DNA of 38,247 bases. It comes from Methylococcaceae bacterium (GTDB taxonomy: Bacteria > Pseudomonadota > Gammaproteobacteria > Methylococcales > Methylomonadaceae). Made by a program: the position numbers and the translations under genes. Location of the stretch: NCBI GenBank assembly GCA_020048335.1, contig JAIFMS010000040.1, positions 1 to 38,247 on the forward strand. Direction: 5' to 3'. Below are positions 1 to 38,247 of the stretch, piece by piece. Each line of letters begins with the position of its first letter. The stretch's first letter is position 1. The notes below the pieces were generated by a model, which was given only the letters and a program-made list of their open reading frames with translations, had not been told where the DNA came from and made no database searches.

Positions 1-576
1 GAAACCTGGCAATTTGCTTCAGTGAATGACCGTGCTGTGCTGCCTTATTACATCACAATGGATTTTAATCACTGCATGAAACGAGAAGAGTTTGTGCTGA
101 TAAATCCCATGACCCCTGTCAAACGGGATAATTTAAGCATGGTCGGTATCGCAGGAACGCTGAATAAAGAAAACTGTGATTTAAGCTATCAGCCTGAGAT
201 AACCGTGTTTAAATTTAATAAAGATGTGCAAGTCAATGGACCTGCACAAGTGGACGCGCTGATAGACCAAAATCCTGAAATTTCCGAGCAGTTGACCTTG
301 TGGGATCAACACGGCTCAGAAGTAAAACGCGGGCGGATGGTGATTTTACCGATGGGGCATTCCATGCTGTATGTGCAACCGATTTATCTGGCTTCTACCC
401 AAACCAAAATGCCTGAACTGGCGCGAGTGATTGTGTCGATTGGCAATCAAGTGGTAATGGATAAAACCTTGCGCTCCGCGCTTGAACGCTTAAAAGCCTT
501 GTTTATTCAAAATAGTAAAGACAGCAAAGGAACTGGCACAGCCACCGAAGCAGATATAAAACTCAAAGCCCTTTAA
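1..576 (+). CDS. UPF0182 family membrane protein, C-terminal fragment
   Basis: The reading frame is already open at base 1, so this is the 3' end of a longer gene whose start lies outside the window. The 191 visible residues match the C-terminal soluble part of the UPF0182 (COG1615) family: an early NPMTP/NLSMVGI stretch, a GPAQVDALI segment followed by NPEIS, then ILPMGHSMLYVQPIYL and PELARVIVSIGNQV. These proteins normally have several N-terminal membrane helices and a large extracytoplasmic domain; only the end of that domain is seen here. The function of the family is unknown. It ends 33 bases before a lipoprotein gene on the same strand, so the two may be co-transcribed. Confidence 0.78.
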   Translation, partial: ETWQFASVNDRAVLPYYITMDFNHCMKREEFVLINPMTPVKRDNLSMVGIAGTLNKENCDLSYQPEITVFKFNKDVQVNGPAQVDALIDQNPEISEQLTLWDQHGSEVKRGRMVILPMGHSMLYVQPIYLASTQTKMPELARVIVSIGNQVVMDKTLRSALERLKALFIQNSKDSKGTGTATEADIKLKAL

Positions 577-609
577 CCCTTTATTTTAACTTTCTCTGGA
601 GCAACTATT

Positions 610-1092
610 ATGCGGATTATCACCTTACTTATTTTATTTTTTACCCTTACCTTAACAGGTTGTGCGAATAATATAGCCAACAGTGCTTATTCAGCCTTGA
701 TGCCAACCACGCCTGATGTCAGTTTAAAAGATTTTCGATTGATTAAGATGGGCTTGAGTGAACAGACTTATCGTTTACGATTTTATATAAAAAATCCGAA
801 TGCGTTTCCCTTACCGATTCAAACCCTTAATTATCAATTGTATGTCAATAATAAATCGTTTGCTAAAGGGTCTAATAATCAAGCGGTAATGATTCCTGCC
901 TTAGGGGATGGTTATATTGAAACCGATGTGAGCAGTAATATTGCTGATGTGGTGGAAGGCTGGCAGCAATGGCTGTCACTGGCTAAGAAAACCCTTGATT
1001 ATCGGATTGTCGGTGATGTCGGGGTGTCTAGTTATAATGTACCGTTACCTTTTCAGTATTCAGATAAAATTGAGTTAATGTTGACAAAATAA
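610..1092 (+). CDS. LEA type 2 / WHy-domain lipoprotein
   Basis: A 160-residue protein with a lipoprotein signal peptide: a hydrophobic run after MRII ends in the lipobox LTGC, so Cys18 would be lipidated after cleavage. The mature part (about residues 36-150) resembles the LEA14/water-stress-hypersensitive (WHy) fold, with the typical PDVSLKDF strand, a FYIKNPNAFPLPI segment (the conserved N-P-N-x-x-P-L) and LNYQLYVNN. Bacterial members are small periplasmic lipoproteins of uncertain role, often linked to stress tolerance. A GGAG ribosome binding site lies at 597-600. The gene follows the UPF0182 gene closely and is followed at once by a palindromic repeat that could end the transcript. Confidence 0.75.
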   Translation: MRIITLLILFFTLTLTGCANNIANSAYSALMPTTPDVSLKDFRLIKMGLSEQTYRLRFYIKNPNAFPLPIQTLNYQLYVNNKSFAKGSNNQAVMIPALGDGYIETDVSSNIADVVEGWQQWLSLAKKTLDYRIVGDVGVSSYNVPLPFQYSDKIELMLTK

Positions 1093-1160
1093 ATCCCCCT
1101 AGCCCCCTTTAAAAAAGGGGGTACGCCCTCCTTTTGTAAAGGAGGGTTGGGGTGGATTTT
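1091..1160. repeat. Two-hairpin palindromic repeat, C/G-rich family
   Basis: This 70-base intergenic unit contains two adjacent hairpins: CCCCCTTT / AAAGGGGG (about 1104-1122) and CCCTCCTTT / AAAGGAGGG (about 1126-1146). The outer ends (AAATCCCCC and GGGGTGGATTT) are themselves roughly inverted. Partial relatives occur in this window at 10560-10591, 16622-16648 and 25726-25759, so it behaves as a dispersed, MITE- or REP-like element. It lies just after the lipoprotein stop codon and may also act as a transcription terminator. Confidence 0.7.
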
Positions 1161-1187
1161 AAAATGATAACTTATAGGCTTCTACTT

Positions 1188-1216
1188 ATCCCCATTACAC
1201 ATATCCCCATTACACC
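1188..1216 (+). repeat. Short tandem duplication upstream of valS
   Basis: The 13-mer ATCCCCATTACAC occurs twice with a 15-base period (1188-1200 and 1203-1215), 25 bases before the valS start codon. It could be a slippage duplication inside the valS leader. No function is evident. Confidence 0.6.
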
Positions 1217-1240
1217 TAGATAATCAATCACGAGTCATTC

Positions 1241-4051
1241 ATGGAAAAAACTTACGCGCCCCAATCAATCGAACAACGCTGGTATCGCCATTGGGAAAAA
1301 AACGATTATTTTGCTGCGCAAGGCGCAGGGCAATCCTATTGCATTATGATTCCACCCCCGAATGTGACAGGCAGTCTGCACATGGGTCATGCTTTTCAAG
1401 ATACGATTATGGACGCATTGATTCGTTATCACAGAATGCAAGGACGCAATACGCTGTGGCAGACAGGCACTGACCATGCAGGCATTGCCACGCAAATGGT
1501 GGTGGAACGATTAGTCAATGCGGAAGGAAAAACACGCCACGACTATGGTCGAGAAGCCTTTGTGGAAAAAATTTGGCAATGGAAGGCGCAATCGGGCGGC
1601 ACAATTACTCGACAATTACGGAGGATGGGGTCATCGCTGGATTGGGAGCGTGAACGTTTTACCATGGATGCGGGAATGTCGGCGGCAGTACAAGAAGTTT
1701 TTATCCAGCTTTATGAAGAAGGGCTGATTTATCGCGGCAAACGCTTGGTGAATTGGGACCCTGTTCTGCATACGGCTGTGTCGGATTTAGAAGTATTGTC
1801 CGAAGAAGAACAAGGTTTCATGTGGCACATTCGCTATCCTTTATCGAATAAAACAGGGCATTTGATTGTGGCAACCACTCGCCCTGAAACCATGCTCGGC
1901 GATGCGGCGATTGCGATTCATCCCAGTGATGAGCGATACAAACACTTAATCGGTGAATTGGTTGAAATTCCTTTAACAGGACGTTTTATTCCGATTATTG
2001 CCGATGACTATGTAGACCCTGAGTTTGGGACAGGCTGCGTAAAAATTACCCCCGCACATGATTTTAATGATTATGACGTGTGGCTACGGCATCGTGATAC
2101 TGCTGCAATTGCCGATTTACCGCACAGCGGTTTGATTAATATCCTGACCGCCGATGCCACTATTCGCACTAATCACGACGATGAATACAATTTGATTCCT
2201 TTGCTTTATCACGGGTTAGACCGCTTTGAAGCGCGGAAACAAATTGTGGCGGATTTAAAAGCCTGTAATTTGCTAGAAAAAGTCGCTGACCACAAATTGA
2301 TGGTGCCGCGTGGTGACCGTTCAGGGTCAGTGATTGAGCCGTTTTTAACCGACCAATGGTATGTCAAAGTCGATGCACTGGCAAAACCTGCGATTGCAGC
2401 GGTGGAAAATGGTGATATTAAATTTGTGCCTGATAACTGGAAAAACACTTATTTTGAATGGATGCGCAATATTCAAGATTGGTGTATTTCGCGGCAAATT
2501 TGGTGGGGACACCGCATTCCTGCGTGGTATGACGAGCATGGCAATGTGTATGTTGGGGAATCTGAAGCGGCTATTCGCCAAAAACATCACTTAAGTGCAG
2601 ATTATCTTTTAACCCAAGATGAAGATGTTTTAGATACTTGGTTTTCCTCCGCGCTATGGCCTTTCTCAACTTTGGGCTGGCCTGAAAAAACCCCTGAATT
2701 GGCAAAACATTACCCCACTAGCGTGTTAGTGACAGGGTTTGACATCATTTTCTTCTGGGTCGCACGCATGATTATGATGGGACTAAAATTTCAAGGACAA
2801 GTGCCGTTTAAAGAAGTCTATATTCACGGCTTAGTGCGCGATGCGGAAGGACAGAAAATGTCCAAATCCAAAGGCAATGTACTCGACCCGATTGATTTAA
2901 TTGATGGCATTGACTTAGAGTCATTAGTTGAAAAACGCATTTCAGGGATGATGCAGCCGCATTTGGCGAAAAAAATCGAGCAAGCCACTCGCAAACAATT
3001 CCCAGACGGCATTACTGCACACGGCACAGACGCATTGCGCTTTACCTTTGCCTCACTTGCTTCTACGGGGCGAGATATTCGTTTTGACCTTGCCCGCAGC
3101 GAAGGCTATCGCAATTTTTGTAATAAATTGTGGAATGCCGCGCGTTATGTGCTGATGAATACCGAAGAACACGATAACGGCTTGACAGGGGCGTTATGTG
3201 CCTATACACAAGTTGACCATTGGATATTAGCTCGTTTGCAGCAAACCATTGCCAGCACTTGTGAAGCGATTGAAAGTTATCGGTTTGATTTGGCCGCACA
3301 ATTGCTGTACGAATTTACTTGGAATGAATATTGTGATTGGTATTTAGAATTAACAAAAGTGGCTTTGCAATCAGATAATGAAACCTTGCAACGTGGCACA
3401 CGCAAAACGCTGCTCACGGTATTGGAAAATATTCTGCGGCTGTTGCATCCATTAATGCCGTTTATTACTGAAGAAATTTGGCAGCGTGTTGCGCCGTTGG
3501 TAGGCATTGTTGACAACACAATTATGTTGCAACCGTATCCTAAAGCCGATGACAGTTTAATCAATACCCAAGCGATTGCTGAAATTGATTGGTTAATGAA
3601 ATGTATTTTAGGGGTTCGGCAAATTCGCGGTGAAATGAATATTGCCCCAAGCAAACCGTTACCTGTTTTAATCCAAAATGGCTCTGTGAAAGACCATTTG
3701 TTTTTAACCCATCATCATGTTTATTTGCAAAAATTAGGGCGATTAGCATCGGTGACTTGGCTGGATAAAAATGCAATTGTTCCTGAATCAGCCATTGCTT
3801 TAGTGGGGGAAATGAAAATTTTAATTCCCATTGCAGGCTTAATTGATAAACAAGCCGAGTTAGCTCGATTGGAAAAGGAGATGCAAAAAATTCAGAAAGA
3901 GTTGCCGCGTATTGTTGGTAAATTAGGCAATCCTGGTTTTGTGGAAAAAGCCCCGCCGCAGGTGTTAGAAACTGAAAAAGCAAAATTGGTTGCGTTAGAA
4001 TCTTCGCTGGCAAATTTGCAGCAGCAGTTTGTTAAAATTAGTGCGTTGTAA
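1241..4051 (+). CDS. valS: Valyl-tRNA synthetase
   Basis: A 936-residue class I aminoacyl-tRNA synthetase that charges tRNA-Val in the cytoplasm. The HIGH-type motif appears as [15 protein letters not shown] (about residues 38-52) and the KMSKS motif as [10 protein letters not shown] (about residue 540). Between them lies the CP1 editing domain, with [18 protein letters not shown] and [18 protein letters not shown]. The C-terminus has the anticodon-binding helical domain and a coiled-coil arm ([16 protein letters not shown], about residues 870-920) typical of ValRS. The length fits bacterial ValS. The ATG at 1241 gives the conserved [15 protein letters not shown] start, although no strong ribosome binding site precedes it. 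It stands alone between repeat elements. Confidence 0.98.
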
Positions 4052-4063
4052 ACTGCCCACCCT

Positions 4064-4096
4064 AGACCTTCCAGGTTTTTAAAACCTGTCAGGTCT
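4064..4096. repeat. 33-bp palindrome (RAYT-associated), downstream copy
   Basis: This is the first of three copies of a 33-base palindrome that starts AGACCTTCCAGGTTTT. The left arm matches the other copies, but the right arm reads AAAACCTGTCAGGTCT, so the stem has a two-base mismatch. It sits 13 bases after the valS stop and 30 bases beyond the end of the minus-strand transposase gene, marking one edge of the element. Confidence 0.88.
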
Positions 4097-4126
4097 GGCA
4101 TCCCCAGATAATTTTGTTTTTTATTG

Positions 4127-4732
4127 TCAAAATATATCTTCTTCAATCAAATGCCTAATAGTGCTGTCATCTAATAATTTATGATATTTTTCAAAGGTTT
4201 GCAAATTGCCAAACCATTGCAAGACTTGGCGCGATTCAATACGGCTGTGTTTTTGTTGGTAAATGGTTTGATAGGATGAATAGGGATAAGTGCGAAAGTT
4301 ATCGGTAAAGCCGTGTTTTTGCGGGTTGCGATGAATATAGCTGATGAGGTGAATAAAATAGCGGTCGGAATCAATAAGAATTCGATTGAAATTTTTTTCA
4401 AATAAGCTGCCGGAACGATGATAGGCTTTATTAATAGCTTTGGTATAAGCGTTAAAAAAATTTGAAAAGGCTTGCGAATAATTGCGCGGGGTTAGACCTT
4501 CCAGGTTTTTAAAACCTGGAAGGTCTAGCTTCGGGTTAATCCTCACCAACAAATGAAAGTGATTACGCATTAAACAATAGGCGTAGGTATCGGCAATTGG
4601 ATAAATATAATGAATATACAATTTAAAAAAATAAGCGTAATTCCGTTCTTCCAGAAACAGGTTTTCGCCATTATTGCCGCGATTGTAAATGTGGTAATAC
4701 TGACCGCTGATTAAAGGAATTTCTTTTGACAT
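4127..4732 (-). CDS. REP-associated tyrosine transposase (RAYT, Y1/HUH family)
   Basis: A 201-residue single-strand DNA transposase-like enzyme of the IS200/Y1_Tnp superfamily. The N-terminus (SGQYYHIYNRGNNGENLF) is typical, the metal-binding HUH motif appears as MRNHFHLLV, and the nucleophilic tyrosine is expected in ISYIHRNPQKHGF. The segment YHRSGSLFEKNF is also characteristic. The ATG at 4732 is preferred because GGAG lies 9 bases upstream; an upstream in-frame extension would run through the palindrome at 4745-4777. RAYTs are thought to recognise and spread REP-like hairpins. Here 33-bp palindromes lie just outside both ends of the gene and a third lies inside it (4494-4526), adding 11 in-frame codons between the HUH and tyrosine motifs. 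Confidence 0.92.
   Translation of the reverse strand: MSKEIPLISGQYYHIYNRGNNGENLFLEERNYAYFFKLYIHYIYPIADTYAYCLMRNHFHLLVRINPKLDLPGFKNLEGLTPRNYSQAFSNFFNAYTKAINKAYHRSGSLFEKNFNRILIDSDRYFIHLISYIHRNPQKHGFTDNFRTYPYSSYQTIYQQKHSRIESRQVLQWFGNLQTFEKYHKLLDDSTIRHLIEEDIF
4494..4526. repeat. 33-bp palindrome inside the RAYT coding sequence
   Basis: The second copy of the palindrome, a near-perfect inverted repeat, lies entirely within the transposase gene. Its length is a multiple of three and it carries no stop in the reading frame used, so it is translated as LDLPGFKNLEGL on the minus strand. It falls in a variable loop between the HUH motif and the helix that precedes the catalytic tyrosine. Confidence 0.9.
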
Positions 4733-4744
4733 AATTTTCGCTCC

Positions 4745-4777
4745 AGACCTTCCAGGTTTTAAAAACCTGGAAGGTCT
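4745..4777. repeat. 33-bp palindrome between STAND gene and RAYT
   Basis: The third copy, with perfectly matching arms (AGACCTTCCAGGTTTT and AAAACCTGGAAGGTCT around one central base). On the minus strand it lies two bases after the stop codon of the STAND NTPase gene and 12 bases before the RAYT start codon. In RNA it would be a very stable hairpin and could attenuate read-through from the STAND gene into the transposase gene. Confidence 0.9.
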
Positions 4778-4779
4778 AT

Positions 4780-7050
4780 TTACAACTTGCACTCGTCATC
4801 ACTTCCAACTTTTCGGATTTCCACCGCCGGCATTTTTGCCGCCTGCCGTTGTTGTGCAAACTTTTCTGCCTCAAGTAATCGTTTTTTCTCATATCTACTA
4901 ACACACACTAATCGCAAATTTCGCAACGAAATAAAAAGGGAAAGATTAATGGGGATTTCATCACGACGGATATAAATGGCTTGTGGATATAAAATGGATA
5001 AATGATAAAGTCCATTCACAACTTGCGGCAATTGTTTTTGTAACGTTTCATTACCAGATAGCGTTAATTTTTCTAAACGGGGTAAATTTAAATCCGATAA
5101 GCTTTGTAATTTATCATTGCTTCTAATCTCCAAGAATTTTAATTGTGGTAAATTTAAAGTAGAGATATTTTTTAATTTACTATTGTTACTAATAGATAAT
5201 GATTGTAATTGTGGTAAATTTAATGTAGGTAAACTTTGTAAGTCAATAGTACCATAAATCTGTAATAATTCTAATTGCGGCAAATTTAAAACAGGTACAC
5301 TAAGCAAGGAATAGTTCCCACCAATATACAAATATTTTAATTGCGATAAATTTAAAGCAGGCAAAATTTTTAATTCCGGATTGTCTAAAATTCCCAACTC
5401 TTTTAATTGTGGCATATTATCCAAAGTCGGCAAACTTTGTAAATTTGCATTATATTTTATTTTTAAATCTAAAATAGGTTTGCGCCACTGTAATAAATCG
5501 AATTGCCGCCAAAAAGCTGTGAAGTCTTTTTCGTTATGACCTTCAATTTTAATTTCATATCCTTTTCCATCTTTTGATTCACTTACCAAAACATGCGCAT
5601 CCGCCAAATTTTTTTGCGCATTCATAGCGACCAAATCTTTCCCCACCGTAAACACCGCCACCCACACCACAAACCCCATGCCCATCACCCACCCCGCCCA
5701 GCGCACCGGCTTGGGCAAACGCGGCAACAATTGCGCCAACTGCGCGGCGGCAAAATCATGGGCAATTTCCCAAGTTTCGTCCCCAACCGACCGCACCAAC
5801 CCTTGCTGCAATAAGCGCAACAACACCCCGCGCACCACGTTGGCTTCACAACGACACTGCGCCGCCAACTGCACCAACGACATCGGCTTTTTCGTGCCAT
5901 GCGCGGTAATCATCGGCTCAAGCAATTTCGCGGCATAATCAACAACTTCCTTATGCCGCAAACATTCCTGCAAATACGAGCGAATGAGTTGCCCGACTTC
6001 CACGCCGCGCAATTGCCCGCCGGCAAAGCGTTCAATCACCAGCCCGACCATATTCAAACTAATCGGGCGAATCAAACCGGCGGTGTCTTCCAGTTCGCTC
6101 AACTCGCGCAGAATCGCCTCCACCAAGGTTTGATTCAGCACCAGCCCCGATTTGGCAATAAATCGCCGCGCCGCCGCTTCCGAAAACGGCAACACTTCCT
6201 GCCAATTTTCCTTTTGCTTTAACAGCGGCAATTGCAATTCCGCGATTAAGCCATTGTAATCACTGCGAAAAATGGTCAGCAGCGTCAAATTCGGCAACGG
6301 ATTTTCCACCAGCGTTTGTAGCAACGCGGTGAACGTCACGCGCTGTGCTTGTTCGTGCAAAATCAAAAATTCTTCAAATTGGTCTAGCACAATCAACAAT
6401 TTCTGCGGCGCGACTTTCTGACTGGCTTTTTTCAATAACTTATATAAATCAGGCTCTTGCGGCAGTTGTTGCCAAATTTTCGCCTGCGTCAACGCGGTCA
6501 ACAACGCTTTGCACGGGTCATTAAAGGTGCGCACCGACAACACGCAATACGCCGGTTCTGCGCGTTGCAAATGCGGAATCAGCCAAGCTTGCACAATCGA
6601 ACTTTTGCCCACGCCGGAACGTCCGGTCAAATACAGCAACGATTGTGAGCTGTCTTGCACCCAGTCGAGAATTTTGTCGTGCATTCCGTCGGCACGGCTG
6701 AACGTCGCGCTGTCTTTGGCTTCAAACGGCGTGAGGCGAAAATAATCGGGATAGCGCACTTCGCCTTTGATGCCTTCCTGCATCAAGCGATTTTCGTTGC
6801 GCTTTTTCCACAACGCCGGCACGGTGCGACAGGCAAACACCAGCAATACTGGCGCAAGCAACAGTAGCCAAGACAAAATCAGCCCCGGCACAAGACCCAA
6901 ACCGAGTTGGTTTTGAAAAAGCGAAGTCAATTTCTCCTGATATTGCGCAACCGCCACTAAGGTTGCAGTAACGACTGTGAGATAAATCCCTAATTCTTTT
7001 AACCACTTAGTGGCTTCGCTGTAAGGATTTTGCTTATTTTCTTCTGCCAT
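4780..7050 (-). CDS. Membrane-anchored STAND NTPase with leucine-rich-repeat C-terminus
   Basis: A 756-residue protein. Two hydrophobic segments lie near the N-terminus (about 21-37 and 52-74). A novel-STAND-type P-loop NTPase follows: Walker A GRSGVGKSS at 143-151 and Walker B LLIVLDQFEEF at 218-228, the D-Q-F-E-E signature of the nSTAND1 group. A winged-helix-like region spans about 385-435, and a third membrane helix about 449-470. Residues about 545-675 form a leucine-rich array of 22-residue units built on LPQLxxLxIxxNxxLxxLPxLN. STAND proteins are signal-activated oligomerising switches, and many bacterial ones act in phage defence. A defence role here is inference. The base composition changes sharply near residue 477: the NTPase part is GC-rich and the repeat part AT-rich. 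No effector domain is recognised. The adjacent RAYT shares the strand. Confidence 0.85.
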   Translation of the reverse strand: MAEENKQNPYSEATKWLKELGIYLTVVTATLVAVAQYQEKLTSLFQNQLGLGLVPGLILSWLLLLAPVLLVFACRTVPALWKKRNENRLMQEGIKGEVRYPDYFRLTPFEAKDSATFSRADGMHDKILDWVQDSSQSLLYLTGRSGVGKSSIVQAWLIPHLQRAEPAYCVLSVRTFNDPCKALLTALTQAKIWQQLPQEPDLYKLLKKASQKVAPQKLLIVLDQFEEFLILHEQAQRVTFTALLQTLVENPLPNLTLLTIFRSDYNGLIAELQLPLLKQKENWQEVLPFSEAAARRFIAKSGLVLNQTLVEAILRELSELEDTAGLIRPISLNMVGLVIERFAGGQLRGVEVGQLIRSYLQECLRHKEVVDYAAKLLEPMITAHGTKKPMSLVQLAAQCRCEANVVRGVLLRLLQQGLVRSVGDETWEIAHDFAAAQLAQLLPRLPKPVRWAGWVMGMGFVVWVAVFTVGKDLVAMNAQKNLADAHVLVSESKDGKGYEIKIEGHNEKDFTAFWRQFDLLQWRKPILDLKIKYNANLQSLPTLDNMPQLKELGILDNPELKILPALNLSQLKYLYIGGNYSLLSVPVLNLPQLELLQIYGTIDLQSLPTLNLPQLQSLSISNNSKLKNISTLNLPQLKFLEIRSNDKLQSLSDLNLPRLEKLTLSGNETLQKQLPQVVNGLYHLSILYPQAIYIRRDEIPINLSLFISLRNLRLVCVSRYEKKRLLEAEKFAQQRQAAKMPAVEIRKVGSDDECKL
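5020..5420 (-). repeat. 66-bp coding repeats of the leucine-rich array
   Basis: About six consecutive 22-residue units are encoded here, each starting LPQL, LSQL or LPRL. At DNA level the 66-base period is visible through recurring TTGTGGTAAATTTAA-like blocks on the plus strand. The units diverge mostly at the exposed positions between the conserved leucines, as expected for a recognition surface. Confidence 0.75.
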
Positions 7051-7116
7051 AATAAATCAAATAGTATGTGATTAAAAAAACTCGGTCATGTGGATTAAGC
7101 CCAAGATAAAATATCT

Positions 7117-7163
7117 CGTTCCCAAGCTCTTGCTTGGAAATGTCCGCCAGGTTTGGGAACACG
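7117..7163. repeat. Imperfect palindromic repeat between norR and the STAND gene
   Basis: The segment begins CGTTCCCAAGCTCTTGCTTGG and ends TTTGGGAACACG. GTTCCCAA (7118-7125) is inverted against TTGGGAAC (7153-7160), and an inner CCAAGC..GCTTGG hairpin forms near the left end. Its look is that of a decayed REP-type element. It lies between the norR stop codon and the STAND gene start (both minus strand) and could serve as a norR terminator. Confidence 0.55.
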
Positions 7164-7183
7164 TCAATCGAAATAGCAGACTG

Positions 7184-8713
7184 CTAAATTTCTAAACGTT
7201 TTAACAAACGAAAAAAATTCCCTTTATCAATCCCCAAACTTTGCGCCGTTTTAGTTTTATTCTGTTGATTTTCCAACAGTTTTTGTAAAATTAATTGGCG
7301 GGAAAATTGGTCAATCTGCTGTTTAAAACTAAGACTTTCATCCAAAGAAACTGCACTAGGCGAAACAACAGGCGGTGAATTAAACAACGGCTGAATGTCT
7401 AAATGCTGCACAAAAATACTCACCACCCGCTTGTCCCGTCCTTGTGGAGTAATCGCTTTTAATGCCGCCCGACTTAATAAATGCTCCAATTCGCGAATAT
7501 TACCCGGCCAATCGTAATGGAGTAACGCCTGTTTTGCCTCATTATCTAAACGCAACCCTTGTAATGCTAACCGTTGTTTGTTTTTTTCCAAAAATAACCC
7601 TGCCAACAGCAACACATCTTTGCCGCGCTCGCGCAATGGTGGAACTTGAATCGGATATACCGCTAACCGATGGTATAAATCGGAGCGAAATTGCCCTTCT
7701 GCGATGCCTTTTTGCAGATTGCGATTCGTCGCGGCAATCACTCGGCTATCAACTTTATGATAACTATCACAACCCACCCGCTGAATTTCGCCATTTTGCA
7801 ACGTGCGCAAAATTTTTGCCTGTAAATTTAACGACAATTCGCCAATTTCATCTAAAAAAATCGTGCCACCATTGGCTAATTCAAATTTACCGCGCCTATC
7901 GCTGACCGCCCCTGAAAACGCCCCTTTCTGATGCCCGAATAATTCACTTTCGGCAATGGTTTCAGGCAATGCCGCACAATTGACATACACCATCGGTTGC
8001 CGCGCCCGTTTCGATTGGCTGTGAATTTGTTGCGCGACCAATTCTTTGCCCACTCCTGTTTCACCGAGGATTAAAACGGCTAAATCCGATTGTGCCAGCA
8101 CCGCAATTTCTTGTTGCAAAGCGCGCATTTGTGGGCTGTTTCCTAGCATCTCGACCCGTGTTGTTTCAGCGGGTAAGGTTTGCTGCACTTGTTTGACTTG
8201 CGATTCTAAAGACACAATCAGATTGGCCGCTTTCACCGTTGCTTCGGTTAAACTCACAAACGTTTGTAAAGCTTGATGATTTATCACATCAAAGGTTTGC
8301 GGATTCAGCGCGTCCAAAGTCAACACCCCCCACGCCTGTTCATCAATATATAACGTTACGCCCATGCAATCGTGAACGTGCAGTTGATTAGCCGTATTTT
8401 CGATTAACCCATCATAAGGGTCAGGCAAGGTTGAATCCGCCGCAAATCGCACAATATGACGCTGCGCTAAAATATGAGCTAATCGTGGTTGTTCGCTGAT
8501 TAAAAATCGCCGACCTAAGGTATCTTCACTCAGACCTGCTATCGCCAGTGGCACTAAAAAGGGCGGTTCTAATTTTAATAACGCACAGGCATCACAAGGA
8601 AATAATTGCTGTAAGGTTTGTAAGAGATGTTGATAGCGTTTTTCAGTCGATAAATGACGCGATAAATCATTCACGATAGCAATAAAGGCGTGGAAAAATG
8701 GCTCAGTAGTCAT
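7184..8713 (-). CDS. norR: Nitric-oxide-responsive sigma-54 activator NorR
   Basis: A 509-residue bacterial enhancer-binding protein that senses NO and activates sigma-54 promoters. The N-terminal GAF domain (about 10-165) has the NorR-specific VRFAADSTLPDPYDGLI stretch that supplies Asp ligands of the non-haem iron. The central AAA+ domain has Walker A GETGVGKE, the sigma-54-contact loop as GAFSGA (usually GAFTGA, a conservative change) and Walker B GGTIFLDEIGEL. The C-terminus has a Fis-type helix-turn-helix (KTKTAQSLGIDKGNFFRLL). The ATG at 8713 is chosen over an upstream TTG at 8725; neither has a good ribosome binding site. The gene diverges from hcp, and the first NorR box overlaps its start codon, which suggests autoregulation. 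Confidence 0.93.
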   Translation of the reverse strand: MTTEPFFHAFIAIVNDLSRHLSTEKRYQHLLQTLQQLFPCDACALLKLEPPFLVPLAIAGLSEDTLGRRFLISEQPRLAHILAQRHIVRFAADSTLPDPYDGLIENTANQLHVHDCMGVTLYIDEQAWGVLTLDALNPQTFDVINHQALQTFVSLTEATVKAANLIVSLESQVKQVQQTLPAETTRVEMLGNSPQMRALQQEIAVLAQSDLAVLILGETGVGKELVAQQIHSQSKRARQPMVYVNCAALPETIAESELFGHQKGAFSGAVSDRRGKFELANGGTIFLDEIGELSLNLQAKILRTLQNGEIQRVGCDSYHKVDSRVIAATNRNLQKGIAEGQFRSDLYHRLAVYPIQVPPLRERGKDVLLLAGLFLEKNKQRLALQGLRLDNEAKQALLHYDWPGNIRELEHLLSRAALKAITPQGRDKRVVSIFVQHLDIQPLFNSPPVVSPSAVSLDESLSFKQQIDQFSRQLILQKLLENQQNKTKTAQSLGIDKGNFFRLLKRLEI

Positions 8714-8719
8714 TTTGAC
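8709..8719. promoter_or_regulatory. NorR enhancer site 1
   Basis: GTCATTTTGAC is a perfect GTCA-N3-TGAC dyad, fitting the GT-N7-AC NorR consensus. It overlaps the norR start codon (8711-8713), so binding here could also repress norR. Confidence 0.78.
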
Positions 8720-8728
8720 AATCAAGTT

Positions 8729-8739
8729 GTTAAATTGAC
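8729..8739. promoter_or_regulatory. NorR enhancer site 2
   Basis: GTTAAATTGAC fits GT-N7-AC and keeps the TGAC half-site. It is 20 bases (about two helical turns) from site 1. Confidence 0.75.
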
Positions 8740-8754
8740 AGCATTATAGTCGTT

Positions 8755-8765
8755 GTTAATTAGAC
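8755..8765. promoter_or_regulatory. NorR enhancer site 3
   Basis: GTTAATTAGAC fits GT-N7-AC. It is 26 bases from site 2 and completes a set of three, the number found upstream of E. coli norV. Confidence 0.72.
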
Positions 8766-8789
8766 AGTGCTGTTTATTTTTAATAATAA

Positions 8790-8802
8790 AATCAAGCAGT
8801 TT
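8790..8802 (+). promoter_or_regulatory. IHF-like site between enhancers and promoter
   Basis: AATCAAGCAGTTT matches the IHF consensus WATCAANNNNTTR at all but the last position, and is preceded by an A/T-rich run. Its place between the NorR boxes and the -24 element is where a DNA bend would bring the activator to sigma-54 polymerase. Confidence 0.6.
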
Positions 8803-8807
8803 CGCTG

Positions 8808-8823
8808 TGGCACAGGAACTGCA
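8808..8823 (+). promoter_or_regulatory. Sigma-54 (-24/-12) promoter of hcp
   Basis: TGGCACAGGAACTGCA has a perfect TGGCAC -24 box and a -12 GC with the required 10-base gap between GG and GC. Transcription would start near 8834, leaving a leader of about 47 bases before hcp. Confidence 0.85.
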
Positions 8824-8837
8824 CTCTTTGAGCTAAT

Positions 8838-8852
8838 AGACCTGCGTGGTCT
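8838..8852 (+). other. Hairpin at the 5' end of the hcp leader
   Basis: AGACC-TGCGT-GGTCT forms a 5-bp stem about 4 bases from the predicted transcript start and is followed by GTTTTTCT. It may protect the 5' end of the mRNA. The short stem makes a real terminator unlikely. Confidence 0.45.
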
Positions 8853-8880
8853 GTTTTTCTTAACTCAAAGGAGACTTGTT

Positions 8881-10542
8881 ATGTTTTGTTATCAATGTGA
8901 ACAAACCACCCGTTCAGCCACAGGCGATGGTTGCGTAACAGCAAAAGGCGTGTGCGGAAAAGACAGCACCACCGCCAATTTACAAGATTTATTAGTGTAT
9001 GCCATCAAAGGGATTGCCCAATACGCTAAACGGGCGCGGGCGTTAGGGAAAACCGATAACGCAGCCGATGGTTTTATGCTGTTTGGGTTGTTTACTACCT
9101 TGACCAATGTGAATTTTACTGCCAGTCGTTTTGTTAGTTTATTGCAAGAAGCTGTGCAAATTCGTGACCGCGTAAAAGCCTTATATGAAACTGCCGCCGC
9201 TGAACAAGGGATAACCCCTGAAACCTTGCACGGTGCAGCCGCATGGGTTCCTGCCACAACGCAGGCGGATTTAGCATTGCAAGCCCGTTGGGGGGCGATT
9301 GATAAAGATGCAGACATCGTGGGTGCGGATATTGTCGGACTGCGGGCGATGGTGATTTATGGGATTAAAGGATTAGCCGCGTATGCCCATCATGCGCACG
9401 TTTTAGGCTATGAAGATGAAAGCGTTTATACAGGTTTGGAAAATGCACTGGATTTTCTTGCCACCGACCCCACCGATGCTGAGGCGTTATTAGGCTGGAG
9501 TTTGGAAGTAGGCGCAATCAACTTAAAAGTCATGGAAATGTTGGATGCTGCTAATACAGGCAATTTTGGCGAACAACAACCTGGGCAAGTGCGCATTTCA
9601 CACGTCAAAGGCAAAGCGATTTTAGTCAGCGGACATGATTTGAAAGATTTGGTGGATTTACTGGAACAAACCAAAGACAAAGGCATTAATGTTTACACGC
9701 ACGGCGAATTATTGCCGGCGCACGCTTATCCCAAATTAAAAGCTTATCCGCATTTAGTGGGCAATTACGGTGGCGCGTGGCAAAATCAAACCGCAGATTT
9801 TGCCAATTTCCCGGGAGCTATCGTGATGACTTCTAATTGTTTAGTTGAACCTGCGGCGGCGTATCGGCAACGCATCTTTACCGCAGGGCCTGTCGGTTGG
9901 CAAGGGGTTCGGCATATTAGCAATGGCGATTTTACCCCTGTAATTCAAGCGGCATTAGCTTTAGCAGGCTTTCAAGACGATGCGGAAGAAAAAAGTCTGA
10001 CCGTTGGTTTTGGTCATCATGCAGTATTAGGTGTAGCGGATAAAGTGATTGAGGCGGTTAAAACAGGAGCGATTAAACATTTCTTCTTAATCGGTGGTTG
10101 TGATGGAGCTGCGCCAGGACGTAATTATTATTCGGATTTAGCCGAAATGACCCCGCCTGATACCATCGTAATGACCCTAGGTTGTGGGAAATACCGCTTC
10201 CATGAACATGAGTTCGGCACTATCGGCGGCATTCCACGTTTGTTAGACATCGGGCAATGCAATGATGCGTATTCGGCGATTAAAATTGCCAGTGCGTTAG
10301 CGGGCGCGTTTGATTGTGAAGTCAATCAATTGCCGTTGTCTTTGATGGTGTCGTGGTTTGAACAAAAAGCGGTGGCAGTGTTGTTGAGTTTATTGTCACT
10401 AGGGATTCGTGGGATTCATTTAGGCCCTACCTTGCCAGCGTTTTTAACCCCGAATTTGCTGAACATTTTAGTGGAAAAATTTGATATTCGTCCAAACGGC
10501 GAACCTGCGGCAGATTTAGCACTGGCTTTAAAAGCAGCTTAA
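8881..10542 (+). CDS. hcp: Hybrid cluster protein (hydroxylamine reductase / NO-detoxifying)
   Basis: A 553-residue cytoplasmic iron-sulfur enzyme. The N-terminal cysteines follow C-x2-C-x11-C-x6-C ([16 protein letters not shown]...C), the class II arrangement of E. coli Hcp. Hybrid-cluster ligands can be recognised: H in SGHDLKDL, E in [10 protein letters not shown] in [15 protein letters not shown] (persulfide Cys), [15 protein letters not shown], and the E/K pair in WFEQKAV. Hcp enzymes reduce hydroxylamine in vitro and are NO reductases and S-nitrosylases in E. coli. The ATG at 8881 is preceded by AAGGAG at the right distance; the upstream in-frame extension runs through the sigma-54 promoter and is not credible. 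No hcr-type reductase follows, so its electron donor must be encoded elsewhere. Confidence 0.97.
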
Positions 10543-10559
10543 AAGCGGCAGCTAAAAAA

Positions 10560-10591
10560 ATCCCCCTTGCTGTTCTGGAAAGAAGGGGGAT
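10560..10591. terminator. Stem-loop after hcp (C/G-rich repeat family)
   Basis: ATCCCCCTT (10560-10568) pairs with AAGGGGGAT (10583-10591). The run of seven A lies on the hcp-proximal side, so only minus-strand transcripts would get a classic U-tract. On the plus strand it is a strong hairpin without U-tract that could still stabilise the hcp mRNA 3' end. The arms resemble the repeat at 1091-1160. Confidence 0.5.
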
Positions 10592-10736
10592 GACTGTTCT
10601 TAAAAAAGTCCATCAATTAATGGCTTTTAAAACTTTTTCTTGTATAAATAGCGGACTTATTTTTTGTATTAAAAAATCAGTTGCGTTTATTAATTGAAAC
10701 CAAGTATTTATAAATAAATAAAAAATAAATAGTTAA

Positions 10737-10775
10737 GCAAAAATTTTGGAATACAAAATCATGATTTTGTACTTC
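10737..10775 (-). repeat. 39-bp palindromic repeat, copy A
   Basis: The core TACAAAATCATGATTTTGTA is a perfect 20-base palindrome, flanked by GGAA and CTTC and, on one side, by GCAAAAATTTT. Read on the minus strand it aligns without gaps with 31877-31915 (31 of 39 positions identical). It lies 43 bases before the HNH gene start. Confidence 0.75.
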
Positions 10776-10817
10776 TCATATCAAACAAAATGTACGAAAA
10801 CTTTTGGGGAGTTACTT

Positions 10818-11582
10818 ATGAATTTGTGGAAAAAAGAAGAATTAATTGTTGCCTTAAATTTATACTGGCAGATTCCTTATAATAAAATAAGTGGAACATC
10901 TAATCCGAAAATTCAGGAATTGGCTAAAATTATTGGACGAACTCCTGCGGCTCTTGCTTACAAATTAATGAATTTTACAAGTTTGGATAATGAGAGACAA
11001 AGAAAAGGAAATAAAGGCAAAGAAAGTTATGGAAAGCTTGATGAAATAATCTGGAATGTCTATTTTAATCAGTGGGAAAAACTATCTTACGATAGCGCAT
11101 TAATATTATCAGAACTTCAAAACAAACCTGTTTATGATATTTTAAAACTCGATAAAGAATTTGACAAGCTAAAAGGTGAAGAAAAAGAGAGATTAATAAA
11201 AACGAGGGTTAATCAAAACAGCTTTCGACAAAGAATATTGGCATCTTATAATGAAAAATGTTGTATTACCGGAATTGATATTGCTTCTTTATTAATTGCA
11301 AGCCATATTATTCCCTGGGCAAAAAATGAGCAGGAAAGATTAAATCCAAAAAATGGGATTTGCCTCAATGCCATACATGATAAGGCTTTTGATACAGGTT
11401 TGATTAGCATAACACCGGAGTATAAAATTTTATTGTCAGAAAAAATACTATCCAAAAAAAGTGATTTTTCAATTCAAAGTTTCTTTATTAAATATGCAAA
11501 TGAAAAAATAACACTACCGGATAGATATTCACCTGATAAAGAATTTCTTGCATGGCATAATAAAAACATTTTTAACGGTTAA
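10818..11582 (+). CDS. HNH endonuclease (probable restriction enzyme)
   Basis: A 254-residue protein. The C-terminal half carries an HNH_2-type nuclease: CCITG at 148-152, ASHIIPW with catalytic His163, and NPKNGICLNAIHDKAFD with Asn179 and His187. The N-terminal 60 residues include a small helix-turn-helix-like segment (IQELAKIIGRTPAALAYKL) seen in many predicted restriction HNH enzymes. The ATG at 10818 is chosen because GGGGAG lies at the right distance; an upstream in-frame ATG falls inside the palindromic repeat. The A/T-rich codon use differs from hcp and suggests recent acquisition. It converges with a broken cytosine methyltransferase that ends 2 bases away, so the pair probably once formed a type II restriction-modification system. 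Confidence 0.85.
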   Translation: MNLWKKEELIVALNLYWQIPYNKISGTSNPKIQELAKIIGRTPAALAYKLMNFTSLDNERQRKGNKGKESYGKLDEIIWNVYFNQWEKLSYDSALILSELQNKPVYDILKLDKEFDKLKGEEKERLIKTRVNQNSFRQRILASYNEKCCITGIDIASLLIASHIIPWAKNEQERLNPKNGICLNAIHDKAFDTGLISITPEYKILLSEKILSKKSDFSIQSFFIKYANEKITLPDRYSPDKEFLAWHNKNIFNG

Positions 11583-11584
11583 AA

Positions 11585-11898
11585 TTAACTTGTTTCATTA
11601 AGCAGATGCAGCAACAAGCCGCGTACATCTTGCAGCCCTTTTTTAAGCCCTGCTTGGAAAAATGGCTGACAGGGAAACCCCGCGCAAAGTACGTCATGGT
11701 CGGGGATTGATGCCTCAGAAACCGCAGTAATATCACCTGCCATCAATGCGTGGTCAAGAGGGTGATTGGCAAGATAGGTTTTAACGGCGTGGCTATTGAT
11801 TTCACTGACAAAAACGCATTCTGCCCCTGTCGTGCTAAAGCAAGATGGAAGCCACCAATGCTCGCAAATAAATCAATAAATTTAAGCTTTGCTGCCAT
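11585..11898 (-). pseudogene. DNA (cytosine-5)-methyltransferase, truncated and frameshifted remnant
   Basis: Translating the minus strand from 11898 gives MAAKLKFIDLFASIGGFHLA, the start of a Dcm-type enzyme with motif I (usually FAGIGGF). At the C4 run 11824-11827 the frame is lost. In the next frame the homology continues as ECVFVSEINSHAVKTYLANH and then CAGFPCQPF, the catalytic motif IV with its Cys. Homology ends after GLKKGLQDVRG, and a stop follows at 11585-11587. One G appears to be missing (four instead of five on the coding strand), and all later motifs, including the target recognition domain, are absent. About 105 of an expected 330 or more residues remain, so it cannot be an active methyltransferase. 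Confidence 0.85.
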
Positions 11899-11952
11899 AT
11901 CGAATTTTTTAGGTAAGTTTAATCGTGTAAGTCTACCGCAAAAATTAAATAT

Positions 11953-11981
11953 TTTTTCCTAGCCATGTGCAAAAATATAAT
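11953..11981 (+). promoter_or_regulatory. Possible sigma-70 promoter for the Ser-rich protein gene
   Basis: A perfect TATAAT (11976-11981) lies 52 bases before the start codon at 12034, but the hexamer 17 bases upstream (TTTTTC) is a poor -35 box. This is the only promoter-like sequence between the methyltransferase remnant and the gene. Confidence 0.35.
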
Positions 11982-12033
11982 ATCCTGCTTTAATAGACAC
12001 ACCTTACACCGTTGGATAAAAAAGGATCATGCA

Positions 12034-12729
12034 ATGAAAAGACTCACCAGTTTTTGGGTGGTGCTGCTACTCACGATTTTTTTAGGCATTACCTCAAGCA
12101 CACAAGCCCGCACAGGGGATAGTTCCTCTCACTCTAGTTCCTCAAAAAGTTCCCGTTCCAGCTCCAGCTCTTCAAAAAATCGTTCCAGTTCTTCCAGCAG
12201 TTATTCGTTCTCCAAGTCAAAAAAAACCACCAGCGCGACCGATTCGGCTTTTTCAAGAACGGCTAAAAATAATCAAGCTAAAACCGCTTGGCAAGAACGC
12301 AATAAAAAAACCGAAGACTCAACCACTGCGATTGTTACGCCTACACCTGATAATTCAGGCGAATTACAACAAGAATTGGCTGACCTAAAACACAAACTGG
12401 ATATTGAAACAGGGCGCAAGAAATCGAAAAAATTGGAAAAACGCCTTGCTGCCATTGAAAAACAAATTGCCGATGCCAAACGCCAACAACAGTTGATTGC
12501 CATTGCACAAACCGCCGCCCAAGTGTTAATGAATAAGTCAAATACCGCCAACGCCAACACCCAAATAGTCCCAACGCCACCCCCGCCTGTTGTGAATAAC
12601 AAGACGGATAAATCCAGCAAAGACGAGGGTGGCTCAGGCTTTATCCTTTTTTTATTGCTCATCGGTGGGGTAGCGGTGTTTTTTTGGCTGCGTAAAAGCA
12701 ATAACTCGGCCACTATTTATAGACTTTAG
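12034..12729 (+). CDS. Ser-rich secreted, C-terminally membrane-anchored protein
   Basis: A 231-residue protein of unknown function. It has an N-terminal signal peptide (residues 1-26, cleavage near TQA-RTG), then a low-complexity Ser/Lys tract (about 28-75) with several SSSS runs. A charged coiled coil follows (about 112-155, ELQQELADLKHKLDIE...KKLEKRLAAIEKQI), then a Pro-rich linker (TPPPPV). One transmembrane helix near the end (FILFLLLIGGVAVFFWL, about 203-219) precedes a short basic tail. The start at 12034 has AAAGGA upstream. The layout suggests a protein exposed to the periplasm and held by its C-terminal helix. It lies 9 bases before a yjfK-like gene, so the three genes 12034-14314 look like an operon. 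Confidence 0.7.
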   Translation: MKRLTSFWVVLLLTIFLGITSSTQARTGDSSSHSSSSKSSRSSSSSSKNRSSSSSSYSFSKSKKTTSATDSAFSRTAKNNQAKTAWQERNKKTEDSTTAIVTPTPDNSGELQQELADLKHKLDIETGRKKSKKLEKRLAAIEKQIADAKRQQQLIAIAQTAAQVLMNKSNTANANTQIVPTPPPPVVNNKTDKSSKDEGGSGFILFLLLIGGVAVFFWLRKSNNSATIYRL

Positions 12730-12738
12730 GGAGTGCAA

Positions 12739-13527
12739 ATGAATATTTTTTCTTACTTTCGCAAATTATTTGCCAGTGAGCCAACCACGCAAGATGCGCA
12801 TTTACCGCTGAAAATAAACTTTAATAGCACGATTACGTTTGAAATTAATCCCATCATTTCTGCGATTACACGCGGCGCGATGATTGATGTGGCAGTGGAT
12901 AATTTGAAAATGTTAAAAGTAACCGCCATCTCCAGTATGAAAATAGAAGGGATGGAGGATAAAAAAATTTATCGCTTTTATTTTAATCGGGATGGCAGTG
13001 AAAAAAGGCAGTTTTTACAAGTGTTGACCGACAGTGACAATGTAGAACAGATTGATGAGATTTTATTTTGTTCCAGTATTACTGAGCCGCCCGAAGGTGA
13101 AGGGGATATTGCCTTTTTCTGTGGCGATAATGATGAAGGACTCGGTGAGGCAAGTTATTCTTTTTCTCGAGACGATTTATATACGTTTTTTGCTGAAAAA
13201 GAAGTGGATAAACGCCTTGCTGCAAGCGGGGATGAAGACGGGGTTGACTATGAGCGTGTTGATGCTGAAGAAGCGTTTATGCCCGCATTTACTGGGGTTG
13301 AAACGGTTATTTTTGATGCCAATGGCACAACAGGTGAATATCGAGAAATAATGAATTTAATGCCGCATTCGCGGGCATTAGAAGGTATTGCGTTTGAGGA
13401 GTTTATTGTTGCTTTTTGGGCAACCACCTCCAGAAATGGCAAACGTATTGATGTAGAAAATCAGCTTCCTTTGGCAGAATATATTTTTGCCATTAAGTTG
13501 GAGCAAGGCAATATTAAAGTTATTTAA
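12739..13527 (+). CDS. DUF2491 (YjfK-like) family protein
   Basis: A 262-residue cytoplasmic protein resembling E. coli YjfK (DUF2491). Recognisable stretches are LKINFNSTITFEINPII, EDKKIYRFYFNRDGSEKRQFLQV, a GDIAFFCGDNDEGL block, and the C-terminal SRALEGIAFEEFIVAFWATT. The family has no established activity. In E. coli it lies beside a PspA-like gene (yjfJ) in a membrane-stress-type cluster, and here too a coiled-coil gene follows. The ATG at 12739 is preferred over a GTG two codons upstream because AGGGAG lies 5 bases before it. The spacing of 9 bases to the previous gene and 19 to the next suggests co-transcription. Confidence 0.72.
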   Translation: MNIFSYFRKLFASEPTTQDAHLPLKINFNSTITFEINPIISAITRGAMIDVAVDNLKMLKVTAISSMKIEGMEDKKIYRFYFNRDGSEKRQFLQVLTDSDNVEQIDEILFCSSITEPPEGEGDIAFFCGDNDEGLGEASYSFSRDDLYTFFAEKEVDKRLAASGDEDGVDYERVDAEEAFMPAFTGVETVIFDANGTTGEYREIMNLMPHSRALEGIAFEEFIVAFWATTSRNGKRIDVENQLPLAEYIFAIKLEQGNIKVI

Positions 13528-13546
13528 CTCACATTAGGAGAAAAAA

Positions 13547-14314
13547 ATGGGTACATTTTCGTTATTAGGTCGGTTATTCGGTGCGCAAGTTGATCAAGCT
13601 GGCGAAAGTTTGGTGGAAGCCTTGGTTGCATTTGACCCTGAAACGGCCACACAAGTTGATAGAGATGCGTTAGCTGAAAAAATTCAAGAGGTGGCGAAAA
13701 AATTTGCCGCCGCCAAGCATGATTACGACAAAGAACAAAATGATGTAGTGGTAAAACAACGGCAAATTAATGAGTATTTGGCAACGCTGGATGTGATGGT
13801 AGGGCAGTTAGAACGACAAGAAATTTCACAAACGATGTTTGATGATTTTTTTGCAGGAATTGAAGAATCACAAGCCCAATTAGTGCAGGAAGAAGAAGAA
13901 GCGGTAGAAGCAAAAGCGGTTAAAGATGAATTGGATGATATTTTGAAAATTTTAACCCAGCAATTAAGCGATTTTGACCGTGTCACTGGTAAAGCTTTGC
14001 GTGATGTGAAACTGGCAGAAACGCAAGTGGAAAAAGAAAAGCTCAAAACCGAACGGCAAGCCGAGTTGTCGAATCTGAAAAAGGGATTGGGGGCAGAGTC
14101 CACCGCCGTACGAAAATTGCAGGACATAGCCAAAAAAGCCAAAATTGAGGCGGAAGCTGCAAAAACCGTGCGTGAAATTACAGCACAACCTGTTACACAG
14201 GCGGACAAAATGGCAGAAATGGTTGCTCGCGCTAAACAAGCCAGTGCGCCTGCGACCAGTACGATAAGTGCAGCGGAGCGTGTGGCGGCGTTAAAAGCGA
14301 AAGTAAGAAGTTAA
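13547..14314 (+). CDS. Long coiled-coil protein, PspA/YjfJ-like by context
   Basis: A 255-residue, highly charged and almost wholly helical protein. After an N-terminal segment that could be amphipathic (MGTFSLLGRLFGAQVDQAG), heptad-like runs extend through about residues 45-215 (for example AKHDYDKEQNDVVVKQRQI). An Ala-rich tail ends in RVAALKAKVRS. There is no signal peptide or transmembrane helix. Shape, short MG-type start and place after a YjfK homologue recall PspA/IM30 proteins, which bind stressed inner membranes, but no PspA signature can be recognised; this is a guess from context. An AGGAG ribosome binding site precedes the ATG. A strong hairpin follows at 14343. Confidence 0.65.
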   Translation: MGTFSLLGRLFGAQVDQAGESLVEALVAFDPETATQVDRDALAEKIQEVAKKFAAAKHDYDKEQNDVVVKQRQINEYLATLDVMVGQLERQEISQTMFDDFFAGIEESQAQLVQEEEEAVEAKAVKDELDDILKILTQQLSDFDRVTGKALRDVKLAETQVEKEKLKTERQAELSNLKKGLGAESTAVRKLQDIAKKAKIEAEAAKTVREITAQPVTQADKMAEMVARAKQASAPATSTISAAERVAALKAKVRS

Positions 14315-14342
14315 TCGGTGCGTTAAGGTAAAAACAGGAAGT

Positions 14343-14364
14343 CGAGACACACGGATGTGTCTCG
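14343..14364. terminator. Bidirectional stem-loop between convergent genes
   Basis: CGAGACACA-CGGA-TGTGTCTCG is a perfect 9-bp stem with a 4-base loop, placed between the coiled-coil gene (plus strand, ends 14314) and pgl (minus strand, ends 14381). Both flanks are only moderately U-rich. Confidence 0.62.
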
Positions 14365-14380
14365 ATGTGTTTATAAGCAA

Positions 14381-15076
14381 TTAAGCTTGCTCACAATTAC
14401 CTAACGCACATTGATCAATATAAATAAAGGTGTTTTTCTTAGCTCGAATCTGAGCGACAGGTAAATTAACCCCTTGTTGCCACAATTTAACTGCTTTATG
14501 TTTACTCGCACCACTAATTAAAAACAGAACATTAATACTGTCGCTCAGTGTTTTCACACTCAGTGACACACGGTTTGCAGGCGGTTTGGGCGCGTGGTGA
14601 ACCGCATGAACCAACTCCGTTTCATCATGCCCATGACAAGGAAACAAACTGGCGGTGTGTCCGTCTTCGCCCATTCCTAATAGCACCATATCAAAAGGCA
14701 AATACGCAGCGATTTTTTTTTCATAATCCCGCGCCGCTTCCGCTGCTCCTTGCTCTGCCATAATGGGAAAAATTTGGCTCGACGGAATAGCAACGTTGTC
14801 TAACCAAGCTTGTTTTGCCATCAGACTATTTCGCTCTGCATCATCTGCCGCTAAACAGCGTTCATCGCCCCAAAAAATCCACCATTTCTCCCATTCTACT
14901 TGGGCTTGGCTTAAGGCTTGATAAATTAAATTCGGTGTTGTTCCGCCTGCTAAAACAAGTTTAAATACTCCATGATGGGTAATGGCTTGGTTGGCGGCGG
15001 TTAAAATTGCCGCTGTTGCCGCTGTTGCCAATTCATGCGTGTCATTGAAACGATGTTTTTGCGTATTTTTATTCAT
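14381..15076 (-). CDS. pgl: 6-phosphogluconolactonase
   Basis: A 231-residue member of the DevB/Pgl family, which hydrolyses 6-phosphogluconolactone in the oxidative pentose phosphate pathway. Characteristic blocks are LVLAGGTTPNLIYQAL, WWIFWGDERCL (the conserved D-E-R) and LLGMGEDGHTASLFP, which holds the catalytic His. The second ATG at 15076 is taken as the start because AAGGA lies 7 bases upstream; the ATG at 15082 leaves no room for it. The gene overlaps the 3' end of zwf by 8 bases, so the lactonase is translationally coupled to the dehydrogenase that makes its substrate. Confidence 0.93.
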   Translation of the reverse strand: MNKNTQKHRFNDTHELATAATAAILTAANQAITHHGVFKLVLAGGTTPNLIYQALSQAQVEWEKWWIFWGDERCLAADDAERNSLMAKQAWLDNVAIPSSQIFPIMAEQGAAEAARDYEKKIAAYLPFDMVLLGMGEDGHTASLFPCHGHDETELVHAVHHAPKPPANRVSLSVKTLSDSINVLFLISGASKHKAVKLWQQGVNLPVAQIRAKKNTFIYIDQCALGNCEQA

Positions 15077-16568
15077 TGCCATTTCCTTCGCATTCAGGGT
15101 CTAAAGAATGTCGCCAAAATTGATTTTCTTTGTCAAATAAGCGTCTTGTTTCTTTGGGCCCCCACGAACCAGCAGGGTAAGTGGTAATAAAATCCCGCTC
15201 CACTGCCCAAGTTTGCAAAATGGGGTCAACAATCCGCCATGCGTATTCTACTTCATCGAAACGTAAAAACAATGACCTATCGCCTTTGATAACATCGAGC
15301 AACAAATCCTCATAGGCATCGGTTTGGGATTCATTTTCATTGCGAAAGCTGGCATCTAAACTGCTAGTGCGGGTGCGCATTTCCAAACCAGGCTCTTTAA
15401 CGGTCATTTCAATGCGGATACATTCTTCAGGTTGAATGCCTAATAAAATCCAATTTTGCGTTAAACATTTCATATGCGTATCGCGGAAAAACTGCAAGGG
15501 TGGGTGTCTAAAACAAATAGAAATACTCGATTGGGCTTTTGCCATGCGTTTGCCTGTGCGCAAATAAAAGGGGACACCGCGCCAGCGCCAATTATCCACA
15601 TATAATTTCATCGCAGCATAAGTTTCGGTAATACTTTCTGCGGGAACATTTTCTTCTTGCAAATACGATTTGACGGGTTTGCCATTAATAATACCGTTAG
15701 AATATTGCGCCCGAAACGCATGAGCATGAACCGCTTTTTTCGGAATGGGACGAATAGACTTTAACACCTTCACTTTTTCATCGCGCAACGATTCTGCTTC
15801 CATTGAAACAGGCGGTTCCATGGCGACTAAGGTTAATAATTGCAATAAATGACTTTGCAGCATATCGCGCATCGCCCCTGAATTATCATAATATTGCGCC
15901 CGACTACCAATCCCTAATTCTTCGGAGTGCGTAATTTGGATATGGTCAATATAATTACGATTCCATAACGGCTCTAGCATCACATTGGAAAAGCGAAACA
16001 CCAAGACATTCTGCACCGTGCCTTTGCCTAAATAATGGTCAATTCGGTAAACCTGTTCTTCTTTTAGATACTTGGTAATTTGATTTTGCAACACTTGCGC
16101 ACTTTCTAAATCATAACCAAACGGTTTTTCAATCACAATCCGTCGCCAGCCTGTTTCTTCGCTTAATAACGCAACATGGCTTAAATAACGAATCACGCGA
16201 CTAAAATCCTCAGGCGCAATAGCTAAGTAAAAAGCCATATTTTTAGGAAAATGCTGCTCACTTAATAAGGCTGCCATATCGGCATAATTTTGTTCGATGT
16301 CAAGGTCAACTTTATGATAAAACAACCGTTCACTAAAACGGGCAAACACGATTTCATTTAAGCCGCCGCGTGCTTTTTCCGCAATCATCTCGCGTGCTTC
16401 ACTCAGCCATTTTTCTCTGTCCCAATCACGTCGCCCTAGGGCTAAAATTTTACTGCCATCTGGGATAAGATTTTCAACTTCCAAGTGATAGAGCGCGGGC
16501 ATTAGCTTTACTCTGGATAAATTTCCAGTCGCGCCAAAAATCACAAAGGTACACGCTTCGGTAAACAT
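15069..16568 (-). CDS. zwf: Glucose-6-phosphate 1-dehydrogenase
   Basis: A 499-residue cytoplasmic enzyme that oxidises glucose 6-phosphate with NAD(P)+. The Rossmann nucleotide-binding motif reads FVIFGATGNLSRVKLMPALY, and the active-site signature reads YRIDHYLGKGTVQN. Another conserved block is RIVIEKPFGYDL. The length fits the family. The ATG at 16568 is used; it gives the family-like MFTEACTFVIFGA start, with GGAG 11 bases upstream. In-frame codons further upstream would run into a spacer. It forms a two-gene unit with pgl. No 6-phosphogluconate dehydrogenase or edd/eda gene is in the window. Confidence 0.96.
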   Translation of the reverse strand: MFTEACTFVIFGATGNLSRVKLMPALYHLEVENLIPDGSKILALGRRDWDREKWLSEAREMIAEKARGGLNEIVFARFSERLFYHKVDLDIEQNYADMAALLSEQHFPKNMAFYLAIAPEDFSRVIRYLSHVALLSEETGWRRIVIEKPFGYDLESAQVLQNQITKYLKEEQVYRIDHYLGKGTVQNVLVFRFSNVMLEPLWNRNYIDHIQITHSEELGIGSRAQYYDNSGAMRDMLQSHLLQLLTLVAMEPPVSMEAESLRDEKVKVLKSIRPIPKKAVHAHAFRAQYSNGIINGKPVKSYLQEENVPAESITETYAAMKLYVDNWRWRGVPFYLRTGKRMAKAQSSISICFRHPPLQFFRDTHMKCLTQNWILLGIQPEECIRIEMTVKEPGLEMRTRTSSLDASFRNENESQTDAYEDLLLDVIKGDRSLFLRFDEVEYAWRIVDPILQTWAVERDFITTYPAGSWGPKETRRLFDKENQFWRHSLDPECEGNGNE

Positions 16569-16621
16569 AATAGTAAAAACTCCGTTGATAAAAAATAAAA
16601 ACACTGTAAGTGGTTATAAAT

Positions 16622-16648
16622 CCTCCCCACTTTTTTTTAGAGGGGAGG
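16622..16648. repeat. Palindrome CCTCCCC/GGGGAGG
   Basis: CCTCCCC (16622-16628) pairs with GGGGAGG (16642-16648) across a T-rich loop. The element is flanked by two direct GGTTATAA boxes (16612-16619 and 16650-16657). It resembles the C/G-rich family at 1091-1160 and may end transcription of the membrane-protein gene that stops at 16662. Confidence 0.6.
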
Positions 16649-16661
16649 CGGTTATAAAAAG

Positions 16662-17171
16662 TTACATCACTGTTAATCCACTGGAAAGTAAAAAAGAAGC
16701 GGTAAAAAATACACAAGCCAAATAAAAACTGCTGATTTTATTTTTTCCTAACTCTTTACTTAAAATAGTGCCAACCACTGCAATATTCCATACGGCAAGA
16801 ATAGGTAAACAATACACAGGAACCCAAACGTATTTTACATCAATTAGCACTGCCCAATACGCAATCGGTAAGGCTGACAACGTAATAATGGTTTGGCAAC
16901 CTAAAATAGCAATCATTGACTGCAAAAAACGTACCTTTTTATGATGACGCGCTGTCATTAAAAAAATGATTGCGACAAATAACAGCGTGAGCAGTATTTC
17001 CAACAAAGTTTGCACAATCCCATCGCTAAATTCAACAAATAAGGTATCAAGTGCTAGTGAAAAAATAAAGTAAACTAACGCTGTTTTATAAAGCAACCGC
17101 GTAGACGCTAAAATATTGACAGGGCTGTTATGAAAAAAACAGATAAGAATTAATTGCTTAGTTAATGTCAT
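16662..17171 (-). CDS. Small integral membrane protein of unknown function
   Basis: A 169-residue hydrophobic protein with about five transmembrane helices: about residues 30-47, 53-73, 83-103, 113-133 and 147-167. A basic cytoplasmic loop (ARHHKKVRF) separates the second and third. No family is recognised with confidence; the size and spacing are loosely like Yip1-type bacterial proteins. The ATG at 17171 is preferred because AGGTGG precedes it by 5 bases; a GTG three codons upstream overlaps that ribosome binding site. It is transcribed toward zwf, but a hairpin separates the two. Confidence 0.7.
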   Translation of the reverse strand: MTLTKQLILICFFHNSPVNILASTRLLYKTALVYFIFSLALDTLFVEFSDGIVQTLLEILLTLLFVAIIFLMTARHHKKVRFLQSMIAILGCQTIITLSALPIAYWAVLIDVKYVWVPVYCLPILAVWNIAVVGTILSKELGKNKISSFYLACVFFTASFLLSSGLTVM

Positions 17172-17721
17172 TTTGTCCACCTTTTGGATAATTCCAAGTT
17201 AGGTTTAAATGCAAATCAAGAATAAATCAGTTTGCATTTTAGACACAAGACCTTGACACAGTGATGACAGTCTTGCTACACCGATATAAATTACCTAGTG
17301 GTAATAACTCTCTTGCTAGTTTTGTGCCACTTTTATAACTCATTGAATTTATTTATATAATAAAATCCACTGTTGTTTGGCTTGTTGTTTTTTTGCACCA
17401 AAACGATGCTTTTTTGTCACTTTATCCGCTTTTTATAAACAAATGGCAAAAAATAGCCTCAGCATCAGTTTAACATTTTGACAACCTGAAACTGATTGCC
17501 AATGACAAGGTGGGCTTTTTGTATTTCTGACTCGAACGGATAAATTTCATTATAAAAACAGACTGTTTTTGTGCCTTGTTAAAGCGTGTATGATGGTGCT
17601 AAACCGCTACAGATTGCTCATTATAGCGTGGTAGCCGTACATTACTTTCACTTAAAAACAGCTCTGTTAAATCGTACAAAAGCTCAATTTTCAGTAGATA
17701 CTATCGCCATAGAGTTTGATT
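17172..17721. other. Long intergenic region upstream of the HD-GYP genes
   Basis: This 550-base, A/T-rich spacer separates the divergent small membrane protein gene and the first HD-GYP gene. I see no convincing gene, tRNA or riboswitch. A reading frame from 17586 to 17798 overlaps the HD-GYP start and looks random. A TATGAT box at 17588-17593 could be a -10 element but has no good -35 partner. Confidence 0.5.
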
Positions 17722-19053
17722 ATGAATCAAGAAAAATCATCTACGCTAGAAATAAAAATGCCTATCTTAAAATTAAAAATTGGGATGTATGTAAGTAGGC
17801 TTGATAAACCGTGGGCAGAATCATCATTTTTATTCCAAGGCTTTTTAATCAGCAATAATGCGCTTATCAAAAAACTGGCACAGGAATGTGAATATGTTTA
17901 TATTGATAGAACAAAACAGGATAATCAGCTAATCAATGAAAAAGTAGCCGATTTTTCGCCCACAACTGAAAAAACTGAACAAGGGTTTGGGCATTTATTG
18001 CAGCGTTGCAAAGAGTTTTTAGGCTTGCGCAAAACAGAACCACCGAGCGAACCTGTTTATCAAAAAACCAATCGTTTGAAGGATATTGTTGATTTAACGG
18101 TTAAAACGGATTCGATTATTTCCCCACGCAAACAACTGCCGTATCACAAAGAAATCAATTTTGCCAAACAAACGCATGCGCATATTGAGCATCTAATGCA
18201 CGAGTTTACCTCGCAAGTCAAAGAAGGTGGCACGATTGATATTTTAATTGCTCGTCCTACCATTTATGATTGTATGGCAAGTGTGTTGCGCTCACCTGAT
18301 GCGATGGTATTGGCAACCCGCTTAAAAAATAAACATAAATCAGTTTGGCAACGCAGTATGAATGATTGTGTATTAGCCTTAAGTTTAGGGCGTTATCTGA
18401 ATTTGCATGAAGATGATTTAATTACGCTGGGGTTGTCTGCTTTATTACACGACATTGGAAATTTGAAAATTTCTCGTCAAGCGATAGAAGCGGCAGAAAA
18501 TAAAATAGAATTAATAAAAACCCATACGCAATTAGGGTATGATATTTTAGTCAATTGTCCGGGTGAGTTAGGGAAAGTTGTAGCTGATGTGGCTTATTCG
18601 CATCACGAGCAGTTAAATGGCTTTGGTTTTCCACGCGGTTTATATGGCGAGCAAATATCGGCTTTTACGCGCATTGTCAGCATTGTCGATGTCTATAATA
18701 CCTTAACGTTAGACACCCAAAACAGACAGGGAATGACCCATTATGACGCAATAACGACCATGTTAAAAAAAAGCGATTCCCAATTTGATGAAACCTTATT
18801 AAATAGTTTTAATCAATGTATTGGGATTTATCCTATTGGTTGCGTTGTTGAAATGAATACAGGTGAGCTTGCGTTGGTCGTTGAAATTGATCCCAAGCAT
18901 AAATTAAGACCGACCGTTTTATTATTAACCGATGCCAATAAAACCCCTTGTGCAAAACAAGTAGTTGACTTAGCTCAAACAATGACAAAAGATGAAATGA
19001 CTTTTTCAATTAAAGCCATTGTTCGTCCTGAAAAATACGGGATTCAAATTTAA
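17722..19053 (+). CDS. HD-GYP domain protein with DUF3391, degenerate catalytic site
   Basis: A 443-residue protein of the c-di-GMP phosphodiesterase family. Residues about 12-150 form a DUF3391 domain (LKIGMYVSRLDKPWAESSF.FQGF), and about 205-390 an HD-GYP domain. Visible motifs are HDIGN (243-247), His268, SHHEQLNGFGFPRGL (294-308) and VDVY with Asp323. Several catalytic positions are altered: the first metal His is Arg211 (WQRSMN instead of WQHSMN), the Lys after HDIG is Asn247, and the D-G-x-G-Y-P motif reads NGFGFP. It is therefore probably weak or inactive as an enzyme and may bind c-di-GMP or dimerise with its neighbour. The ATG at 17722 has AGAG 7 bases upstream. A paralogue follows 68 bases later. 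Confidence 0.88.
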   Translation: MNQEKSSTLEIKMPILKLKIGMYVSRLDKPWAESSFLFQGFLISNNALIKKLAQECEYVYIDRTKQDNQLINEKVADFSPTTEKTEQGFGHLLQRCKEFLGLRKTEPPSEPVYQKTNRLKDIVDLTVKTDSIISPRKQLPYHKEINFAKQTHAHIEHLMHEFTSQVKEGGTIDILIARPTIYDCMASVLRSPDAMVLATRLKNKHKSVWQRSMNDCVLALSLGRYLNLHEDDLITLGLSALLHDIGNLKISRQAIEAAENKIELIKTHTQLGYDILVNCPGELGKVVADVAYSHHEQLNGFGFPRGLYGEQISAFTRIVSIVDVYNTLTLDTQNRQGMTHYDAITTMLKKSDSQFDETLLNSFNQCIGIYPIGCVVEMNTGELALVVEIDPKHKLRPTVLLLTDANKTPCAKQVVDLAQTMTKDEMTFSIKAIVRPEKYGIQI

Positions 19054-19121
19054 TATTGAATAACCCTTTAAAAAATTTGACTATTTTCTAAAAAACCATG
19101 ACCCCCCTAGCAGGTCTTTTT

Positions 19122-20432
19122 ATGAACTCAGAAACTATCGTTGTTAACGAAGTTAAAATTTCCGTCTCTGATTTACGATTGGGAATGTATGTATGTCGGC
19201 TTGATAAACAATGGGTTGAGTCATCGTTTGTATTTCAAGGCTTTATCATTAACAATGAAAAGCTTATTGAAAAACTGGCAAAAGAATGTAGCCATGTTTA
19301 TATTGATGAAACAAAAAGTGTCTCCAGTCAAGCCCTTAGCTCAGTCGTCACGATTAAAAAGCCTGAAAAAAAACAAAGCTCTTTTTTTAATTTTGGTTCT
19401 TTATTTGCGCGAAAAAAAGCCACCCAAATTACGCGCAAAGAAACTTATCAGCTTTGTGATATTGTTGATCACAAAATTATTGCCCAAACGATTCGGCCGC
19501 CACAAAAACTTCACAGTTTTGATGAAGAGTTAAACAGCGCAAAACAAGCCCATGCCAGTGCTGGGGCTTTGATAAAAGACTTTATGCTCAATGTCAAACA
19601 AGGGGGGCCAATTGATATTATTGTGGCAAAACACGCCGTCTATGATTGTATGACAAGCATTTTGCGCTCGCCTGATGCGATGCTGTTGCTGAATCGCTTA
19701 AAAAGTAAAGATTTTAATTTGTGGCAACACAGTATGAATGTCAGCGTGTTAGCCATTAATTTAGGACGCTATTTGAATCTGCATGATGATGAATTGGTAT
19801 TGCTCGGCTTATGCGGTATGTTTCACGATATTGGTAAATTACGTTTATCAAAAGCGACAATGGATTCAACCACAGATAAAGTAAAATTAATAGAAACCCA
19901 CACTAAGCTTGGACAAGATATTTTATTAAAGTGTATGGGACAGTTAGCCGAAGTGGCAGCTGAAGTGGCTTATTCCCATCATGAAAAACTAGACGGCACG
20001 GGCTATCCACGCGGTTTGGGTGGCTCACAAATCTCACCTTATACACGGATGATTTCCATCGTAAATCTGTACGATAATTTGATTACCAATAAGGGCAGTA
20101 AGCAGGGATTGACCCATTATGACGCAATGGTCGCGCTATTGGGAAAAGCCCCCCATCACTTGGATCAAACGCTGGTTGACAGCTTCAACCAGTGCATGGG
20201 GGTTTATCCTGTTGGCAGTATTGTGGAATTAAACACTGGCGAGGTTGCAATGGTGGTGGAAGAAAATGAAAAACAACGCTTGCGTCCTAAAATTATGCTT
20301 TTAACAACCGCCAGCAAACAGCAACGTGAAAAAACGGTGGTGAATTTAGCCGATAATAAATTTACTACCGCAGCTGAATCCTATTTTATCAAGGCCATTG
20401 TCCGCGCTGAACAATATGGGATTAAACTCTAG
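19122..20432 (+). CDS. HD-GYP domain protein with DUF3391, paralogue of the preceding gene
   Basis: A 436-residue protein collinear with the upstream gene: DUF3391 (about 10-145) followed by HD-GYP (about 198-390). Here the first His is kept (WQHSMN, His203), as are HDIGK (235-239), His260 and SHHEKLDGTGYPRGL (285-299). The late Asp ligand of IxDxYD is replaced: ISIVNLYDNL has Asn315. HD-GYP enzymes hydrolyse c-di-GMP to pGpG or GMP at a two- or three-metal centre; loss of this Asp may change metal content or activity. The start at 19122 is preferred over 19098, since it gives the same N-terminal length as the paralogue. It ends 5 bases from the convergent sseA. Confidence 0.9.
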   Translation: MNSETIVVNEVKISVSDLRLGMYVCRLDKQWVESSFVFQGFIINNEKLIEKLAKECSHVYIDETKSVSSQALSSVVTIKKPEKKQSSFFNFGSLFARKKATQITRKETYQLCDIVDHKIIAQTIRPPQKLHSFDEELNSAKQAHASAGALIKDFMLNVKQGGPIDIIVAKHAVYDCMTSILRSPDAMLLLNRLKSKDFNLWQHSMNVSVLAINLGRYLNLHDDELVLLGLCGMFHDIGKLRLSKATMDSTTDKVKLIETHTKLGQDILLKCMGQLAEVAAEVAYSHHEKLDGTGYPRGLGGSQISPYTRMISIVNLYDNLITNKGSKQGLTHYDAMVALLGKAPHHLDQTLVDSFNQCMGVYPVGSIVELNTGEVAMVVEENEKQRLRPKIMLLTTASKQQREKTVVNLADNKFTTAAESYFIKAIVRAEQYGIKL

Positions 20433-20437
20433 GAACG

Positions 20438-21283
20438 CTAGACTTTTGCAATTGCACGATTTTTATTTGTAATCCATTCACTCCACGAACCTGCATACAA
20501 CTTAGACCCCGTTAATCCTGCGTATTCCATCGCTAACAGATTGTGACAAGCGGTGACACCTGAGCCACAATTATGAACAACTTGTGTCGCAGAATAGGAT
20601 TTTAACAAACTCGTAAATTGTTTTTGCAACACCATCGCAGGCAAAAACAGCCCTTCAGGAGTAAGATTTTTTTGAAACGGGCGATTCAGTGCAGAAGGAA
20701 TATGCCCTGCAACAGGATCAATCGGTTCTTGTTCACCGCGATAGCGTTCTGGTGTTCTTGCATCAATTAAGCAAATGCTTTTTCGTGCTAAACCCGCTTC
20801 TACTTCACTGGCACTTAAGCAAATATTTTCATTAGGATACGGGCGAAAAGTTGTGCCAGTTATCTGCGGTAAAGTTGTGGTAACTGAATAGCCTTGTTTA
20901 AGCCAATAAGACAATCCACCCTCTAAAACGGCAACATTTTCATGTCCAAAACAGCGTAATAACCACCAAAAACGCCCTGCAAACGCCCCATTCGCATCAT
21001 CATACACTACCACTTGAGTGTGACTATTAACCCCCCATTGCCCAAGTTTTTGGGCAAGAACCTTAAAGTTTGGCAACGGGTGTCGCCCTGTAAAACAAGC
21101 GACAGCCCCTGATAAATCTTTCTCTAAATCCGCATAACGCGCTCCTGCTAAATGCCCTTGTCGATAGGCTTTTGCACCTGCTTGTTTATCACTCAAAGAA
21201 AAGCGGCAATCAAAAATAACCCAATTTTTATTAGTAGCGTGCTGTGCTAGGTCAGCGGCTGAAATTAAGGTGTTGTATACCAT
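20438..21283 (-). CDS. sseA: 3-mercaptopyruvate-type sulfurtransferase (tandem rhodanese)
   Basis: A 281-residue protein of two rhodanese domains (about 1-135 and 150-281). The catalytic loop of the second domain is CGSGVTAC, with Cys239 as nucleophile; the G-S-G-V-T loop is typical of 3-mercaptopyruvate sulfurtransferases rather than thiosulfate ones. The inactive first domain keeps VVVYDDANGAFAGRFWWLLR and GHENVAVLEGGL. The enzyme moves sulfane sulfur from mercaptopyruvate to thiol or cyanide acceptors in the cytoplasm. It starts 5 bases after the stop of the quinone oxidoreductase gene, so the two are one transcription unit. Confidence 0.9.
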   Translation of the reverse strand: MVYNTLISAADLAQHATNKNWVIFDCRFSLSDKQAGAKAYRQGHLAGARYADLEKDLSGAVACFTGRHPLPNFKVLAQKLGQWGVNSHTQVVVYDDANGAFAGRFWWLLRCFGHENVAVLEGGLSYWLKQGYSVTTTLPQITGTTFRPYPNENICLSASEVEAGLARKSICLIDARTPERYRGEQEPIDPVAGHIPSALNRPFQKNLTPEGLFLPAMVLQKQFTSLLKSYSATQVVHNCGSGVTACHNLLAMEYAGLTGSKLYAGSWSEWITNKNRAIAKV

Positions 21284-21288
21284 GCTAT

Positions 21289-22269
21289 TTATACCGTTAA
21301 AATAATTTTACCTAAATGTAAACTACTTTCCATCAGCTGATGGGCTTGCTGTGCCTTGGCTAATGGAAACGTAGAATGAATCACAGGTTTTATTTTACCC
21401 GTATTTAACAAATCCCAAACCTGTGTTTTAAGTTGTTGAGCAATCGCAGCTTTAAAAGCAAGCTCTCTTGCGCGTAGTGTAGAGCCAGTGATGGTTAATC
21501 GTTTCAACATAATCGGGAGTAAATTAATTTCAGCTTTTACGCCATTTTGTAAAGCAATTTGCAGCAAGCGTCCTTCAAATGCCAAGCAGTGTAAATTACG
21601 CGGAAAATAATCTCCCCCTATCATATCCAAAATCACATCAACACCCTTATCAGAGGTGAAATTTTTTACGGCTGTTACAAAATCGCTGGTGCGATAATTA
21701 ATCGCTAAATCTGCACCTAATTGTTCACAAAAGGCGCATTTTTCATCACTGCCTGCGGTGACAATCACCCTTGCTCCAAATGCCTTGCCTAATTGAATCG
21801 CAGTTGTACCAATGCCACTTGAACCGCCGTGAATTAATAAAGTTTCACCGCTTTGCAACTGTCCACGATTAAAAACATTGCTCCAAACCGTGAAAAATGT
21901 TTCAGGCAAAGCTGCCGCTTCTATCATGCTAAAACCTGCTGGAATGGGTAATACTAAAGCCGCTTCTGCCACACAATAATGTGCATATCCCCCGCCTGTG
22001 AGCAAAGCACACAACTTTTCACCGATTTGTAAATTTGTGCTGTCATCACCTACCGCAACAATAGTGCCAGCAACTTCTAAGCCTAAAAGGGTCGATGCAC
22101 TGGCAGGCGGAGGATATAACCCTTTCCGTTGCATAATATCGGGGCGATTAACCCCTGCGGCGGCAACCTGAATTAAAACCTGTCCTTTTTTTAAAGAAGG
22201 AATCGCTGTTTGACCCAGCTGTAACACACCCTCTTTTGTTATTTCAATTGCTTGCATCGTATTTGACAT
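21289..22269 (-). CDS. NAD(P)H quinone oxidoreductase, zeta-crystallin/PIG3 type
   Basis: A 326-residue zinc-independent medium-chain dehydrogenase/reductase. The N-terminal catalytic domain has VAAAGVNRPDIMQRKGLYPPP and LLGLEVAGTIVAVG, and the Rossmann part has LLIHGGSSGIGTTAIQLGKAFGA. The N-R-P-D-I-M-Q-R-x-G-x-Y-P motif points to the PIG3/TP53I3 branch of quinone reductases. It should reduce quinones or enones with NADPH in the cytoplasm. The ATG at 22269 (MSNTMQAIEI) is used; longer in-frame starts add 39 residues unlike the family. A second ATG at 22257 is also possible. It is followed closely by sseA. Confidence 0.9.
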   Translation of the reverse strand: MSNTMQAIEITKEGVLQLGQTAIPSLKKGQVLIQVAAAGVNRPDIMQRKGLYPPPASASTLLGLEVAGTIVAVGDDSTNLQIGEKLCALLTGGGYAHYCVAEAALVLPIPAGFSMIEAAALPETFFTVWSNVFNRGQLQSGETLLIHGGSSGIGTTAIQLGKAFGARVIVTAGSDEKCAFCEQLGADLAINYRTSDFVTAVKNFTSDKGVDVILDMIGGDYFPRNLHCLAFEGRLLQIALQNGVKAEINLLPIMLKRLTITGSTLRARELAFKAAIAQQLKTQVWDLLNTGKIKPVIHSTFPLAKAQQAHQLMESSLHLGKIILTV

Positions 22270-22522
22270 GATTTTGGCGGGTGATAAAAAATAAATCAAG
22301 CCTAACACGCAACAGTTGCCGCTGAAAATTAATTTTTTTGAAAGAACTGATTGGTAGACCCTAGAGAGAATCATTGTTAGAGCCATTTCCTGGATTAAGC
22401 CTTGATAAAAAATTTAAATCACTTGCTGTTAAATCATTAGCAGCGTTAGAATAAAAGCGTGATTTTTTAAAGGGTATTTAAACTTATCTCTTTGCTTAAT
22501 CACAACTTTGGAGTTTTACTGA

Positions 22523-22548
22523 GGCTGTTAATCGGTTGATTAATAGCC
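22523..22548 (+). other. Stem-loop just upstream of the c-di-GMP aptamer
   Basis: GGCTGTTAATC pairs with GATTAATAGCC around a GGTT loop, with one G·T wobble. It is directly upstream of the aptamer in the same leader and may insulate its folding or be part of an extended P1. Confidence 0.55.
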
Positions 22549-22549
22549 G

Positions 22550-22644
22550 CTCAGGGACGATGAAGCCAAACCTATTGTGAAGTAGGGACGGAAAGCTACG
22601 GGTCTTTTTATTATCATAACGAAATGAAAAGACAGCCGGGTTGC
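22550..22644 (+). promoter_or_regulatory. Cyclic di-GMP-I (GEMM) riboswitch aptamer
   Basis: The sequence carries the diagnostic GEMM-I blocks in order: CCAAACC, a CCTATT-GTGA-AGTAGG hairpin (22571-22586) closed by a GNRA tetraloop, GGGACGGAAAGCTACGGGTC (the conserved G-A-C-x-x-A-A-A-G-C-x-A-C-G-G-G core and tetraloop receptor), a GTCTTTT/AAAAGAC stem (22602-22633), and AGCCGGGTTGC. The position equivalent to the ligand-contacting G20 of the Vibrio Vc2 aptamer appears to be G, which favours c-di-GMP over cGAMP, though this alignment was done by eye. The closing P1 stem is weaker than usual. It precedes a PEP-CTERM gene on the same strand. Confidence 0.87.
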
Positions 22645-22674
22645 AAATTATTTAAATAATTTGTGAAAATTCGG
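22636..22674 (+). promoter_or_regulatory. Probable riboswitch expression platform
   Basis: CAAATTATTTAAATAATTTG (22644-22663) is a perfect palindrome lying between the aptamer and the start codon. Its stem can be extended: the aptamer 3' strand CCGGGTT (22636-22642) can pair with AATTCGG (22668-22674) using two G·U pairs. This alternative hairpin would break the aptamer and cover part of the ribosome binding site CGGGA. Ligand binding would hold CCGGGTT in the aptamer and free the site, suggesting a translational ON switch. Confidence 0.5.
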
Positions 22675-22684
22675 GATGTGTATC

Positions 22685-23272
22685 ATGAAAAAGTTATTAA
22701 TTGCTGCAAGCGTTGCCTTGTTAGCCTTATCTTTCCAAGCCAGTGCCGCACCTGTCAATATGTTACAACTTAGCATAGAAGATCCTGTTGATGCCCTTCA
22801 AATGGGTACTATTGGCTCTCCTTTTGCAAGTGCTATTGTTGCAAATCACGACTTTGTTTCAGGTTCAGGCAAAGTTGTCAATAATGTAGCCTTTACTCAA
22901 GATTGGGGATTAGAACTGGGGGTAAACAACCCCCGTGGCATTGCAGGTTCAGTTTCCTTTGCACAAGATGCTGGGGGCGGTGTTAGTTCAGTTCAGTTAT
23001 ACACTGATACTAGCTTTACCACTCTCCTACCTGATGCTGTATCAAAATTCAGAAACGGCGATTCTAATTGGATATTCCGTGGTGTGTTAACCGATGTTGA
23101 CCACACTTATGGACTCCGGATAGCAGGTATGGGCGGGACAGCACGAGGAAGCTACTCTGTAAATACAAATGTTGTACCCATTCCTGGTGCAGTTTGGTTG
23201 TTTGGTTCTGGTATGTTAGGTCTGTTAGGGTTATCACGGCATAAAGCAAAAGCTTCAACACTCTCAGTTTAA
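22685..23272 (+). CDS. PEP-CTERM-type exported surface protein
   Basis: A 195-residue exported protein. A signal peptide spans residues 1-22 (MKKLLIAASVALLALSFQASA). The mature part (about 23-160) is Gly-, Ser- and Asn-rich with no recognised fold. The C-terminus is a PEP-CTERM sorting signal of the VPxPxAxWLFGSG class: VPIPGAVWLFGSGMLGLLGL followed by basic SRHKAK. Exosortases cut such signals and the protein usually ends in the cell envelope or exopolysaccharide matrix; no exosortase gene is in the window. ATG 22685 is chosen because GGGA lies 8 bases upstream; an ATG at 22676 overlaps that site. The c-di-GMP riboswitch in its leader suggests it is made when c-di-GMP is high. Confidence 0.85.
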   Translation: MKKLLIAASVALLALSFQASAAPVNMLQLSIEDPVDALQMGTIGSPFASAIVANHDFVSGSGKVVNNVAFTQDWGLELGVNNPRGIAGSVSFAQDAGGGVSSVQLYTDTSFTTLLPDAVSKFRNGDSNWIFRGVLTDVDHTYGLRIAGMGGTARGSYSVNTNVVPIPGAVWLFGSGMLGLLGLSRHKAKASTLSV

Positions 23273-23288
23273 TTTTTTTCCTTGGCAA

Positions 23289-23323
23289 ACTCTTGCTTGC
23301 TGATTTTTTCAGTGAGCGAGAGT
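23289..23323. terminator. Stem-loop between convergent PEP-CTERM and SulP genes
   Basis: ACTCTTGCTTGCTGA pairs with TCAGTGAGCGAGAGT around a short T-rich loop, with two weak positions. It lies 17 bases after the PEP-CTERM stop codon and 8 bases before the end of the SulP gene. Neither side has a clear U-tract, so efficiency is uncertain. Confidence 0.55.
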
Positions 23324-23330
23324 TCTAAAG

Positions 23331-25565
23331 TTAAGATTCTAATTCCCTCACAATATGCGTTGTCGCAACTAATCTGTCCGCAAGTCCTGAGCCTAATCCT
23401 GTTAATAATTTAATCGCAACATGAGGAGCTTCAATACACAATCTTTCATAAGCACCGTGAGTCAGTTCAAACACAGTTGCTCCTGTATCTGCAATCACAT
23501 CCGCTGAACGAATCCGACCTGTAAAAAGAGCCATTTCACCAAAAATAATCCCTGGGCGATAAGTGACCAATCGTAAAACACGTCCGCGTACAGTTGAACA
23601 CACGCTAGCTTGTCCATTAGCTAAAAAGAAAACTCCTCGGTCATCACTACCTGATTCAATAATAGGGTCGCCTTGATTAAAGTAATGCACATCAACCCAT
23701 GAGGCTAAAATATCAAGTTCTTCTTCATTGAGTTCAGAAAGTAATTCAAATTGCGCCAACCGCAAGTCATCGGTGGCTTCTTTAGCAAACCCTAAGTCAT
23801 CTAATAGTTCGGCTTCAGCCGCTGCAAGAGCGGTATCGGTATCTTCAAAAACACGCCCTTTAGTTTCTAATTCCTCAACCCCTAAATCCGATAAATCCTG
23901 TCTGATTTGGCTATCCAACGGCAAATACGCCAAAATGAGCTTTTTATGCACTTTGCTCATATTCGTATTTAACCGTTTTAAAGTCATTGCACCACTGGCA
24001 TCGACTAAACTATTCCGTCTAAAGTCTAAAATAATCCAATCTGCTGTTGCCATTTCGGCTTCAATTTGCTGACTGACCGTCTCTGCCGCACCAAAGAATA
24101 AAGGTCCTTGCAATTCAAAAACCGCAACCCTATCGGCATACGCCATTAAGATATTTTTCTCAATCACAGGTCGGTCAATCCGTGACATGATTTGATTTAA
24201 ATGCAACACTTTCCGAACTGCGGTATCTTTGGCTTGATAGAGAAAGACCATAAAAGACAACGTCATCCCAACACCGAGTGCAGGTAACGCACCTGTTGCG
24301 ACAACCAACACCGTCACTAAAATAACAACAATTAAATTAGTTAAAACCTCTACACGATTTGAGCTTGTATGGTGGCGCAAGTCAACTTTTTTGAGCAGCT
24401 GTTGCGTCCATTTATCCATCGCACCCGCTGTATTTAAAATAACCACCCCTGCCATCACCGATAATGGAATTTGTGCAATTACATCACCTAAACCAAAAGA
24501 AAGCGTGAGTAATGTGGCAGCACTGACTAAATTGGCATTGCGGGTTCGCCCCCCATTCGCGTACATATTTTGCGTAACATTGGGAGAACCCCCATTGGGT
24601 GTCCCACCAAAAAGGGCTGAAAGAAGGTTGGCTCCCCCTTGTACCATTAGCTCCTTATTGCTGTTATGCCGTGTGCCAAATAACTCATCGGCACTGGAAA
24701 TACTGAGCAAAGATTGAATGGATGAAATTAAAGCAAGCGTAATTCCTGTGGTTAAAATAGAAAACCAATCGTCTAAGACTGAAAAATTTTTAACAACTCG
24801 GGCAACATTTTCAAATTGCAAATTAAAATAACTGCCTGTTGGTAATTCGCCGATGGTCGCGCCTAATGAATCACCAAGACCTGTAAAATGTCGCAACCCT
24901 ACAAAAGCTAATGCACCGCCTGTTAGCCCCACCAATGCGGAAGGAATCATTTTGCTAATTTTTGAGCTAATGGTGGCTAAAACACAGGCAAACATCGCTA
25001 AACAGAGAGGATACGGATTAAAAGTTTGATTGCCTATTAAAATAGCCCCAAGAGTCGCTTTGAGTTCATCAAAAGAAGGATAACCCAGTAAATTAGGCAC
25101 TTGTCCAATAATAATTTGCAGGGCAAATCCGTTAATAAATCCAGCTAAAACAGGGTGTGGAATAAACTTTACAATCGCACCTAGCCCTGCGCCACCAAGT
25201 GCTAATTGGGTTAAACCTGAAACAGATAAGGTAATAATACAGATGGTGATTAAAGCTTGTGGGGCACTGTCACCTGTAAAGCTGCTATGAAAAGCTTGAT
25301 GTGTCGAAATACCTGCAATTAAGCTGGATAAGATAGCCGCGTGTGAGGTTTTTGGACAATTGCCATGCAGCGGTGGAAAACCAAAAATGCCTGCCATTAA
25401 CGCAGCGAAAAAAGCCGACACAAAAGCGGCAATAATGCCTGCGGAAACAAATTGTGGCCCAAGACTTTGATACGAGACAATCCCGCAACTTAAAATAATC
25501 GGCACAACCATAAGTGAACCGACGATGCCGCCCGATACATCTCCCCACAGTTGTTTGGTATCCAA
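23331..25565 (-). CDS. SulP anion transporter with STAS and cyclic-nucleotide-binding domains
   Basis: A 744-residue inner-membrane protein. Residues about 8-440 form a SulP/SLC26 core with some 12-14 helices (for example FPPLHGNCPKTSHAAILSSLIAG and FIPHPVLAGFINGFALQII). A STAS domain follows (about 470-570, with DWIILDFRRNSLVDASGAMTL), then a linker and a cNMP-binding domain (about 610-735). That last domain has the cassette IFGEMALFTGRIRSADV, including Glu and Arg as in ligand-binding members. Substrate cannot be read from sequence; sulfate and bicarbonate are both known for SulP proteins. The start is TTG at 25565, supported by a perfect AAGGAGG just upstream; the first ATG lies within helix 1. 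The fusion suggests transport gated by a cyclic nucleotide. Confidence 0.87.
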   Translation of the reverse strand: MDTKQLWGDVSGGIVGSLMVVPIILSCGIVSYQSLGPQFVSAGIIAAFVSAFFAALMAGIFGFPPLHGNCPKTSHAAILSSLIAGISTHQAFHSSFTGDSAPQALITICIITLSVSGLTQLALGGAGLGAIVKFIPHPVLAGFINGFALQIIIGQVPNLLGYPSFDELKATLGAILIGNQTFNPYPLCLAMFACVLATISSKISKMIPSALVGLTGGALAFVGLRHFTGLGDSLGATIGELPTGSYFNLQFENVARVVKNFSVLDDWFSILTTGITLALISSIQSLLSISSADELFGTRHNSNKELMVQGGANLLSALFGGTPNGGSPNVTQNMYANGGRTRNANLVSAATLLTLSFGLGDVIAQIPLSVMAGVVILNTAGAMDKWTQQLLKKVDLRHHTSSNRVEVLTNLIVVILVTVLVVATGALPALGVGMTLSFMVFLYQAKDTAVRKVLHLNQIMSRIDRPVIEKNILMAYADRVAVFELQGPLFFGAAETVSQQIEAEMATADWIILDFRRNSLVDASGAMTLKRLNTNMSKVHKKLILAYLPLDSQIRQDLSDLGVEELETKGRVFEDTDTALAAAEAELLDDLGFAKEATDDLRLAQFELLSELNEEELDILASWVDVHYFNQGDPIIESGSDDRGVFFLANGQASVCSTVRGRVLRLVTYRPGIIFGEMALFTGRIRSADVIADTGATVFELTHGAYERLCIEAPHVAIKLLTGLGSGLADRLVATTHIVRELES

Positions 25566-25888
25566 AGTGCCTCCTTATCTTAATAGTGCTGAGTGCTTAA
25601 GTCTTTTACGCTATGTTAATAGATATTATTGTTCATAACACCGTACTATTACGCATTTTTAAAATCAATTTCCCTCACTTTGAGATACGCTTTTTTCAGC
25701 ATAGGTATCTGTCGGTTTAAATCATTTTCTTTACAAAAGAGGGATTGGGAGGGATTTTAAAGCATTTGTACTTTACTTTATGTTGTTTTTTTTATTTTTG
25801 CGATCAAACAAGCATCTGGTTTAAAGATGCTATTTACAATACCAGATTAACTTATTAAAGAGAGTGACAATTCTATGCTAGTCAATAG
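25566..25888. other. Intergenic region with a decayed repeat
   Basis: This 323-base A/T-rich spacer separates the TMEM43-like gene (upstream on the minus strand) from the SulP gene. Positions 25726-25759 (TTTACAAAAGAGGGATTGGG, then AGGGATTTT) resemble the right half of the repeat at 1091-1160. Nothing else is recognised apart from the SulP ribosome binding site at its left edge. Confidence 0.55.
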
Positions 25889-27052
25889 TTAGTTTTTGGT
25901 GTAGTCAAACCGCATTTGTTGACTGGGTATAAATTTCATGGCGACCACCGCAGCTATTGCAACGGCCATTAAAGCTGCTGCCAAAAAAGGTCGATAAGCA
26001 ATCCATGCAATAGCAATGGTCAGCATTGTACAAGGTAGTGCTAATAAAAAGGAAAAAATCCACGTTCCCATCGCAATTAAATTGCCAAACAAGGGCAGAA
26101 CCGCTGCAACAACAGACAAGGGTTTTAAAACCATCCCAAGTCCTAACCACATTAATAAAAACCCCCCTATTCTGATTGCCCAAGTAAGCAGGGCATTTTC
26201 ACGTTGCGCCTGAAAAAACAAAGCTGAGGCATCAAGCAATCCCATTTCCAACAAATCAATCGTACTTCCTGCTTGCGTTTGATAGGGTGCAAAACTGTCA
26301 TTCTGCTGTTGGGCAATTAAACTTACATCGGCAGGCTTTAATACTTTGAAACTAATTTGTAAATCACCAATTTCTGGTTGCGTTGGTATGTTGCCCAAAT
26401 AAAAGCCAGCTCCTGTCAGCGTTAGTTTTTGACCTGCCAATTCTGTTGGAATATCAACACCTTGTACATTAAAATCCTGTTCACCCGATAAGCGAGCAAT
26501 TTGCTGGGAAGTTAATCTAAATGCACCAACTTTGACCTGTGTTGCTTGGAGGGTTTGATTTTTATACAGCATGGGTGGGTTTTCATGTCCTGCCCGTTGT
26601 TTAAAATGACTGGAGCTAATTTCCTTGTTATCCCAATCTTGCCGATAAGTATACGTTTTTTTGGTGATTTTTGTACCACCAACCTCTTCATGCGTTTCAG
26701 TTTGTTCGGCCTCTTGCCATTGATACATAGAAACAAGACGTTGCAATTTAATCGCAGGGGCAGAGACCGCAAAAACAGAGTCTATTAAGGTTTCTTGGGT
26801 GTTTGCCAATCCCTGAATATGTATTAATTTGCCATTATTGGCAGGATTAACAGTTTCAGTTGCGACAGAAAGCACAATCTGCTGCCCTTCTTTGAGGCTA
26901 TTATAACGTTCAACAGAGCGTCCTTCGTTCCACCATAATAAGGGAAAGGCCATAAAAAATAAGAAAAGACCCACTAAAATCCCTTTGATAGATTCGCCAA
27001 GGCGGCTAAACCAGGACTGATGACTGATTTCAGTATAAGGATTGTTACTCAT
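25889..27052 (-). CDS. TMEM43-family membrane protein
   Basis: A 387-residue protein of the TMEM43/LUMA family. One transmembrane helix lies near the N-terminus (about 27-45) and contains the hallmark FPLLWWNEGRSVE. A large extracytoplasmic domain (about 46-280) includes YQWQEAEQTE, YTYRQDWDNKEISSSHFK and GHENPP, all typical of the family. Four hydrophobic helices follow (about 288-375). Eukaryotic TMEM43 is an inner nuclear membrane protein; the bacterial function is unknown. The ATG at 27052 is preceded by GAGGTG. It lies 36 bases after the GGDEF regulator on the same strand, so it may belong to the same transcript as the kinase and regulator. Confidence 0.85.
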   Translation of the reverse strand: MSNNPYTEISHQSWFSRLGESIKGILVGLFLFFMAFPLLWWNEGRSVERYNSLKEGQQIVLSVATETVNPANNGKLIHIQGLANTQETLIDSVFAVSAPAIKLQRLVSMYQWQEAEQTETHEEVGGTKITKKTYTYRQDWDNKEISSSHFKQRAGHENPPMLYKNQTLQATQVKVGAFRLTSQQIARLSGEQDFNVQGVDIPTELAGQKLTLTGAGFYLGNIPTQPEIGDLQISFKVLKPADVSLIAQQQNDSFAPYQTQAGSTIDLLEMGLLDASALFFQAQRENALLTWAIRIGGFLLMWLGLGMVLKPLSVVAAVLPLFGNLIAMGTWIFSFLLALPCTMLTIAIAWIAYRPFLAAALMAVAIAAVVAMKFIPSQQMRFDYTKN

Positions 27053-27088
27053 AAAACACCTCACAAAAAAATAAGAAGCTTTTTTCGG

Positions 27089-27991
27089 TTATTTTTCGCT
27101 CTGTACTTGATTTCTACCGTTATGCTTGGCTAAAAAAAGTTGTTGATCCGCTTTGTCAATCAGCTGCATCGGCTGCATGGTTGCACTGGGAATCGTAGCC
27201 GCTGCCCCCAAGCTAATGGTAATTTGCCCTAATGTCGTGTTTTTATTTTCAATCGCTAACGCTTCAATGGCGCGGCGAATAGTCTCGGCGATTAACAATG
27301 CCTCTTGTAATTTTGTATTAGGCAGAATAACAACAAACTCTTCACCACCATAACGGGCAACAAAATCACTGGCACGTTTTGCCAATTTATCAATGGTGGC
27401 GGCGACTTGCTTTAAGACCTGATCACCTGCCAAATGCCCATAGGTATCATTTAAGGCTTTAAAATAATCTATATCAATCATTAAAACCGCTAAATATCCC
27501 TCCATTCGCAAAGCTCTATGCCATTCATCAACCAAAACTGTTTCAAATTTTAGTCGATTAGCAATTTGTGTTAAGCCATCTAAACAGGCTTGGGCGCGTA
27601 AAAGTTGATAATACTGATACAGTTGAACGTGTGTTTTAACCCTAGCTAACAATACCTGTGTATTAAAAGGCTTGGTAATATAATCCACCGCTCCTAATTC
27701 CAAGCCTTTAACAATTTCAGATTCTTCCACTTTCGCGGTTAAAAAAATAATCGGAATCGCTTCCCAATCCGTGTTTTCTTTAATCCTGCGACAGGTTTCA
27801 AAGCCATCAATTCCTGGCATCATAATATCCAGCAAAACTAAATCTACCTTGGTAATATCCAATGTTTTTAGAGCTTGCAAGCCATTTTGGGCAATCACAA
27901 CGCGATAATTATGTTGTCGCAAAATCGTACCTAACACACGAATGTTATCTGAATTGTCATCAACAATAAGGATACTGGATTTTTCATTCAT
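27089..27991 (-). CDS. Response regulator with GGDEF domain (diguanylate cyclase)
   Basis: A 300-residue protein with an N-terminal receiver (about 5-122; acidic pair DD at 11-12, phospho-acceptor Asp55, Thr85, Lys107) and a C-terminal GGDEF domain (about 132-298). The active-site loop is RYGGEEF (213-219), a catalytically competent variant. RASD (206-209) sits exactly five residues before GGEEF, so the product-inhibition I-site RxxD is present. Phosphorylation should promote dimerisation and synthesis of c-di-GMP from GTP. The start codon overlaps the stop codon of the hybrid kinase gene (ATGA, 4 bases), so the kinase is the likely partner. Confidence 0.95.
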   Translation of the reverse strand: MNEKSSILIVDDNSDNIRVLGTILRQHNYRVVIAQNGLQALKTLDITKVDLVLLDIMMPGIDGFETCRRIKENTDWEAIPIIFLTAKVEESEIVKGLELGAVDYITKPFNTQVLLARVKTHVQLYQYYQLLRAQACLDGLTQIANRLKFETVLVDEWHRALRMEGYLAVLMIDIDYFKALNDTYGHLAGDQVLKQVAATIDKLAKRASDFVARYGGEEFVVILPNTKLQEALLIAETIRRAIEALAIENKNTTLGQITISLGAAATIPSATMQPMQLIDKADQQLFLAKHNGRNQVQSEK

Positions 27992-30900
27992 AGAGATTTC
28001 TCTAACTGATTGATTATTTTGATAAATTCATCAAGTATTTTAGGTAAACCTGATAAATCAAACAATTCTGCCGCCTGAATAAACTGCTCTGTCCACTGTT
28101 GCAACCGTGTGTCATGGTGCTGTTGGGCGAGTATTTTAAGCTGCTCGCCCACGTCAATCATTTGATCCACATCAAAAAAACCCGATTTTCGCCATTTAAT
28201 AATTAAAGGAACATACTCTTCATTCACTATTGCAAAAAGTTCAGCAGGTTTTATCAGCGGCTCAATTATCTGCGGTGTAAAAATCTTAACAGGTGCGACG
28301 GTTAAAGGCGCAGGTTTATTATCACACGCTAAAAAACGCTCTAATGTTGCAATCAGTTTATCTTTATTCAGCGGTTTCTCCAACTGCACATCATAAGCGG
28401 GCGGTAATTGCCTTTCTGTGACAGTTAAGACAGACGCTGTAATCATAATGATAGGTGTCTTTAGATACTGTGGGAGAGTTCTGATTTTACGACAAATACT
28501 ATCCCCGTCCTCGCCTGGCAAGCGTCTGTCCATTAAAATTAAATCAAAAGAATGTTTTTCAAGCAATTGTAATGCTTGAGTCCCTTCTTCGGCTTCATAA
28601 AGCGTCAACTGACTAAATTCAACTAAATACGATTTAATCAATTGGCGATTAAATAAAATATCATCAACTAATAAAAGCGTGGCAGGCTGAAAAGAAATAA
28701 TTTCAGGCGGCGGTGGTAATGGCAGAATTGTTGTTGCTTGTAAAGAAGTACTGACTTCCACATTCGGTAAAATTAGGGCAAAACAGCTTCCTTTGCCTAT
28801 TTCACTGGTCACGGCAATACTGCCTTGCATCACATCCAATAACCGCTGACAAATCGTTAAACCCAATCCTGTACCGCCATAAACAACACTTTGATTGTCT
28901 TGCTGCGTAAATGCTGCAAATATTTTTTCTTGTTGGTCTTGTGCAATGCCAATCCCGCTGTCGATAATTTCAAGCCGTAAAGTAACCCGATTTATAGTAG
29001 GACTTGGCTCAATCACAGCCTTTATTTTAACAAACCCTGCCTCAGTAAACTTAACCGCATTGCCGACTAAATTTAATAACAGCTGCCGCAAGCGAATTTC
29101 GTCTAACCTTAAGGAAGCGGGAATTTTTTCATCTATTTGAATAGAAAAATCAATCTCTTTTTCGAGGCATTTTTGTGAAAAAATAATTTTAATATCGTCT
29201 AACAAATTTTTTAATGAAACAGCGTTATATTGCAAGGTTAATTTTCCTGCCTCAATTTTTGATAAATCCAAAATATCGTTAATTAATTGCAACAAAGTTT
29301 TGCCACTGCGGGCAATTGCGTCTAAATAATAGCGTTGTGTGGCATCGGTAATTAAATTATTTAAAATTGAACTAAAGCCTAAGATGGCATTCATGGGCGT
29401 ACGAATTTCATGGCTCATATTGGCGATAAATTCACTTTTTGCTTGATTGGCTTGCACGGCGGCTGTTTTGGCTTCCCGCAGCGCAATTTCTGCCAGTCGA
29501 TATTCGGTAATATCATGAATTAAAACCAATAAATGTGGCTCTTGATTGCCACTAAAACTGACAAAATGATAATCAAGCCACACTTCTTGTTCGGGCGTTA
29601 AATGGATATGCGTTTCATGCCGCTGAGGAGTTTTCTCGCACAAACACGCTTGAGCTGCTTCAAATAATTGACTGGTTTGCCAAAAATCAATCGCGTATAA
29701 ATTTTCATTTAATACCTCAGCCACGGTTTTGTGTAACGTTTGGGCTGCTGCTTCATTACAAGTAACACATTGCCCTGAGGCACTAAATACTTTTACCCCA
29801 ACGGGCGAATGCGAAATAATTTTTTGATTCAAATCTAATAAATCGTTAATTTGCTGTTCAGCGTGTTTACGTTGGGTAATATCACTAAACACAACCACCG
29901 CGCCTGTCACCAGTCCTTTGTCAATAATAGGATTGCTGGTGTATTCAACGGGAAAAAAACGGTTATCTTTCCGCCATAAAACCTCATCGGTTATTTTATG
30001 ACTGGAAGCCTTGGTAAAGGCTAAATACATAGAACAGGCTTCAATAGGATAAGGCGAACCATCGGCATAGCTATGATGGATTAACGAATGGGGCGAGCGA
30101 TTCATTAATTCATCCGCAGAATAACCTAATAATTGACACGCCGCATTATTGATAAAAGTCGTTTTGCCTTCGATGTCTAAACCAAAAATACCTTCGCTGG
30201 TGCTGTTTAAAATTAACCGATTGTGAACTTCGGACTTTGCCAAAAGAAGTAACGTATTTTGCAAGCGTTGCTCGGTTTGTTTGCGGTGTGTTACATCACG
30301 CGCAATCGCATAAATCACATTTTCTTCCACATTATGATGCACACTCCACGATAACCAACGAACCGAGTTATTTTTACACAGATAGCGATTTTCAAAATTT
30401 AGGGTAAAGCCGCGTTTTTGAGAAGGTTGAGTCATCACTTTTTGGGTCATCTCACTATCGTCTGGGTGAACAAACTCAAAATAGGAATGTAAAAAAATCT
30501 CCTCGCTTGGATAACCCAAAACTTGCGAAAACGCAGGATTAATCACTTTAAAACAATTGTCTGCATCAATAATGCACATTAAATCAGCAGCGGTGTTAAA
30601 AAATTTAAAATACTGCTCCCGTTCGGTTTTTATTTTTTTACGCTCGGTAACATCAATTAAAATACCCAGCGTTTGCAAAGGCTGACCTTGTAAATCAAAA
30701 TAAGTTTTGCATTTATTATTGACATATTTAACCGTGCCATCTGCCAGTAATAAGCGATGCGTCAGCTCATAATCTTGCTGGCTGGCCAAATGTTGTGCAT
30801 AGCTTTCTTCAACCATTGCCAAGTCATCTGGATGAACAAAGGTTAAAAAAGCCACATAAGAAGGGATAACTTCGTTGGTTTGTTTGGCAAAAAGTCGATA

Positions 30901-31812
30901 CAGCTCATCTGACCACTGGATTGTGTGGTATTGATTATCCACTAACCAATACCCAAGATGAGCAATTTCTTGGGCTTGTTTTAGCATCATCTCACTGGTT
31001 TTTAATGCTTCCATGGCTTGTTTGGTTTGGCTTATATCACGGACAAAAGCGCAGTTATATTCATTGCCTTCATAATTAATAAAATTGGCAGTAATTTCCA
31101 CCCAAATCAGTGAGCCATCTTTTTTCAAAACAGACACTTCAAAGCACAAGCTTTTATGTTTTTTCAAATCTTGCCAATGCAGTGTCCAAGCTTCCTTATC
31201 ATGGGTAGGATTGATATTTTCGATACTTAAGGATAAAAACTCCTCTAGTTCATAACCGAGCATTTCACTTGCCGCGTGATTAGCGTACAAAATCGAAGCA
31301 TCAGCTTTAATCCAATAAATCCCCTCATTGGCCGAATCAATTGAAAATTGTGTTAAGCGCAGTTTTTTCTCAAGCGTAGAACGTTGTTTTATCTGCTCGG
31401 TTAATTGTTCGGCTGTTTCCTGTAATTGGGCAAACGTGGGTAAATTTAGAAAAAAAGGAATTTTTCGCCCTAATTCAATGGCAGTGATAACCGAAACAAC
31501 CGCCGTTATTGCCATAATGAAGCCTTCTAGCCAATACAGCGGCAGCCAAATCACCACGATTGCCATCAGATGAGTGGCTGCACAAGCCAAAATAAACAGC
31601 GCGAATAACCAGAATAAATGTTGCTGCATTAAAACCCGATGTTTATGGCGAATAAACACATAAATGGTGGCAGGAATAGCAATATAGGCGATGGCAATTA
31701 AGGCGTTAGAAAGGATGTGAATAGCCAATAACTCTTTTTGCCAGCCTAGGCAATAACCATGCGCTGTGGTCGCTGTGGAAAATAAAAATAAATTAAGGAT
31801 TTTTTCTAACAT
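27988..31812 (-). CDS. Hybrid sensor histidine kinase with ethylene-receptor-like membrane domain and five PAS domains
   Basis: A 1274-residue kinase. The N-terminal 120 residues have three helices and match the ETR1-type ethylene-binding domain of cyanobacteria and plants: HGYCLGWQ (18-25), SNALIAIAYIAIP (35-47) and FILACAATHL (73-82). Cys77 and His81 correspond to the copper ligands Cys65 and His69 of ETR1 and Tyr43 to Tyr32, but Asn36 replaces Asp25. Five PAS domains follow (about 150-265, 275-390, 397-510, 523-648, 660-770), then HisKA with His801 (NMSHEIRTPMN), an HATPase domain (GNAVKFTE, DSGIGI, GGTGLGL) and a receiver with Asp1095 (about 1042-1162). The helical C-terminal 100 residues lack a recognisable HPt His motif. 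It overlaps the GGDEF regulator gene. Ligand identity is inference. Confidence 0.9.
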   Translation of the reverse strand: MLEKILNLFLFSTATTAHGYCLGWQKELLAIHILSNALIAIAYIAIPATIYVFIRHKHRVLMQQHLFWLFALFILACAATHLMAIVVIWLPLYWLEGFIMAITAVVSVITAIELGRKIPFFLNLPTFAQLQETAEQLTEQIKQRSTLEKKLRLTQFSIDSANEGIYWIKADASILYANHAASEMLGYELEEFLSLSIENINPTHDKEAWTLHWQDLKKHKSLCFEVSVLKKDGSLIWVEITANFINYEGNEYNCAFVRDISQTKQAMEALKTSEMMLKQAQEIAHLGYWLVDNQYHTIQWSDELYRLFAKQTNEVIPSYVAFLTFVHPDDLAMVEESYAQHLASQQDYELTHRLLLADGTVKYVNNKCKTYFDLQGQPLQTLGILIDVTERKKIKTEREQYFKFFNTAADLMCIIDADNCFKVINPAFSQVLGYPSEEIFLHSYFEFVHPDDSEMTQKVMTQPSQKRGFTLNFENRYLCKNNSVRWLSWSVHHNVEENVIYAIARDVTHRKQTEQRLQNTLLLLAKSEVHNRLILNSTSEGIFGLDIEGKTTFINNAACQLLGYSADELMNRSPHSLIHHSYADGSPYPIEACSMYLAFTKASSHKITDEVLWRKDNRFFPVEYTSNPIIDKGLVTGAVVVFSDITQRKHAEQQINDLLDLNQKIISHSPVGVKVFSASGQCVTCNEAAAQTLHKTVAEVLNENLYAIDFWQTSQLFEAAQACLCEKTPQRHETHIHLTPEQEVWLDYHFVSFSGNQEPHLLVLIHDITEYRLAEIALREAKTAAVQANQAKSEFIANMSHEIRTPMNAILGFSSILNNLITDATQRYYLDAIARSGKTLLQLINDILDLSKIEAGKLTLQYNAVSLKNLLDDIKIIFSQKCLEKEIDFSIQIDEKIPASLRLDEIRLRQLLLNLVGNAVKFTEAGFVKIKAVIEPSPTINRVTLRLEIIDSGIGIAQDQQEKIFAAFTQQDNQSVVYGGTGLGLTICQRLLDVMQGSIAVTSEIGKGSCFALILPNVEVSTSLQATTILPLPPPPEIISFQPATLLLVDDILFNRQLIKSYLVEFSQLTLYEAEEGTQALQLLEKHSFDLILMDRRLPGEDGDSICRKIRTLPQYLKTPIIMITASVLTVTERQLPPAYDVQLEKPLNKDKLIATLERFLACDNKPAPLTVAPVKIFTPQIIEPLIKPAELFAIVNEEYVPLIIKWRKSGFFDVDQMIDVGEQLKILAQQHHDTRLQQWTEQFIQAAELFDLSGLPKILDEFIKIINQLEKSL

Positions 31813-31876
31813 AACGCATCGTTTTAAGTTTGATAAGTAAGTGAGCCAAAGTTTTTGTACGTTTTATTTGCTAGAT

Positions 31877-31915
31877 GGAGTGCAAAACCTAGGTTTTGCA
31901 TTCCAAAACTTTTGC
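31877..31915 (+). repeat. 39-bp palindromic repeat, copy B
   Basis: The core TGCAAAACCTAGGTTTTGCA is a perfect 20-base palindrome, extended by GGAG and TTCC and followed by AAAACTTTTGC. It matches the reverse complement of 10737-10775 over the whole 39 bases, with paired changes in the stem. It lies in the 138-base gap between the DUF4253 gene and the hybrid kinase gene, and could terminate the former transcript region or act as a REP-type element. Confidence 0.75.
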
Positions 31916-31950
31916 TTTACTACTTAATTGTTGAAAAAATCAGTGGATAA

Positions 31951-32610
31951 CTAATCCCACCAAAAAAACCACACCCGCCCATTTAATAAACTGGCGGCTA
32001 ATGCGGCAATGGTTTGTGTACCTTGATAAACAATATCAGGGCAATAAATAAATTGCTGCTGGGCTAAGATTAACGCTTGATCGGGTGTTGTGGGTGGATT
32101 TTTTACTTCTAATTCAATTACATCCATCGTAATTCCTGCCACCGTTGCGCCATAGTGCTGCTGCCAATAGCGAAAAACAGCACTGTGTTCAGCAGCGGTT
32201 GGGCAGTCATTCCACCCGCCGATTTTTAAAAAAGCAGGAATCATCCAACTTTCTGCAACGGGTACAAGCGCGATATAAACCTCAGCTTTAGGTTCACCTG
32301 TAACCAGATTCAAATGTACAGACAGGCTCATTGCAGGCGATAAATCGTCCCATTGCCCGACGGTTAAGTCGTAATATTCGGGGTCTTGCGCTTGGCGTTT
32401 TTCAAACCACGCCAATGGGTCTTGGGCTTGGGCGTGCTGCAAAAGTTGCGTAAAACTTTCATTCTGATATTCACTGGCTTCAGCGTGAGAGGCTAAATCA
32501 TCGGCATCGCCCAAAATAACAGGGATAAACTCGACATTATTTTTAAGCGATTGATACGTCGCCAGTGCGTCACTGCCAGCGACTGTTAAAATTTCACATT
32601 GAAAAGACAT
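31951..32610 (-). CDS. DUF4253 domain protein
   Basis: A 219-residue cytoplasmic protein. The C-terminal half (about 120-219) matches DUF4253: an ALVPVAESWMIPAFLKIGGWNDCP stretch split by the family's W and P-x-x-x-x-G-G-W-N-x-C-P pattern, YWQQHYGA, the DVIELEVKNPP strand, ALILAQQQFIYCPDIV, and a terminal WFFWWD. The family occurs widely in bacteria, often beside polymorphic-toxin or immunity genes, but has no proven function. AGGA lies 7 bases before the ATG. It appears to be a stand-alone gene between the kinase and the tlpA-dsbD unit. Confidence 0.82.
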   Translation of the reverse strand: MSFQCEILTVAGSDALATYQSLKNNVEFIPVILGDADDLASHAEASEYQNESFTQLLQHAQAQDPLAWFEKRQAQDPEYYDLTVGQWDDLSPAMSLSVHLNLVTGEPKAEVYIALVPVAESWMIPAFLKIGGWNDCPTAAEHSAVFRYWQQHYGATVAGITMDVIELEVKNPPTTPDQALILAQQQFIYCPDIVYQGTQTIAALAASLLNGRVWFFWWD

Positions 32611-32651
32611 AAGGTGTTCCTATAATTAAACTACTGATTTTAAAGTGTATT

Positions 32652-33182
32652 TTAGATATTTTTCCCCAACAACGGCTGCAAAATCGCTTGTAATTCGCTC
32701 GCAGACATTTCACCCAATTGCCGATGCACAATCGTTCCTTGCGCATTCACCACGACAGTAAACGGCACCGATTCAATGAGGTTACCCCATTGCCGCGCTA
32801 ACCCCATGCCTTGATTGCCCCCTAACAAAATGGGATAGTTGATGCCTATTTTAGTGGTGTAATCCAGCACCGCTTGCTGTTCATCTAAGGCAATCCCAAT
32901 AAACTGCACATTTTTAGCCGCATAATCGGTTTGCATTACCATAAAGTCAGGGATTTCATGCAAACACGGTGGACACCAGGTTGCCCAAAAATTAATCACT
33001 AATATTTTACCGCGCCATTGGGATAAGGCGTGACTTGTTCCTTGTAAATCAGGTAGTTGTGTGGAAAATAAATCCGCAGTAACACTGACTTTTTCGGTTG
33101 AGATGTTGTTTAGGTTACGCACCAGCATTCCGCTAGCCAGAGCAACCAAACCTGCGATGAGAATTAAAAGCGTGTGTTTCAT
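32652..33182 (-). CDS. TlpA/ResA-like periplasmic thioredoxin
   Basis: A 176-residue protein with an N-terminal hydrophobic segment (about 4-21) that serves as membrane anchor or signal, then a thioredoxin-fold domain of the TlpA/ResA type. The active site is WATWCPPCLHEIP (Cys-Pro-Pro-Cys), and VPFTVVVNAQGTIV carries the cis-Pro. Such proteins reduce disulfides in the periplasm, for example in cytochrome c maturation, with electrons from DsbD or CcdA. The ATG overlaps the dsbD stop codon (ATGA), which supports DsbD as its electron donor. Confidence 0.9.
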   Translation of the reverse strand: MKHTLLILIAGLVALASGMLVRNLNNISTEKVSVTADLFSTQLPDLQGTSHALSQWRGKILVINFWATWCPPCLHEIPDFMVMQTDYAAKNVQFIGIALDEQQAVLDYTTKIGINYPILLGGNQGMGLARQWGNLIESVPFTVVVNAQGTIVHRQLGEMSASELQAILQPLLGKNI

Positions 33183-35398
33183 GGTGATTTTGTCCCGAAG
33201 TTGGCAATGCCTGCTAAAAAAGTCTCGGCTTCTTGATAGCCAATCACCCGATACTGGGCTTGCTCTTGCCGGTCTGTACCAAAAAATAAAATCGCAGGGG
33301 GGCCGACTAAGTTAAATTGTTTTAATAACGCTTGGTCTTCGGCGGTATTGGCAGTGACATCGGCTTGCAATAACACAAATTGGTCAAGCTTTTGTTTCAC
33401 TTTAGCATTCGTAAAGGTATAGGCTTCCATTTCTTTACAGGAAATACACCAATCGGCATAAAAATCCAACATCACGGGTTGTTTTTTCTCACTTGCCGCT
33501 TGCAATTGCTGCTGTAACTCAGCCAGTGATTTAATGCGAATAAAGGTCAGCCCTGTCTTTTTTTCACCTGCGGCATAACTGGCAGACAGTGTTCCTTGCA
33601 AAGGCTGCAACGGATTGGTATTGCCAAGACTGACACCGATTAACAAAATCACCCCGTAAACCAACATCATCACGCCCAGCCCTTTCCACAATTTTCGCCA
33701 ACCGCTGCTCGGATGGGGTAACGGGTCAATCGCGCTGAGATAAATCGCAGGAATAACCAACAGCATTGCCCATAACACCATCATTAACGGCGCGGGTAAA
33801 ATTCTATCCAGCATCCATAATGCCACCCCCAGCATAATCACTCCGAACACAGGATTAATGGCGTTGAGCCAATGTCCTGCGCGGGGCAACAGTTTTCCTG
33901 CGGATGCGCCAATCAGTAATAACGGCGTTCCCATCCCAAAGCCCATCATAAATAAGGCACTGCCCCCGAGAACTACATCGCCTGTTTTACCGATATAAAT
34001 CAATGCGCCTGCGAGTGGTGCGGCGACACACGGGCCGACAATTAATGAAGACAGTGACCCCATCATCGCTGCACCTAAATATGAACCATCGCGATGTTTA
34101 TCGCTAGATTGGTGCAGTTTAGCGCGTAAAAAAGTCGGTAATTCCAAATGATAAAAGCCAAACATTGAAAAAGCTAAAGCAACAAAAATGCCGCTGAATA
34201 AACCAATCACCCACGGTTGTTGAAACGTGGCTTGTAGATTACTACCAAACAGCGCGGCTAAAACCCCAAACACCGTATAAGTCAAGGCGGTTGCCAGCAC
34301 ATAACTGAGCGATAGCCCAAACGCTTTGCCAGTGCTGATATTTTTCCCTTGCCCGATAATAATGCCCGATAAAATCGGCACCATCGGAAACACGCACGGG
34401 GTCAGGGATAATAAAATTCCAAACCCTAAAAAGGTCAACAAACTCAACCCCAAACTGTCTTGATGCAAGGATTTAACGATTTGGTCTTGTTCTGAAAGCG
34501 GCGCGGCTGTAGTCTTGCTAGACAGGGCTGGCAAATCAAGCTGCACGGTTTTTTCCATCGGTGGATAACACACACCACGGTCAGCACAGCCTTGATAGCT
34601 CACAGTTAAACTCACCGCTTCTGCTTCAGAACCCGTGCGCAACAGTGGCACATCAAAACTGAGTTCATTATGAAAAATCTCCACGTCACCAAACGCTTCA
34701 TCGTGTTTGGGCGTACCGCGTGGTACTTCATAAGCACCTAATTGCATAGATTGGCTATTAAGCGTGAGCTTTATTTTTTCCCGATATAAATAATAGCCAT
34801 CCGCTAACAGCCAATTCAGATGCAGCGTGGTCGGATTTTTAACCGCTGAAAAAAATTGAAAGGCTTGCTCGGCGGGCAATAATTCTGGTTTGGCAAACGA
34901 TGCTTTCAGCCCTTGTAAACCATTGCTCAATTGGCTTAACGGATTGGCTTTGGCTGGCAGAGCAGCGGGTAAAGTCACATCCAAGGTCTTTTTTTGCGGT
35001 GGATAACACACTCCCGCCTCGGCACAGCCTTGATAGCTCACCAATAATTGAAAGCTGCTTTGCTGGGTTGGATTAATCACGGGAACGGTTAAGGTTACAT
35101 TTTTGTGATAAACCAGCATTTCTCCAAAATTTTCATCCTGCTTGGATTCAGCGGGGGGAAAATCAAATTTTCCTAACTGCACTTGCGCGGGCTGGGCTGT
35201 TAAGTGAAATTTAGCTTGATATAAATAATAACCTGGGGCAATTTGCCAAGACACGTCCACTTGCTCAGAGGAAACAGCGTGTGCCGCGACTTTAAACGCC
35301 ACATCGGGTGGCAATAAAATCGGTTCATCGGGCGCGGCAAACAAAGGCAGGGAAAAAAACAACAACAGGGTATAAAAATTTAAGCGGGTAACACACAT
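33179..35398 (-). CDS. dsbD: Thiol:disulfide interchange protein DsbD with duplicated alpha domain
   Basis: A 739-residue protein that moves electrons from cytoplasmic thioredoxin to the periplasm. A signal peptide (1-22) is followed by two tandem DsbD-alpha domains (about 25-147 and 165-300). Each keeps its redox Cys pair in the same motif: VSYQGCAEAGVCYPP and VSYQGCADRGVCYPP. An eight-helix core (about 315-600) has CVFPMVP and GPCVAAP with the two membrane cysteines. A C-terminal thioredoxin-like domain has DFYADWCISCKEME. E. coli DsbD has one alpha domain and is about 565 residues long; the extra length here is the duplication. The start overlaps the 3' end of cutA by 19 bases, and the stop overlaps the TlpA-like gene. 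Confidence 0.95.
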   Translation of the reverse strand: MCVTRLNFYTLLLFFSLPLFAAPDEPILLPPDVAFKVAAHAVSSEQVDVSWQIAPGYYLYQAKFHLTAQPAQVQLGKFDFPPAESKQDENFGEMLVYHKNVTLTVPVINPTQQSSFQLLVSYQGCAEAGVCYPPQKKTLDVTLPAALPAKANPLSQLSNGLQGLKASFAKPELLPAEQAFQFFSAVKNPTTLHLNWLLADGYYLYREKIKLTLNSQSMQLGAYEVPRGTPKHDEAFGDVEIFHNELSFDVPLLRTGSEAEAVSLTVSYQGCADRGVCYPPMEKTVQLDLPALSSKTTAAPLSEQDQIVKSLHQDSLGLSLLTFLGFGILLSLTPCVFPMVPILSGIIIGQGKNISTGKAFGLSLSYVLATALTYTVFGVLAALFGSNLQATFQQPWVIGLFSGIFVALAFSMFGFYHLELPTFLRAKLHQSSDKHRDGSYLGAAMMGSLSSLIVGPCVAAPLAGALIYIGKTGDVVLGGSALFMMGFGMGTPLLLIGASAGKLLPRAGHWLNAINPVFGVIMLGVALWMLDRILPAPLMMVLWAMLLVIPAIYLSAIDPLPHPSSGWRKLWKGLGVMMLVYGVILLIGVSLGNTNPLQPLQGTLSASYAAGEKKTGLTFIRIKSLAELQQQLQAASEKKQPVMLDFYADWCISCKEMEAYTFTNAKVKQKLDQFVLLQADVTANTAEDQALLKQFNLVGPPAILFFGTDRQEQAQYRVIGYQEAETFLAGIANFGTKSP

Positions 35399-35706
35399 GA
35401 ATTAATCCAATGCAAATAGTCGGGAAGCGCGTTTTCAAGGCAAACAGCAATGATTTCAGGAACTTGATAAGGATGAAGTTGTTTAATTTCAGTTTCAATC
35501 GCAGGATAATGTCTGGCACAGGTTTTAATCAGCAACATCTGCTCTTGGGCTGTTTCAATCACCCCTTGCCATTGATACACCGAGGTAACGCTCGGCAAAA
35601 TAGTAACGCAGGCGGCTAACTGGGATTGAATTAAATGTTGGGCAATTTGTTGAGCCGTTGCGGTATCAGGACAAGAACAAAGTATCAGTTGGTAGTTGGT
35701 AGGCAT
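35380..35706 (-). CDS. cutA: Divalent-cation tolerance protein CutA
   Basis: A 108-residue trimeric cytoplasmic protein. Family marks are LILCSCPDTATAQQIAQHLI, LAACVTILPSVTSVYQWQG, the QEQMLLIKT strand and YQVPEIIAVCLENALPDYLHWI. CutA proteins bind copper and other divalent metals, although their physiological role remains unclear. In E. coli and other bacteria cutA lies immediately before dsbD, as here, where the genes overlap by 19 bases. No clear ribosome binding site precedes the ATG. Confidence 0.95.
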   Translation of the reverse strand: MPTNYQLILCSCPDTATAQQIAQHLIQSQLAACVTILPSVTSVYQWQGVIETAQEQMLLIKTCARHYPAIETEIKQLHPYQVPEIIAVCLENALPDYLHWINSCVLPA

Positions 35707-35814
35707 TTTTTTAAAACAGAAGATAAGCGGTAAGAAATACTATTATCCTAGAAATTCCACCCAATTGCGCTTATATTGTCAGAAGTTATGGCTTAAAGAG
35801 TGAGTTATCTTGAT

Positions 35815-36255
35815 ATGAAAATTGCCCAGTTAGTTTTTCTGTTTTTACTCAGCGTTCCGTTTATCGAAATTTATCTTTTATTAGAGGTCGGCAGTGTTTT
35901 AGGGGTTTTCCCCACGCTGATTGTGATTGTTTTTACCGCCGTTTTAGGAACGACTTTATTCAGAGCGCAAGGCTTTATCACTTGGAAGCGCGTGCAAGAA
36001 AGTTTTGCCAAAGGCGAAATTCCTGCCTATGAAATGATTGAAGGGCCGATTTTATTAGTGGGTGCATTACTGTTAATCACGCCCGGATTTTTTAGCGATA
36101 TTTTAGGATTTGCCTGTCTTGTACCACCGATTCGCAAAACCATTGCTCGCTATGTAATTGAAAATTATTGGATAAAAGCCCAACAAGGTCATCCTTTCAA
36201 CCCCGCCACAACACAACCTGACGCGATTGAAGGTGAATTTAAAAAAGAAGAGTAG
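35815..36255 (+). CDS. fxsA: FxsA family membrane protein
   Basis: A 146-residue inner-membrane protein. It starts with the characteristic FLFLLSVPFIEIYLLLEVG, followed by a second helix and TTLFRAQGF. A GEIPAYEMIEGPILLVGALLLITPGFFSDILG block leads to the P-P-I-R-K motif, written here in shorter pieces as PGFFSDILGF and LVPPIRK. E. coli FxsA affects F-plasmid exclusion of phage T7; the general role is unknown. The ATG at 35815 gives the usual short N-terminus; a GTG at 35800 is also in frame. rnfB follows 9 bases later, so it is probably co-transcribed with the rnf genes. Confidence 0.92.
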   Translation: MKIAQLVFLFLLSVPFIEIYLLLEVGSVLGVFPTLIVIVFTAVLGTTLFRAQGFITWKRVQESFAKGEIPAYEMIEGPILLVGALLLITPGFFSDILGFACLVPPIRKTIARYVIENYWIKAQQGHPFNPATTQPDAIEGEFKKEE

Positions 36256-36264
36256 CGTTATCTT

Positions 36265-36789
36265 ATGCTATTGATTTGTTTGTTATTTGCAGGATTGGGA
36301 TTACTGCTGGGCTATGCGGCGCAGTATTTAACCGTCACAGGCGACCCTGTGGCTGAAAAAATTGAGCGGTTATTGCCACAAACCCAATGTGCGCAATGCG
36401 GTTTTCCGGGCTGTAAACCCTATGCCCAAGCCATTGCTAACCGACAAGCCGACATCAATCAATGCCCTCCAGGTGGCGATGAAACGGTGTTGGCATTGGC
36501 AAATTTATTAGGACAAACCGCCAAACCATTGAATACCGCTTTTGGCGTGACCGAAGAAAAACAACGCGCCTTTATTATTGAAGCCGATTGTATTGGTTGC
36601 GCAAAGTGCATTCCGCCCTGTCCTGTTGATGCAATTTTAGGCGCGGCAAAATTTATGCACACCGTAATTGCCGCAGAATGCACAGGATGTAAACTTTGCC
36701 TTGCGCCGTGTCCTGTGGATTGCATTATTATGCTGCCTGTCCCGCCAACGCCTGCCACTTGGCATTATCCTTTGCCTGCTGATGCGTAA
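36265..36789 (+). CDS. rnfB: Electron transport complex subunit RnfB
   Basis: A 174-residue iron-sulfur subunit of the Rnf complex, which couples ferredoxin and NAD redox to ion movement across the inner membrane or, as RsxB, keeps SoxR reduced. It has one N-terminal helix (about 2-22) and a four-Cys cluster motif ([13 protein letters not shown], with CPPGG further on). Two ferredoxin-type 4Fe-4S motifs follow: [14 protein letters not shown] and [14 protein letters not shown]. The stop codon overlaps the start of rnfC. An rnfA gene does not precede it, unlike in E. coli rsxABCDGE. Confidence 0.95.
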
Positions 36790-38247
36790 ACTCTTAGCTC
36801 TCATTTCGCAACACGCGCTGTCCTTGCTAAAAAAACCCAGCGTATCGGCAACTGGTTTTCACGGCGGCGTGGCACTCCCTAAAGCCCAGCCCGTACCACT
36901 GGAAATAGCCAACAGTTTCATTCCCCGCACCTTAGTTTATCCTTTGTTGCAACGTGGTGATACCTTAGCACACGCCGTTGTCAAAGTGGGCGAACGGGTG
37001 TTAAAAGGACAGGTGATTGCACACACCGACCAGTTTGTACTTCACGCGGCGAGTTCAGGCAAAGTCAGCGCGATAGAATCGCGTCCTATTCCTCATCCTT
37101 CTGGATTAAGTGCAACTTGCATTGTGATAAGCACCGATGGCAAAGAGGAAAGCGTCCCTGTCACGGATACAAAAAAAAATTTATATACCTTGCCGCAATT
37201 GTGCGACCTTGTGAAAAACGCAGGGATTGTTGGTTTAGGTGGCGCGGCTTTTCCCACCGCGTTAAAACTCAGTGCCAGCACAACCATAGACACGCTGATT
37301 ATTAATGCAGTGGAATGTGAAGCCGAACTACGTTGTGATGCGGCATTGATTCAACAAGCTGCGGCACAAATTGTTCAGGGCATTATCCTGTTAAGTAAAA
37401 CCTTAAAGGTAACAACGTCTATTATCGCTCTGAAAGAAAACAGTGTTGCAGAACAAACCTGTTTAGCAGCGGCAATTGCGGAAAGTGATGCCGCGATTGC
37501 GTTGATTTCAGTGGCAAATCGCTACCCAAGTGGCAGTGAAAAACAGTTAATTCAAACTATAACAGGCAAACAAGTACCGCACAATGCTAGCCCTGCCACG
37601 ATTGGGGTGCTTTGTTTAAATGTCGGGACGGTATTTGCGATTTTTCAAGCGCTTGTACAGCATCAGCCTTTGTTAGAGCGGGTGGTGACAATAACAGGTA
37701 ACGGGGTAGCTAACCCACAAAATCGTTGGGTAAAAATCGGCACACCGATTGCCGAACTTATCGCGCAATGCGGTGGCTATACTGAAAATGCACAACGGTT
37801 AATTATGGGGGGCGCGATGATGGGCGTTGCGTTAGCAGATGACGCGATGCCTGTAACGAAACAGTGCAATGGCTTAATCGTGAGTTCGGTTGTAGAAAAA
37901 ACAGCCCCCGCGCCCTGCATTCGCTGTGGGGCGTGTGCGCAGGTTTGTCCTGCACAGTTGTTGCCGCAACAATTGTATGGCTACAGTCGGGCTGAAAATT
38001 ACTCCCAATTAGAAAAACACTCGCTTACTGCCTGCATTGAATGCGGATGTTGTGATGTCGCGTGTCCCAGTCACATTCCACTGGTGCATTATTTTCGTGC
38101 CAGTAAAGGAAAAATTGCCCAGCAGCACACCGAATCGCAGGCAGCGGCATTAGCAAAACAACGCTATGAGGCGCGGGTTGCTCGCTTAGAACAGGAACGT
38201 CAACAGCAAGCCACCCGAGCAGAAAAACAAAAACAAGCCCTTGCCGC
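36782..38247 (+). CDS. rnfC: Electron transport complex subunit RnfC, 3' end outside window
   Basis: The frame starts at ATG 36782, overlaps rnfB by 8 bases, and is open to the end of the window (488 codons seen). The N-terminal GFHGGVALP region is followed by the NADH/FMN-binding [16 protein letters not shown] motif and [18 protein letters not shown]-like region comes next, then two 4Fe-4S motifs, [17 protein letters not shown] and [17 protein letters not shown]. The last visible part is a charged, Gln/Ala-rich coiled coil ([17 protein letters not shown]) like the long tail of gammaproteobacterial RnfC/RsxC. RnfC is the NADH-interacting peripheral subunit of the Rnf complex. Confidence 0.95.

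Follow-up and report, generated by a model that had tools for sequence, protein, structure and literature searches.

A methanotroph hybrid kinase with an ETR1-type membrane domain and a covarying Asp25–Lys91 pair replaced by Asn/Met

What might an ETR1-type membrane domain do when the key aspartate of its ethylene-binding site has become an asparagine? The question is raised by a hybrid kinase gene in the window, the whole 38,247-nucleotide stretch of DNA analysed here, which comes from the 2.7-Mb draft genome of a methanotroph (Methylococcales, near Methylobacter). An earlier note had read the kinase as carrying an ETR1-like ethylene-binding fold that keeps its copper ligands, has Asn for Asp, and is coupled to a GGDEF regulator, so that a gas- or copper-type signal could reach c-di-GMP. 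As a whole this interpretation is partly supported. The features concerned are these:

27,988–31,812, minus strand: hybrid histidine kinase, 1274 aa, ATG start (open reading frame and Pfam scan)
31,444–31,731, minus strand: ETR1_N (PF25487), residues 28–123 (Pfam)
31,705–31,707, minus strand: Asn36 codon AAC, at the ETR1 Asp25 position (alignment)
31,582–31,584, minus strand: Cys77 codon, at the position of the Cu(I) ligand Cys65 of ETR1 (alignment)
31,570–31,572, minus strand: His81 codon, at the position of the Cu(I) ligand His69 of ETR1 (alignment)
31,513–31,515, minus strand: Met100 codon ATG, at the ETR1 Lys91 position (alignment)
29,500–31,341, minus strand: PAS-domain array, residues about 158–771 (Pfam PAS, PAS_3, PAS_4 and PAS_9 stretches)
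28,762–29,442, minus strand: kinase core, HisKA and HATPase_c, with phospho-acceptor His801 and N and G boxes (Pfam and motifs)
28,342–28,674, minus strand: C-terminal REC, Asp1095 (Pfam and motif)
27,089–27,991, minus strand: REC-GGDEF regulator, 300 aa (Pfam and motifs)
27,988–27,991, minus strand: ATGA overlap of the kinase stop and the REC-GGDEF start (sequence)

The kinase consists of an ETR1-type membrane domain followed by PAS repeats, HisKA, HATPase_c and a C-terminal REC (Pfam), and all of the hallmarks of a hybrid kinase are present (His801, LVGNAVKF, DSGIGI, GGTGLGL and Asp1095). The PAS repeats and the REC are not mentioned in the earlier note. The profile search places the proposed ethylene-binding fold near the N-terminus in ETR1_N, at residues 28–123, and in no unrelated family; at 92.8 bits, with the cut-off at 27 (E = 1.7e-26), the match is not a chance one. 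The three N-terminal helices expected of ETR1_N are also predicted by AlphaFold2 (residues 26–60, 64–89 and 93–122; mean pLDDT 89.4), with Cys77 and His81 placed one turn apart on the confidently predicted helix 64–89. Counted from the ends of the predicted helices, N36, C77, H81 and M100 would lie at a similar depth. To our knowledge, no structure of the ethylene-binding domain has been solved. Neither the domain by itself nor a profile built from 89 homologs retrieved a solved structure of the family in sequence searches, and fold searches returned only generic matches to helical bundles, none at E <= 0.001.

The residues of the site were assigned by a profile-based alignment and by MAFFT addition to 89 homologs, using an ETR1 reference sequence whose numbering agrees with D25, C65 and H69 in PMC12643061. 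The window domain is 28% identical to that of ETR1, and the two alignments agree on D25 to N36, Y32 to Y43, I35 to I46, P36 to P47, I62 to I74, C65 to C77, H69 to H81 and K91 to M100. Both copper ligands are thus retained, as had been claimed, together with the Tyr (Tyr43) and the F–I pair (F73-I74) of the site. By the criterion quoted in PMC11819568, seven residues including Asp25 are required for ethylene binding; the window kinase keeps six of the seven, the missing one being Asp25. The reported substitution of Asp25 by Asn36 is therefore real, but it does not stand alone: the partner Lys91 is Met100, a change that the earlier note does not record, so that the Asp25–Lys91 pair is absent and the meaningful unit is the pair rather than the single residue.

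How common Asn is at this position was assessed in 306 distinct domains (the window domain and 305 relatives), a sample that is not an unbiased census and part of which was gathered with a profile of Asn-type domains masked as X at positions 25 and 91 (ETR1 numbering). The Asp/Lys pair occurs in 264 of the 306 domains and Asn at position 25 in 23, the latter comprising nine Asn/Asp, eight Asn/Glu, three Asn/Met, two Asn/Lys and one Asn/Ala pair. Non-canonical pairs in this sample come mostly from Methylococcales. When position 25 is Asp or Glu, position 91 is Lys or Arg in 269 of 274 domains, with five exceptions; when it is Asn, position 91 is something else (Glu, Asp, Met or Ala) in 21 of 23.

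Such counts are inflated by relatedness, and trees were consequently built without columns 25 and 91. On a quick IQ-TREE tree a model of dependent change was preferred over an independent one (LR 30.4, p 4e-6), and the preference was similar (LR 35.5, p 3.7e-7) on a larger FastTree tree, where position 25 changed 10 times and position 91 changed 11 times. Correlated evolution of the two positions was recovered on 12 of 12 bootstrap trees, with p at most 7e-7. When the acid at 25 was compared with 38 similarly variable columns as a control, Lys91 came first (LR 31.9), the next column reaching 14.9. By MI-APC, the corresponding window pair 36–100 ranks third to fourth of 6216 column pairs and, with stronger reweighting, leads the distant pairs; other top pairs (32–97 and 49–115) lie in the same parallel register between helices 1 and 3. 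A stricter independent-pairs test had just two pairs on well-supported branches to work with, too few for a decision; with so short an alignment, many forks of the tree are unresolved. Positions 25 and 91 evolve together on the tree. Among nearest neighbours, the Asn/Met pair of locus L034 stands beside the Asp/Met pair of L041, a case which suggests that the Lys can be lost first.

Two other sources of the covariation were considered and rejected: an artefact of retrieval, in view of the masking of both positions in the profile used to collect further domains, and common descent, in view of the tree-based tests (p about 4e-6 and 4e-7) and the column-wise control. Separately, window residues 44 and 79 (ETR1 F33 and A67), on helices 1 and 2 and adjoining the Cu(I) ligands, covary strongly; they form the top pair in one covariation ranking and, at 80% reweighting, in a second.

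In plant ETR1, D25N reportedly lowers ethylene affinity while leaving a working receptor; Azhar et al., in PNAS in 2023, are said to have found this, to have noted that Asn variants occur in nature, and to have proposed an Asp25–Lys91 polar bridge. Asn at this position is thus already known in kind, and the additions made here are the covariation of the bridge and the loss of both of its sides in the window protein. Judged by the residues present, three classes of pair appear to exist: the charged Asp/Lys; Asn/Glu or Asn/Asp, in which the carboxylate would have moved to helix 3; and the neutral Asn/Met, Asn/Ala and His/Leu. The window kinase and its single ortholog carry the neutral Asn/Met pair. 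The Cu(I) ligands and other site residues persist in nearly all of the domains with Asn at 25 (C65 in 22 of 23, H69 in 21 and Y32 in 22), so that a loss of function is not the most economical explanation. One Asn/Asp domain of a GGDEF protein (L045/L242), in which the His ligand is Gln and the site Pro is also lost, is probably decaying or changed in function. Another ethylene-type domain (L031, G016:C34:28985-29266) has a TAG in frame close to the beginning of helix 1.

The claimed four-base overlap of the kinase with a GGDEF regulator is present, as ATGA. The regulator carries REC Asp55, a GGEEF motif at residues 215–219 and, five residues upstream, an RxxD I-site (RASD), from which an active, feedback-inhibited diguanylate cyclase is predicted. 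The proposed coupling to c-di-GMP accordingly holds in the window, where this predicted cyclase overlaps the kinase, but it does not extend to the one ortholog. That ortholog, the nearest one, is 63% identical over the query and also keeps six of the seven binding residues. The idea that kinase and REC-GGDEF form a conserved pair was checked there and rejected, as no REC-GGDEF gene adjoins the ortholog, and the output link may therefore be recent. The ortholog lies near a hemerythrin-domain gene (L326:7762-8289); a further kinase of that locus (1387-4212) seems, by eye, to begin with a hemerythrin-like segment. An EBD-PAS-GGDEF architecture is found in 17 of 20 charge-swapped or His/Leu domains versus 29 of 140 canonical ones, mostly within one clade. 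For that reason the GGDEF excess among variants was not counted as independent evidence. By analogy with Azospirillum, in which ethylene lowers c-di-GMP (PMC11819568), a link from gas to c-di-GMP is plausible for the window kinase. Elsewhere in the window (17,716–20,432), two neighbouring DUF3391-HD genes likely encode c-di-GMP phosphodiesterases.

Several known systems resemble this one in part. Plant ETR1 and cyanobacterial SynEtr1 share the three-helix N-terminal domain, the Cys and His Cu(I) ligands, the Tyr/Ile/Pro/Ile site residues and a kinase after the domain, and ETR1 also has a receiver; the window kinase differs from both in having Asn/Met for Asp25/Lys91 and a PAS array for GAF. 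AzoEtr1 of Azospirillum brasilense is likewise a kinase with an ethylene domain, and its stop codon overlaps the start of the gene for a response regulator, but it keeps all seven binding residues and its regulator has no output domain, whereas the window regulator is a GGDEF protein (PMC11819568). The Arabidopsis ETR1 D25N mutant and the natural Asn variants have the same Asp-to-Asn change at the same position; the mutant, however, keeps Lys91, while in the window kinase the partner is also replaced, and this replacement is evolutionarily coupled. Methanotroph EBD-PAS-GGDEF proteins with Asn/Glu, Asn/Asp or His/Leu pairs are similar in combining a non-canonical pair and retained Cu(I) ligands with a c-di-GMP output. 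Their cyclase is in the same chain, unlike that of the window kinase, and many of them have the carboxylate moved to position 91, where the window kinase has none.

We consider it somewhat probable (roughly 0.55) that the window kinase senses ethylene or a related small gas in a Cu(I)-dependent manner, with a lower affinity or an altered coupling to kinase output, and feeds c-di-GMP through the REC-GGDEF protein. The three N-terminal helices would hold a Cu(I) site with Cys77 and His81 as its ligands. A charged pair of Asp25 on helix 1 and Lys91 on helix 3 would lie level with this site in canonical receptors; in the window kinase this pair would have been turned into the neutral Asn36/Met100. 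Ethylene or a related small gas may still be bound via Cu(I), with the affinity lowered or the coupling to the kinase changed, and the signal would pass through the PAS domains and the kinase to the REC-GGDEF protein, most plausibly by phosphotransfer, and so alter c-di-GMP. The family, the residues, their covariation, the gene overlap and the intact catalytic motifs are established by the analysis; we infer the Cu(I) and gas binding, the change in affinity and the phosphotransfer partner.

It is also possible, though unlikely, that the membrane domain is an anchor that binds no ligand and leaves sensing to the PAS domains. The kinase has several of these, it lacks one residue that ETR1 needs to bind ethylene, and the genome encodes a second, canonical receptor domain. 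Yet both orthologs, at 63% identity, keep six of the seven binding residues, other Asn lineages keep them too, and the degenerate family members found here lose several binding residues together. A Cu(I) sensor, in which a Cys77/His81/Met100 site would report copper, the metal that sets methane oxidation, rather than a gas, seems to us more doubtful still. Met100 is a soft ligand at a predicted depth similar to that of Cys77 and His81, Met occurs at position 91 with Asn (three domains) and with Asp (two) in more than one lineage, and the relatives are methanotrophs with genes for particulate methane monooxygenase, a copper enzyme; but the other Asn variants have Glu, Asp or Ala at 91, which are poor Cu(I) ligands or none, Lys can become Met by a single base change, and the femtomolar Cu(I) affinity of ETR1 (PMC12643061) is ill-suited to reporting changes. 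Least probable, in our judgement, is a changed site with a preference for some other small molecule, such as acetylene, CO or a further gas that methanotrophs encounter: the polar surroundings of the Cu(I) site do change class and the hosts meet several such gases, but nothing points to a particular ligand. A Cu(I)-dependent gas receptor with changed affinity or coupling remains our preferred reading.

The same genome contains a second ethylene-type domain with all canonical residues (Asp/Lys) in an EBD-GGDEF protein (L325:9567-11717; AlphaFold2 mean pLDDT 91.2); this paralog is not mentioned in the earlier note. ETR1_N is found in 138 of 237 genomes of the window's family and in 21 of the 38 genomes from a second family of the order; elsewhere, it exceeds the cut-off in 12 of 369 genomes of a class sample, and it occurs in 28 of 398 genomes sampled across the phylum and in 22 of 337 from Alphaproteobacteria. 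The order is methanotrophic: genes of the pmoA/amoA family are present in 53 of 61 relatives, among them the window's genome, whose copy (G000:C64:6681-7356) is split over two frames by a frameshift or an assembly error. Relatives with names are Methylobacter, Crenothrix and Methylococcales, which makes Methylomonadaceae the probable family. Also in the window, at 7,184–10,542, a hybrid-cluster protein gene (Prismane) stands next to a divergent NorR-type GAF sigma-54 activator, likely a nitric-oxide response pair. In the literature searched, no paper linking ETR1-type domains with methanotrophs was found.

The covariation of positions 25 and 91 is independent evolutionary evidence that Asp25 and Lys91 act as a pair, and the Asn/Met, Asn/Glu, Asn/Asp and His/Leu domains are natural double variants for tests of binding and signalling. 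We tentatively propose, as a possibility, that at least three electrostatic classes exist at this one membrane contact, and that methanotrophs may use the non-canonical ones, in some genomes alongside canonical copies, as Cu(I) gas receptors differing in affinity or gating, largely to control c-di-GMP. The frequency of such receptors in methane oxidisers, and their often being connected to c-di-GMP, suggest that they sense a gas or copper in a group of organisms that matters for methane emissions.
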